DNA from: Capsaspora owczarzaki ATCC 30864
Taxonomy: Eukaryota > Opisthokonta > Filasterea
DNA length: 64,000 bases
NCBI RefSeq assembly: GCF_000151315.2
Contig: NW_011887302.1
Span: 186,001 to 250,000 of the forward strand
Direction: 5' to 3'
Part shown: positions 1-64,000 of the stretch, piece after piece
How the letters are laid out: the number at the start of each line of letters is the position of its first letter
Numbering within the stretch: position 1 is the stretch's first letter
Translations under genes and position numbers: made by a program
The notes under the pieces: generated by a model
What the model saw: only the letters and a program-made list of their open reading frames with translations
Database searches by the model: none
Told to the model about the DNA's origin: nothing

Positions 1-2094
1 CATTGGCGCCCCCAAAGAAACGGTTGCGCCTGGATCCCATCGCTCCCGTTTTGCACACATCTCATATCGCTGCTGGAAGCGTCAAAGGCTTAACTGTGCT
101 CGGGATGAGAGATATCGGCGCCCGATTCACAGTGCGACACACGGCTACGTTGGAGCAACTAAACTCGCTCTCGGAACTAGGCCACAATATCGACCGCGTT
201 GAAATGCCAAACCAAATTGCCGCAGTGCTGGAGTCGCCAATTTTGCGCCACGCCTTGTCCTGCGTCGGCGACCCCGTGTTGATTCGTCGGCTCGGCTATT
301 ACCTGGAACAGTTGCTCGCGGATGAGTTTGGCGCTCGCGACGCAAATACAGCCATGGCAGCAAACACTGCGTCGACGGGCGCGGAACTGGAACGCAACGC
401 CACTGCTCGCAATCAAGCCGCCTTGAACGAGCGACTAGCCATTCAGCGTGACGCGACAAGTACTGCACGGCTGATGGATCAGACTCGCCATCCCGATCTG
501 GCACGTGAATTTGAGCTGCCTGGCTTGAAATCAAGTGCTACGGTTGCGCAACCGAGTTTTACGTTTGACGGCGGGCATGATCTCAACGTGCGCGATCGTG
601 CCATCTACAATCGGCGATCACGACTGCTTCAGACGTTGGTGGATTTGAACGACTTTTTCTTGGAGTCTGACCAGGTCGTGCTCACGTTCTTGACCAAATA
701 CCTTCGCGTTTGGAATGGAATTGATCATCGTGCCGAGATATTGGCGCTCGTATCTCGCATTTCCCCCTTGTAAGAAGCTTGATGCTGCTGGCTGCAAGTG
801 TCGCCGTGATGCTGTTGTTTGAAGTCGCCGTCTCACCGGTTTTCTGTCGCAGAATGTACGAGGAACTCTATGGACAGTTCTTGTTTCCTTTGCAGCACAT
901 TTTCGAAACCTCCTCGCCGCAAGGGAAGGCCGAAATTTTGCTAGCCTACCGCCATTTGTTGCATCGCATGTGCAGCGTGGATTGGCGAAAATTCTTCCTT
1001 TCTCCCTCTGCACCGGGCGAGCCCGAGCACGAGTTTATTTTCAACAGTCATACACTTTCGCGCAAAGTCAACTATTTCCGCACCATTCAAGAATTTGGCT
1101 TGCACGTTCAGCGACTAAGCTTGGTTGCACTTGAAGTACGTTTGGTTGTCGTCGTTGTGCATTGGTCATTCGTCGGTTCTGGACTAATTTCTTCTTCTTC
1201 TTCTTCTTTTTTTTTTGGCTGCTCGTCCGTTTCTCGTCATGCAGCTTGACGCAGATCACATTGTTGTGCAACACGCCGTGCTTTCCTTCTTTGAGCTCGG
1301 AGAGTCGCTCTTGCGGGACTACAATTTGCCATTTTACATTCACCCACCACATAGTATCCTTGCACGGCTGTTTTACAGCACCCAAATGATGGTTGTTTCA
1401 CGTGTGTGCGATTTACTCCAACGGTAAGCGTCTGGGCTTGGTTGAGTTTATGTTTTTTTGTTCTGGTGGGGCCACGAGGTTCTCATTTTATCTGCTGTTG
1501 AACACACACTCACACACTCACTCCTAACGTAGAATCGGAGACACCTACACCAAGATCAAGAAAATTGAACAGTGGGGCATGGTCGACCGTGCAACGTCCG
1601 ACACGATGACTTTGCACAACGCCACCCTGTTGGAAATTGTCAATAGCGTGTGGCGCGACAAGCCCATGCGACAGACTGACTCTCAAGTTCCACTCTTCAC
1701 AGCCAACGTGGAGCCGCTTGCTATTCGCATTTGTCAAGGCATGGACAATGGGATTCGAGAGCCGCTGGTGGCCGCCCCGATGTCGGATGCCTTGAATCTG
1801 TTCAACCACTTTGCATTCGTGTCGACCACGCGCCAGTTCCTTGTCAAGCACGCCTCCACGCTCAAAATCGGCAACAACAACAACGAGCAGCCGCTCGTGC
1901 CTGCAACGATGGGCCGCCTGGCGCCCCAGCGGTCTCTTTTCTTGTTCGAGCTGGAGCAAGCCAACATTGCACCTGGGTTGATGCGATTGTTGTGCTCTGC
2001 CTTCCAGTCTCTTCAGAGCAAAATTTCTGGCCATTTGAAAGAGCACCCAGAGTTTGTCGAGGAGGTCACCGACGAGCAAAACCGACAGGATTGA
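1..2094 (+). CDS. CENPI: CENP-I / Mis6 inner kinetochore protein, 5'-partial
   Basis: Exons <3-769, 853-1135, 1245-1423 and 1533-2094 (stop) join in one frame of about 597 codons. The first codon visible in the frame is TTG and the frame is open to the window edge, so the N-terminus lies outside. The call rests on remembered family patterns: a segment ending KYLRVWNG-IDHR-EIL (about residues 228-248), the next exon starting MYEELYGQFLFPL, and a segment FFELGESLLRDYNLP followed by a helix pair ending IGDTYTKIKK. These follow the order and spacing of human CENP-I, a helical-repeat subunit of the constitutive centromere-associated network (CENP-H/I/K). A low-complexity Asn run (NNNNEQ) lies near the C-terminus. 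Divergence is high, as usual for kinetochore proteins. All introns are GT-AG and each ends in a pyrimidine-rich tract. Confidence 0.72.
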
Positions 2095-2574
2095 ATGGAA
2101 AGTCGTGCAGCTGGGCTTGTTCTGCTTCTTATTTGATCGTTTGAATTGGGGGGGGGGGCGTTTGCATCTGGCTGTTGGTTTGTTTGCTTGTTTGTTTGTT
2201 TGTTTTCAAGCGAAGCGACTGACAGCACCAAGTTTACGAGTTCATTGTAATCATCTCCACTGTTCTCAGTTCTATGGTTTGCACTTGGAACGAAACGCGA
2301 TTTGCTTCATTGATCATGCCTTCGAACTCTTCTGCCGAGCAAAAAATGAATGACTACATGCCTGTCAATGAGTCGGCTTGATGCGTTGGAAACATTGGGC
2401 AACTTGATGGGAAGCCTGACAGAGCGCTCCAGCTGGGAGATGAAGGCATTCAAGTGCATCCATCAACCAAGCAAAAGAATCAGTCTCCATCTCCCCCGTT
2501 TCAGTCTCTCTCCGTCTCATGCTTTCGTTCCTAATTTCTCAGTCTTACTTTATTGCTTATTCTATTTTTCTGAG
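2095..2574. other. Intergenic spacer CENP-I to TSG101
   Basis: 480 bases with no convincing coding frame. It holds a G-run near 2149-2158, a TTTG-rich stretch near 2177-2205 and pyrimidine-rich sequence before the TSG101 start codon. It presumably contains the 3' UTR of CENP-I and the TSG101 promoter and 5' UTR. Confidence 0.6.
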
Positions 2575-4749
2575 ATGAGTGAACTGTCGCAGTGGATCCA
2601 ATCGCAAATCAGCCATGTACGACCCTTCTTCTATTGTGTTTGCATTGAGTGGTCAACGCCGCCCACCCACCCCCTGCCCTCTCCGTATTCCTTCTGCCTC
2701 TCTGTCACTCTTTTGACTCACCCTTGTTGCTTTGGTTTGGCTGTTGCCTCGCTGTGCTGTTGCCTTGCGCAGTACATCTTTGCCGGCGAGACTGAGCGCG
2801 ATGTCCAGCGACTCCTCGCGTCCCAGCGCAACCTGCGGCCCAGCATGGAACGCTACAGTACGCTTTGCTTGATTTTCCTCCAATCTCGTCTCATTCGTTG
2901 ACACGAGCAGCAGGGGCAGCGTGGAGAGGGACGCCGTTGACTGGACTGGCTCAATAACGTCATCGTCGAGCCTAAGAAGCTGGTCGCTCAAGCTTCGATC
3001 GGCTCAGAGGAGAGGGGGGGGGAGCAAGGAAGCCTTGAATGAGGTTGAAATGTATCTGTGTGTGCTCACTGTGTGCTTGGCTGTGGACCAGCGTTCATGG
3101 ACGGACACGAGGAAACAATGATGTGCTTGAAAGGAACACTGCCCATCTCATATCGCGGTACAGTTCGCAAATGCCAACCCTGACGATGATGATGATGACG
3201 CATGTCGATGATGCATGTCGATGATGCATGAAGCTGACTTGTTGTTTTTTTGTTTTTGGTTTTGCTTTGGCTGTTGGCTGTTTTTAGGAGCGTCGTACAA
3301 TATTCCGGTCGAAATTTGGCTCTGCATCGACCACCCTTCGAGCGCACCCATCTGCTATGTCGTGCCCACATCCACAATGCGCGTTCGGCCATCGGAGCGT
3401 GTCGATGCAAACGGCATGGTGATGCTCCCAACGCTCAGTCAATGGCAATCGGGGGTAAAGCACACCAGCACACAGCATGATTTCTTGTTGCGCAAAAATC
3501 GTTTGTCGTTCTCACTCTGCCACCTCTTGTCTTCTTGGCCCCTCGTTTTTTTTGTTGTTGTTTCGCGGTCAGACATCCAATCTGACAGACCTCACGCAGG
3601 ATATGGTGCGCGCGTTCAGCATCCAGCCGCCAGTGTTTTCGCAGTCATCCTCGTCTGGCGCAACTCCTCCTCCACCCTCCCAACCTTCGCAACCCTCCCA
3701 TTCATCATACTCGTCTTCTTCTTCATCGGGAGGCGGCTATAATGCGCCCCTCCCTGCCATCCCTCCAGCGGCGTACACGACCAGCAACCTGCCCTATCCG
3801 GTTTTCGGCACCAACAATCCTGGCACTGGATTTCCCCAATCCAACGCGCGCATGCAGATGCCGTCCCTTCCAAACGCTGCCGAGCAGCACCGGATTGCCC
3901 AAGGTGGCTACATGCAACAACAGAGCTGGCAGCAGTCACAACCACAGCAACTGCAACAACAACAGCAGCAGCCACTAACGCAACCGCCGGTGCAGGCCAA
4001 GGCGAGGGAGGCGCAAAGCAACGCCGAGGCCGATGAAGAGCAGCAGGTCTTGCTCGAGTCCATCAAGAGCGCTGTGGCCGAGCGGTTGCGGGAAAAGCTG
4101 CGCAACAAGCTGTCGGACGCCGAGGAGCGCATCCAGCTGCTGCAACAGGAAAATCGCGAGCTCATCAGTGGACGAGACCAAGTCAACCGCATGCTTGCCA
4201 ACATGGAAGAAGAGCAGGTCAAGCTCGAGGAAAATTGCGTTCGGCTCGATGCTGCCATGGATGAGATCAAGCGAAACATGGCCAGGCTCGCGAGTGCCGG
4301 TGATATTCCCGTCGATCAGGCTGTCACAACCTCGACGCCCTTGTACAAGCAGTACGTTGCACACAAATCGCTGACCTCGAGTACAAAGCGAAAGGGAAAT
4401 CGGGTACTCACGTTGTGTTTTTTTTTTTTTTTTGTTTTTTTTTTGTTTGTTTGCTTTTGTTTTTTGTCTGTTTGTGTTTTCAGGCTGCTCCAGATGGTTG
4501 CCGAAGAAAGTGCGCTCGAAGACGCATTGTACCACCTTGCAAATGCACTGCAACACCATGTCATTGATCTTCCGGTTTTCGTCAAGGTGCGTGGCATTGT
4601 TTGAAGTGTAAAATGTTTCGGGTTTTTCGTTCAGCTCACTCGTTGGTTTGACTCGTCTACAGCATGTTCGAACGCTGTCGCTTCGCCAATTCATGCTGCG
4701 CGCCAAGATTAAGAAAGCGCGTGACGTTGCCCATCTCCGAGATATCTAA
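2575..4749 (+). CDS. TSG101: TSG101 / VPS23, ESCRT-I subunit
   Basis: Exons 2575-2616, 2773-2857, 3092-3157, 3288-3454, 3573-4351, 4484-4586 and 4663-4749 give 442 residues. The N-terminal UEV domain (about 1-145) includes GTLPISYRG and YNIPVEIWLCIDHP, then DANG and a PPVFSQ end. This is the catalytically dead ubiquitin-conjugating fold that binds ubiquitin and P(S/T)AP motifs. A Pro/Ser/Gln-rich linker follows, then a coiled coil (about 250-340), then the C-terminal steadiness box: PLYKQLLQMVAEESALEDAL and a tail ending KKARDVAHLRDI. TSG101 acts on endosomes and at the midbody in ESCRT-I, sorting ubiquitinated cargo. The start at 2575 gives MSELSQWIQ, comparable in length with the human N-terminus. 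The intron before exon 4 holds a GATGATG/GATGCATGTC-type short repeat (about 3183-3232). Confidence 0.95.
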
Positions 4750-5158
4750 AGCTTGCGAGAGAGAGTGAGAGAGATTGGGGGAATTGATCGTTGTTAGTCA
4801 GTATATACGTTGGAATCGAGAGCAACACTTTTTTTTTTCCCGCCATGCACAGTGGAAATTTTTTTTCCGAATTTCAGAAGAAAATCCGCCGAATTTTGGT
4901 CAAAGTTCGGAAAACAGTTTTTGCCAGTTCTATCGGTCAAAATTCGGTGCATCAGCAGAACGCGAATACGAAAATTGCTCGACGACCGATTGGTCAGCTA
5001 TTATTAAAAATGATTTTTGTATAAAATTTATTGTATTATTGGTTTCCATATTTGCACAAATTTACCAAAATCTCAGATCGCCCCCGCCTGCACCTTGCTG
5101 GTGCTTTGTACTTGCCTTTGGAGGGCTTTTGCAGCTTCATATTGGGTGTACTCTTCTT
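4750..5158. other. AT-rich convergent spacer
   Basis: 409 bases between the convergent TSG101 and SAP-NTPase genes. The middle (about 4830-5075) is clearly more AT-rich than neighbouring coding DNA and holds T-runs. No gene or RNA structure was recognised. Confidence 0.5.
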
Positions 5159-6774
5159 CTACCTTGCGGCCCATGCTTCGGAATCCAGCACTTTGACATG
5201 CTCCTCGCGCATCAGAAAAACGTGGTGCGGTTCTTGATCTTTTTGATCCTTGCCCTTTTTTCTCTCCTTTGTTTTCTCCTTTTTTTTCTCACCCTGTGCT
5301 TTCGTCAAAGGTTTCTGGGCCAAAGTGGCGTAAACATACTTGACAAGGGTACCGTCGAGCTTGCCTTCAGCAATGTGTGGTGTGTCGTAGGCCTTATTGT
5401 TGGTGAGGCCAAACAGCCCGCGATACACATCCAAAACAGACGCGTTGCCGATTGTGTCGGAAGCCAAGTGGGGCAGTTTGGTCTGGTGATCGGCGTACGA
5501 AGATTTGCTGATTTGGAAAAAGATCAAGACGTTCGAGTCATCGTTTTGACGCGTCAGCAAGACTGCATCGGCAACGGGATGGTTGGACCAGCCAGGAACA
5601 AGCAGCGTGCCGACCGGGAAAGGCTGATCGCCGTTGAAAGCAGCGAGGTAATTTTTCGCGCCAAGATTCGTGATTGACCGGTCGAGCACATGCACATTGT
5701 CGACAGTTATGGTAAGCTCTAGGACCGCCTGGTGTGACAGGTTCGTCCCCTTCAACGTTTGACTCGCATACTGAAGGCAGGAGAGGACGAAAATCTCGAG
5801 TGCGCTCCAGGTCGTGGCCGGGTTGTCAAACACAATGCGCATCAGGCCGGCTCGCTCGGCGTTGAAGCGACTCACAGCCGCGGCGCGAACCAGATCGCTG
5901 ACCGGGACGAGTTGGTCTGCCTCAGTTGGGTGTGCCTTCATCAAGCCGGTCTGCAGCCAAACCTCGGGTGTCCTCTCGGGGATGCTTGTCCGCGCAACAA
6001 TCGTGGCGAGGTCGCAAACAAGGCTGGTGAATTCCGTTGTGGGACGAAGGCGCTCAATAAGGCGATCGAGTCGGTGGTCGTAATATTGCTCGCACAGTCG
6101 GCGAAACTCTGCTTCTGGATTCTTGTGGGACTGGGATGTTGCATAATACTGCAAAATGCGCGCGACGCCACCGAATTTCAGGTGAAGCTGTTTCATACTG
6201 GCGGCGGTGATTCTGAAGGGTGGATTGCGGTAGTACCAAATCGCGCGCAACGTTTCTGCTTCTTCATCAGTCAGGAACTCGATTGGCTGTTCAGCTCCAC
6301 CACATTGCGCGCCGCTGAAAGCGTTGGATGAGTCCATCCTGGGCGAGGAGCTGACTGCAGCAACGAAAAACGAGAAACCGAAGCGTGTGCTGAGTCTGTA
6401 GAAGGCTTGAGCAGGATGGTCTGCCTTGAGCTGGTCCTCGTCACCAACGGGAAGGGCTTTCGCATGAATGATCGAATTCCACTGGTCGATGAGGACGAGG
6501 GTGCGGAAACGGTGACCTTCGGGCTTGAGGCCAGCCAACGCAGCATTGATGCGGCCCCATTGGTCGAGTGAGGGCCCATCATCTTCGACAAAAGCCGCCT
6601 TGAGTTTCCGAAACGCGGGCTCATCGAGGAAGCCCGAGCTCAACAGACGGCGGTTGGCAATTCGCATATCACCGATCAGTTGAGAAGCCGCGACCTCAGG
6701 TTGTTGTCCAACGAACGCAGCAGTCTCGGGCAGGTAGATGAGGAAAATGACACCATCGAAAGAACCAGGAGCGA

Positions 6775-6805
<31 letters not shown>

Positions 6806-7484
6806 GGCAGGAGCAGGAGCAGGAGCAGGAGCGGCATCAGCAGCGCGGGACGCGGCGTAGCGCGAAAAGAAGGCCTTGTTGTGGCGCATCACCAGCACAA
6901 CCAGCATCAGCAGAATACTGCTTTTGCCAACACCCCCAACACCGCTGAGGTAGCGAGGTTCGACGGCAATCGGACCAACCAGCTTGTTGAACAGTTCTTG
7001 CGGAAGTTGGCGATCGAGCAATTCGAGCTGCAGACCATGCTCGCCCAGCAAGGTCTGGATCTCGCCTGGCCCGGCCACGTCTTCTAATTCATTACTGGAA
7101 AAGATGAATGTTGTGCCTTTGGCCGGCGGAGGCGGTGCATCGTCGGTCAATCCGGCGGCTGAACTGCTCGGGTCGCTGTTGCTGCTGCTCGCGACGCTGC
7201 TGCTGTTGTTGCCCGTGTTGGCTGGTACTGTTGCTGTCGCTGCTGCGGCGGTAGATGCAGCCCTGCATCGTGAGCCACGAGACGTGCCGCCATGTCCTTC
7301 TTGAAGCCGTCAGATGCGAGACCGCGCTTGGTGAGCTCTTTGCGCAGCTGTTCAGCCTGAAAAGCAAAGAAACAAAAGCGCAGCTGTGAGCACCACGAAC
7401 GGCACAACGAGAGCAGAGTGGTTGTGCCCTTACATAGAGACTCAACCACTGCTTTTCAGTTTTAGGTGCGGCCGCGGTGGACAT
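5159..7484 (-). CDS. SAP-domain P-loop NTPase with nuclease-like C-terminus (Crinkler/RHS-type)
   Basis: Model: exons 7484-7434, 7356-7229 and 7163-5159, 727 residues in frame. The second intron (7228-7164, 65 nt, donor GTACCA) is my best reading and is uncertain. Residues about 18-52 form a SAP DNA-binding motif (AEQLRKELTKRGLASDGFKK). A P-loop NTPase follows: Walker A GVGGVGKSS at about 134-142 and Walker B LVLIDQW at about 282-288. An Ala-Pro repeat (about 172-195, encoded by an imperfect GCAGGA repeat at 6770-6832) is inserted between them. The C-terminal part has ADAVLL followed ~15 residues later by FFQISKSS-ADH, resembling the degenerate restriction-endonuclease fold attached to NTPases in Crinkler and trypanosomatid RHS proteins. 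A Lys/Glu-rich stretch precedes the end. Family placement is inference; DNA binding is likely, cellular role unknown. It is flanked by AT-rich, A/T-tract-rich DNA. Confidence 0.6.
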
Positions 7485-8383
7485 TGTTGCGTTGGAAAGG
7501 AAAGGAGCGTGAGGGGGGGGGAGAGAAAAAGAAGAAAAAGAAGGGGAAAAAAAAAAAAAAAAAAGGGGAAAAAAAAAAAAAAAAAAGGCGCGAAAAACAA
7601 ATGACTGAGAACTTGTCTTTGACATTTTCGCCGCGAACAGCTTCACTCACAATGCCCAGACCCCACTCTTCAGCTGGACGAGCTGGACGAGCGGCAATGA
7701 GCGGCAATGAACGACATGCTTGACGGCGTCATTTACACAGGCGTGGCGCTGCACGATTGTCGTCACCAGTTCCCTCGTCAGTCAGTCGAATGAGCAAGTT
7801 CGAGAAAATTGGCAAATGCGAAACACACAGCGATGCATGAATCCATCGTGCTCTCAAAACAGCAACACCGCGGGCAATGATCCATGCCACAGTTCTTTTC
7901 GATAACCGCTGAATTTCGAAAAAATTACGATTCTACGAGAGACTGTTTCAACGACAAAAGCGCGCGCAAGTTGGTTGATAGCTCGCTAGAAAGGCTTTTG
8001 CCCGGCAATCGGCAACAGTCTGTTCCTTTTCAATGCTCGCAGATCAACGTGTCTCCTTTCGATATCTGAGCGACAAAATAGCAGTCTCACTTTTTTTTTT
8101 TCCTTACTTTTTTCATTGTAAGCTTGAAACAGAAAAAAAAAAAAAAAAATGCTGAAAATCACACATGGAAAATCAAAGCCCAGCTTCCGCAGCCCGAGCT
8201 TTGTCACTTCGACGAAAAAAAACTAGAAATCAAACAAACAACTAAAATTGCAAGACACAACGAACAACATTCAAATTGCAAAGAAGAAGCAGAACAAGAA
8301 CAAACAAGAACGAACATCAAGATGAATGAAAAAAAAAAACGGTTTCGCTTTTTTTTTTTTTTTTTTTTCGCTGTCTTGGCATT

Positions 8384-8415
<32 letters not shown>

Positions 8416-8565
8416 GGTTTCAAACCGTCACTCATGTCTCAGTGCATTGACCTACCTACATCCCACCCTCAGCCTTCCCCCGACATACTCACAGTTCCAT
8501 TTTGCTCTGTATTGTTTGCATTGGGAATCAGAACGGAAATCAACAAAAGGGTGGGGCGGTCAAGG
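7485..8565. other. Divergent promoter region with poly-A/poly-T tracts
   Basis: 1,081 bases between the divergent SAP-NTPase and DNAJC11 genes. It contains long A-runs near 7540-7588, T-runs near 8091-8102, an A-run near 8133-8149 and T-runs near 8350-8415. No conserved coding frame was found; the short frames here are mostly Lys or Phe runs. Presumed promoters and 5' UTRs of both genes. Confidence 0.5.
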
Positions 8566-11032
8566 ATGAGCCAGAACGCTCAACAGTATGCACCGTCGAC
8601 GAGCGCGACGTACGAGAGCTCCGAGGCCTACTCGTACCGACGCAGTGGCAATAGCAATGGCAGTGGCAGTGGCAGTGGCAGTGGGAGCAGCAGCCACCAG
8701 CAGAGCAACGGCGAGTCGAGTGCCGGCGGCGCTGGGACGGACGACTCGCCGAACGAGCTGTGGATGCACGAGATGCAGCGCAGACGCGAGTTCTTTGACA
8801 TGCACGAGGACGAGAACGAAGACACGGACGACGGCAAGCCAAATCCATACCAGGTGCTGGGCGTTGCGCAGTCAGCCACCCTGGAGGAGATTGAGCAGGC
8901 GTTTCGCCGCTTGAGCACGCTCTTCCACCCCGACAAGCATCCACTGCACAAGCAAGAGTCCGAGCTCATCTTCACCAAGATCAGCAAGGCGTACGAGGTG
9001 CTCAAAAACCCAACCAACAGGCAGCTGTACGACATGGACAAGGATCGCGCCCTCGTTTTGGGCCAGGAGATTGCCGTGCGCGGCGTCTCCAAGGTCGAGG
9101 AAATCCGCGCAGAGTACGAGCGTTTGAAGCGTCGCCGGATTCAGCAATACCTGCAGATGCGCACCAATGCCAAGGGCGTGGTTGTTGCAGCAGTGGACGC
9201 ATCGGCGCTGTTCGACAACTCTGTCGCTGTCGAGGCACACCAACGCGCACGCCAACGACAACAAGAACAACAACAACAGAAACGGCAGGCTCGGGGGAAA
9301 CGGACGGACGCCGCAGAAGACGAACGCGATACAGAAGAGACCGCCGAGCGCCAGCAGACCAAGCGTCGGCAACAGCTAACAGTCGACATGCACGATGACG
9401 AGCTGGAGGCACGAGGCATGTCCTTCTCGCTTGAAGACATTGCCATTGCCGCTCTCAGCATCCAGCAGTCGATCGAATGCCCTGTCTCGGACAAGAACGT
9501 TGTGACTTTCAGCGGACAGCTGGGTGTTCGCAACGGCAACGGCTCGGGCAGTGTTCTGGCGTCGTTGCGCCATCAAATTTCCAACCTTGCCTGGGGCGAA
9601 GTGGAGGTGGGTGCAGGCTCTGGCGGCCAGCTCACCGTCCGTGGTCTGCGACACATCAACAAGCATCTGTATTTCGTTGGAATGGCGACTGTGCAACAAC
9701 TGAATGCAGGCCGGTATGCGCTCGGGTATTCTGGAACCGTCGCCCAAACTCTTGGCGCCCATACGACCGGCTTTCTCACTCTGGGTGGCGGCATCCACTC
9801 GGCCATCAATTCGACCATTTCGCGCACGACCGAAAATTCTCAGTTTACTGGCATTATGCAGGTGAGAAATGTGTTGTTTGGGTTTTTCTGTTCAAAGTTT
9901 GAGTTGCTGCGCTCACTTTTTTTTTCTTTTTTTTTTTTTTTGTTTGTTTGCTTCTTTGACAAAACTAGTTTGGTTTGAACCAAACTATTCTTGGTTTGAC
10001 CTACGTTCACAACCTCACCGACTCTTCCCGATTCCGCATTGCGGGCAAAGCAGGGTCCAACGGTGTCCTCATCGAGTACGGCGCAGATCGCAAGGTTGCC
10101 AAAAACACGCGCATCGGCATGTCTCTGACGATCGGAATACCGATGGGCATTGTGTTCAAGCTCAAGATTACTCGCGTGGCGCAGCAATACGTATTACCAA
10201 TCACCCTCTCCCACGACGTCCTTCCCGCTCCTGCCGTGTTTGGCACCGTCGTCCCTCTTGCCCTCTACTCTCTCTTCCACATGTTTGTCATGTTGCCGCA
10301 TCGTGCCCGTGAAGCTCAACGGTGAGCGAGACAGTTTTTTTTTGTTTTTTTTTTTTGGTTGTTTTTCTTTTCTCGCCTGTCCACGCGACATCTCACTCTC
10401 GACACATGCAATGCTTGGCAGAAAACTCGACCAGCTGCGTGAAGAGAACGCCGAAAAGATTGCTTTGGCCAAGCGAGAGGCCAAGGTGGCGATTGATCTC
10501 ATGCGCGAAGCCGTGGAGCGCAAGATTGCCATTGAAGCGGAACGCGCAGGTAATGGTGGGGGCGGAGTTTTCGGGAGAAGCTTGAAACACAATCTTCGAG
10601 TGTCTGACGCCATTTGCCACTCGATGGACGGCAGGTTTGATCATTATCAAGGCGTTGTATGGCCGAGTCAAGGAGCCGCAATCACGCCGGGAGACGTCAG
10701 AGTTCGTGATTGATGTGACCCTCCCGCTGCAAAGCCATGTCAAGGACTCTGAACTCCACCTGCACGAAGGATCGAAAGCGAACATGCTTGGATTCTACGA
10801 CCCTTGCATTGGCGAGACAAAGCATCTCTACATTTCGTACAAGTTCAAGGAGCTGATGCACGAAGTGCTGATTCCCGACGAAGAGCCGTTGTCGATTCCC
10901 AAGCGCTGTAAGTCGCATTCGTTGTTTTTGTGTTTGGACAGAACAAAGGTGGCATCTGAGTTGACGCTCATTGTTTTGTTTTTATTTGATTGGCTCCAAC
11001 CTGCAGCGCACCTGTTGCCAATGCGACGTTAA
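8566..11032 (+). CDS. DNAJC11: DNAJC11, J-domain protein of the mitochondrial MICOS/SAM bridge
   Basis: Exons 8566-9861, 9969-10321, 10422-10549, 10635-10907 and 11007-11032 give 691 residues. A Ser/Gly-rich N-terminal extension precedes the J domain (about 93-160), which has NPYQVLGV, the HPD catalytic tripeptide and YEVLKNPTNRQLYD. The rest matches DNAJC11 in order: LQMRTNAKG, SIQQSIECP, repeated beta-strand segments such as LGLTYVHNLTDSS and EYGADRKVAKNTRIG, then a helix (about 520-560) and a C-terminal domain with FYDPCIGETKHL. Human DNAJC11 is an outer-membrane-associated partner of MICOS needed for cristae organisation. An in-frame ATG at 8434 would add 44 residues; 8566 was preferred for its purine at -3 and the T-tract just upstream of 8434. 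A Gln-rich insert lies near residues 225-260. Confidence 0.93.
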
Positions 11033-11239
11033 AGGCGGCACAGAATTCTGCGCACACTGTGGACGAACGAGTGTGCTTGCAGCTTGTATTTGTGGTTTGC
11101 ATTTTTTGAATAATATTTTGGGTATTTTTCACGAACTTTTCTCGTTGCCCCCCCCCCACCTTTTACATCATCGGCGTAACCTTCCAATGAGGTCAAGGAA
11201 GAAATAGTACAACGAGTTTTTATTGGGGGAAGAGGGCAG

Positions 11240-12244
11240 CTATCGATCTTGCTTCTTTTGTTGGGCTTGTCGCTCGGCGGCTTCTTTGCGCTCTTCCTCC
11301 GCCTTCAGTCGCGCCTCGTACGCTTTGACTTTTGCGAGCAATCGCTCCATCTTTTCATCGGGTGACAAGGTACGCACTTGGAGCTTGTCGTACCACGGCA
11401 CGGGTTTTGGCAGTCCGGCCGCTTCGCGCTGTCGCTCCAACTCTTGCTCGTAAATTTGTTTCAGCGTGTACTCGTGCTGCCACTTCTGTGACGCCAGTGC
11501 GGTCCAGTGTATTGCCGCAGGAATGGTTGCAGCCAACGCCACGCGAGAGAGTGCCTGCGCCGGTGGCAAAGGTGTCCCTAAATACGCAAAGTCACAGAAA
11601 TAAGTGAGATACTGAAGCAAATCCTTCCAGACCAGCGAGATTGTTTTTCTGGCGTACATCGCAAACCAGCATGGAAGATTCCGATCGCGGTAGATGCGAT
11701 AAATGTCGAAGTTACTGGACCGTTGCTTGGGTTTGTCGAGACAAGTTCACGAAATCCTGCCAACATCACAACAACAAGCCCAAATAAAATCGCGGGTATT
11801 CTCTTTGACAAACATGCGCTCGCCTGTCTGGTGGTGCGTACCTGCAAAAGTAGCGCCCAGCATTGCCCATGTCGCGGCCAGCTTGGGAAGCGTCGTGCTC
11901 AGCGGCCGGTCGGTTCGCCTCGTTGCAGTCAAGCCCAGCGCCACAATCGCGCCACTCGTCGCTGCATTTTTTGTTGTTTTGCATGCATTTTTGATGTTAG
12001 TGATGAGCTCTTTTGCGGCTGAGACCTAGACATGCGACAACATCACAGGCAGATGCGGACCTCCGACGATTGCGCCAGTGCGCACACTCGACCACTCGAA
12101 CGGCTGTCTGACGTCTGCCTTTGCAAACCGCGACAGGACGAGCTGCTCCCATAGCGTTGCTGTTGGCTGCTGGGCTGCTGGCGCTTGGTGCGGCGCTGGC
12201 GGTGGCGACGATGGTGTCGCAGCTGAATCTCCGTTTGGCGCCAT
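11240..12244 (-). CDS. Four-helix Tim17-family-like protein, probable complex I subunit NDUFA11-like
   Basis: Exons 12244-12061, 11961-11842, 11756-11658 and 11577-11240 give 246 residues. After a Pro/Ala/Gln-rich N-terminus (about 1-35) come four hydrophobic Gly/Ala-rich segments, including TGAIVGATSGAIVALGL, KLAATWAMLGATFAG and ASTAIGIFHAGLR. The spacing resembles the B14.7/NDUFA11 branch of the Tim17/22/23 superfamily, inner-membrane proteins of mitochondria. A C-terminal charged helix (about 170-246, KQIYEQELERQREAAG then an Arg/Glu/Lys coiled coil) extends well beyond animal NDUFA11. The gene converges on DNAJC11 (207 nt between stops) and is divergent from PIG-Y with about 200 nt between starts. 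Alternatives are a TIMM-type translocase component or another four-TM mitochondrial protein. Confidence 0.5.
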
Positions 12245-12440
12245 GCGTTCAAACGCCAGAAAAAGCTCAGAAAACAACAAAAGAAAAAACGACTGAACGC
12301 AATCTTTGGCCATGAATAGCACGATGCATTGTTAGTTGGGATCAGAAACTCAGAAATGGTTGCGGCTCGAGCGCGGGCTCAGTCTGAGAATTTCCATTGT
12401 CACTCACTCACACATACACAACTTCTCTGACTGGAGAATC

Positions 12441-12641
12441 ATGACGCTGTGGCAGCTTGTGCGCGAGCTCGACTTGCGTGATGTGCTGGTGCTGGCTGCG
12501 CTCGCCAGTGTCGCTGCGGTGCTGGTGCATGGACTGGTTGCGGGTGACTACTACACGACCGTGGTTGTGTTCTCTGCGCCCGCAGCCGTCTTCTTCCTGT
12601 TCTGCCAGTGGATGGGCCTCAAGTTCTTCCGTCACAACTGA
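12441..12641 (+). CDS. PIGY: PIG-Y, small subunit of GPI-GlcNAc transferase
   Basis: Intronless gene of 66 codons. There are two hydrophobic segments (about 14-33 and 38-57), and the C-terminus reads CQWMGLKFFRHN, almost identical to the human PIG-Y end (WTWMGIKLFRHN). Length is close to the 71 residues of human PIG-Y. PIG-Y binds PIG-A in the ER membrane complex that makes GlcNAc-PI, the first step of GPI-anchor synthesis. The start is the only in-frame ATG before the first membrane segment. A tiny gene, easily missed. Confidence 0.85.
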   Translation: MTLWQLVRELDLRDVLVLAALASVAAVLVHGLVAGDYYTTVVVFSAPAAVFFLFCQWMGLKFFRHN

Positions 12642-13362
12642 GTGCAACCAACTGAGGTGCATTCATTGCGAGTGATGAGGGGGGGGGGCAACAGGTTTTC
12701 CTGCTCTCTGTCCCTGACCAGACGCTCCAGAGCAAGATTGAATCCCCGCGTCATTCGTCATTGACCAACACAAAGGCCACAAGAGCGTTCTATGATGACA
12801 AGAACGTGAATCATAGAAGCGGCTTTGTTTTGTATTGACAATCCAATCCGCCTGCAGTCCACTGTGAAGGAAACTCGTTCGGGGAAATCCTTGGATTGGA
12901 GCGTTCATCATCAAGAATAGCATCAATCTCTGCGCTCCAATGGCAATGCTCTCGAGAGTCATTCAGTGGATCTTCCCGGCACACACGGGAGAGCACTCGA
13001 AGCACCGTCACTTCGCGATCGTCGCATTTTGACCAACGCATAACGCTAGATCTAGCAATCGCACTGTACTGCTTGTTTTGTTTTTTTTTTTTTTGCCTAC
13101 GCATGCCCGATGCCTCGAATAAAGCGTTCTCCATCTCGAACTCGTCCTTTCCCAACTTCTTTGTTCTTGTTCGTTCTTTGTTCGTTCGTTCTTTGTTCAC
13201 TTTTTGGCGCCCTGTCTGTTTTCCTTTTGCTTGCAAGCAGTCTTTTTTTTTTCTTTTCTTTTTCCCGCCTTTTTTTTTTTTTTTGTTTTCAAAAACACTC
13301 TCTTTTCTTTTCTTTTTCCGCAAGTTGGCCGCTCGCAGCCAGCGCCCACCACCGCCACTGCC
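12642..13362. other. Spacer PIG-Y to RAD21
   Basis: 721 bases without a supportable gene. It has a G-run at about 12679-12687, T-rich tracts at 13080-13095 and 13240-13290, and TTCGTTCGTTC-like sequence near 13170-13190, before the RAD21 start. Presumed RAD21 promoter. Confidence 0.5.
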
Positions 13363-15621
13363 ATGTTCTATTCAGAGACCGTTCTGGCGAAAAAGTCCGT
13401 TCTGGGCAAAGTGTGGCTGGCCGCGCACTGGGACCGCCGCCTGAACAAGAAGCAAATCGCTGAAATCAAAGTCTTTGACTCGTCCAACGAGATTCTCAAG
13501 CACCCCATCAAGCTGTCCCTGCGCACGTCGGGCCACTTGCTGCTGGGCGTCGTGCGCATCTACTCGCGCCAGGCAAAGTACCTCCTCGCCGACTGCTCGG
13601 ACGCCCTCGTCAAGCTGCGAATGGTCTACCGCACTGGCCGTGTCGACCTTCCCGCCGACGCCAGCTCGGCCGCGTTCTCGGCCATCACGCTCCCAGCCAA
13701 TGCCCGCGACATGGACTTTCTAGTCGCCGACGTTGACTTTGAGTAAGTTTGAGAGTGCCAGAAAGAAGAAGAAACGGGGGTGGGGGAAGGCGGAACAAGA
13801 ACAAAGCCGAAATGGCGCGCTTCCATTTGAACTTGCATCAAGCGCGTTTGGGTTGGGTTGACTCGAGCCGTGGAACGTCGCTTGTATAAGACTCTCACAC
13901 TTATCGATGATTTGTTGCTGTTCTGTTTTTGTTGGTTTTTTTCGTTCCTTCTTGCCGAATTAGTGCGCTCGATTTGCAAACTTCAGCCATCACGGAAGTC
14001 ATGCGTGGCGCGAACGACGGCAACGCCGACTATGGCTTTGACAGCGAGTTTGGACCGGCTGACGAGTCCACAGACCATCATGTGGCTGAGGTCATGCGAA
14101 GCGCTCCAGACGACGACGAGGAGACAACGGCGTTCGATCGCCGCGCGCTGGCCTTGCCGACCAAAAACGTCCAAGAACGCGGGGGTGACGACTACGTCGA
14201 CGACACGTACTTTTACGGAGAGGACAACTTTGGCGCAAACGATGGCGATGTCACAGACTTTTTCATGCCCAAGGAGAGCATGGCGGACGAGTCCGACCTG
14301 CCTGGTGCTTCCGAAGCAGGCTCGCTCCTCCGTCACAGTGTCCGTCTCAGCGACATGCTCGATCTGCCGTCCAACAACCAGACGCTGCTCGAACCCATGT
14401 CGATGTCGATGGAGGCGTCCGTGCTCGACACCTCGGCCGCCCCCGCCCCCAAGCCAGCCCTTCGCACCCGGTATGTCTGCCTTTTCGCTTTACGTGTGTG
14501 CGTGTATTTGGGGGGACAGTTTTTGGTGACGTTGGTCACGGAAGTGAACCATCGCAGAGCGCCCTCTTTATTTTTATTTTATTTTTGTTGTTGTTGTTAA
14601 TTTTTCTGTTTATATTTTTTGTTCTTCCTCAAAACACACAGCGCCAACAAGCGAAAGCTCGTCGTTGACAACGAGATTACCATTTCAACGGCGCAGATGA
14701 AGGCGCAGCTCGCCAACAGCGACAACATTGTTCAGCAGTCGTTTGTTCCTGCGCCCCTGACCAAGCGTCAAATGCGTGTTCGGTAAGAGAAATTGGAAGG
14801 GGCGGGGGGTGAGTGTTAGTCTTGCAAGCCAATGCTATGGCATTCGAAAACAACCTGCATGCTCAGTTTCGCCTCCTTGGCTTGCCACGTGCAGACAATT
14901 CGAACTTGCTGGACCTTCAAGCTTGTTCAACAACCCCGCCATGTTTGCGACCGTCTCCCCGCTGCTGCTGCAGCTGTTGGAGCGGGCCATGAACGACGAT
15001 CGAACATCGAGCGACGACCGAACATTGCGCAAGCGCGATGCCGGCGCGGCTGACACGTCCCGCATCGAACCCGAACAGATGCGAGACCACGAGCGACCTG
15101 CCACTCCAGCGCGCTACCCCGACCAGGCCATGAGCGCCACCGATGACTCCACCACCGTTGGTGACGTCCCGTTCGATGACTTTGGCTACAACGATGATGG
15201 CGACTACAACCAATTAGAGCCCGAGACGGCGGAAGAGCGGGAGCAACGGCTGGCGAATCGCAGGGAAGGCGCCGCGCTCATGACCGAGCAGACACGAAAG
15301 AGCCGGCGCCAGCTCGAGGACGAGATGGACGAGGACCAGGCTGACGACGAGGGGGCGCAGGCACGGAAGCAGGCGGCGGACGCTCCGGAGGAACTCACTC
15401 GTCGCGAGCTGAACGAGATTTTCGAGAAGCAGGACGAGATGAGCTTCAAAGAACACATGGACAACGCTACCCGTAGCAAGGCCGCCGAGTTTTTTGTGCA
15501 TTTGCTTCATCTTCGCGTCACAAACCACTTGGAAATCTCCCAAGGCGAGCCCTACGGCGACATTGTTGTGAAACCAGGCGTGAACTTTGCCAAGACTTTC
15601 GCTCGCGCTCTGCGGACCTGA
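13363..15621 (+). CDS. RAD21: RAD21/SCC1 cohesin kleisin
   Basis: Exons 13363-13742, 13964-14470, 14642-14782 and 14895-15621 give 584 residues. The N-terminal kleisin domain (1 to about 125) begins MFYSETVLAKKSVLGKVWLA and contains LLGVVRIYSRQAKYL, the SMC3-binding region. The C-terminal winged helix (about 520-584) has AAEFFVHLLHLRVTNHLEI and EPYGDI, the SMC1-binding region. The middle is acidic and disordered. Two EVMR tetrapeptides (R at 141 and 172) resemble the EIMR separase site of human RAD21. Family role: ring closure of cohesin, cleaved by separase at anaphase. The gene converges on HAUS1. Confidence 0.96.
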
Positions 15622-15915
15622 GAACCAATTTGAGTTATGCCCCCTCTCCTCTTCTCGCCCGTTCTTGTTGATTTTCGTTGTGTTATTCCAAGTTGCATGT
15701 CAATGTCGTTTTCTTCTTTGGAAATAATGAATTGCATGTCTTTGAACAGGGTTGTTACTTCAAGTTGTTCAAAAGCCCAGAAAGTTTGGTCAAAGTACTG
15801 TAGTTCATGTTTGGCTCGCGGCTTTTGCTGACGCTATCGCAGTTCGCCGCGGCTTGCACCAAGAAGGAGTGCGCAAATTCACAACGCAGCATGTTTATTT
15901 GTTTTCCATTCAAAG

Positions 15916-17527
15916 TTACGCATTGATCGCGCTAAACCCTTGCGTCACCGCTTGCTCCAGTCGACTCTGTGGTCCGCGATGATGAAGTAGTAGCAAAGGA
16001 GCAACTTGAATGAGAACAACGTCGAACGGAACGCAACCGCAAACGCAAACGCAAATGCAAAGCGCAAAAACTGACTTACCAATTCGCGACGGGCTTCTTC
16101 AATCTTCAACTTTGCCATCGTGAAATCCTGCGTCCCAAGAACAGTAGCAACAACAAGACGGCAACAAGTACACACGCCACCGGAAACAACAGCTGTGAGA
16201 AGCTACAAGCCAGAAGGCGCCAACATGGAAACCTGCTCCGCTCCTCACCGGCGGTAGCTTTTGGAATGTATCCAGCGTCGTTCGGATAGCGGTCAATTCG
16301 TCGATTATCTGCTTCACAGCCTCGCTTTCAGCCATGATTGCTGCATGCCGAATGCTTGGTTCCGATGCAAGCGGGTGTTGCTGCTGAGGCATACCGACGT
16401 CAGCCAGGCCAGTTTCCAACCAAACAACAACCACACAACGCAAAATCGCCAACACATCGGTACCTGCAGCTTTGCAATGCTCGCTTGATACTCTGCTGCT
16501 TTATTGTTGTAAAAGGTGCGCTCTTGCTGCCGTCGTTCCACAATTTCCACGTTCGCCGTCTCGGCTTGGTCCAGCTCGGCCAGTGTTCTAAAACCACCAA
16601 GACGTACAATAACCACGTCACCCGTGAGCATCCAGTCCACGCACGCTCCAGCGGTCGTCGTTGGTCCCTTTGCTCGACAATGTTGCACCAACCTTCGAAG
16701 CTCGGACAGCCGGGAAAGCGAGCTGGTCACTTGCTCATGCATGGTCTGTGCTCGTCGCTGGCGTTGCAATTCACCGTCCCATTCATCAAAGGTGCTTGCG
16801 GAGAGGTCTGACAAGGCGCAATAGAGGCTGGGCAATAGGATGATTCCGAACGAACAAGCGCAATGTTAGCGGGCCTTTTGCTCTGGGTTGATGCGCGTCA
16901 TGGCCGCACACATTGTCGACGGGTTTGTCCTACCTTGCTAATGACGTGTCATTCACATGCAACAAGGAAGCGAGTCGTGCGAGCGATCGAACGTTCGCAT
17001 GCGTTTGGTCGGACAATCGCGACTTGTCCAGTCCATGCAGCGCCAGAAGCTCTTGAACGCGCGTTGCTAATTTAGTTTCACGTGACAATCCATGCAATAT
17101 TGTTCGAGTGAGCTGTCAAGTCAACAGGGCTGAGTGCTTGAGATTTCCCGCCAAAAAGGGGGGGGTTGAAACGGTCAAACCTTCAGCTTGGTACTCTTGA
17201 GACTTGAGCGCCAGGTCGGCCGCCAGCGCAACTGCATTTGCATCGCGCTCCTGGGCAGCCGCAGCCAACTTCCATATCGCAGCGACAGTGTCCTCCGTGA
17301 CTTCGAACTGCGGCACTGGTGCTGGGTGGAAGACCGACGCCAGCCAGACGCGCGCCTGAAACCGCATTCATTGTTCAGAACATGAATCAAACACAGGATG
17401 AGATGATCAACGAGCCTGAAGCTGTTGTTCTTTGCACGGCGATGTGTTTACACACCTTTTCCAGCTTGGCACTGGCGTCTGCGCGCAATCCGTGCTCTTG
17501 TTGCTGCTGCTGCTGCTGCTGTGACAT
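15916..17527 (-). CDS. HAUS1: HAUS1, augmin complex subunit 1
   Basis: Eight small exons: 17527-17456, 17355-17181, 17066-16934, 16827-16645, 16587-16464, 16383-16249, 16127-16080 and 15966-15916, giving 306 residues in frame. After a poly-Gln start, RVWLASVFHPAPVPQFEV matches the human N-terminal AWL-IF-PIPQYEV; ALKSQEYQAE matches the following helix; LLHVNDTSLA matches ALETKDTSLASF; and the penultimate exon encodes KLKIEEARRELV, like human QVKIEEAKREL. It is largely coiled coil. Augmin recruits gamma-tubulin to spindle microtubules for branching nucleation. The 58-nt intron 16644-16588 was chosen because it removes a weakly conserved stretch while keeping frame; the unspliced form is also open. 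The gene is head-to-head with DECR1. Confidence 0.85.
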
Positions 17528-17837
17528 TTGGCCTCAACCACTCCACAAAGACAGAATGAAACGCTTACACATATATGGCTGCGTTCTAATTTTGTATACA
17601 GTACACTGCATAGCATTGAGACCGTCCCCCAACAACAACAACAACTGAATGAGAGAGGGCAATGAGCTGCAATGAACGGCGTGCTGGAAATCCACCACAG
17701 TGCTTTTTTCCGTCCCCGGTCTCCCACAACCTTCAACGCGCACACCTTTTTATTTTTACAATTTCTTCCTTGTCCTTGATCCTACTACTACTACTTTGAT
17801 GTGCCAGAAGCTCACTCCTCACTCACTCACTTCATCA
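17528..17837. promoter_or_regulatory. Shared bidirectional promoter region, HAUS1 / DECR1
   Basis: The start codons of HAUS1 (minus) and DECR1 (plus) are only 310 bases apart, so both promoters must lie here. A CAACAACAACAAC tract (about 17632-17645) and an ACTACTACTACTAC tract (about 17783-17797) are visible. No clear TATA box was identified. Confidence 0.5.
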
Positions 17838-19274
<1,437 letters not shown>

Positions 19275-19549
19275 AATAAAACGGGGAAAGGGGTGCTTTT
19301 GAGGCTCTTGAACCAAAGAAGAAGAAGAAGAAAAATGATCAAAACCGAAAGAATAAAAACCGATTACTTGCTGCATTTGAACCTCGTTTTGAGCGCGGAT
19401 TTGAAGTGTTGAAGAGAGAGCTTGAAATAATGTCATTTTACTTTACAAGGCTAGGATTCCAACAACCATAATAATACAGTGCAAAAAAGTACAACGACAA
19501 CAAAAACAACAGATTGTCAAACACAACAACTTAACACAGGACGCCAGAA

Positions 19550-21319
19550 TTACATGGCATCCACGAGCGAGGTCGAGTTCTCGCGATGAAGTTCCTTGTC
19601 GGCACTCTTGCATGGCTCGAGCGTGGTAGCCGCATCCTCTTCGTCGCAAAGATCGTAGTCGTGGTGCTCGTGGTCGTCCTCTGCAACGGCTTCGTCGTCG
19701 GGATGAGCAGAGTGCTCAGAAGCCGAGTCGTCGTCATCGTCCTCTTCGGCTTCTGACGAAAGGTTGGAGGGACTGTCCGAGTCGAGCAGAAGGTCGCAAA
19801 CAAAGCTGTCGGCGTCGTCGTCTTCCTCGTCCTCGGAAGCAGAGGCAGAGGCCGCTTGGGTGCTGGCGGCCGCAGTCTTGTGTGCATCCACCTCCGCCAG
19901 CAGGCCTTGAATCTTCATGGTCAACGCCTTGCGGGCTTCGCGAATGTACGAGGAACCAGCGGATGAAACGCCATCCAGACGGAGCACGAGTTGCTCAAGC
20001 AGCTCAGCATAGGTCAGAAGCGCCTTGGACACTTGCTTGGTCGTGGCGTCGACGGCGGGAATGGCAAGAACGGCATCGTGGTACTGCTCGACATGGCCGT
20101 CAAGCACCTTGGAAATACGATCCAGGGCGTGCAATGCCTCGCGGATTTCGCGGCCTTCACGGCGTGCGGCAGCAGCGCGGAAGGCACGAACAATGCGACG
20201 CGCGGACTCGTCCTGAAGGGCAGCGCGCTTCTCGTCTGCATGCGCTCGCCATGCCTGCTGAATGACAGTGGCAGCGCGTTGGTAAGTGCGGCCAACCAAC
20301 TTTTGAACGCGGGCCTTGCGCTGCTTGTCAATGGCAGCAAGCTTGGCCTGTTGCTCGCGCGAGACGCCGGACTTGTCCTGCTTGTCCTGCTTGTCCTGCT
20401 TGTCCTGCTTCTTGGCCTCCTTTTCCTGCTTCTTTTGCTGCTGATGGGCGCGCTCCTCCGCAAGTTGCTGTTCCAAGCGTTCGTGGATGTGCTGCTCGTA
20501 TTCGCGCAGCTCGGCGCTGTGTGAGCGGGGAAGAGGATGGGCCTCTTCCTTTTTAGGCTCCGGCTCGACAGGCTTGGGCTCGGTGTTGGGAGCAGTCTGA
20601 GCGTTGTAGGCGCCAGTCAACAGATCGAACAAGGAGATTGGGCGACGTTGCTGTTGTTGCTGTTGTTGTTGCTGCTTTACCTGCGCTTGCTGCTGCAGAT
20701 GCTGCTGGTGCACGCGCTGCTTCATCTGCTGGCGTTTGGCCTCGATGTGGCGTTGGTGTTCGAGTTGCTCCTGCTGGCGAGCGAGCTCGGCCTGCTGCTG
20801 TTGCTGTTGCTGTTGCAATTGCAGTTGCTGCTGCTGCTGCTTACGAGCGCGCTCGGAGGGAGAAGGCTCGGTGACGAGGTAGCGGCGGCCAGTGTAAGGG
20901 TCGACGACAATGCGCTGGCGTGGCTCGGTGCTAAAGCGGTCACCCGACGCGTCAAACTCATCGTCGTCGCTTTCCTGCTGGAATTGCTGTGTTTGGCGGC
21001 GATGTTGCTGCTGCTGCTTTTGTTGATGGTAGGGCGAGCGCGAGATCTGTGGAGCACGGCCACCAAACAGACTTGCGAATTGGTCGTTCATCTGCTCGTG
21101 CTCGAGCTGTTGGCGACGAAGTTCCTCCGCGCGCTGCTGGCGAAGCAGCTGCTCTTGACGACGACGCTGCTGTTGGAGCTGCTGCTGCTGCTGCTGGTGA
21201 TGGCGGGAATAGTAAGGGTGCGGCGCATAGTAGTAGCCTGCATCATCGTCATCCGAGTCGCCGCTCTCGAACGCGCGGTTGTACTGCTGCTGCTGCTGGG
21301 GTGCAAACCAAAACGACAT
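19550..21319 (-). CDS. Poly-Gln protein with IQ motifs and a BAG domain
   Basis: Single exon of 589 residues, starting at the first ATG (MSFWFAPQQQQQY). Frame-open sequence upstream has no ATG. The N-terminal half (about 1-250) is dominated by Gln, Gln/His and Gln/Arg runs. About residues 335-395 contain two IQ-like calmodulin-binding helices (AATVIQQAWRAH and SARRIVRAFRAAAARREGRE). About 395-480 form a BAG-like three-helix domain (LHALDRISKVLDGHVEQY, then TYAELLEQLVLRLDGV). The C-terminal ~110 residues are very acidic. BAG domains bind the Hsp70 ATPase domain as nucleotide-exchange factors, and IQ plus BAG together recalls the plant BAG5-7 group. The BAG call is from pattern only. A KQDKQDKQDKQDK repeat lies near residue 310. 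Confidence 0.7.
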   Translation of the reverse strand: MSFWFAPQQQQQYNRAFESGDSDDDDAGYYYAPHPYYSRHHQQQQQQLQQQRRRQEQLLRQQRAEELRRQQLEHEQMNDQFASLFGGRAPQISRSPYHQQKQQQQHRRQTQQFQQESDDDEFDASGDRFSTEPRQRIVVDPYTGRRYLVTEPSPSERARKQQQQQLQLQQQQQQQQAELARQQEQLEHQRHIEAKRQQMKQRVHQQHLQQQAQVKQQQQQQQQQRRPISLFDLLTGAYNAQTAPNTEPKPVEPEPKKEEAHPLPRSHSAELREYEQHIHERLEQQLAEERAHQQQKKQEKEAKKQDKQDKQDKQDKSGVSREQQAKLAAIDKQRKARVQKLVGRTYQRAATVIQQAWRAHADEKRAALQDESARRIVRAFRAAAARREGREIREALHALDRISKVLDGHVEQYHDAVLAIPAVDATTKQVSKALLTYAELLEQLVLRLDGVSSAGSSYIREARKALTMKIQGLLAEVDAHKTAAASTQAASASASEDEEDDDADSFVCDLLLDSDSPSNLSSEAEEDDDDDSASEHSAHPDDEAVAEDDHEHHDYDLCDEEDAATTLEPCKSADKELHRENSTSLVDAM

Positions 21320-21967
21320 GATTTTTGATGCTTGTCTGGGACTGTGATGTTGAATCAGATAGTCGGTCAACAGAGAGAAAGAAAAAAAGAAGAGTGATTT
21401 TGAAATAATGAAAAACGGCGGCGTTTAAATAGCAAAACGAAACAAAAAAAGAACGCGCGAGAAGCGGCTGGAAAACCATAGAAAAGAAAGAACGACAGAA
21501 GCAACGCGAAGGTTCGCGAAGAATCATGCCAAGCGACGTCAGCTAAGGAGGGGAGACAGGCAAGGGGAGGAAGCGATCGGGCACGGCGCCGGGTGGTTGG
21601 TGTTATTGGGTTGGAGAGGGAGAGCCGAGGGAGCCGAGGGAGAGAGAGAAATGGAAGCGCGAGTAGCGGAAAAGGAACTAAATCGCCGCGTTTCGAGATC
21701 TTTCCCTCCGCTTTGATGCATCGAATTTTACCGAGAAACAAAAGCAGGGCAATCCACTCGGAGCGAACAAAAGATTTCGAGAAATTCTTGGCGAAAGGGG
21801 GAAATCAATGGTTGGGTGAGCGATCTGTGCTTGATTCCGAGCGCTTTCTTGCCTTCTCTACGAAATCCAAAAGGATAAATGTGTGCCAAATCACCTGTGG
21901 ACAGCAAAAGACGACAGCTCGAATTCTCAGAAAATCTCGGAATCGTTTGTATTTGACAAGTCTACAG
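21320..21967. other. Spacer between BAG-protein and MRGBP genes
   Basis: 648 bases; both genes read leftward. AG-rich tracts lie near 21610-21660. No gene recognised; presumably the promoter of the BAG gene and the 3' UTR of MRGBP. Confidence 0.5.
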
Positions 21968-22995
21968 CTACTTTTCGCGCTTTCGTTTTGAAGGATGGGC
22001 AGGTGATGCAGAGGCACTGGCGGTGGCAGCAGCAGCAGCAGCAGCAGCAGCATTGGCAGCAGCAGCAGCAGCAGCATTGGCGGCAGCAGCATAATGGATG
22101 AATTCTGGTCTTGGAGAGATGGCGAGCTGGCGCGCGCTGGAGACGGCGATGCTTGTCGCTTGTTGCCTCTGGAAACGGTCGCTGATGCCGTTTTGCGCCT
22201 TCGACCTGAATTTCCCCCCCCAAAAAAAAAAATATATATATATATAGTGTTATATCCAAGTATGGTAACCAGCGCAAGACATGCAAACTGGTCAGTAAAG
22301 TCCCCAACGAAGCAGACTCTGGATTCAGGCTGAACCGAAAAAAAAAAAAAAGTAATCTCAAAAACCTCACCTTCGTCCTCTGTATGATGTGCTCTAGTAT
22401 GGCTCCGCGAACGAGGGGCATCGACATCGCTTGCCTCTGCAGCTTCTGCAGCTTGAGCACGGGCGGCGTGGAGAACATCCTGCAAAGTGTGAGGCAGATG
22501 AGCGAGACCAGATCGGTGATGATCCAACCACTCCATCAAACCCCACCCACCCCTGCAACTCGATTCTTCACAATCCAGCCACATTTGAGATCAACCTCGA
22601 CAACCCGACAATCGTTTGTTACCAAGCGATCCAGGTCAAACATGCTTGAGAGGTGCTCGACCATCTGCTGTCGGGACGGCGACGCAGCAACGCCAATCCG
22701 TCGCTCAATGTGAGCGTGCATTGCATCGAAGTGTGCTTGTCGGTGAATCCCTGTGCAGCAGGAAGAACAAGGAGAGTGAGCAGCAGCAGTAGCGGCAGCA
22801 GCAGAACGCTCAATCCACTCAATCGCTGCCGTCGCGCTCTCTCACTTGGTCACTCGTCGCCGCGACTCGTGCATGCGACCCAGCTGGAGCAAAAGCCCAC
22901 TGTTGATGCAATGCTTTACCGATGGGCTTGTGTTGGCACATGGCCTCGAACAGGGCGACTTCAGCCTCGGTCGTCCAATCTCGCTCCACCTGCAT
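21968..22995 (-). CDS. MRGBP: MRGBP / EAF7, NuA4-TIP60 histone acetyltransferase subunit
   Basis: Exons 22995-22920, 22750-22623, 22479-22371 and a last exon from 22205 are supported by frame. The conserved domain (about 5-68) has DWTTEAEVALFEAMCQHKPI, GIHRQAHF, and MVEHLSSMFDLDRL, matching the MRGBP/EAF7 pattern of an acidic helix, HKP-G, HF and WDHL-S-MYD. After an Ala/Glu-rich acidic linker the last exon enters basic sequence (GRRRKTASATVSRGNKR). The natural-looking end, KRKREK plus a stop at 21970-21968 after an Ala run, is in another frame, so one more splice or another acceptor is needed; I could not place it. A poly-Ala/CAG tract is at about 22028-22090, and the last intron carries an (AT)n and T-run. 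Confidence 0.75.
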
Positions 22996-23340
22996 ATGTG
23001 AGCTTTGCAAAAAAAGAAGACTCCGCAGACCCGTTTTGGGCATACAGCGTCACATTGAATTCATCGAAAGGAACAAGATTTGTGTTTATTCAATGTTCAA
23101 CAGGGGACGAGTAGAGCCTGTATTCCGCGACCCTTTTGGAGTCCATCATTTTCAGAGGCTCAGCCATTCAATCTCAATCGTCCTTAACAGCACCAGGACC
23201 CACGCCAGTCTCCACAATCCACTCGTGCTCCGTCGACGATTTGGAATGGCAACTGTTTTGAAACCTCATCAACAAAGCGCCAAACAAGCATAGAAAAACG
23301 AGGCAAAAAAAAAAAAAGTAGCAAACCAAAAAAAAAGAAG
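22996..23340. other. Spacer MRGBP to 5S rRNA
   Basis: 345 bases with no gene seen. The right end holds A-runs (about 23305-23318 and 23329-23336 on the plus strand). Read on the minus strand these are the T-runs that would terminate RNA polymerase III after the 5S gene. Confidence 0.5.
23322..23340 (-). terminator. RNA polymerase III terminator of 5S gene
   Basis: Read on the minus strand, the 3' end of the 5S gene is followed within a few bases by CTTCTTTTTTTT, a run of more than four T residues as used by pol III. Confidence 0.75.
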
Positions 23341-23459
23341 AGTTACAACAAGCAGTATTCCCGCGTGGTCTCCCACCGCAGTACTAACTACTCTCATGGT
23401 GGTTTAACTTCGCAGAGCGGAACGGGATGCGGTGCATTCCACCAGATATGGCCGTAACT
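23341..23459 (-). rRNA. 5S ribosomal RNA
   Basis: The minus strand reads GTTACGGCCATATCTGGTGG at the 5' end, then CGTTCCGCTCTGCGAAGTTA, and GTAGTTAGTACTGCGGTGGG followed by AGACCACGCGGGAATACTG, closing with TTGTAACT. This is the universal eukaryotic 5S layout of ~119 nt. The two ends pair (AGTTACG with TGTAACT; helix I) and the internal pol III control region (box A-like GAAGTTAAAC and box C-like GTACTGCGGTGGGAGACC) is intact. T-rich sequence follows at once on the minus strand (23338-23325), a pol III terminator. Only one copy is in this window, between protein genes, so 5S appears dispersed rather than in a tandem array here. Confidence 0.95.
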
Positions 23460-23797
23460 GAGATCCAGTGGTTGGGTGTTTGGTTGAAAGGCCCGACAAA
23501 TTGAAGACGTCCCATTCGATGCAGATGTTTGACGAGCTTCGGACACCCATCCTAGTGGCAGCTCATCGAACATTTGTTGTTATGACGGTTGTGAGTGCCG
23601 TACGTTAAATCCACCATACACGCCGCTTTGAGGTTTGTTTTTGAAAGCCGCAATCCACCCACTCGTTTCAATTTCATTTCATTGTTCATTTTCCTTCTGT
23701 TTTTTTTTTTTTTCTTCTTCTTCTTCTTCTTCATTTTCATCTTCATCTTCCTTTGTATTTTATTTTGTTTTCCATTCATTGTTTCTTTCTCAGCACC
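23460..23797. other. Spacer 5S rRNA to NOP14
   Basis: 338 bases, divergent. T-rich and TTC-repeat sequence (about 23700-23750) ends in TTTCTCAG just before the NOP14 start, so a 5' UTR intron is possible. No further RNA gene was recognised. Confidence 0.5.
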
Positions 23798-26700
23798 ATG
23801 CCAATGCTGCACCAGCGCGGAGGCAAGAAAAAGTCTCCGTTTCGCACACAATCCCAAGCGCAAGGCAATAATGGGAAGACTGCGCCGACGTCGTACCTGT
23901 CTGGCATCCGACTGCCCGGCATGAAGCAGGCCTCGGGCACTGTCGCAGTCCCATCCAGCGTGCTCACTGGCGGTGGCAGTGGCAGTGGCAGTGGCAGTGG
24001 AAAGGCATTGGGCGGCGCAGCAAGGCAGAGTCCACATGGCGCTGGAGCGGCCACGACGCCGACGCCGTTCACAGTCGCTGCGTCGGTCGCTGCTGCTGCG
24101 GCTGCGGCTGCGGCTGCGGCTGGGCGTGCTCAGACTGCACACACGGTGAGCGCGATCGCGTCGGGACGGGCGCCGAGCACCAAGAAGCGGCCGGGATTCA
24201 ATCCAGCAAGCAGCTCAGCGGCTGGCAACGCAGCAGCGAGCGTCACCAACCCGTTCGAGCTCAGGCTCAACAGGCGCAAGTTTGACGTGCTGGGCACACA
24301 CAACAAGATCATGAAGGGCGAGATTGGGCACCGCACGCAGTCTCGCGCACGTGCGACCGAGCTCCGCGACAAGACCCTCCGCGTGGAGCTCGCCAAGCGC
24401 GGCCGGGCGGGCGAGTTTGTGGATCGTCGATTCGGTGAGCATGACGCCGAGATGGCGCTCGAGGACAAGATGCTCGGACGGTATGCGCGCGAGCGGGAAC
24501 GCGCATTCAACAAGAAGGGCTCCATTTTCAACTTGGACGGCGCGGGCAACGACTACTACGACCAAGACGGCGGCAACGACGATGCCGACGACAATCATGG
24601 AGATGGGCCGCGCCGTAACGTCGGTGCTTTTGACGAAGAGTGGTCGCGCATCACGGGCAGGGCGCTGAACGACGGTGCCGACGCGCCATCAGGTCGCCGA
24701 GGCAACAAGCACGGCGAGCTCAGCCTGACGCACCATGGTCGATCGCTCGAGGAGATTGACGATTTCGACGAGTACTCGATGCGTCTTGATGATCACGACG
24801 ACTACTACAACGACCCCAATGCGCCCACGTACAATGTCAACTTTGGTGGCATGACCCGCGCGCGCAACCCCGTCAATGTCGACGACCTGGACGAGTCGCC
24901 GTTTGCTGGCAAGGGTCGAAAGCGAAAGCACGACTCGGATGGCGAGGGCGACGACGATGGTGATGATGAGGACGAGGACGAGGACGACGATCAGGCCGAC
25001 AAGCGCGATACACGCTCGCATCGCGAGATTATGGAGGAGGTTGTCGCGCAAGCCAAGATGCACAAGTACGAGCGGCAAAAGGAGCGAACCAACGCCGAAG
25101 AGATGCTGGACCAGCTGGATGACGACTTCCAGAGCATCCAAGGCCTGCTCGGCGTCAATCGTCGTAGCCAGCCTGTGGGGCGCAAGTCCAAGGATGAGGA
25201 GGCACTCGATATCCTGACCGGTGCCCTCGAGCGTGCCCGTTCGGGCGAGGCCCCTCCGCCATCCACCATGCACCCCAGTCGGCGCCTTCCCCGCGAACAG
25301 CCCGACGATTACGATCTTGCGGTTCGATCGCTCGGATTTGAAATGCGCGCCCATGCCACAGACCGTCTGAAAACGCCTCAGGAGATTGCAAAGGCCGAGA
25401 AGGAGCGTCTTGAAAAGCTAGAGGTGAGCGGTCGAGGAGAGGAGATGGATTGTCGTGTGTGGAAAAGTGTGTGGTTTATTTTGGCTGACGTACTTTTGTG
25501 CCCGCAAATGGGTGGTGGGTTTTTTTGTTTTGCGCCGCACTTTTCTGAGAATAGCGTGATCGTATTCGTCGTATGAACGGCTTGCCTTCCGACGACGAGA
25601 GCGACGAACAAGGTGGCAAGCATGCCAACAAGAAACGCCGCTTGGATCAGTCTGGCGACACTCTGGACGACAACCTGATGCTCGATAGCGATCGACGAAA
25701 GATGATTCGCTACAAGAACGGCAAGCTTGTCACTTCGGACGATGAAGGCGAAAACAGTGAGGACGAAGACGGCGAGGCCGGTAGCGACGACGAAGAGGAA
25801 GAAGACGAGGGTGACGATGCCCCAGTCGCCAAGCCATCTGGAAAGCGTGCATCCAAGGTAATTTCGTCTCTTTCAGGGCCCGGGGTGTTGTTGGGGTTTT
25901 CGAGCTTGTTCTCAACAATTCTGTCCTTCCGGTTTTTTTTTTCTGTTGTCGTTTCAACCAGCTCGGAAAGAAGCAAGATTTTGGCGAAGGATACGATGAT
26001 ACCGAAGCAGGTCCTGACAATGCTGAAGACGAGGAGGACGAAGACGAGGAGGACGAAGACGACGACGAAGAGGCCGAGGACGACTATTCTGATCTTGAAC
26101 TTGACGACAACGCTATGGAAGCCGGCAGCGACGACGACGAAGACAGCGAAGGCGAAGAAGGCGAAGGCGAAGAGGACGAAGAAGATGAGGATGAGGACGA
26201 AGGCGACGAGACCCCGCTCCCAACCTTGCCTGCCAAAAAAGTCCGCATTTCTGATGTGCCTGCGCGGTCAGCAAAGCCCGCCAAGTCTCAGGAGGCCGTT
26301 GCTGCATCGGCCGCGGCTGCCGCTTCGGAATTGCCGTACACGTTCGAAGCTCCTGCGACCGTGGAGGACTTGACAACCTTGCTTCAATCTCGCTCGCTTG
26401 ACGACCAAATGACCATTGTGTACCGTATTCGCGTCTGCCACGACCTCAGTCTGTCGCCTGACAACCGAGAAAAGATGGAGGTGAGTTCGGTTTGTGTGCC
26501 CTCGTGCAGTGCCTTTCACACACTTTTCGATGGGCTGATGTATTTGTGTCTCTCTGTACCCCCTAGACCTTCTTTGATGTGCTGCTCGACTACATTGAGC
26601 AAGAGTGCGATCGCACCACTTCTCAGAACGCGGCACCGTTGCTGGCTGTCAACCGACTTGCCAAGTATGTGGTCGAGCTCTCAAAGCAGATGGCCGATCA

Positions 26701-28146
26701 TGCTGGCGACGTGTTCCTCGAACGCATCATTGCTTTGAACGAGGCGTTGACAGAGCACTTGGTGGGTCGCAAGGGTACTGGCTTCCCTTCGCTCGGATCG
26801 CTCATCCTTGTCACCCTGGCTGTTCGAATCTTCTCAATGTCGGACGCCAAGCACAAGGTTGCTTCACCGCTGATGGTGCTGCTTGCACGATACCTCACAC
26901 AAGCACAGGTTGCGACCAAGAGCGATCTGTTTGCCGGTCTGTATATCTGCTCGTTGGTGTTGCAGTGCATCGTGTCATCGAAGCGCTTTATGCCCGAGGC
27001 CATCATCTTCCTCAAGAGCACTGTTGCCCTGTTCGTCAAGAGCATCCCAAGCAACATTTCCACCCTTCGACCCACCGAGCAGCTCATGCCCACATTTGCA
27101 CAGCTGTTTGCCTCTCGCAAGGCCGGCACTGCCTTCTTCCATGGCGCAACTGCCTCCGAAACTGCGTCAAAGCTTGCCAGTCTCAGTGCCATTTGTGACG
27201 CCACCCCTCTTGCTCAAATCAAGGCTGACGACAAGTACGTTGTTGCTGTTGTTTTTGTTTTGCTGTTGTTTTGCATTGGTTTGGTTTGGTTTTGCATTGG
27301 GTTGGTTTTGGTGCATCGCCTTCCGAACGCTGTCACATGCACATTTCAAGATTACTGATTTGCCGCTTTGTTCCTCGCATCAGACTCAAGATTGCTCAAC
27401 AAGCCGTCCAATTGCTCAACCGCTTTGCCTCGAGATCGCTGGACTTTACGCCGTTTACCGAGATCTTCAAGCCTATTCAATTGCTAGTGCAGCAACTACC
27501 CGCCACGCTCTTCCCGAGTCAAGGCACTGTACGTGGTTTTTTGTACTCGTTGTTTGCACACAGTCGCGGTTCTATTTGACGTGTTATTTCGTGGTCGGCT
27601 CACTTGTCCTCTCTCTCAAAACTCTGCCAGTCGATCGTTGCGCAATTCCACTCTACGTACTCGCGTGGTGCGCTCAGCGTGCGCCGCCCGCTTGAGATGC
27701 AACGTCGCAAGGCGGAAGCCATCAAGATGTACAATCCCAAGTTTGAGATGTCGTACGTCGCTCACATTTTTTGCAAATACTCCTGCTGCTGTTCGTTTTG
27801 GCGCTCTTTTGTCCTCATTTCGTTTGTGTTTCTTTGTTTCATTTTCAGCTACGAGGGCCGAAAGCACTCGTCTGGAACGTCGGATCACGATCGCGAGCTC
27901 AACCAGACGGCACGCCTCAAGCACGCCGTTCAACGCGAAAAGAAGGCAGCGCTGCGCGAAATCCGCAAGGACAACCAGTATCTGTCGCACCTGGAGCTCA
28001 AGGACCAGCGCAAGCGCGATGCCACTCGTGTACAGAACGTCAACCGCCTGCAGAACATTCTCAGCCAGCAACAGCACGAAATGAAGGAAGAGCAGAAATC
28101 CAAAAAGAAGGATCAAGAGTCTGCCAAGCGCCGCTCGCGGTCCTAA
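23798..28146 (+). CDS. NOP14: NOP14, small-subunit processome factor
   Basis: Exons 23798-25423, 25555-25857, 25962-26480, 26567-27234, 27384-27528, 27631-27752 and 27849-28146 give 1,226 residues. Motifs run in NOP14 order: NPFELRLNRRKFDVLG, FVDRRFGEHDAEMALEDKML, GSIFNLDG, a long acidic region, DYDLAVRSLGFEMRA, MLDSDRRKMIRYKNGK, LPYTFEAPATVEDL, a helical repeat domain, and the C-terminal LREIRKDNQYLSHLEL. NOP14 binds Emg1 and Noc4 in the nucleolus and is required for 18S rRNA maturation. The N-terminus has Gly-Ser (GSGSGSG) and poly-Ala insertions absent from human NOP14, and the acidic tracts are unusually long. All seven exons join without a frame problem. Confidence 0.96.
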
Positions 28147-28287
28147 TCACCCATCGTCTGGTGGCTTGTATTTTTGAGTTAAATTTGGGCGAACATTTAG
28201 TTCCACATAAACCAACACAAAAACATTCGTTTTCATTCCAAAATTTCTCAAACAGCAAGCACGCAGGGACGCGGGGGGGGCGGTTGT

Positions 28288-29871
28288 TCACTTTGGCTGA
28301 CTATTTTCAAATGCGTCCAAAACACGGTCAACAAAGTCGAGGTTCAAGTTGGCCGTGTCGATGAACTTGTGGTGCTGACCGTCGCCAATCTCGTGGAAGG
28401 TGGCAGCCCAGCGTCGCATCTCGGAGGAAATAGCGACACGCTGTGCAATACACTCGCGGACTGCCGACTCAAAGCCCTCTTGCATGGCGCGCGCTCCCTT
28501 CTCGCCAATGTCAAACGCAATGTACGATGCGATCAGCTGGCGCAAGGTTGAAAATGCGTCAAGAACCTTGTCGTTCTTTCCAAGAACTCTCGCTGTCAGA
28601 GCGGCAACACGCGAAATGTAAGGCGCAAGTAGCGGGGATGATTCGGCAATGCCAGTGAGGCGGGTGTCGATGGACACGAACGAGTGCGCGTTGGCGCGGC
28701 TGATCATAATGTTGGAGGGATTTCCTTGATTATCCCAGAACAACGGGAGACGATCTCTGTCGGCCACGAACATTACCACAAGTGCATTGAACGCGCTCGC
28801 ACAACAAAACAGCGAATACAACGTGCCATCGATGCCAAAAACCCCTCTTTTCCTTACCCGTTGTTCAGCAACGTGTCGACAACCAACAGTCGGCCCAGCG
28901 AGCGAATTCGCTCTGCTTCCTCGGGAGTAGCATTGTCCTCAACTTCGCTCCCAAATACAGCCGTGGCTGTGGTGTAGTCGAGTCCCGACAAGACAGTTCC
29001 AGGAATGTAATCTTGGACGAGCAAGCACGCCTGGTCAAACAGGTTGGTGATGACTCGCCAGGAGGGATCCACCTGCTTCAAGCTTGCAAGAAGCTGAGCG
29101 CCTTCTTCGGACGATGTCGAGACAACTCGTGAGCGCGGAGCAGCAACTTGGAGTCGAAGGCACAGCAACGAAGCAAACAGCTCTGGAGCGAGCGTTCTCG
29201 AGGCCTTGATGACAACGGCTCCTCGTTTCGTTTGAACAAAGAATACGCCCTGTCCCCATCAACAAAGCATGCATGTTGAGGAAAAAACCACCCGACCGCA
29301 TCCGAATACGCTCAGAATGATTTTTCACAACCCCGAACCCGAATAGCATTGGACTTACGCCTGCTCCTCCCTCCGAGCGGTCCACACCAATGACGTCCGT
29401 CGACCACTGAATGTCAGCAATGTCTGGATGCGGAATGGCCGTGGCATGGTCAAACTTGAACGTCGAGTCCATGCTCGTTGCCCACTTGAACTTGCGGGTA
29501 GTCGGCGCAGCGGTGGTTGCACTCCCAGTCCCGGCAGCGCTGGACTTTGCATCGTGCTGGGCTGCGTTGTCTGTCGTGCCACTGGCAGCAGAAGCAGCGG
29601 CGGGAGTCTGAGCACACCAAAATCGCAAAATCCCAAAGCCAACAAAAATCAGTCACAGATTTGAATCTGCAGCACCAAAGCAAGCACTCCTCGTGCAATG
29701 ACGACCACTACTCTCGCTCTTGTCAAAAACAACAACGATTGGCAATTGTTGCAGGTTGCTCGGTGTGGTCGAGAGTCCACTTGCATAAGAGTGGAGCGCG
29801 GCCACAAACGACTCGAGCGCGGGACTCGCAGCGATCAGATTGCGTTGGATGGACCAAAGATTGTCTGCCAT
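28288..29871 (-). CDS. Actin-fragmin-kinase-like protein kinase
   Basis: Exons 29249-28858 and 28756-28288 plus 29607-29359 form one frame of 370 codons. A first exon starting ATG at 29871 (MADNLWSIQRNLIAASPAL) and running to about 29711 is likely, but its junction to 29607 needs a phase-0 donor I could not find. The core has IQWSTDVIGVDRSEGGAG, then GVFFVQTKRGAVVIKAS (likely ATP-binding Lys), a LVVDTLLNNGDRLPLFW segment, and NQGNPSNIMIS (catalytic Asn/metal ligands). This order matches the atypical catalytic domain of Physarum actin-fragmin kinase, which phosphorylates actin, and its relatives. The family call is from memory of the pattern; substrate unknown. The gene converges on NOP14, with 141 bases between stops. 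Confidence 0.65.
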
Positions 29872-30274
29872 TCCCCAAAATTCAAAGGATGATGACTGAG
29901 AAGATCTGAGAAATGGAAGGATCAACTTTCGTGGCAATATCATGACAATCGAAGAAAAACAACCAGAGCGAAGGAGACAGCAGGAACAAAATCCATCGTA
30001 TTTTCACAATGCAACTCAGACAACCAACCATGACGAAAACCTCAACAGAAGCAGCAACGACAACGTGCAGCCAACAAACAAACAAGGAAACAAAACAAAC
30101 AATAATCGAGCATGGGATCACAGCACAGAAGGCTAGGAATAATGAGCAGAAGAGAGAAAACAGACAACCGGAAATCAAGTAATGTAAACGATCGGCGGTT
30201 CACTAAGAAAAGTGGAGAAGAGCGAACGCCTTCCAGCAAGAAACAGAAAGTCGTGCCTTCCTCCGTTCTTGAGC
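29872..30274. other. Spacer between two minus-strand genes
   Basis: 403 A-rich bases on the plus strand with ACAACAGAAGCAGCAACGACAAC-like low complexity. No gene seen. Confidence 0.5.
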
Positions 30275-32461
30275 TTAAACTGCAGACCCTGCAAGGAATG
30301 AATTCCGGTCAGCAGGCGCTTTTGGAGACGACGCCGCGGCGGCAGTCGAGAAAACCGCTGGTGCTGCAGTCTGAGTTGGGGTGGGCGGCGACCGTATCTC
30401 ACCGGAGGCTGACTTGCGCATCGAACGCGTCATTTCGCCAGAAGCCGAGCGCGAGAGAGACCGTGCTCCAGTGGATTCCCCGATCGCAAGTGGGGAGCGA
30501 GGCCCGCCGTCTGTCAGGGCGCTAATCTCCTCCGTCCGCTTGTTGAACGACTTTGACTTGGCGAGCATGCTGGGTGGGGTGAGGCTGTTGGAGGACGTTG
30601 AGAAGGACGAGCGCAAAAAGCCCTTGACCGAACCGGACACGGATTTCCGCGCTTTGACGGGATCGGTGGCAAACAGCTCCACATTTTCCCGAAAGTAGTC
30701 CGACAAGGAGGCAGCCTCGCGGCCGCAGAGCTTGGCAAACTCGTGCGTGTTGAGCTGGCCTGCGACACCAATCCCAGACGCGTACAGCTCAAACATGGCC
30801 AAGGTAAAGTCGACGCGCCAGGGGATGGTGGCTGGATCTGAATGATGAGCCTTGCGCCCTCCGCCCATCGTGGATGTGCTGGCAGAGGAGCCGGTGGACG
30901 AAATGCTCGAGCTACTGCCCATCGCGCCCGTTGCCGACGCCAGGCCTGGGGCGCCGACGGTTGGCGCGCTGGCATCAAAGTAAAACTCGCCGAGGAACTT
31001 GCGGGTGACGCTCAGCTGCTGATTAACGTGGTTGACCTTTTGTTGCAAAACCTTGGCAGCTGATTTGGCCGCATCTGCGCCGCTGTACGCCTTGTGGCCA
31101 GTGAGGGTGTAAATCATGTTTTCGTGCTTGTGGGGCGCAGAGAAGATGACGGAGACGGCCTTGGCCACATCATGCACGCTGATTGGGCAAAAGCTGGAAG
31201 AGTTGAGCGGCAACGGGAAGACCTCGTTGTGCAAGTACTTGGTCCAGGCGTGCAGCGTTTCTTGGAACATTGGGCAGCGAATGATGGTGTACGGAATGCC
31301 AGACTCGGCCACACTCTTCTCCATCATCAGGAAGAGCCTGGCGAACGGAACCCACGAAGCTGGCGGTGGCCCTGTTGTTGGCAGAGTCCCTGGCGCGACG
31401 GGTTGCGGTCCCGACGATACCGGGCTGAGCGACGCAGCCAGCTGGGCAGCGGTCGCATTGTCTATCGGACCGCTAGAAGCTGCTGCTGCTGCTGCTGCTG
31501 CTGGACCAGCGCCCAACTCGGCACCAGTGACCGAGAGCAGCACAATGTGACGAATGGCAGTCTCGAGCGACTTGGCGGCGACCAGGTAGTTCAACACCTT
31601 CTCCAGCGCGTTCGGCCCTGCTGGAGGGATGATGAAGAGGTAGTCTGCGCCGCGCATGGACGTCTCTGCAGAGTCGAGCAGCGCCAAGTCCATCTCGGAG
31701 GAGCCTTCGGCAATGCCCAAGCTGGACGTGAATTGGTTGAACGACGCGCTGCGCTTGGCCCTGCGAGCCTCCATCGCCGCAACCTGCGCAGGATTCAAGT
31801 TGGAGACATCGCTTGATGCACGTCGCGGCGTTCCTGGAGACGTCGTTGAGGATCGTTGCTGGCCGGGGATGCCGAGCGAATTATTCGGCTCTTCGGCGAC
31901 ACTCCCGCCCTCTGCAAGTGATCCAGCAGCAGCGGCGGCAGCAGTAGTAGTAGTAGGTCGCGTGTGCAGCAGGCTCGAGCCCGAGCTCATTGACGTGACG
32001 GCGTCGGACGACTGGCGTCTGGGCGAGGGCGGATGACGCGGTGAGGCCAATCCACCACCACCACCACCACCACCCGGCGGATGCGGGGTCGCCAGCGCGC
32101 CTGCACGCACGTTGAATGCCTCTGGCGTCTTCATGAGCCTGCTGACGGTGGCGTATCCGACGCGGGACATGCCGCTCGTCAGGAAGACCAGCGGGCGCTT
32201 TGGCAGTGGAGACGCGCCTGCTCCTGTGCCTGCTCCTGTGCCTGCTCCTGCGCCTGATCCGCCGCCCTGTGGTGAGCTGCTGTTGGTTGCAATCGGCTGC
32301 GGGCGGATTGCTGCGAGTCTTGACTTTGTTGGGGTTGACGGCTGTTGGCTTGTGGCACTCGTCGTAGTCGTATCGGCACTCGTCGTCGTAGCAGCGGTCT
32401 CGCTCTGGCTCTGGCTCTCGCTCTCGCTCTGGCTCTCGTTCCGATCTGCGCTCGATTCCAT
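30275..32461 (-). CDS. NmrA-like / atypical short-chain dehydrogenase Rossmann protein
   Basis: Single exon, 728 residues; first ATG at 32461. A disordered N-terminus (Ser/Gln/Thr repeats and a GAGAGTGAGTGAG tract) precedes PLVFLTSGMSRVGYATVSRL (about 90-110), a degenerate nucleotide-binding motif (TSGMSRVG in place of TGxTGxxG). A disordered insert of about 130 residues follows, including poly-Gly, then GADYLFIIPPAGPNALEKVL, HIVLLSVTGAEL, ESGIPYTIIRCPMFQETLH and FCPISVHDVAKAVSVIF. These are the strand-helix steps of NmrA/HSCARG-type NAD(P)-binding proteins, which act more often as redox sensors or regulators than as enzymes. No YxxxK catalytic pair was seen. The C-terminal ~230 residues are Ser-rich with RSLSRSASGEM/RKSASGEI phosphosite-like repeats. 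Confidence 0.65.
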   Translation of the reverse strand: MESSADRNESQSESESQSQSETAATTTSADTTTTSATSQQPSTPTKSRLAAIRPQPIATNSSSPQGGGSGAGAGTGAGTGAGASPLPKRPLVFLTSGMSRVGYATVSRLMKTPEAFNVRAGALATPHPPGGGGGGGGLASPRHPPSPRRQSSDAVTSMSSGSSLLHTRPTTTTAAAAAAGSLAEGGSVAEEPNNSLGIPGQQRSSTTSPGTPRRASSDVSNLNPAQVAAMEARRAKRSASFNQFTSSLGIAEGSSEMDLALLDSAETSMRGADYLFIIPPAGPNALEKVLNYLVAAKSLETAIRHIVLLSVTGAELGAGPAAAAAAAASSGPIDNATAAQLAASLSPVSSGPQPVAPGTLPTTGPPPASWVPFARLFLMMEKSVAESGIPYTIIRCPMFQETLHAWTKYLHNEVFPLPLNSSSFCPISVHDVAKAVSVIFSAPHKHENMIYTLTGHKAYSGADAAKSAAKVLQQKVNHVNQQLSVTRKFLGEFYFDASAPTVGAPGLASATGAMGSSSSISSTGSSASTSTMGGGRKAHHSDPATIPWRVDFTLAMFELYASGIGVAGQLNTHEFAKLCGREAASLSDYFRENVELFATDPVKARKSVSGSVKGFLRSSFSTSSNSLTPPSMLAKSKSFNKRTEEISALTDGGPRSPLAIGESTGARSLSRSASGEMTRSMRKSASGEIRSPPTPTQTAAPAVFSTAAAASSPKAPADRNSFLAGSAV

Positions 32462-33295
32462 TCTTTTGCTGTTCTTCAAAAATCAAAAAGCTCTGAAAAA
32501 AAAAAACGGTAAAAAATAGAAAAAATAAAAAAAAAAGTTCAAATTTTAAAAAAAGAATTCGTGTAAAAAAAAAAAAAAAAAAAAAACAGAAAAAAAAAAA
32601 CAATGAATGAATAAAAAAATGAAATGAATGAAAAGAAAAACAAAGTTTCGTTTGTTTCATTGAAAAGTTGAGAACGAGTGAATAAAAATCTACCCCCGAC
32701 TTGCTCTGTTCGACGGATCACACAAGCTTCGAACAATTCCAACAATCTTGTTTAACAAGGGGGGGAAGGTTGCCAAAATCAGTGCAAAATCAGTGGGAAG
32801 TTGATCCTGACACACACAATCGGCTGGACCCTCGAACGACGGTAGAAAAAAAAATAAAGCGGGGAATCTTGGCGGAATTGTTGGCCACAAACGCGTGCAA
32901 GCACGAGGATTCAAGCACTACTTTAGACTTTGTGCTCAAAAGAAGAGAATAAAGGACAGCGAAAGCGATAGCGACAGCGAAGAGGAGAGCCGAGAAAAGA
33001 ACGAGGGCTTGCAGAAGCAATCAGAGAACAGCAGAAGGATTGTCCTCAACCTCAACCTTCACCGCGAAACTGTGGCGTAGAAATTGACGCAAACGAGCGG
33101 ACTAGAAGTTACAAAGAACGTTTGGTCAAAGAAGCAACCCTTTGTATGAACAGACAAGTACCAATCATCAACAAGGAAAATGTTATAAAGTTCAAACGCA
33201 AGGAATCCCTTCTACGCCGCCCAAACACTACTGCGTCACAGAACATGTTTGGGCTGGCATAAACAAAAACACGAGTATCATTTTGGTTTGCGCGT
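32462..33295. other. Spacer holding poly-A/T tracts and repeat copy A
   Basis: 834 bases between the NmrA-like gene (5' side) and the end of the Delta-like receptor kinase. 32500-32660 is an A/T-run region; 32690-32840 is dispersed repeat copy A; the remainder shows no coding potential. Confidence 0.5.
32690..32840 (+). repeat. Dispersed ~140-150-bp repeat, copy A
   Basis: Begins CTACCCCCGACTTG and ends CGGCTGGACCCTCGAACGAC. It is nearly identical to 37171-37311 in the same orientation, differing by scattered substitutions and small indels (an extra ACACACA near the right end here). Shared blocks include ATCACACAAGCTTC, AATTCCAACAATCTT and TTGCCAAAATCAGTGCAAAA. Non-coding; family unknown; no terminal inverted repeats or target-site duplications were evident. 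Confidence 0.85.
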
Positions 33296-36092
33296 TTACA
33301 CCATTGCGCCAATCTCGCGAATGGTCGTCCCATCCTGAAACCCTGCCAGCACCTTGACGAGCTGAGAAAAGCTCGGTCGGAACTCCGGTGTCATGTTCCA
33401 GCAACTCATCATCATGTTGTAGAGCTCGAGCATGCAGTGCTCCGGCTGGGGCAGTCGACCACCAGCCTCCACATGAGCCAGGGTATCCCGACCGCTCAAC
33501 TTGCCGTAAGGCATTTCTCCGTAACAGCAGCATTCCCCTGCAACCAAACACCGCGATGAGTGACATACAAGCGCTAACTTTAGCAGAACACTGCGATACT
33601 TACAGGCTGTCACACCAAAGGACCAAACATCGGACATGGACGAGAACTTTCGGAAAGTCATTGTCTCTGGCGCCATCCACTACAATACAAGTGGATTCAA
33701 CGGAATTAATACATGTATCAAACTCGCAACCCTTCCAAAGCAGCCATTGACCCACCTTCACGGGAAGTTTGCCACGCGTTTCCATGCGGTAGTAATCGTT
33801 CTCGTCGGCCAGCTCGCGAGAAAGTCCGAAATCGGCAATCTTGACCACCATACCTTGTCCCACAAGACAGTTGCGCGCGGCGAGATCGCGGTGCACAAAG
33901 TGGAGCGTGCCCAGATACTCCATCCCGAGTGCAATCTGGCGAATCGCATGGATTTGCTCGTTCTCAGACCACTTGAATGACTGTTTTTTGGACTTTTGCA
34001 GCAGGGTGCGCAAATCGCCGTACTGCACAAACTCGAGCAGAACGAGATGGGGCTCTGACTCGACCAAAGCCGCAAGAAGGCGCACGACATTCAGATGCAC
34101 AAACGGTGCCATCAGTTTCGCCTCGCTTTCAAAGTCCTTGCGGGATTTCTCGTCTGCATCAGACTTGAGCGACTTGACTGCAACCTGCACGGTTTCGGGC
34201 GCTGCAGGTCCAAGCAAGGTTCGCGCTCGTTCGGGCAAGACGCTGAACGGCACTTGACCCAGTGCCACATCGCCAAAGTTTCCGCTGGCAAGATGCTTCA
34301 CAATCGTCAACCCCTCACGAACGCGACGAGAATTGCTGCCAGCAACATAGGCGCTCGCATAATCGTATACCACCTCTTCTGGCGGGGCGGTCGGGATGGC
34401 TTGGTACAAAGGTTCTGGCTGCCTTTGGCCGGCTGTGGCGTAAGCTGATGAGCTGCCCTCCGCTCTATGAGCTCGCGTCGAATGGGGCATGGAGGAGCCT
34501 GTCAGTTCCGAAGCCTCGTGATAGATGGGATTGGCAGAGTCCGTCGGTTCTGGCGTCGGATGGGCCAGAGGAGATGTTGTCATTTCAATAGCCTCCTGAT
34601 AGACGGGGCCGGCAGAGTCCTTTACAGCGTTCTTCGGTCGCGCAGCCGAACGTCGTTGCAATCGACGGCGTCGCAGCACGATCAAGACCGCTGCAATTAT
34701 CGCAACAACGGCAACAAAAGCAACAGCAGCAGCGACGGCAGCTGCTGAAGCTGAGGCTTGGGTGTCGCTGCTGTGTTGCACAATGGAGGATGCAACGGAT
34801 GCAGCAGATGCCGATGCGGTTGATACAACAGAAGCCAACAGCACCGAGGTACCAGATACATCAGAAGCGACCGATGCTGACGCTTGTGAGGCAATGGACG
34901 CCGAAGATGCAGTAACGATGGAAGCAATGGGCACCTCGGCACTCTCGGTGGTGCTAAATGAGGTGTCACCGCTCGGAACGGGGACTGTTGGGCTGAAGTT
35001 GGTGATGGGCGTGCACGTTGGGTCTGTGCCAGCAGACCAGGATCCGGATGCTTGTGTGTTGCTGTTGCAAGCGAACGAGGAAGATCCAGCAAAGGTATAG
35101 CCAGAACTGCAAGAGAAGGAGCAGACGGAGTTCAAGGCGAAAATGTTTGTGCAGGACATTTGGCCGTACGTCGGGGCTGCCTTGGCAGTGCAGTAATTAT
35201 TGTTGACGACACAGACGCCAGGGTTGCCTGAAGACCACACCTGTGACGAGAGGCACGTCGTCGAGGCTGCCGTGCCAGCGCTCAGTGTGTAGCCAGTGTT
35301 GCAGGAGGTTGAACAAACGCCATTGATGGTGTTGGCACAGCTTCTCGTGCCACCGCCAACAGCCGTACCGGGAATGGTGCACCAGTTGGGGGTCGCGGTG
35401 CAAGGCCAGTTCGGGCCAGAGTAACCAGTGGCACAGGTGCTACAGCCACCTGTGGAGTTGCACGAGTTGCAATTGCCAGAGTTTGTCGTACAGTAGGTGT
35501 CGCACGTGCTGCCATAGTAGTCGGTGCTGCAGTTGAACTGCACGTTGATGTAGACGTTGGTGACGTACCAAAAGCCACCCAGAGTCACATCCTTTGCTGC
35601 AGCACCTGCGGTGACTGGAACGTTGTATGTAACCGCATTGTAGTCTTCATCTTGAAGCGAATCGTTCTCCATCAAATCAATGCTGAAAGTGATGGATCCC
35701 TGTGCCCGACGCCCACGAGTACAAGGTCAGACCAAAACCAGGCAAACAACCCACTCAAACTACGCAACGCTGCCCAGCTGAATCAGCGTTCGAAAAGAAA
35801 AAAAATGGGGACGTACCGTGAATGTGGGGAAATACGTTGCGGCGAAAATATAATTCCAGCGAGGCGAATTCTGGTCCGCTTTCTCGCCAAGCGAAACTTT
35901 GGCGGTGGTCGTGCCAGAACTTGTGGTGTATGCAAAAATGGATTGGATTTCAAAGTCGCAATCGTTGCCGACAGGATCGCAGTTGTTTCCATTCACTCCA
36001 TAGAATGTCAGTCTGAGCGTTCCAGGCCCGGCGCGAGCAATGCCAGCCAGTAGCACCAGCGAAATCAATGTACAGGCTACTCGCTTCAGCAT
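33296..36092 (-). CDS. Receptor tyrosine kinase with Delta-like (MNNL + DSL-like) and sushi ectodomain
   Basis: Exons 36092-35817, 35699-33756, 33679-33604 and 33537-33296 give 845 residues. Signal peptide about 1-21. Residues about 22-135 look like the MNNL domain of Notch ligands (LRLTFYGVNG, paired Cys, WNYIFAATYFPTFTGS). Residues 136-192 look like a DSL domain (FNCSTDYYGSTCDTYC, then Cys-rich, ending GYSGPNWPC). Two sushi/CCP-like modules (about 197-320) and a Ser/Ala stalk follow. TM about 405-432, then RRRR. The juxtamembrane region has tyrosines in YQEA, YHEA and YDYA contexts. The kinase (about 555-830) has a Gly loop GNFGDV, VAVKSLK, HRDLAARN (695-702), DFG (715-717), YYRMETRG and WMAPE, so it should be active. 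Ligand unknown. The kinase is closely similar to the LRR receptor at 39868-43785 and shares its intron positions. Confidence 0.88.
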
Positions 36093-37541
36093 GGTTGCTA
36101 GCGAGGGAGCAGAGGCACAAGCAGAACAAAACAAAAACAGCAAAGCAATGAAAACGAGCTTGGTGAGGCTTTGCCCGAAGGACGATGGTCTAGAATCTAG
36201 GTGGGAGAGACAGAACGACACATCCGTAAGAACGAAAAGAACCAAACTCGTCGTCAGCAAAGAGGGGAGGAAGGGGGACCGGGTAACGGAAAACAGGGAA
36301 CAGACTGCGCTTCCTAGCAACCACGACGGGGGCCATCTCCGTTGCCGTTTGCGGCTGTGACCGAATGGCAGCATCACGAGGCATCGTCGACAGGCAGTGC
36401 AATGGGTCTCACTCAACGTGTATCCATGACGCAGCCACCCGCACGGCCGCAAACGGGCCGAGACAAGCCCGCCAAGTTCCGCCGCTGAAATCAGACCTTG
36501 ATTGGCTTTGGTGCAGGCAGGCTGCTCCTTGCAGCGCGCCTCCCACCTCAGTTGTCTCTCACACTCTCTGACTGTAGAAATGCGAGAGGAGAAGACCGTT
36601 CTGGGAACGAAGAGAGAGAAAGAGAGCGAGGAGGAGGAGTGCCGAGGGTCAAGGCCAGCTGCTCATAAACAAAGCGACCGCTCGCCTGCTCGCGCGTCCG
36701 CCCGCTCGCTTCCACCCCCCGCGGCAGCAGTCGGCAACTCCCCAGCAGCAAAATCGCAGTGCGTCCCGGCAAGTCGCCAATCGGAAGAGGAAGAAGAAGC
36801 GGAAGAGGAAGAGGGAAAGGCGGCTTCGTGCTCTTGTTGAGACTTACCGCAAAGAATTAAAAAAAATACGAAAAAAGGATTGCTGTTCTGAGAAAAAAAG
36901 AAAGAAAAAAGCCAAAAATCGTCGTTTTCGTTCGCCTTTCCCTTCTTCCGGACTCGATGCCTTTTCACGACGCATCCCTTCGTTTGAATTCAAACAGTGC
37001 GGTGTTAATTTTATTTATTTATTTAATTTTTTTTGGTTTTTTGGTTTTTTTGTTTCGGCAAAGTGCACAAAACGTCGTTTCTCGGCTGGTCTTCTGAGCA
37101 TTGAACCAGCAACTTCCCGTGCAGTTTCTCTGATGACCGTATGTACTGCTTGACTGCTGTCACCAATACTCTACCCCGACTTGCCCTGTTCGACTGATCA
37201 CACAAGCTTCAAACAATTCCAACAATCTTTTGTAACAAGGGGGGAGTGTTGCCAAAATCAGTGCAAAATGTGTGGGGAAGTTGATCCGGACAATCGGCTG
37301 GACCCTCGAACAAGGGGACGGCTGTTGTGTGTGCAGTCCAAGTCGGGCTAGATAAAAGAAAGTGACTCGATTTGAAACTCGATTTGAAAACGGGTTGAAA
37401 ACGATTCAAAAAGGTGAAGTCCGGCTTGAAGAAAACACGATTGAATCGATTGCAACGATCAAGTTTCAGCTCAGACGGGGGAAAACGGGGAAAACTGCGC
37501 ATTGCGACTTCACTCTATTCTACTTCACATTTTCTTTGGCC
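36093..37541. other. Long spacer between the receptor kinase and NSE1, with repeat copy B
   Basis: 1,449 bases between divergent starts. 36590-36640 and 36780-36820 are purine-rich (GAGGAGGAG, GAAGAGGAAGAAG). 37010-37060 is T-rich with TTTATTTATTTA. 37171-37311 is dispersed repeat copy B. No coding frame with conserved features. Promoters of both neighbours must lie here. Confidence 0.5.
37171..37311 (+). repeat. Dispersed ~140-bp repeat, copy B
   Basis: Begins CTACCCCGACTTGCCCTG and ends GGCTGGACCCTCGAA; same strand and order as copy A at 32690-32840. The two copies bracket the Delta-like receptor kinase gene. Similarity stops abruptly at CTACC on the left; on the right the copies diverge after CTCGAA. 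Confidence 0.85.
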
Positions 37542-38997
37542 ATGGCTGAACTCATCTCGATCGGACTCGGCGAAGAGGGCATGACAGACACCCACCGCCT
37601 GTTTGTCCAAGCACTGATGTCGCGCACGCTCATCGCGGAAAACGACCTCCAGGAGCTCTTCAAGCAGGTGCACGTGGCCACAGGAAGTAAGCAGCCTCGG
37701 GGAGCTGTAGTCGGGGGGAAAGGAGCAGACAATGTGGAATAAAAGCGCGGGAAAAAAACGCGGGCTTTCGGATCCAACGACAGACAGCGCTGTCTGTCGA
37801 GGGATGGGTGGGCAGATGGCAGTGGCATTGCAGACCAGGCGATCGGTTGCTCCGAGCCGGCGGTGCAAGTCGGGGGGCAGGGGGGGGGGCTGGGAGTCGC
37901 ACCATGCAACGATTGCCAATGGAACCTCCATACAAAACTCAACCATTGAACCATTCGCTCGTACAGAACAACCAGGAACGCTGAACGAGTTTCTCAAGAT
38001 TATCAAGGCCAATCTAGACATCATTTCATTCGACATTACGAGCGTCAAGTCCGAAGACGATGGTCGACGATACTTTGCATTGGTAATTTGATTGAATCAT
38101 TCGAGGGCGGCAAAACGCGCTCCTGGCTCACTTCGCCATCCAATTGCTGGTTTTTCGTAGGTCAACAGATATGCAGACGAGATCTCCAAGATGGCCTCAG
38201 ACTATGAGCCGCAGGAGATGGAGCTCTTGAACAAGCTTGTAACGCGTCTTAGATTGTTGCTCGCCTCGTTTGTCCTTGCTCTTGTGCTTTGGTGTTGCAG
38301 TGAGAGAGTGCAGTAGCTTACGGCAATGCTTGATGGTGGCGTGGCGATGCTTTTTTTTCCCTCTCTCTGTCTTGCTCTCTCTCTCTCTGGCAGGTCGAGT
38401 TAATCACACTGTCCGATTCGGGCACGGCTTCGTCGATCGACGTGGACAATGTGGCGCCATTACTCACCAGGCCATTAACCAAGGCAGCAGCCGAGGTTGC
38501 CGTGCGAAAGTTTACGCACGATGGCTGGATTCACGACGACGAGTATGTCCATCGCAATGCCTGTGTTTGGATTTGATCCTGTTCTCTCTTGTAAAAAGGC
38601 ATCTCACTGAGCTGGAATACGCTTTTTTATCATCTTCTCGTGCACAGAGGAACGCTGTCGCTGACAACACGGACCATTTTGGAGCTCGAGCCGCATCTAA
38701 AAGAATCTTTCTCAGAGCATGTGATTGCTTGCGCAGCCTGCTCTTCTTTGGTTTTCCGAGTAAGTCGTTGGGTTGTGAATGTGGTTTTTGCCATATGGCA
38801 TTGCTGGCTTGCTTGAGGTGGAAGGTTGTGGAGGATTCTTGGTTCTCATTTTTGAAACGTGCCTTGTTGTATTGGGACAGGGCCAAGTGTGTAAGCAATC
38901 AGGGTGTGGTGGCAAGCTTCACAATCATTGTTTGGCGCTATTCCGCGGGACAAGGCCCAATTTCGCGTGCCTCACATGCAAAGCCGATTTCCTCTAA
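37542..38997 (+). CDS. NSMCE1: NSE1, RING subunit of the SMC5/6 complex
   Basis: Exons 37542-37686, 37967-38082, 38161-38238, 38394-38542, 38648-38759 and 38881-38997 give 238 residues. MTDTHRLFVQALMSR, LNEFLKIIKANLD, EDDGRRYFALVN and ISKMASDYEPQEMELL follow human NSMCE1 step by step (winged-helix part). The C-terminus has the variant RING: CAACSSL, CKQSGCGGKLHNHC, then CLTCKADF. NSE1 with NSE3/MAGE forms a ubiquitin-ligase-like module of the DNA-repair SMC5/6 complex in the nucleus. Length is close to human (266). Exon phases all agree. It sits between two receptor tyrosine kinases with no functional link evident. Confidence 0.93.
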
Positions 38998-39867
38998 ATC
39001 TCAATCTCCATCTGCCAACAACAAATTTATGCAAGTTTGGCTCGCGCTTGTTGATTTGGTTTTTTTTTCCTTGCATTCGGATAAAATACAATTCAATACA
39101 CAAGCTTCATCTTGTTTGAGCGACACCAACCCCGACGCGTAGTCCTTGTTTCCTTCGGTTTGGCTTTGACTTTCTTGTGGTTTTCGATGATTATTTTTAT
39201 TGATTCGCTTATGGGCAACCCCCTCCCCTGTTCCTGTTCCCCCTTCGCTTGAGCGCTGCTCTCTCGCTCTTTCCTATCGCCAGCTGCTCCATCACGATGA
39301 TGATCCATGTACATCCAGGCTGCTGGAGGGTGGAAGTGCGGCTCGCTCGGAGCGGGTTTGGGTGTGAAGACAAGCACCAAACAACAACAACAAAAAAAAA
39401 AAAAAAAATCATGTAGCCTCGTGCATCATCAGGCTCAACGCAATGAGAGCCGTATGAATCATCACCCAGTGGGCAGTGGTGACGGTAGCAGAAGTCAGAA
39501 CACCATGATAGTGGAACCGTCGCCGTGGAAAGCAGCGAGCTCACCCGCATGAACACCTGTTTTGGGAGTTGACACCCAGATTTGGGTTGAAGTTTGGTGC
39601 TAATTTTTAACTTTTCAACTTGTACTTTTTGAGTCTCGATTTGTACGGTCATTTGGAGGTGCGGTCATGCAACAGAGTCAGTTGTTGTGTGTGCATTTTG
39701 AGACGTACATTTAATCCTGTGGCAAATCTGGAGTTGGGAACGAGAAAAATCGTCGGAAGAAAAGCACTTTGGACTAAACCAACAAACGCTGCCTTGTGCG
39801 ATCGCGGGCTCAAGATGGTGCTCACTTTTTACATATTGATACATGCTGCTTGAACGGATGTTTAGAA
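38998..39867. other. Spacer NSE1 to LRR receptor kinase
   Basis: 870 bases; an A-run at about 39391-39408 and no conserved coding frame. A 147-codon minus-strand frame (39652-39209) has a Phe/Val run and no recognisable domain and was not accepted. Presumed promoter of the receptor gene on the right. Confidence 0.5.
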
Positions 39868-42800
39868 ATGACAACAAAGCCAGGAACGTGCTCCATCGCT
39901 GCGATGGTGGTGCTTGTTCTGCTGGGTATTGCCATGCAGGTCACGCTGTCGCATGCCGTCAATGCTTGCGACCCGGGAGTGTGTTCATGCTCAGGGAGTA
40001 CCGTCGATTGCGCAAACAAGGCGCTCACAGCTGTTCCAAGCGCAATTCCTGCAACCACGACCGTGCTGTAAGAGAATGGCCTCGGTGACGAACGAAATCC
40101 AGTCCCCGCCAATCTCACCTTCCTTTTCCCGACACCTCCAGATGGCTGCACCAAAACCAAATCACCAGCATTGCTGCTGACTCTTTTACCGGGCTGACTG
40201 TATTGACTTCCTTGTAAGCAGGCGTTGGTATTGAAGCGAGAACGCAAAGAACTAACTCGAGTTTCCTTTGGCGCGGCAGAACTCTCACGCTGAACCAAAT
40301 CTCCACCATTTCTGCAAGTGCCTTTACCGGACTGAGCGCGCTGACATGGCTGTAAGCCGACGATTTATTTGCCAAGTCGGAACCAAGGACGAATGATGAG
40401 CTCAAACTGCCCGCGTTCGACAGAATTCTCTCCAGCAACCAAATCTCCGATGTAGAGGTCTTTCGCCAGCTTACTGCTCTGAATCGCATGTAAGCAGGCG
40501 GCTTTTTGTCGAGTCGGGGACCAGAAAATCGTGGATTTACAAGTGCCTCCGATTGATAGAGACCTGGACCGCAACAACATCACCCGCCTTTCAGCCAACG
40601 CCTTTTCCGGGCTTGGCGCGCTGACTCGCCTGTAAGCAAGTGATTTTTTGTTATGGGTGCAAGAATAGAAATGATTCAAACGGTTCTCCGAATTGGTAGC
40701 GCCCTGGGCTCCAACCAACTGACCAGCATTTCTGCTGGCACCTTTGCCGGGTTGACTGCGCTGTCGACTCTGTAAGCCGATCATTTCTGAGCCAAGATGG
40801 AGCAATGGCAATTGGCTCACCTCTCTCCTTGCACATGACAGAGATCTGAGCAATCAAAAAATCACCAGTTTGGCTCCAGAGGCTTTTGCCGGGTTGCCGG
40901 CGCTAAACTCTCTGTAAACAACCACGGTGCTACTGAAATGGAAAAATGGAACATATGGGGAGGATTCACTCAACCTGCCTACCTTTGATAGACTACTGAA
41001 CAGCAACTCTATTGTCAGCATTCCTGCAAAGGCCTTTACCGGGTTGGCCTCACTATCACAGTTGTAAGGAGGTCCGACTTTGGCCATGAAGCTACAAGAA
41101 GGATGCGCTCACTCTGTTGTCCAATGCCCAATAGACGCCTGGATCACAACCAAATCATCAACATTCCAGCGGACGCATTTGCCGAGCTGACTACGGTGTC
41201 GACCTTGTAAGCGAATCGTTCTGCTGCAGACTCTGAACCTATTTCTCACGCGGTGTGACTTGCAGGAGTTTGAATGACAATCCCATCACAACTTTGCCCC
41301 CTGGCCTGTTCAAAGGCTTGCAAAATGATCCAGACCTGTACTGGTCATCTGTGGACGGCAACAGTCCTGTCCTGGCACCCAACAACTTTACCTTTGGCGG
41401 GAATACTGCTGCTCCGCCCAGCATGTATGGCACCGCGACCGCGCCTTACAGTAAGTCTTCTTGGTTGTTTTTTTCAAGTGGCCTGTGGATTTCATTGGCA
41501 TTGAGCGGAGTCCGTTCACATTGTTTTGCCTGCAGAGTGCGATAAAGTATGTGCCACTTGCTTTGACGTCGGCTCCGGCTCGTGCTGCGGAGCCAACTGT
41601 CTACAATGCACTGTCGGCAATCGTTGCACGGTGTGCTATGACGGTTACGACATGAAGAGCGGATACTGCCTTGCATCGGCGGCCACAAACTCGTCTCTCG
41701 CCTTGATTGCCTCTGTTGCGTCCAGTGCTTCTGCCGTGTTCGCTGCCTCAGCGAGCTCCGCATCGGTCGCCTCTCGGGCTTCGGCGACTTCTGCCATCTC
41801 CGCGTCTGCTGCGTCCGTTGCCTCCACGAAATCCGCGTCGGTCGCGTCACTTGCTTCAGCAACGTCTGCCATCTCTGCCTCTGTTGCGTCTGCCTCCGCC
41901 GCCAGCGCTTCGTCGGCATGGCAGACGTCTGCTGCTTCTGTCGCCTCAAGCTCTCCGCAGGGGGATTCCGCTGCCTCGTCTCCAGTGGCGGCAATCGCTG
42001 CCGCGGTTGCTTCGGTTGTGGGCGTTGGTTTGATTGCGCTCGCCGTTTTCCTCGTCCGACGCCGTCGATCGCAACGTCCAGTCAAGGACTCTTCCGAGCC
42101 CGTCTATCACGATACGGTAGAGATGAACAATTCTCTGCTTGCCAAGTCCGCATCCAAAGACAGCGATGCGCATTATACGGTTCTGCAGGCAAACCCCATA
42201 CATCAGAATCCCGAAGGTGCTTCGTACGAGCTTCCGCAGAAAAGCCCCGAACGTGAGGGCACAGAAGGCGACAGTCATTATGCAGCACCAGTGGCGCGCC
42301 CCGAGCGTCAGAACGCGGAAGGCGCTTTGCGGTACGAAATGCCAGAAAAGTCTCCAAATCACGAAGACCTGCAAGGACCTGCGCAGTATGCCGTCCCCGA
42401 GACAAACCCTGATCGTCCAAGCTCAGCAAACACTTCAAGATATGAAATGCCCGAGCGCACAAGTCCAGAAGGCGTTTCGCGGTACGAAATGCCCGAGCGC
42501 CAGGGCACAGAAGGTGCTTCTCGGTACGAGATGCCAGAAAAGCCCCCCACCGGCGGCCAAAACAAGGAAGCCCATGTCCATTACGAAGAAATGCAGAACG
42601 CGCATGTGCGTGAGAACAAAGCCGACATTCCAAGTTATGAAGTGCCAGAAAAGTCCACGTCGGAACCTCTGTACCACGCCGTCTCGTCGACCTCCCCAGA
42701 CGACATCTACGACAATGAAAACGTCTACATGACAGGCAGCAACTCTCATCGCATTCGTGAAGGTCTGGCGATTGTCAAGCATTTGGCTAGCGGCAACTTT

Positions 42801-43785
42801 GGTGATGTGTCGTTGGGCGAAGTGCCGTTCGCCGTTCTGCCGCCACGCGCCCAAAGCCTGCTTGGATCTACATCCTCTGAAAGGGTGCAAGTTGCAGTCA
42901 AGTCTCTCAAGTCCAACGCAGACGAGAAATCCCGCAAGGACTTTGAAAGCGAGGCGAGACTCATGGCGCCGTTTGTGCATCCGAACGTTGTGCACTTGCT
43001 TGCGGCTCTCGTCGAGTCGGAGCCTCATCTCGTCCTGATTGAGTTTGTGCGATACGGAGATTTGCGATCATTGCTGGAAACATCGAAAAACAAGTCGCTT
43101 TGGTGGTCTGAGAACGAGCAGGTTCATGCCATTCGTCAGATTGCACTGGGCATGGAGTATCTTGGCACGCTCCACTTTGTGCACCGTGATCTTGCCGCAC
43201 GCAACTGCCTTGTGGGGCAAAACATGGTCGTGAAGATTGCCGACTTTGGTCTTTCTCGCGAGCTGGCGGACGAGAGCGATTACTATCGCATGCAAACGCG
43301 TGGCAAGGTTCCTGCAAAGGTGAGTCGAAGGTGTGCTGGCAGTAAATGTTTGGACGAGGTGATGCTGATTGCAGTTGCTCCTCCTAGTGGATGGCACCGG
43401 AAGCTCTCACGCAACGGAAGTTTTCTTCAATGTCTGATGTCTGGTCGTTCGGTGTGACTGCCTGTAAGTTGATGGATGTGTGGTGGCGTGCAGTAAGTGG
43501 TGTGTTGTCGCTTATTTCTGGCGACTGTTTTGCTTCTTTGTAGGGGAATGCTGTAGTTACGGCGACAAGCCATACGGCAAGATTGAAGCGCGTGATATTT
43601 TGGCTCATGTCGAAGCCGGTGGTCGACTGCCCATGCCCGAAAATTGCTCGCTTGGATTCTACCATTTGATGCTGAGCTGCTGGAACATGACACCAACTCT
43701 GCGCCCAAGCTTTTCTCAGCTCGTCGCATCGCTGGCGGCGTTCCAGGATGGCACTGCCATTCGCGACATTGGCGCTTTGCTCTGA
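39868..43785 (+). CDS. LRR receptor tyrosine kinase with a YxxP-rich cytoplasmic tail
   Basis: Thirteen exons: 39868-40067, 40142-40213, 40280-40351, 40424-40489, 40560-40631, 40700-40771, 40842-40913, 40992-41063, 41135-41206, 41266-41450, 41536-43319, 43388-43463 and 43544-43785, giving 1,018 residues. Signal peptide about 1-30, LRR N-cap (CDPGVCSCSGSTVDC), then eight LRRs each on its own exon (seven of 72 nt, one of 66 nt), a ninth LRR with C-cap, a Cys-rich module (about 320-362), a Ser/Ala stalk and TM (about 469-493). The juxtamembrane region (about 505-720) carries eight YxxP motifs (YELP, YAAP, YEMP x4, YAVP, YEVP). The kinase (about 729-1010) has GNFGDV, VAVKSLK, HRDLAARN, DFG, YYRMQTRG and WMAPE; it looks active. 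Paralogue of the Delta-like receptor kinase; ligand unknown. Confidence 0.93.
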
Positions 43786-44009
43786 TCTGCCATCCAAGCT
43801 TGTCCATGGTGCCGTGTCGCTTTGGTGTATCTGCTGTTGTTTTGTTGCCTGTTGCTGTTTCTTGTTATTGTCAACGAAATCTGAATCATCTCGGGGTGAT
43901 CCATTTTCTTTCTCTCTTGAGCCAATATTCCCCAATCGTGAGCTCTTGTCTTAGATTTTGAACTAATCACTCTTTTATTTTTCCATAATCTCACAGTTTA
44001 GCATCATCC

Positions 44010-46276
44010 ATGTCTGATCACCACGGCGCGAAGCGCACTGCCTCGGAAGCCGACGCCTCAGACCACCCTGCATCGAACGGCGCCGCGCATGGCCATGACC
44101 ATCACAACCACAACCACAAGCACGCGCGCCCTGCGACGGCCACAGCCACCACTGCGGCGGATGTCGCTCAGGCGCGCAAGCTGCTCAAGCTCGCCTCCGA
44201 CGACGCCTCCGAGTCGCAGGCCGTCAAGAACTTCCGCGAGTTCCTCCGCATCAAGACAGTGCATCCCAACCCAGACTACGACACCGCGCTGCACTTCCTC
44301 CGTCGCATGGCGGGCGAGCTGCACCTGCCGTTCGAGACGATCGAGGTAACGCTCATGATCATGATCATGATCACCAAGGTCATTAGCATCATTCAAGGAT
44401 CACCAAGAATCGTCCATCATGATCAAAAGTCATGAGCATGATCTTGATACTGCGAGATGATCATTTGGACACTGGCAACTCACTGCATCACTATTTTTGG
44501 TTGTCAGGTTGCTCCTGGCAAGGTGATTGCAATCATGTCCTGGATTGGCACGTCGCCCGAGCTTCCTTCCATCATGCTTAATGCTCACACTGACGGTAAT
44601 TCGAGACTCGGAGAAGGAAATTCACGTGGCGTTGGATTGGATCGTATTTAGAGTCGCCAAAGTTGTTGTCGAGTTCTCACCAAAATGCTTGTTTTGCGCA
44701 TTTAGTTGTGCCCGTGTTTGAGGAGTTCTGGACCCATGGACCGTTCGATGCCACCAAGCTGGAGAATGGTGACATCATTGGCCGCGGCACGCAAGACATG
44801 AAATGCGTTGCCATTCAGTATGTTGGTTGCTCCGGTCTCGTTGTTTTGGCATCGACTCGCGTTTCTCACTTCCTTCCGCTCTCGCAATTCGCAGGTACAT
44901 TGAAGCAGTTCGTAATCTGATTGCTCAAGGCGTGCGATTGGCTCGTACTCTCCATCTCACATTCGTTCCTGGTAAGTCAATTGCACGTTCCAGCGATGCG
45001 CGTTCGTTCTGGGTTTTCGTTGATTTCGGAATTGATCTGACGCAACTGACCGATAACACGCCGTGCCATCCCAAACAGATGAGGAGATTGGCGGTCACTC
45101 TGGCATGGAACTGTTCGTCGATCACGAACGTTTCAAGGCATTGAACATTGGATTTGCACTGGACGAAGGTCTGGCCAACGAAACCGACGCCTTCACCGTG
45201 TACTATGGCGAGCGAGCTCCATGGTGTATGTTATTTTTTTCCCAACAAAACTGAATTTGTTGTTGAGAGCGCCTTTGCATTGCATTCAGCACTCACCTTT
45301 TGCATCCGCTGAATTGTTGACTGTTCGTTGCAGGGGTTCGTGTGAAGGCTGTGGGTCGACCTGGACATGGCAGCCGCTTTGTCGAGAACACTGCCACCGA
45401 GAAGCTGGTACAATACTGCTCAAAAACAGGCGTGGCTTTGTGATTTGGCACCCAACTCACTCTCCTATTTCTTTTTTCAGATGCGCGTCATTGAAAAGTT
45501 CTTGGCTTTCCGTCAACAACAAAAGAGCTTGCTCGAATCTGGCGAGGCCAAGACGCTGGGAGATGTCACCACGCTGAATCTGACCATGTTGGAAGGCGGT
45601 GTGCAGTTCAACATTGTGCCAGCGGAGGCTTCTGCCGGTACGGGTTTGGCTTGGATGCTGTTTTGATCTCTTGCGCGTGGCACATTGGGACGGCTACTCA
45701 TTCGCCTTGATTCGTTTCGGCAGGCTTTGACATTCGCATCCCTCCAACGGTCGATCTGGTCGAGTTCGAAAAGCAACTTGGTGTCTGGACCTCCAGCGAG
45801 GAGGGAGTTACTTTTGAGTTTGTCTCAAAGTTTGAGAACAACCAGATGACGGTTCTCGATGATAACAACGTGTGGTGGAAGGCGTTCAAGACTGCCTGCG
45901 ATGCTCAGTACGGTTTGGTTGGGCTTTATTGTTTTCTGGACTTGAATGCTGACGAGTGATCGCCTCCGTGATTCCACAGGGCCCTGACTCTTGTCACCGA
46001 GATCTTCCCTGCCGCGACGGATTCTCGCTACATTCGCCAGGTGTGTAGCTGAAGCACTGTGCCGGGGAGAGCGAGATGTTGTTACTGCCACACGTCGCTG
46101 AATGTTGGTTTTTGGGTGGACAGAAATCAATCCCTGCGCTCGGATTCTCGCCCATCAACAACACCCCCATCCTTTTGCACGATCACAACGAGTTCTTGAA
46201 CGAGGCCGTGTTTGTGCGTGGCGTCACCGTGTACGAGCATGTTCTCAAGTCGATCGGCAATGTTCCTCCCCAATGA
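44010..46276 (+). CDS. ACY1: Aminoacylase-1 (M20 zinc hydrolase)
   Basis: Ten exons: 44010-44345, 44508-44595, 44706-44817, 44895-44971, 45079-45225, 45334-45407, 45481-45637, 45724-45907, 45980-46040 and 46124-46276, giving 462 residues. Metal-binding and catalytic segments: [67 protein letters not shown] and [14 protein letters not shown]. These match human ACY1 in order. It hydrolyses N-acyl amino acids (except N-acetyl-Asp) in the cytosol. The N-terminal ~70 residues are an extension absent from ACY1, with His-rich [11 protein letters not shown]. Intron 1 has an ATGATC repeat (about 44353-44378). Confidence 0.95.
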
Positions 46277-46927
46277 AAGCTCTCGGACATGCTTGTGCCT
46301 GTCTGCTCCGATGGTTCAGCTGTTCATGTTAAATCCAATGGAGTGTGTGACCAGCTCGTTGATTCTGTGCTTGTTTTTGCTTGTTCCTCACATGCGGCGC
46401 AATTCATTTCGTCCAATTCAAGCTGTCTCTGGAAACTTTTGCAACTTTTGTTTTTCTCCCCCGAACACTGTCGTGGCCACTTTTGAGCACCTTTCCTTTC
46501 GCTGCGTTCCAGTAATGTGCCCATTGCGGCCAATGCATGGCTCGAGTTTCTCACGATGACAATCGATTCGTTCTTTTTTTTTCTTTTTTTTTTTTTTTGG
46601 TTTTCCCCGGTTTTCACTTCGGATCCACTTCCTCTGTCTCATTGCGTCGACAGCATATCGCATTGCACAACGCCCAATGTCACAGAGAATCGTGCTGGGC
46701 ATGTGTTGGATTGTTGGGCGGCAATGGAAAAAACCCTCAGATAAAAATCTCCGTGTTTCCAGTCATCATTTCCATTTTTCCTTCGAAGCTTCCAGAACGC
46801 TACCATTTTGCATTCTGGCTCTGCTTTTTAGTTGACCCAATCCGTATCGGCCAACGCATCTCGATCAAACAAATCGCTCACTAATATTCACTAAAAGCAA
46901 AAAAAAAAAAAATCGAAAACTTCATTG
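46277..46927. other. Spacer ACY1 to bHLH-PAS gene
   Basis: 651 bases; T-runs near 46576-46600 and an A-run just before the next start codon. No gene recognised. Confidence 0.5.
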
Positions 46928-49585
46928 ATGGCCAAGGTCTACGTGACGCTCTTCCGCAACGACGGCTTGCTGGAGGCCGCCCAAGCGCGCCCGTTCTTTG
47001 TGTTTGACGACTGGCACATTGACGAGGCGCGCAGCCGCTGCCACGAGCGACTCTACGGCACGCCAAACTCAAAGGTAAACACAAAAAAAAAAAAAAAAAA
47101 AAAACCGGGAAAAAAAAAACCAACATTGAAGGAGAGCGACGAAAGGGCTGACGACGCCAAGTGCGACGGCCAGTCTGCAAAGGGGAGCACGGTGTCCTTC
47201 AGCTCGTTGAGAGGTGGGGTTGGGTTGAAAGTGCGAGTCAATGTCGTCCCAGCGAAACGAAGCAAGAACGCGGACAAAAAAAGCGATTCTTTCGACTTTT
47301 TTGCTTTTCTGCGGTCGTGCTCGCGCAGTGCGATGCTGATTCCGCTGTTTGTGCTACAGAGCAAGCACCACCAAAGACAGCGACAGCGAAGGGGCGCCAA
47401 GGCAGAGTGTGGAGGAACGCGCCATTCCCACCCAACATGTGTGCTTCTCTCTTTCTCTTCGCTTTTTTTTTTTTCTTTTTTTTTTCTTTTTTTTTTCTTT
47501 TTTTTTTTTTTTCTTTTTTTTTTCTTTTTTTTTTTGTTCCGCATTAGCTTTTCCATTGATTTTTTTTTTTTTTTTAACTTTTGATGCTTTTGAGGTCGAC
47601 TCACTCACTTTTTTTCGTCTCTATTCACTCATCTGTTTTTTGTTTTCTTCTTTGTCTGGTTTAGGCCCGCCTGTTTACAGATCTGGGCGTCCCGCTCGAC
47701 GATGTCGCGTTCATTCCCGCCAAGCAGTCGGTCGTCGTCTCGTCGGGCGAGCCGTTTGTGCACATGACCATCCGCGAGCGCATTGCTGCAGCCCAGCAGC
47801 AACAGCAGCAGCAGGAGCAGCTCCACCAGCTGCAGCAACAGCAGCACCACCACCAGGTCGTGTCTGCGACGCCGGTGGCCAACAACTTGCCCGTGACGAC
47901 CTTCTCGGCCTCCCCGCTCACGACCCCGTTCGCCGATGAGGATGCTGCGGCGCTGTTTGTGCCATCGCAAGGGCCTCTTGACGTGGGCGCGCTGCTTCCC
48001 GGCGAGGACAACCTGATTGACACCATCCTGAACGACATGTACGCCCAAAACACGGCCGAGAACGCCGACTTTGGCTACCCGATGGAGGATGTCTTGAACC
48101 GTCTCGCCAACAACCTCGGCTCGTACCAGAACGAAGCCACCGCGTTTGCACAGCGTCTCTTTGATCACTCGCAGGGCCACGAAAGTCAGCCCGTCACCGA
48201 GCAAGCCATTCCATACATGCAAGCCCGCGCTCAACAGCAGCAGCAACAACAGCAGCAGCAACAACAACCGCAGAAACAACCCAGTCAACAGAGCCTCATG
48301 GACGGCGACGATGAAGTGTCCACTTGGACTGTCGAAGACGCTCAGCTCCAGAACATTTTCGACAACATCCAGTTCCCGACGGCCGATTCTCCGTTGCAAA
48401 CCTGACACGGCATCAGCAGGCGGGCGACTCTGTCTTGTCACCGCATTCAGATGTCAGCAGCTCCCCTAGCGTGAGTGTGTTCAACCAGCAAACGTCGCCC
48501 ATTCAGTTTACCACCATCCCGTTCTCGCCGCAAGACGCATCGTACAACTCCACTCCGCGCCAGCAAGACAGCGGCGTCTCGTTCAGCTTGGGCAACGGCT
48601 TGCCCACCAAGACGTCTGCCAGCCAAACGACAACCACGCGACGCTCCACCGAGGCGCGGTCTCGCGAGAAGGTTCGCCAGTCCATTGCCGAGCTCGTCCT
48701 GTCCGTCCCTGCTCTCGCTTCGCTTCAAAGCCCGTCCAAGGCGACCATCATCCGCAAGGCAACCGAGTATGTAAACCAGACCAAGAATGCCAACAACGCC
48801 TTGATAAAGGAAAACCAGCAAGCACGCGCGGCCATCATCCAGCTCCAACAGGAGAAGCTGCGCGTCCAGCACTCTGTGCAGGTTTCGAACATTATGACTG
48901 TTGAAATCACCGACCCTGACATGCGCTACATTTTCGTGGATCACATGTGGGAAATTGTATTGGGCTATCCCAAGCATGAAGTGATTGGTCGCTTCTTGAA
49001 GGAAGTTGTCGGCTGCCCTACCTGCCGTACGTATTCGCGCTGTTTGGTTGATTTTGCGTGTCTGGATGGCATACTCACTTTGGCGAATGATTCTGTTTTG
49101 CAGCGTTGATGCAAAAGAAGGCCGCCGACATTCGGGAGAATATTGAGAAGGGCTCTGTCTGGACTGGATACATTCTTGGAAAGCGCAAAGACAGTACGTT
49201 GCCTCTGTCTGCTCTGTGTGCTTGTTGTGGATCAAAAGTCTCATTTTTTTGTTTTTTTTTTTTTTTTTTTTTACTTTTTTTTTCTTTCTTCTTGTTCCCA
49301 GACCGTCCATTCGCGTGCGAGGCTACCATCAACCCAGTCACTGACGCGACGGGCAAAATCGTCCAGTATATTTGCACCCGCCGCAACTTCCACTTGCTGT
49401 CGGTCAAGGAGTGCCAGAAAGTGTGCGAGGACGTTGAGAAGACGCCTCGTCTGGATATCGGCATGAATCTCACTGGAGGCATTGCGCTCACGGAAGAGTC
49501 GCTCGCCGCTCTGACTGTCAGCAGCGCGACTGGGCTCGAGTATGAGGCGGACACGATGAACTTGTGTCCGTTGGTGGCAGAGTAG
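46928..49585 (+). CDS. bHLH-PAS-like transcription factor
   Basis: Exons 46928-47074, 47665-48315, 48417-49026, 49104-49193 and 49302-49585 give 593 residues. The intron 48316-48416 is inferred only because the frame closes at 48402-48404; donors at 48334 or near 48370 are alternatives. The N-terminal ~90 residues (MAKVYVTLFRNDG, then ARLFTDLGVPLDD) are unfamiliar. A Gln-rich, activation-like region follows. A bHLH lies around 48635-48790 (TRRSTEARSREKVRQSIAEL, loop, then SKATIIRKATEYVN) continuing into a leucine/Gln coiled coil. A single PAS domain follows (ITDPDMRYIFVDHMWEIVLG, then WTGYILGKRKDNRPF, INPVTDATGKIVQYICTRRN). Animal bHLH-PAS proteins have two PAS repeats; only one is seen. The first intron (590 nt) is nearly all T-tracts at its 3' half. 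Confidence 0.75.
47075..47664. repeat. Poly-T/polypyrimidine low-complexity tract in intron
   Basis: Intron 1 of the bHLH-PAS gene; 47463-47575 is T8-T14 runs separated by single C or CTT, and 47083-47120 is A-rich. Much longer than a normal polypyrimidine tract. Confidence 0.7.
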
Positions 49586-50033
49586 AGAGTGAGCGTCACA
49601 TTGCTTTTGAAACTATTGTGATAGTGTGTTTAGATATCGTGTTGTCTGTTTTTTGGGCGTGTTGCTGTTGTCAGGTGTGGATTGCGTCGTGTTTGCGACC
49701 ACTGCAAGACGTGATTGTGATGATTTGCTTTGCTTTGACTGGCCAACTTTCTAATCAATCCTGGCGTTTTTATGCTTGTGTTGAGTTGTGATGACTGCAA
49801 TCGAATAAGCATGTTGCTTTAAATTCCGTTTTCTTCCATGAGCAGGATGCTTTGATTTCGACCTTTTTCTTTCTCTCAATTCGCAAGCAACACTTCTGCC
49901 TGTAGATGCTGGAATCATTCCAGGACTTCACAAACACACACATGAGACAGAATATTCTGATGTGACGATGGTTTGAGATAAATTGAGTGTCATTGGGTGC
50001 CACATAAACGAACACGCAAAGCAAACTGTTTCG
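49586..50033. other. Convergent spacer
   Basis: 448 bases between the stops of the bHLH-PAS gene and the PRAS40-like gene; presumably both 3' UTRs. No gene seen. Confidence 0.5.
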
Positions 50034-53000
50034 CTAAAGAATGGTCGACATTTTGCGCCGAGGAAGATCGCCAAATGTCGCTGTCGAGTCGTTGACGGAA
50101 AGCCGAGACAACTCGCGAATGGACGCTGCCAGATCTTGCATCTGAGAGTGGAAAACAACGTGGTGTGAGCGAGGGATGGAAACAGACCAACAAGACAACT
50201 GCAAAATGCAGTTGAGCGTGACTTACCCGATCGGTTTCAGGAGATCCTGGAACTTGCAAGCCTCGCGAGCGGTATGCCATGCTGTCGTCATCGGCGACAA
50301 AGCTTGCCGCGGCACGAGCCGGAATACCCATCGGAACGGACGAGGCGTACAATGCCATTCCGTCAGCAGCCGGAGCTGCAAGTTGCCTTCCAGTGGAGGC
50401 GCCCTCTTCCAAGGCGTCCTCTTCGTCCTCCTCATCAAAGGCTGATGGCGGAGAAACACACAAGAAAGCCCGAGATGCGCCTGTTAGCATCAAACAAACA
50501 AAACGAATTCAAACTGACATGCTCAAACTAAACCTACTGTCATTCCGACGGTGTCTGTCTGTGGATGAAGAGCTTTCAAATCCATCCATGTCAAATAGGG
50601 CATCCGAGGAATCTGGCAAGACAAGGTAAGACAGTAAGTCACAGTTACATCATGAAAAATGTCGATGGACATGCTGGAAACGTTACCACTGTCGCGGCGT
50701 CCACCAAAGTTGACTCGCGATGCAGGCACGCTCTTGGACAGCTGAAGTTGGCAATATCGCGCAAAGGGCAAGTCAGACACAAGAGACCGAGCGAGTTCAA
50801 AAGCAAACAAAAAAATTCAACATTACAAAATTCGTACATTAGAATGCTGTGAGCCAGAGTTGGACGAAGCACCCTTGTTCCAGACAATCCGATTGAGCAG
50901 TTTGGGAGACTGGTGCAGTTGCGTACAAAAGGTAAAGAGTGAGATGTCAGCACACGCAACAAATCAACAAACGAAAGCTGCTCACGTACGTCTGTCGAGG
51001 TTGTGGGAGGTGCATCTGTGTCGAGATCAAAATCAGCAGTCCAGTATAACAAGGACGAGAGGGGGAAACAGTGAGTGCAGTTGCACAAGACCAAGAAAAG
51101 CCAAAAAACCAACCAACAAGGATATCTGACCAGAATCGGACGCAACGGATTTTAGACCTTCGCTCAGCGCACTGGAAAACCGGGAGGCGTTTGACACTGA
51201 GGACGGAGGGATGAAAGAGCCGGCAACAGACGACGGCGGAACGACAGGGAAGCGCGGCGATGCCGTGAATGAAGCAGGAGGGATGCGCACGCCAACAGTG
51301 CTCAGGGTCGGGATGTCGCTGTTCTCGCGCGCTGAAGCGCCCAGCACGGATGAAGGCGAGCCTCGGTGACCGTTGTAGCCGGCTGGAGAGAACCGTTGAG
51401 GTCCTTGCTCGGTTGTGACCACCACCGCCGGAACTGCCTCCATTGCGGCCAGATGTTGAAGTTGGCTCGCAACCTGCGCGAGGCCAGACTTTGGTGACTT
51501 GCTGGCGCTCAACGGCGAGAATACCGGCGAATCGTTGCCCAGAACGTCGTTTAATGCATCGCCCATGGCATCGGAAATGGCGGTGGCAATTGCCTGCTGA
51601 CGGAGTCCTGCCAGTTTGTGGAACAGGGTGAACTTGACATCGTGGGCTGACTTTTCCAGTTTTGTGTAGTCGGCGTGTTCCTTGTCAATGTACGCCCTGG
51701 GTGAAAAGCGTGAAGAGAGTCAGGGTTTGATGGTCAAACCGCGCAGAAACAACAGGATAGCAAAACGCTTACTTGATGCGTGCTTCCGACGCGTCCTTTT
51801 CCCGCTTGAGCTGTGAAGTCACTTGCTCTTGCAGAGCTTGCAAAAGATCGTTTGATTTTTCCAACACCGCAGCTGCGATTGGTTTTGGAAACAAAAAAGA
51901 GGATGAGCAAAAGTATTGTTGCTCCTTCTCCTTCTCCTCCATGTGTTTCAAAAACAACGCAACACCATCTGTAAGAGGAAGGTGTGGGGGTTATTTGGGT
52001 GTCTGTACCTGCATCAGCAAGCTCGGAGGGACTGAGCGGGTCTAGAATCACCCGGAAAATGGGCGAGTAATTCTCCTGTGTCTGTCGGCGCGCAACGGCC
52101 TCTTGGCCAACAATGAGCTTGGACGAGGTCAATATTGCTGTTTTGGGGAGAAGTGCTGCTAGCGTTGGAGCGTTTGGCCGCGAGCACGAGACACCCAGCG
52201 GTCGGAATGAGGCAAACACATCCATTTCGCAGTTGACGCACCTACCAAACGCAAAGTGTGGTGGACAAAAACCAGCAGCATTAAAGTGAGAAGCCAAAGT
52301 GTTTGCAGCCTGGCATAGCAACCGAACAGCATTTGTTCGATGTATGTGGACCTTTGGGACCCTTCCCCCCTTTAGTTGCTTTTTGCGCATCAAGCTCAAG
52401 TTGTTTTGTTACCTTGTGACAGTCCAAACAGCCTCGCGGTGTAGATCGCCAGCGACAACTGTGGCTGTGGTCGTGCTCTGTGCATTCGCAGCAGTGGCGT
52501 TATTACTGTGACTTGGTGTTGCCGGGTAGCACTCAAAAACCTTGCGGTATCGGGTGAGCCCGGCAAGCTCGACGACGGCGCCACCGAGCCCGAGCGTGCC
52601 GACGCAGAGGCCACCTGCGCTCGCCCCTGGTGCGTCCACAGTCGCAGCATTCGTAGTGGTGGTCGTGGCGGTGGTGGTCGAGTGAGACGTTGCCGCGCTG
52701 CTGGTGCCAAACCACGAGGCAAGGAACGGGTCTTGCTCGGCTGGGTGCGGCTGCTGGCCACCTCCAACCACGAGCGCGGGTGCTCCTGCAGCAGTAGCAG
52801 CAGTAGCAGCAGTACTAGCAGTGATGACCGTGCTGGACGCCAGCGACGACGGCGCAGAGCCAGAGAGCGACGTGGTCAGGTCACTTGCTGCATCCTCGCC
52901 CGTCGCAGGCGCAAAGATGGGCTCCGGGCGCTCAGCCACCACGGCGGCGGCGATGGGCTTGCGGAGCATGTCGCCAACCACTCGGTCTGCCGGCAGCGGC

Positions 53001-53101
53001 GTGGACGCGGTCGTTCCGTCCGTTGTCGTTGTGTAGCTCAGCGAGCTGTCGACCAGCCGCAGCTTGACGTTGAGGCACTCGCACGCAACCAGAAGCACCA
53101 T
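50034..53101 (-). CDS. PRAS40 (AKT1S1)-like protein
   Basis: Ten exons in frame: 53101-52413, 52241-52009, 51968-51773, 51696-51131, 51015-50990 (26 nt), 50909-50838, 50741-50687, 50612-50538, 50441-50227 and 50141-50034; 744 residues. The C-terminal exon reads LAASIRELSRL, then ATFGDLPRRKMSTIL, closely like human PRAS40 (IAASMRALVL, then FGDLPRPRLNTSDF), whose Thr246 is an Akt site; here T742 has R at -5 and K at -3. Residues 619-623 FDMDG resemble a TOS (TOR-signalling) motif; PRAS40 has FVMDE. A Thr/Ala-rich N-terminal region includes a Cys pair around RCVNCEMDVF (about 230-239), then a coiled coil (about 330-395). PRAS40 is an mTORC1 component and substrate. The long N-terminus is not PRAS40-like and its function is unknown. 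Confidence 0.65.
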
Positions 53102-53758
53102 TTCCTGACTCGACAGAGGCCGTCCGTGATTGTGTGGTTGGGTTGGTTTTGGTTTGGTTGGTTTTGGTTTGGCTGATTGGTTGGAAGTGGCTTTTTGGTA
53201 GCTGAAATGTGGAGGATTTAGTGAGGAAAGAGTATAAAATGAAAATAAAAATGAAAAGACTGGCCTCCGTTTTGTTGGGGAATTCCCGTCTTTTCGGATC
53301 CCGCGCCGAGGACGTGTTTCGTAGTCACGCTTTGTTTTTGCGCAATTGATGCAATGGGTGAGCGAGTGTAACATTGAGTTATTTTTGTTGGGACACGGCG
53401 GAGGGAAAAGGCGATCTACATTTCGAACAAGATGTTTGATCCGGGAATATTCACATACAGAGGCCCTCACCAGAGCCATCCCAACGCCCAAGCATGCATA
53501 TCTGCATGTGTTCGTAGGTGCGTATGAATGTGAGTGAGTGTGTGTGCGGCTTGTGCTTGTGCGTGTGCTTGTCGGCAAATGGTTTCGGGCGTTCAAACCA
53601 CTTGTTTTCGCCAAGTTGCTCAGATTGACAGAATGGTCCATCTCGTCCCCACTCACTCCATCTCGTTGATATCCGCTTCTGAGTTTTTGATTGTTTGTGA
53701 TCAGCGTCTTTCACTTTTCAAAGCTCCAGTCCTACTTTCTGCTTCTCCGTGTTTCACA
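53102..53758. promoter_or_regulatory. Divergent promoter region, PRAS40-like / NMD3
   Basis: 657 bases between divergent start codons. GGTTTTGGTTTGGTTGG-type repeats (about 53138-53172) lie near the PRAS40-like start and a GTGTGTG/GTGCTTGTGCG tract near 53540-53570. No other gene seen. Confidence 0.5.
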
Positions 53759-56700
53759 ATGGACGGCCACCATCACCAGCACCAGGCTGGCGGATTCGAG
53801 TACTACACTCCGCAGGCCGCCATCCAGCAGAAGATGTAAGCGATTTACAAAACAATAAGCAAAACACAGAATGCGACGAGCCAGTTGAGAGAGTGAACAC
53901 CACATTGGATATTTGAATGGAGACGGAAGAATACTCGTATTGCACAATACGAATACAGTACAATACAATGGTATCGCGTATTCCTCCGTTCTGCTGTTGA
54001 GCTCGGGAGTTCTGGAACAAACGCGTACTCTTTATGTTGGTAGAATGAGAGTGAGAGTCAGTGAGAGTGAGTAAGTGAATGAGTGAGTGAGTGATGTGAG
54101 TGATGTGAGTGAGGAGAAGGCAGTAAAAAGTCCATGTGGTGGAAACTGACGACAGACCAACAGCGCAGTGAAAGTGAGACGGGTGCGGAGTAGGTCAATG
54201 ACAACGTGGGGGGATGGGGTGGGTGAAAGCGTATGAGACAAGCAGACTGAGAAGAGAAGAGAGGTGAATGAGAGAGAGCGAGAGGAAGTGAAGGGGGAAG
54301 TGAAGGAGGGCGACAACCATGTGGGGAAGAACAGAGAAGCCGCTCAGAANNNNNNNNNNNNNNNNNNNNNNNNNNNNNNNNNNNNNNNNNNNNNNNNNNN
54401 NNNNNNNNNNNNNNNNNNNNNNNNNNNNNNNNNNNNNNNNNNNNNNNNNNNNNNNNNNNNNNNNNNNNNNNNNNNNNNNNNNNNNNNNNNNNNNNNNNNN
54501 NNNNNNNNNNNNNNNNNNNNNNNNNNNNNNNNNNNNNNNNNNNNNNNNNNNNNNNNNNNNNNNNNNNNNNNNNNNNNNNNNNNNNNNNNNNNNNNNNNNN
54601 NNNNNNNNNNNNNNNNNNNNNNNNNNNNNNNNNNNNNNNNNNNNNNNNNNNNNNNNNNNNNNNNNNNNNNNNNNNNNNNNNNNNNNNNNNNNNNNNNNNN
54701 NNNNNNNNNNNNNNNNNNNNNNNNNNNNNNNNNNNNNNNNNNNNNNNNNNNNNNNNNNNNNNNNNNNNNNNNNNNNNNNNNNNNNNNNNNNNNNNNNNNN
54801 NNNNNNNNNNNNNNNNNNNNNNNNNNNNNNNNNNNNNNNNNNNNNNNNNNNNNNNNNNNNNNNNNNNNNNNNNNNACACTCTGACTGTCGTGACATTCAC
54901 ATGCGAGAGCTGGTCAACCTCTAAGCAACAAAAAGCAGCTATCTTTTGGTGGGGGGGGTGCGTTGGAGTGGGGCAAGCGTGAACGAGCGCTCTCTCTCTC
55001 TCTGTCTCGCTTGCTCAGAATCCAACCGCGCTGCGTTTGACTTTTCCCCTACTCATCATTGCACTATGCGATTGCTAACACTGTCGTTTTTTTATCATTC
55101 TCTCTCTCTCTCTTTCTTTGGCTTGCTTTGTTAGTCTGTGCGCGGTCTGCGGCACGCTCATCCCGCCAAACCCCGCCAACATGTGCGTCGATTGCATCCG
55201 CAACGAGGTCGACATCACCGACGGCATTGCCAAGCATGGCATCCTCAACTGGTGCCGCAACTGCGAGCGATACCTCAACCACAACGGCCAGAACTGGCTG
55301 GTCGCCGAGCTCGAATCGCGCGAGCTCCTCACGCTCTGCCTCAAGAAAATCCGCGGCCTCGGCAAGGTGCGTGTCCAGGACGCCGGTTTCATCTGGACAG
55401 AGCCCCACTCGAGGCGCATCAAGGTCAAGGTCGTCATTGAGAAGGACTTCAACGGCGCCATCGTCAGACACGCGTTCGTCATTGAGTTTGTCGTGCAGAG
55501 CCTGCAGTGCCCTCAGTGCCAGCGTCGCATGGCCAACGACAACTGGAAGGCCATCGTCCAGGTCCGCCAGCGCGTCGACCACAAGAAGACGTTCTACTTC
55601 CTCGAACAGCTCATTCTCAAGCACAAGGCGCACTCCTTCACCATCAACATCAAGGAACGCCCCGACGGTCTCGATTTCTACTACTCGTCCAAGAGCGACG
55701 CTATGAAGATGGTCGACTTCCTCAACGCTGTCGCCCCAGTCACGTACAAGACCTCCGAGCGTCTCATCTCCACCGATCTGCAAAGCAACACCTCCAACTA
55801 CAAATTCACCTACTCGGTCGACGTCGTGCCCATCTGCAAGAACGATCTTGTCTGCCTGCCAAAACAGCTTGCCCGCCAGCTTGGCAACATTGACCAGCTT
55901 CTCATCTGCTACCGCGTTGGCAACAGTGTCCATTTGATTGACCCGCGAACATTGCAAGGTACGTGACTGTTTTTGTGTGATGGAACGGGCGTATGGTTTT
56001 ATTGCATTTTGTTTGACTCAATGGCCCCCCCTTTCGTTTTCCTCTTCTTCTCCTCCTCTTTCTTTTTCTACGACACGTAGTCACTGAAATTAGCGTCCAC
56101 CTTTTCAACCGCCATCCTTTCCGTGCTTTGAGCTCGCAAAAGCACCTTGTCGAGTACACTATTCTTGAAATTGAGCCAACGGGTGTGACCAACGGCAAGG
56201 TGTGTGTCCTTCACCTTGCAAAGTGGTTCTTGGTCGTAGTTTTCTTTGCCGCGTGTATTCACGTTTTATTTTCCTTTTGCTTGCTTTTTTTTTTTTGTTT
56301 GTTTGTTTAGTTTGCCATGGCCGAATTCACGGCTGCCCGCACGCGCGATTTTGGCAAGAACGATATTGTCTTCCAAGGCCGAACACACCTTGGCAACGTT
56401 CTCAAGACTGGCGACACTTGCCTCGGCTTTGACATTGGCTACTTGAATTTCAACGACGAGAACGCAAACGAGTACCCGACAGACCGTCTTCCCGATGTTG
56501 TAAGTTTTTGAGGCCCCGTGGAGTTCGTTTTCGTTTGTCCCGTTGCTTGTTGTATCATTGCTCATTCGTTTGTTTTCACGTTCATCGCAACTATTGTTGT
56601 TTAGGCACTGATCAAGAAGACCTACCCCGAGCGAATTCGTTCGCGCAAGAACCGCACTTGGCGTCTCCAGACCCTTAACAAGGAGTCTGAGGGTATTAGC

Positions 56701-57365
56701 AAGCGCGACGAGGAGAAGGCCGTGTATGTCCCAGCTCCTCGTGTTGGTTTCAGTGTTTGTCGTTTTTTTGCAAATTCCACGCTGACAAATTTTGGTGCCG
56801 TACGCTTTGTTTGTCGTTCAGAGCTGATTTTGAGGGCTTCCTTGAGGATCTTGAGGAGGATCGTGAATTGCGTGCCAACATCAACTTGTATCGCGGTAAG
56901 GGGTTTGCTATTGCATTTGGACTTGCTCTCTCCGTGTTTTTGTCCTAACGTGAGCTGTCTCTGCTTTTATTGGTTGCTCGCCTTTTGATAGATCCCAACG
57001 TCGATCTGCAGGCCGCTCAATTGGCCGAAATCGAGCGCCGCCAGTACTTGGAACAGGAAGGCGAAGAGGATCCCAGCGTTGGCCTCGAGGAATTGCTCGA
57101 AGACATGTCCATCAACGATGCTGGTCCAGATGCCGAGGATGCTGCGGCCGAACTCGACCCCGCACAGGCAGCTCTGCTGGAACAACAGCACCAGGCAAAC
57201 CTCGCGCAATTGCAGCAAATCGCAGCACATTTTGGTCTCCCGATCGACCACCCCGATGTGCACGCACACTTGGCAGCATTCCAGCAAGAGCAACTCCTCT
57301 TGTACCAACAGCAACAGCAACAACTCTTGCTTGAGCAGCAGTACGCACAACAACAGCAGCAGTAA
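53759..57365 (+). CDS. NMD3: NMD3, 60S ribosomal subunit nuclear-export adaptor
   Basis: Exons 53759-53835, 55135-55958, 56081-56199, 56311-56499, 56605-56723, 56822-56895 and 56992-57365 give 591 residues. The N-terminus carries paired zinc-binding CxxC motifs: CAVCGTLI, CVDC, CRNCERYL and CPQCQRRM. The central part has FIWTEPHSRRIKVKV, then YSSKSDAMKMVDFL and FTYSVDVVPICKNDLV. The C-terminus has acidic segments typical of NMD3 (EEDPSVGLEELLEDM) followed by an unusual Gln-rich tail (QQQQ runs to the stop). NMD3 bridges pre-60S subunits to CRM1 for export. The short first exon (MDGHHHQHQAG) is followed by a 1.3-kb intron containing the assembly gap; the joined frame is intact, but an additional exon in the gap cannot be excluded. 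Confidence 0.94.
54041..54115. repeat. GAGTGA minisatellite-like tract
   Basis: Imperfect GAGTGA/GTGAGTGAGTGA and GATGTGAGT units in NMD3 intron 1, about 230 bases left of the assembly gap. Confidence 0.7.
54350..54875. other. Assembly gap (526 N)
   Basis: A block of 526 N inside NMD3 intron 1. The flanks are simple-sequence DNA (GAGAGAGCGAG on the left; CTCTCTCTCTCT at about 54990-55003 on the right), so a collapsed or unsequenceable repeat is likely. Confidence 0.95.
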
Positions 57366-57594
57366 CGTTCTGTTTCTGTCTCGTGATCTTGTGATCTTGT
57401 TGCTTGGTATGAGTGAATGGCTTTTTTTTTCGCGTGTTTGTTTGTTTGTTTGTATGTTTGTTTCCCCAATCAATTTGAAAAATTTACTGTCCTCCAAATC
57501 CAAGAAGGAAAGTGCTTTGACAATTTCTGTTGACATTGCATGCGATTCAAATCCTCAAGAAATGATAATCAACCCCAAAAAACGTTCAAACAGT

Positions 57595-60500
57595 CTACTC
57601 GGGAACTGCAGTTGCAGCATGCACAGCAGTAGCGGCTTGGAGGCCAGAGCGCACGTGAGCAACATGGTCCAGAATGACCGCATCCACGCCGTAATCACGC
57701 TGCAGCTGCACATTTGTCACGTCGTTGTTGCCACGGCCCCACGTAAGCAGCAGCAATCCGCTGGATTTTACAGCGTGCACCAGCTCGGGACACTCCAAGA
57801 ATGGCGCAGACTGCGAGACAATGCCTGTGGACACAATGGAAGTCGCCAAATGGACAACCACAAAGTCAAACCTCCATTGGTGCGCATCTTGATACCACCA
57901 CCCCCATACATCACGAAATCCAGCTTACCGAGCAGGTTGGCCGCTTTGGCAAAGTGAATGGCCCAGTAAATCGAGTTGCAACGGGGATCGCTAAACCGCT
58001 CGTTATCCCAACCAGCCGATGTCAAGAAGAACACCGGGTAGTTGGGTTGCTTGAGCGAGAGCATGAGACAAGTCTCCGGGTGGAAGGAAGAAAAGATGAT
58101 GGGCCGCTCGCCAGCATTGTCATACACGCAGGTCAGAATGCGGTCGATAAAGTTGTTGAGTTCCATCATCTGCAAGTCAAACTCTTCTCGCTCCTCACGA
58201 AGAGGATACTTGACCTCGACATTGAAGCCAAGAGTGATCGGCACATTCTGTCACAGACCGACCGCAAAGTTAACAACAACAGTGATGCCATCTCGGCTGA
58301 TTGATCGGTCGCAAAAAAACTAGCGCATTTCATTACCTTCAGAGCATCCTCAAGCGTCGGGAAGGGAGCTGCGACTCCCTCATCACCAATTTGCAGCTTG
58401 ATGGCAGACTCGAGCATGGCCTGGTAGTCGTTGTCACGCTTGTGACGGACAGGTCGAGCGCTGGACTTCGGGCTGTTCATAATGTCGTGCGCAACGTCGT
58501 GCGTCACTCCGCTGCCTGCTTGGAGGGGACGCGCTGAGACAATATCGGCGGCATCAAAGCTCTTCGAGCGCACAAGGCGACGGTCCTTGCTGCGGCCGCC
58601 TTGCGCGTGATAGATGCTCGTAAACTTTTCGAGGCTCAGGCGACAAACTGGAAGGTTGTAACCCGTCTCCTTCACAGTCCAGTCGTGGTAAATGACGGGC
58701 ACGCCATCTTTAGTCATTTGCACATCTACGTTGAAAATGAACAGACGTTGAGCAAGTGAGCCACTAGAACAGCAAACCCCCCGAAAATCTGTAAAAATTG
58801 CCATCGTTCAGTACCGAATTCAACGTATTGTGCGCCAAGAGAAGCCGCCGTCACAAACGAAAGGACGGTGTTTTCCTTGATGTGAGTGCGATGAAAGTCG
58901 CCCGTCTTGGCAGCACCACCAGCACCAACGCCACGGTGACCAATGATGGGTAGGCTCTGTTTCGGGGAAAGAAGAACGCAAGAGATGAAGAGACGGTTCA
59001 AATTCGAGAGTCAGACGTGGAAAAGCAAGCACTAGAACCAAATCTACCTACCTCGGTCAACTTCCAGTACGTATTGCTACCAACGGCAACACGGGGATGG
59101 TGCAGAGGCTTGACAATCAGGAAGGTGATGAGCACCGTGCCGATCAGCTGCATCGACGGCGAGAAGAGCGCACAACGCGTCTCGCCACGGAGACGAGCCA
59201 ACGTCGACGCGAGAATAAAGCCACGACCAATGAGCGTGTCGTCAGCCTGCGAAATGACGTCGATACGAAGCTGCATTGTCGCAATGTCTTCACAGTAGTA
59301 CATGTGATGAGCTGCACTTGGCTCGACAATCGGCAAGTCGATCATGACGAGATCGGTCTGCGGCTGGTTGCTTGCGATTTGCAGCCGGAAGGACGAGAGG
59401 GAGAGCGGAACATTCTGCTTGTCAAACATGGGAGACGCTTGAGGCGCGCCCAGCGTGGAAAACGATGCCGAGCGCTCGATCGGACCGAGAGCGGTGTCGT
59501 GCGAGAAATCGGTTGAGGATTCAGACTTGACCAGCACCGCCGTCTGACTCGTGGCAATCTCGCCTGGAGGACGTTCCTGGAAGGTGGACGTGAGGATGGG
59601 GTCGTACAAGGTGCGACGCGACGTGAAGGCGCCGTTGGAATCGCGCATCGTGTGACCGTAGTGCAAAAGATCAATGATGGGCCCTTGGTCATCAACGCCA
59701 CCCAGGAAGATGTCAATTCGAGTGCGGCGTCGAAGATAAGTGTGGCCGTACGAGCGCTCGGCGTTGGAAATCTTCTCAGTCACCTCGCCATCGACAATGG
59801 ACGGTGAGGGTGGCTTGGGGACTGCTGACGGCGCAGGAGCCTTGTCTGAAGCTTGAATGTGGGGATGGAGCTGTCCGGCTCGGCGCGGAGCCACAAATGA
59901 CGGGTTGGCTGGCTTCGGCGCACGAAGCTCGGTGGGGTTGGCCTTCTGCTCGGCCCTCTCGTGCTCGCGCAAGACGGCGACAACAAACATGTGACCGCGA
60001 AGCATGGCATGCACCAAAGGGCGCCACCCGTCAACATCACGCACGAGGGCCTTCGCACCAGCGGCGAGCAGCTTTTCGACGCAGGACAGGTGGCCGCCAA
60101 TGGCCGCATCAAAGAGGGGCGTGCGAGAAGAGTACACGTCGCGCACGTCGACCTGCGCTTGGTGCTTCAGCAGGAGCTCGACGCACTCGACGGCATTTTC
60201 GCTGCAGGCGGCATGCAAAGCAGTCTCGCCGGCCTCGTCTGTCGCGTTGGGATCTGCACCGGCGCAAATCAGCCGGTTGGCCACGTCAAAGAAGCCAAAG
60301 CGACAGGACAGCAGGAGGGGGGGCTGGTCGTAGAGCCGACCAGAAAGGGGCGATGCCGGGACTGCGGATGTGTTCGTGGGAGCACCCGCATCAATCAGTT
60401 GCTGGACGATATCAGCATTGCCAGTGCTCACAGCAAAGAAGAGCATCGAGTGACCGTCATGATCGCGGGCAGCAACGTCGGCCCCAGCCGCAAGCAGCAA

Positions 60501-62358
60501 GGCCACCGCTTCTTTGTCGCCACGAAGCACCGCTGCATGAAGGGCCATGCGGCTCTCATGATCAACCAGGTTGGGATTGGCCCCGCGAGATAACAGCAAG
60601 CTCATGCACGCACGGTGGCCTCCAGCCGTCGCTGCAAACAGACCGCTCTGATCGTCCGCGTCGCTCTGGGTGTTGACATTGACACCAAAGCTCAGAAGCA
60701 CATGCACGCACTTGACAGCACCACGTTTGCAAGCAGCAATGAACACGGGCGCCAGCACAAACATGACTTCAGGTCCGAGCATGGTTGGCGGCGTAACGAC
60801 CGCAGCGTTAGTCGGCGCGGACGGTGCAGGTGCCGCTGCCGCTGCCGGCACATTCGCCGACACCTTGCCAACGCTGGTCCCGGGTTCAAGCGCAGCATGA
60901 CGCAGACGCTCAATGGTGCTTGCAAGGGTGTGCGTGCCTGCATGGCCAACCACATCGGGAGACGCCGACGAGAACGACGACCCTGCAGACATGCTGCTGT
61001 TCGAAGGCGTCAGCTCGTCGACTGAGAGCTCGCGCAGAGCATCGGCCACGGCGGAGGTTCCGGAAAGGCTCGGGAAGGTGGCAGAAATCAACGTGGCAAG
61101 CTTGTGAGCTCGGTCAAGGCTGACGGCAGTGTGCATAATTCGGGACGGCATCTGCGACATTTGTGGGAAGGGAGCTCAGCCCGTCCACAAACCTGGAGCG
61201 AGCCTGGACCACAGCGCGCAGGCTTTCCGACACCTTGGTGCGGAGCAAGGCGAGCGACGTGTCGGACAGGAATTTCGCTGGATAGACCTTGGTCTTGAGG
61301 TACGAGTCGCTGGCAGCGCGATGCACCCGACGATCAAACTTTTTCAGAATCTTTTCAAACCCTGCGCGTTTTGTGCCAAGTCGGATGACGCGTCGAGGCG
61401 GAGAGAATGAGAAGCGTGAGGTAAGAAAGCGAGTCATGCAAAATTTAACAACGACCATTTCGTCGCGCCTCGAGAAACAACAAGTGCAATTCTCTGCAAG
61501 TATGGCCTGAGCCCATGTTCGTTTTTTGTTTTCTTTACCAGTGCGATTGAGCGAAATAAACTCTCGGAGCTTGTTGAGCGACGTGTGGAGATCGCGGAGT
61601 GCCGTTTCAATCAGCTCGACATTCGGGGCTGGTTGCTGGTTTGCCAGCGCAGTGACTGCGACATCTGCCTTGATGCACAGCACACTCGTGGCCATGGTGA
61701 ACTTGGCAATCTTGAGATCGTAAAAGTAGTTGACCATCTCGAGCTCGCGGTCGAGCGTAAAGAAGAACTGCGTGACAATGTCATTCAGCGAAGTGACTGC
61801 GCCGGTCGTCGTCGTCGCTGCGGACGAGTCACCCGCGGCGTCTGCAGTCATCGGATGGCGGTCGTGTGCAGCAGGGTCGTCCTGGTGCCGCTCGTGCGCA
61901 GCCTGGCCAGCAGCAACGAACGCAGCCGCAGCAGCAGCGAGCGCGGCCTGTGCAGCAACGCTGTGCCCGTCCAACGGCGCCTCGCCCGCAGCCTCAGCAG
62001 CCACACGAGCAGTCTCCGCACGCGTCACCAGGCGCTTCAGGCGTCGGAAGTTGAGGTAGAATCTAACGCAGACGCACACGCAGAGACACACAAGGCGAGA
62101 CAAGGTGAGGCTCGAGTCAGGGACGTAGATACGAAGCGTAGAGCGAGCGCTCGATCACTTTCCCCTACCCCCGCCACAAACTTTGAGGTGTTGATGTTGG
62201 GTGTAAGTGCTGCTTGGTTTGAGATGTGTGGTTTTTGGGGGGGCGGCTTTTGGCGGAGGAGTGAAGCGTGTGATGGAGCTGGGATTCGACTCGATGCACA
62301 CTACGCACCGCGACCATTGCGGCACGGCGGAAGCAGCAAGACGCTTGCCGAAATGCAT
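57595..62358 (-). CDS. SPX-ankyrin-GDPD glycerophosphodiester phosphodiesterase (Gde1-type)
   Basis: Exons 62358-62309, 62062-61539, 61361-about 61210, 61151-59052, 58956-58815, 58725-58337, 58247-57872 and 57824-57595; about 1,320 residues. The third donor is 61210 or 61213; both keep frame. The N-terminal SPX domain starts MHFGKRLAASAVPQW, continues RFYLNFRRLKRL and ends with GFEKILKKFDRR, the inositol-pyrophosphate/phosphate-sensing motif. Ankyrin repeats follow (for example ALHAAVLRGDKEAVALLLAA, TALHAACSENAVECVELLL), then a beta-rich linker as in yeast Gde1, then GDPD: IIGHRGVGAGG, ENTVLSFVTAASLGAQYVEF, DVQMTKDGVPVIYHDW (His/Glu/Asp catalytic residues present). Yeast Gde1 cleaves glycerophosphocholine in the cytosol and is induced by phosphate limitation. 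The last intron (57871-57825) is only 47 nt. Confidence 0.9.
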
Positions 62359-62567
62359 CTGAGAAAATGGAAAAGGAAACAAAAATAGTGGACTGAGAAG
62401 AAATCTCTGAAATACAAAAGTTTACAAAATGGCATTCAATGTCCAACAAACAGGCAGCAGAAATAAGAAAAAAAAACCAACCAGCGGCAAAAATCTGAGA
62501 AAGCGTCGCAAAACAAAACAAAATCAAAATCAAAACAGGAACAAAAAGAAAGGAGAAATCGCAAAGC

Positions 62568-64000
62568 TCAGCTCGTGTCGGCGGTAGCGTACACGACAGA
62601 GGCTGGCTCAGCATAGTTGGCATAGATCGCGCTGGGAACGGGTGTGCCGTCCGACGCGAGACCCATCATATTCGTGTACTGACTGGGCGGTTGCGCTGGC
62701 TTTTCATCGGAGGCGGTGTACTCCTGGGACGCCGTAAAGTCTATGTACTGGGCAGTCGGTGGGGCATAGTTATCGGGCGCGTCAGATGAAAACACCTGGT
62801 ACGTGATGGGCGGGTTTTGCGACAGCCGGTCGTAAATGCCGGGTGCATCCTCTGTAAAGGTCGTACGTGAGGTCTTGTTGCTAAGGTTGAGAGGGTTCAT
62901 AGTCATCATTGTGATGTCGAGGTCGGCTTTGCTTTCGGCGGCAGAGGTCGACTTTCGCCGACGCGAGAGAACAATCGCGACCAGCAACACCACGAGCAGC
63001 AGTGCTCCAAGCGCAGCCACGATGGGGACGTAGACTGTCGCGGAGGAATTCTCTTCAGGCTCGATGCAAGTGCTGTGCCCGGGTACAACGCACACGGTGC
63101 GTGACGAAGGGCACCCGGCAAGCGCGGTGCAGTTTCCGCAGGTTCGACCAAGAACAGCCGTGCACGCCGTCGCAATGTACTGTCCTTGCGGGCAGGAACT
63201 GCAGTCGACGCAAAACGAGTCCGAGCTGGTGGTGCAGTGGACGCTGGAAGTGCAGTTGGCAACCGGAGTGCAAGCCGTGCACACTCGATTGGCTGTTGGC
63301 GAGCAGTCCGCGCTTTGGTACTGTCCAGCAGTGCAAGTCGCGCAAGCAGCGCAAGTGCGGTCGACCGTGCCGCCGCAAGGAGTAGCTTGGTACTGATTCG
63401 CGCCGCAAATAGTGCAGCTGGTGCACTGGGTCAGGTCTGTCAGACCGTTGCAAGCAGCGGTTTGGTACGTTTCCGAGCCACACCCAGTACACGGAGCGCA
63501 GAGTCCTGCAAGAGTGACATAGCTGCCAGTCTGGCACAAGCCGCATTGCTGATTCGAGTTCGAGGTGCAAGTAAGGCCAGTGGTCGTGCAATTGGTGATG
63601 GAAGTGCAGCTCGCGCAGGCAGCATTGGCCGTCACAGTGCACGCCGGGCTGGCGAAAAGTCCTTGGCCGCATGTGGCGCAGGTAGAGCAGACTCTATTGG
63701 TGGTGGCGGTGCAGGTCGTTGATTCGTAGGTTGACCCGGGTGTGCAAGCGGTGCAAGCCACGCAAGCGGTCGCCGATGAGCCATCGTGGTCCCAAGTGCC
63801 AGCAGAGCACGGGGTGCAGGTCGTGCTGCCAACAGGTGCGTAATTGCCGGCGGGACAGGCGATTGAGGGCGTCGACGAATTGCTGTCGTGGTCGTATCGA
63901 CCAGCAACGACTTTAAAGTTGGCGATGGGACCATACAACCCAGACGAAGTCGCATCATTGCCAGGGCCAGCAACGAGACAGGCGGTCGCTGGATTGCTAT
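62568..64000 (-). CDS. Cys-rich single-pass receptor with Tyr-rich tail and no kinase, 5'-partial
   Basis: The frame is open from the right window edge to the stop at 62570-62568 (477 codons visible). The ectodomain is built of about eight Cys-rich units of ~40 residues (CxxC pairs, e.g. CPAGNYAPVGSTTCTPCSAG, CSTCATCGQGLF, TYQTAACNGLT) resembling TNFR-Cys/ephrin-receptor-like modules. TM segment about VPIVAALGALLLVVLLVAIV, then RRRK. The cytoplasmic tail (~125 residues) has at least nine tyrosines, among them YDRL, YQVF, YAPP, YIDF, YTNM (YxxM type), YANY, YAEP and YATA. No kinase domain follows, since the next gene starts 210 bases downstream. It may be a docking receptor phosphorylated by the neighbouring or other tyrosine kinases (inference). 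Signal peptide and N-terminus lie outside. Confidence 0.75.
   Translation of the reverse strand, partial: SNPATACLVAGPGNDATSSGLYGPIANFKVVAGRYDHDSNSSTPSIACPAGNYAPVGSTTCTPCSAGTWDHDGSSATACVACTACTPGSTYESTTCTATTNRVCSTCATCGQGLFASPACTVTANAACASCTSITNCTTTGLTCTSNSNQQCGLCQTGSYVTLAGLCAPCTGCGSETYQTAACNGLTDLTQCTSCTICGANQYQATPCGGTVDRTCAACATCTAGQYQSADCSPTANRVCTACTPVANCTSSVHCTTSSDSFCVDCSSCPQGQYIATACTAVLGRTCGNCTALAGCPSSRTVCVVPGHSTCIEPEENSSATVYVPIVAALGALLLVVLLVAIVLSRRRKSTSAAESKADLDITMMTMNPLNLSNKTSRTTFTEDAPGIYDRLSQNPPITYQVFSSDAPDNYAPPTAQYIDFTASQEYTASDEKPAQPPSQYTNMMGLASDGTPVPSAIYANYAEPASVVYATADTS

Follow-up and report, generated by a model that had tools for sequence, protein, structure and literature searches.

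A Capsaspora receptor tyrosine kinase whose C2-DSL head is probably related to the outer tip of Notch ligands

The gene on the minus strand at 36092-33296 encodes a member of a receptor tyrosine kinase family of Capsaspora owczarzaki whose outer tip, a C2-DSL head, is probably homologous to the tip of Notch ligands. All positions refer to the window, the 64,000-nucleotide stretch of DNA that was analyzed. In the spliced model, the gene has four exons and a product of 845 residues, and all three introns start with GT and end with AG. The product is probably a single-pass receptor tyrosine kinase, with a signal-like start and a hydrophobic segment recognized by eye.

Exon 1 (35817..36092, minus strand, as are all features of the gene) encodes the signal-peptide-like start (residues 1-21, by eye) and the C2-like domain through residue 92 (its first half). 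Exon 2 (33756..35699; residues 93-740) encodes the rest of the C2-like domain, the DSL-like domain, two sushi-like repeats, a Ser/Ala-rich stalk, the transmembrane segment, juxtamembrane tyrosines, and the kinase as far as KLPVK. In the spliced model, the kinase continues from WMAPE in exon 3 (33604..33679) and ends, with the stop, in exon 4 (33296..33537). The C2-like domain (residues 22-148; 35532..36029), assigned from the fold of two AF2 models and from PF00168 matches in four of 15 family heads, is interrupted by the intron at 35816-35700. The DSL-like domain (residues 149-192; 35400..35531), recognized with family profiles, begins CSTDYYGSTC and holds eight cysteines. It is followed by two sushi-like Cys repeats (residues 197-321; 35013..35387; by eye), and a close paralogue (P0003) matches PF00084 Sushi at its residues 267-326 with 28.6 bits (Pfam). 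A putative transmembrane helix (residues ~411-434; 34674..34745; by eye) precedes RRRR, and on the inner side a motif check located NPIY (residues 482-485; 34521..34532) among several juxtamembrane tyrosines. The tyrosine kinase domain (residues 557-829; 33347..34307, with two introns inside) contains HRDLAARN, DFGL, and WMAPE, and scores 286.7 bits against PF07714 in a Pfam scan. Two further minus-strand loci in the window were read by eye: the final part of a further Cys-rich protein, whose tail is of YANY/VYAT type (62571-63998), and a 735-residue open frame with low-complexity sequence around a nucleotide-binding-like core (30278-32482).

The public protein P0001 of C. owczarzaki ATCC 30864 also has 845 residues, with 100% identity across residues 22-200, the part searched. 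It is named "proto-oncogene tyrosine-protein kinase LCK"; LCK is a cytosolic kinase, and the name is therefore misleading for a protein that shows, by eye, a signal-like start, a hydrophobic segment, and a kinase behind it. The names LCK, megakaryocyte-associated kinase, ITK/TSK, and SEA have been given publicly to members of one receptor kinase family (P0001, P0004, P0010, and P0011).

The original prediction described the head as a Notch-ligand-like MNNL plus DSL module. The head strings that it quoted are present on the minus strand in the claimed order, with WNYIFAATYFPTFT|GS straddling the 117-base intron 35816-35700. Pfam profiles run on this protein alone did not recover the module: DSL reached 7.7 bits (E = 6; cut-off 24.2 bits), or 9.3 bits (E = 1.9) when the head was trimmed shorter, and MNNL gave no match at E ≤ 10. 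The protein also has no Pfam match to PF00168 C2 or to the EGF family, and has sushi-like repeats after its head. The YYG motif is present in the DSL-like domain, which has eight cysteines in all 15 heads, against the six of the definition in the available text of PMC2770060. MNNL (PF07657) was not matched in any of the 15 family heads scanned singly, nor across the whole Capsaspora genome, in a search whose controls were silent too. Failure of the single protein is nevertheless not final, since the Pfam DSL cut-off is exceeded by paralogues, the best reaching 48.4 bits for a whole head region; as judged from sequence, the relation of this head to Notch ligands is visible at the family level only.

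The same head was found at no fewer than 19 loci of the Capsaspora genome (27.46 Mb, 29 contigs) by genome searches and locus reading; the count is a lower bound because both searches score best candidates only. Among the best candidates scored, the own-genome search with residues 22-321 gave 62 matches and PF01414 gave 27, eight of them over the cut-off (one only together with its neighbors); 22 of the 27 sit in 13 of the head loci. The 15 heads that could be spliced form alignment A1, outside which stand C17_460k (stops after splicing) and C12_515k, C13_100k, and C1_1131k (first exon unresolved). At two loci, L051 (C17:459400-461900) and L036 (C12:513724-517032), the first part of the head is disrupted by frame breaks, possibly through sequencing errors or decay; the public model of the L036 member, P0004, starts late. 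DSL matches were also noticed in two other settings. L052 (C10:470700-473200) encodes a membrane protein distinct from these, whose DSL-like domain begins CTSDHYGPFCNISC (19.2 bits), with no kinase seen in the stretch. L054 (C16:350400-352900) has a weak DSL match (15.8 bits) inside EGF-like repeats, which are preceded or followed by a ligand-binding-like domain on one side and several hydrophobic segments on the other, an arrangement that by eye resembles a class C GPCR.

A kinase is carried by 11 of the 19 head loci: the gene described here (P0001); C8_812k, C8_1267k, C12_515k, C1_1985k, C11_77k, C9_463k, and C13_100k (P0002, P0003, P0004, P0006, P0008, P0010, and P0011, in that order); and apparently C5_976k, C11_1261k, and C17_460k, to judge from head and kinase matches, equal open-frame lengths, and a single strand. 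Six loci end in a tyrosine-rich tail with no kinase seen: a kinase is absent from the precomputed Pfam domains of C1_35k, C1_29k, and C1_60k (P0005, P0007, and P0009), and none was seen up to the open-frame stop, where reading ended, in C14_160k, C1_2170k, and C1_1131k. The other two loci, C8_1357k and C8_1362k, are assigned to neither class. Long members (the P0004-P0011 kind) show, by eye, the order C2, DSL, second DSL, sushi-like, EGF_CA, Calx-beta, and membrane segment, with EGF_CA and Calx-beta matched by Pfam in P0005, P0006, and P0010; the short class, to which the present gene belongs, has only sushi-like repeats after the head. Alignment A1 has 17 invariant columns, including, in the DSL-like domain, its eight cysteines and YG. 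Apart from three close paralogues, the heads are 25-32% identical to that of the present gene (17-28% in the C2 part alone); one intron place is common to nine heads, and another to six long heads. Scanned singly with Pfam, 13 of the 15 heads match DSL at E ≤ 10 (best E 0.0024), and five match EGF_STAB1-2, with a best E (0.00011) stronger than the best for DSL. Protein searches for relatives beyond Capsaspora returned only Capsaspora proteins (3, 2, and 6 of 393, 1197, and 285 candidates); given the word filter and length limits of these searches, this is weak evidence of absence.

Used as a profile against 177,635 PDB sequences, A1 gave 14 matches at E ≤ 10, of which ranks 1-6 are all Notch ligands: Jagged-2 (two constructs), Delta-like (three), and Drosophila Delta, with E from 4.7e-8 (Jagged-2) to 3.8e-5 (Delta). 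Ranks 7-13, matched in the first domain, are the perforin-1 C2 and two plant proteins known as C2 proteins, and rank 14 is a protocadherin; no laminin, stabilin, or other EGF-only protein is among the 14. HHalign aligned A1 with seven Notch ligands at 97.3% probability and a score of 75.5 over 101 columns spanning the second half of C2 and DSL, a score reached by none of 60 column-shuffled controls (maximum 23.4). The DSL part alone scored 40.6 over 40 columns (60 shuffles, maximum 16.8), against 12.8-22.7 over 7-17 columns for four EGF/sushi controls, although EGF controls share part of this signal, at 58-64% probability across 13-15 columns. The C2 part alone scored 24.4 (11.5% probability; 60 shuffles, maximum 16.0). 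With 0/60 column shuffles in each of the three tests, chance or composition is out as the source of the likeness, and in these family-level sequence comparisons a Notch-ligand likeness exceeding chance is confirmed. The second DSL of the long members scored 51.8 against the Notch-ligand DSL, and 22.9 (50% probability) when compared with the family's own first DSL. HMMER locates the signal in the same region: for Jagged-2, the full head gives 37.6 bits, and a segment joining the second half of C2 to the initial 18 columns of DSL already 34.2 bits (E 2.8e-7), whereas for any of the seven ligands DSL alone gives at most 16.9 bits and C2 alone at most 5.8 bits (E ≥ 150). The junction and DSL thus carry the relation, and C2 on its own is not selective for Notch ligands; a C2-only profile retrieved just seven PDB chains, from perforin-1 and plant proteins (E 0.16-0.42). 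In the reverse direction, four of the 15 heads fell below E 0.01 with a Notch-ligand profile, the best at 1.3e-4, and that of the present gene reached 0.07. Family profile, HHalign, and Foldseek together bear out the core of the original prediction, a two-domain, Delta/Jagged-related head of about 170 mature residues on a tyrosine kinase. Elsewhere in the genome (G000), Notch LNR repeats occur at C10:722023-722661, C1:1118363-1118617, and C1:437017-437286 (nine matches, seven over the cut-off).

The first domain is predicted to be a C2 fold on the basis of two AF2 models of modest confidence (Foldseek and VIA-align). Foldseek placed Notch-ligand chains as the first 14 of 858 and the first 20 of 869 matches, but both AF2 models are weak, with mean pLDDT of 59.5 and 68.5. 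The Notch-ligand rows have TM 0.29-0.51 and rmsd 7.7-13.2 Å across the two domains, and in VIA-align Notch ligands score level with other C2 domains. Structure alignments were built from pieces of P0001-P0011, with the public model of P0004 lacking the start of the head. The acidic positions in loops 1 and 3 of canonical C2 domains bind calcium; in the Capsaspora heads, loop 1 has an acid in 15 of 15 (14 D, 1 E), loop 3 has [DE]xD in 15 of 15, and the NPxW motif keeps its P in 15 and its W in 14 of the 15. PF00168 matches four of the 15 heads weakly (best E 0.0095 among matches at E ≤ 10), with 13.5 bits in C14_160k against a cut-off of 22. Based on the retained C2 motifs, the four PF00168 matches, and the lack of any MNNL match among the 15 heads, these heads look like C2 domains in which the hallmarks of animal MNNL have not arisen, and this would explain why the MNNL test failed. 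Of the module originally proposed, the DSL-like part stands at the family level, while the MNNL part does not, a C2 fold with canonical C2 features describing that domain better.

The Delta/Jagged likeness could also be read as convergence, in which a generic C2 precedes an EGF of MEGF/stabilin or laminin type and CxxxYYGxxC arose beside a common fold. This reading would suit the eight cysteines of the DSL-like domain, the signal shared with EGF controls, the best single score among the 15 heads falling to EGF_STAB1-2, the E = 6 for DSL in the present gene, and the lack of specificity of C2 alone for Notch ligands. We nonetheless consider it unlikely, because six Notch ligands lead the 14 PDB matches with no EGF-only protein anywhere among them, the alignment crosses the domain junction in register, and the second domain of long members, close behind the first, exceeds the DSL cut-off in several genes. 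Acquisition of the head by horizontal transfer of a piece of an animal Delta/Jagged gene might be imagined for an organism that lives in snails, in close contact with its host, and that reuses the head on many genes. However, this is scarcely credible given the divergence of the heads from that of the present gene (three close paralogues aside), their weak fit to the C2 model and lack of fit to MNNL, the retained canonical C2 motifs, and the intron places common to nine heads and to six long heads; furthermore, the Notch-ligand profile (best E 1.3e-4) puts no head especially near animal ligands. Homology of the C2-DSL head with the Notch-ligand tip remains the probable explanation, and under it the head would already have been a receptor tip in the ancestor that filastereans share with animals.

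Over ~190 residues, the kinase of the present gene is 98.4% identical to those of two close paralogues, and 45.6-53.2% identical to those of five other C2-DSL kinases (P0004, P0006, P0008, P0011, and C5_976k in L039), P0010 having been missed by the search pattern used for this comparison. A neighboring receptor kinase in the window (41505-43454, plus strand) has a kinase 83.5% identical to that of the present gene. Its upstream exons (~40000-41200) appear by eye to encode one leucine-rich repeat each, and its juxtamembrane part is Tyr-rich. These identities indicate that the same head occurs on unlike kinases, and like kinases occur with unlike heads. Five kinase-less tails contain 7-17 tyrosines each (4.7-7.3% Tyr, against 3.1-4.4% elsewhere in the same proteins), often as YDxL or YDNV. 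By position, an inner-side NPxY lies between membrane and kinase or in the tail in eight of 13 sequences (the present gene and seven of 12 others).

We propose that the C2-DSL tip, borne on a sushi or EGF/Calx-beta stalk, would bind a ligand carried by another cell, the matrix, or a lipid particle. Ligand-driven clustering would bring the kinase domains together, which could then cross-phosphorylate each other and the juxtamembrane tyrosines, NPIY among them, and partners that share the head but lack a kinase would provide docking tails for SH2/PTB proteins. Alternatively, kinase-less and kinase members may not be partners at all, with the head serving in adhesion or matrix binding and the tyrosine-rich tails in trafficking. 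Sushi, EGF, and Calx-beta domains, all present in the family, are common in adhesion proteins, and NPxY doubles as an endocytosis signal; we give this reading an appreciable, minority chance, since the repeated YDxL/YDNV-type motifs and the Tyr enrichment of the tails are what SH2 docking sites would show.

Returning to the signaling interpretation, we tentatively suggest that a pre-animal C2-DSL tip, with an acidic-loop C2, may have served phosphotyrosine receptors made up of kinase and docking chains, and that the Delta/Jagged line later lost the kinase; this scenario is possible and rather doubtful. Capsaspora aggregates on phosphatidylcholine vesicles through a receptor not yet identified, for which the authors point, in the available text, to membrane proteins with cytosolic NPxY (PMC13171883). 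The Foldseek matches include a phosphatidylcholine-bound cPLA2 C2; together with NPxY, this pointer to a phosphatidylcholine ligand is a lead only, and it is a long shot that the tip in Capsaspora still senses phosphatidylcholine particles.

The pairing of a ligand-type head with a kinase, called unusual in the original prediction, is as such not new, since DSL on a Capsaspora receptor kinase has already been reported: the available text of a 2016 review (PMC4810162, citing Suga 2013) describes a Delta-like receptor kinase in Capsaspora, in which two DSL domains accompany EGF repeats, with MNNL added later toward animals. This kinase, from the same organism and likewise with DSL on a receptor kinase, is presumably one of the long members reported here; the description, as far as available, mentions neither a C2 head nor kinase-less members nor a short class with sushi repeats. 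Within the open-licence literature accessible to us, we found no description of a C2- or MNNL-type domain ahead of DSL in Capsaspora, of the kinase-less members, or of the short sushi class. According to the available parts of these papers, MNLL and DSL were absent outside animals and their origin could not be clarified (Gazave et al., 2009), and MNNL plus DSL was later taken as strong evidence of Delta, with both found in one choanoflagellate, S. dolichothecata, DSL noted in two ichthyosporeans, and MNNL plus DSL traced to the choanoflagellate-animal ancestor (Richter et al., 2018; PMC6040629). The S. dolichothecata Delta resembles the Capsaspora proteins in combining an MNNL-type domain with DSL outside animals, and differs in coming from a choanoflagellate and in having both Pfam domains reported, with a kinase not mentioned in the available text (PMC6040629). 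A C2-DSL head in a filasterean would place the two-domain unit one branch deeper than the choanoflagellate-animal ancestor.

Judged by its domains, the product of the present gene is not a Notch ligand, given the kinase inside, the sushi-like instead of EGF repeats, and the lack of an MNNL match. Like the Notch ligands Delta, Jagged, and Serrate (C2/MNNL-DSL-EGF-TM), the Capsaspora proteins have C2 followed by a DSL-like domain without a clear linker, an alignable junction, and an apparent type I membrane layout; in the long kinase-less members the resemblance extends to EGF repeats and a tail. Unlike them, the Capsaspora head has no Pfam MNNL and has two extra cysteines in its DSL-like domain, the present gene has sushi-like repeats after DSL, and the family has a kinase or tyrosine-rich tail inside. 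These findings suggest that the Delta/Jagged-type tip predates animals and its role as a Notch ligand, and Capsaspora, a protist with published genome editing (PMC9170242, available in part), would allow the pre-Notch job of the head to be tested. Canonical C2 domains (cPLA2, perforin, and others) share with the Capsaspora domain the predicted fold, NPxW, and acidic loops 1 and 3, whereas the latter is apparently extracellular, contains cysteines, and is joined to DSL; a canonical C2 would offer a source for MNNL, with the C2-DSL unit placed on phosphotyrosine receptors.
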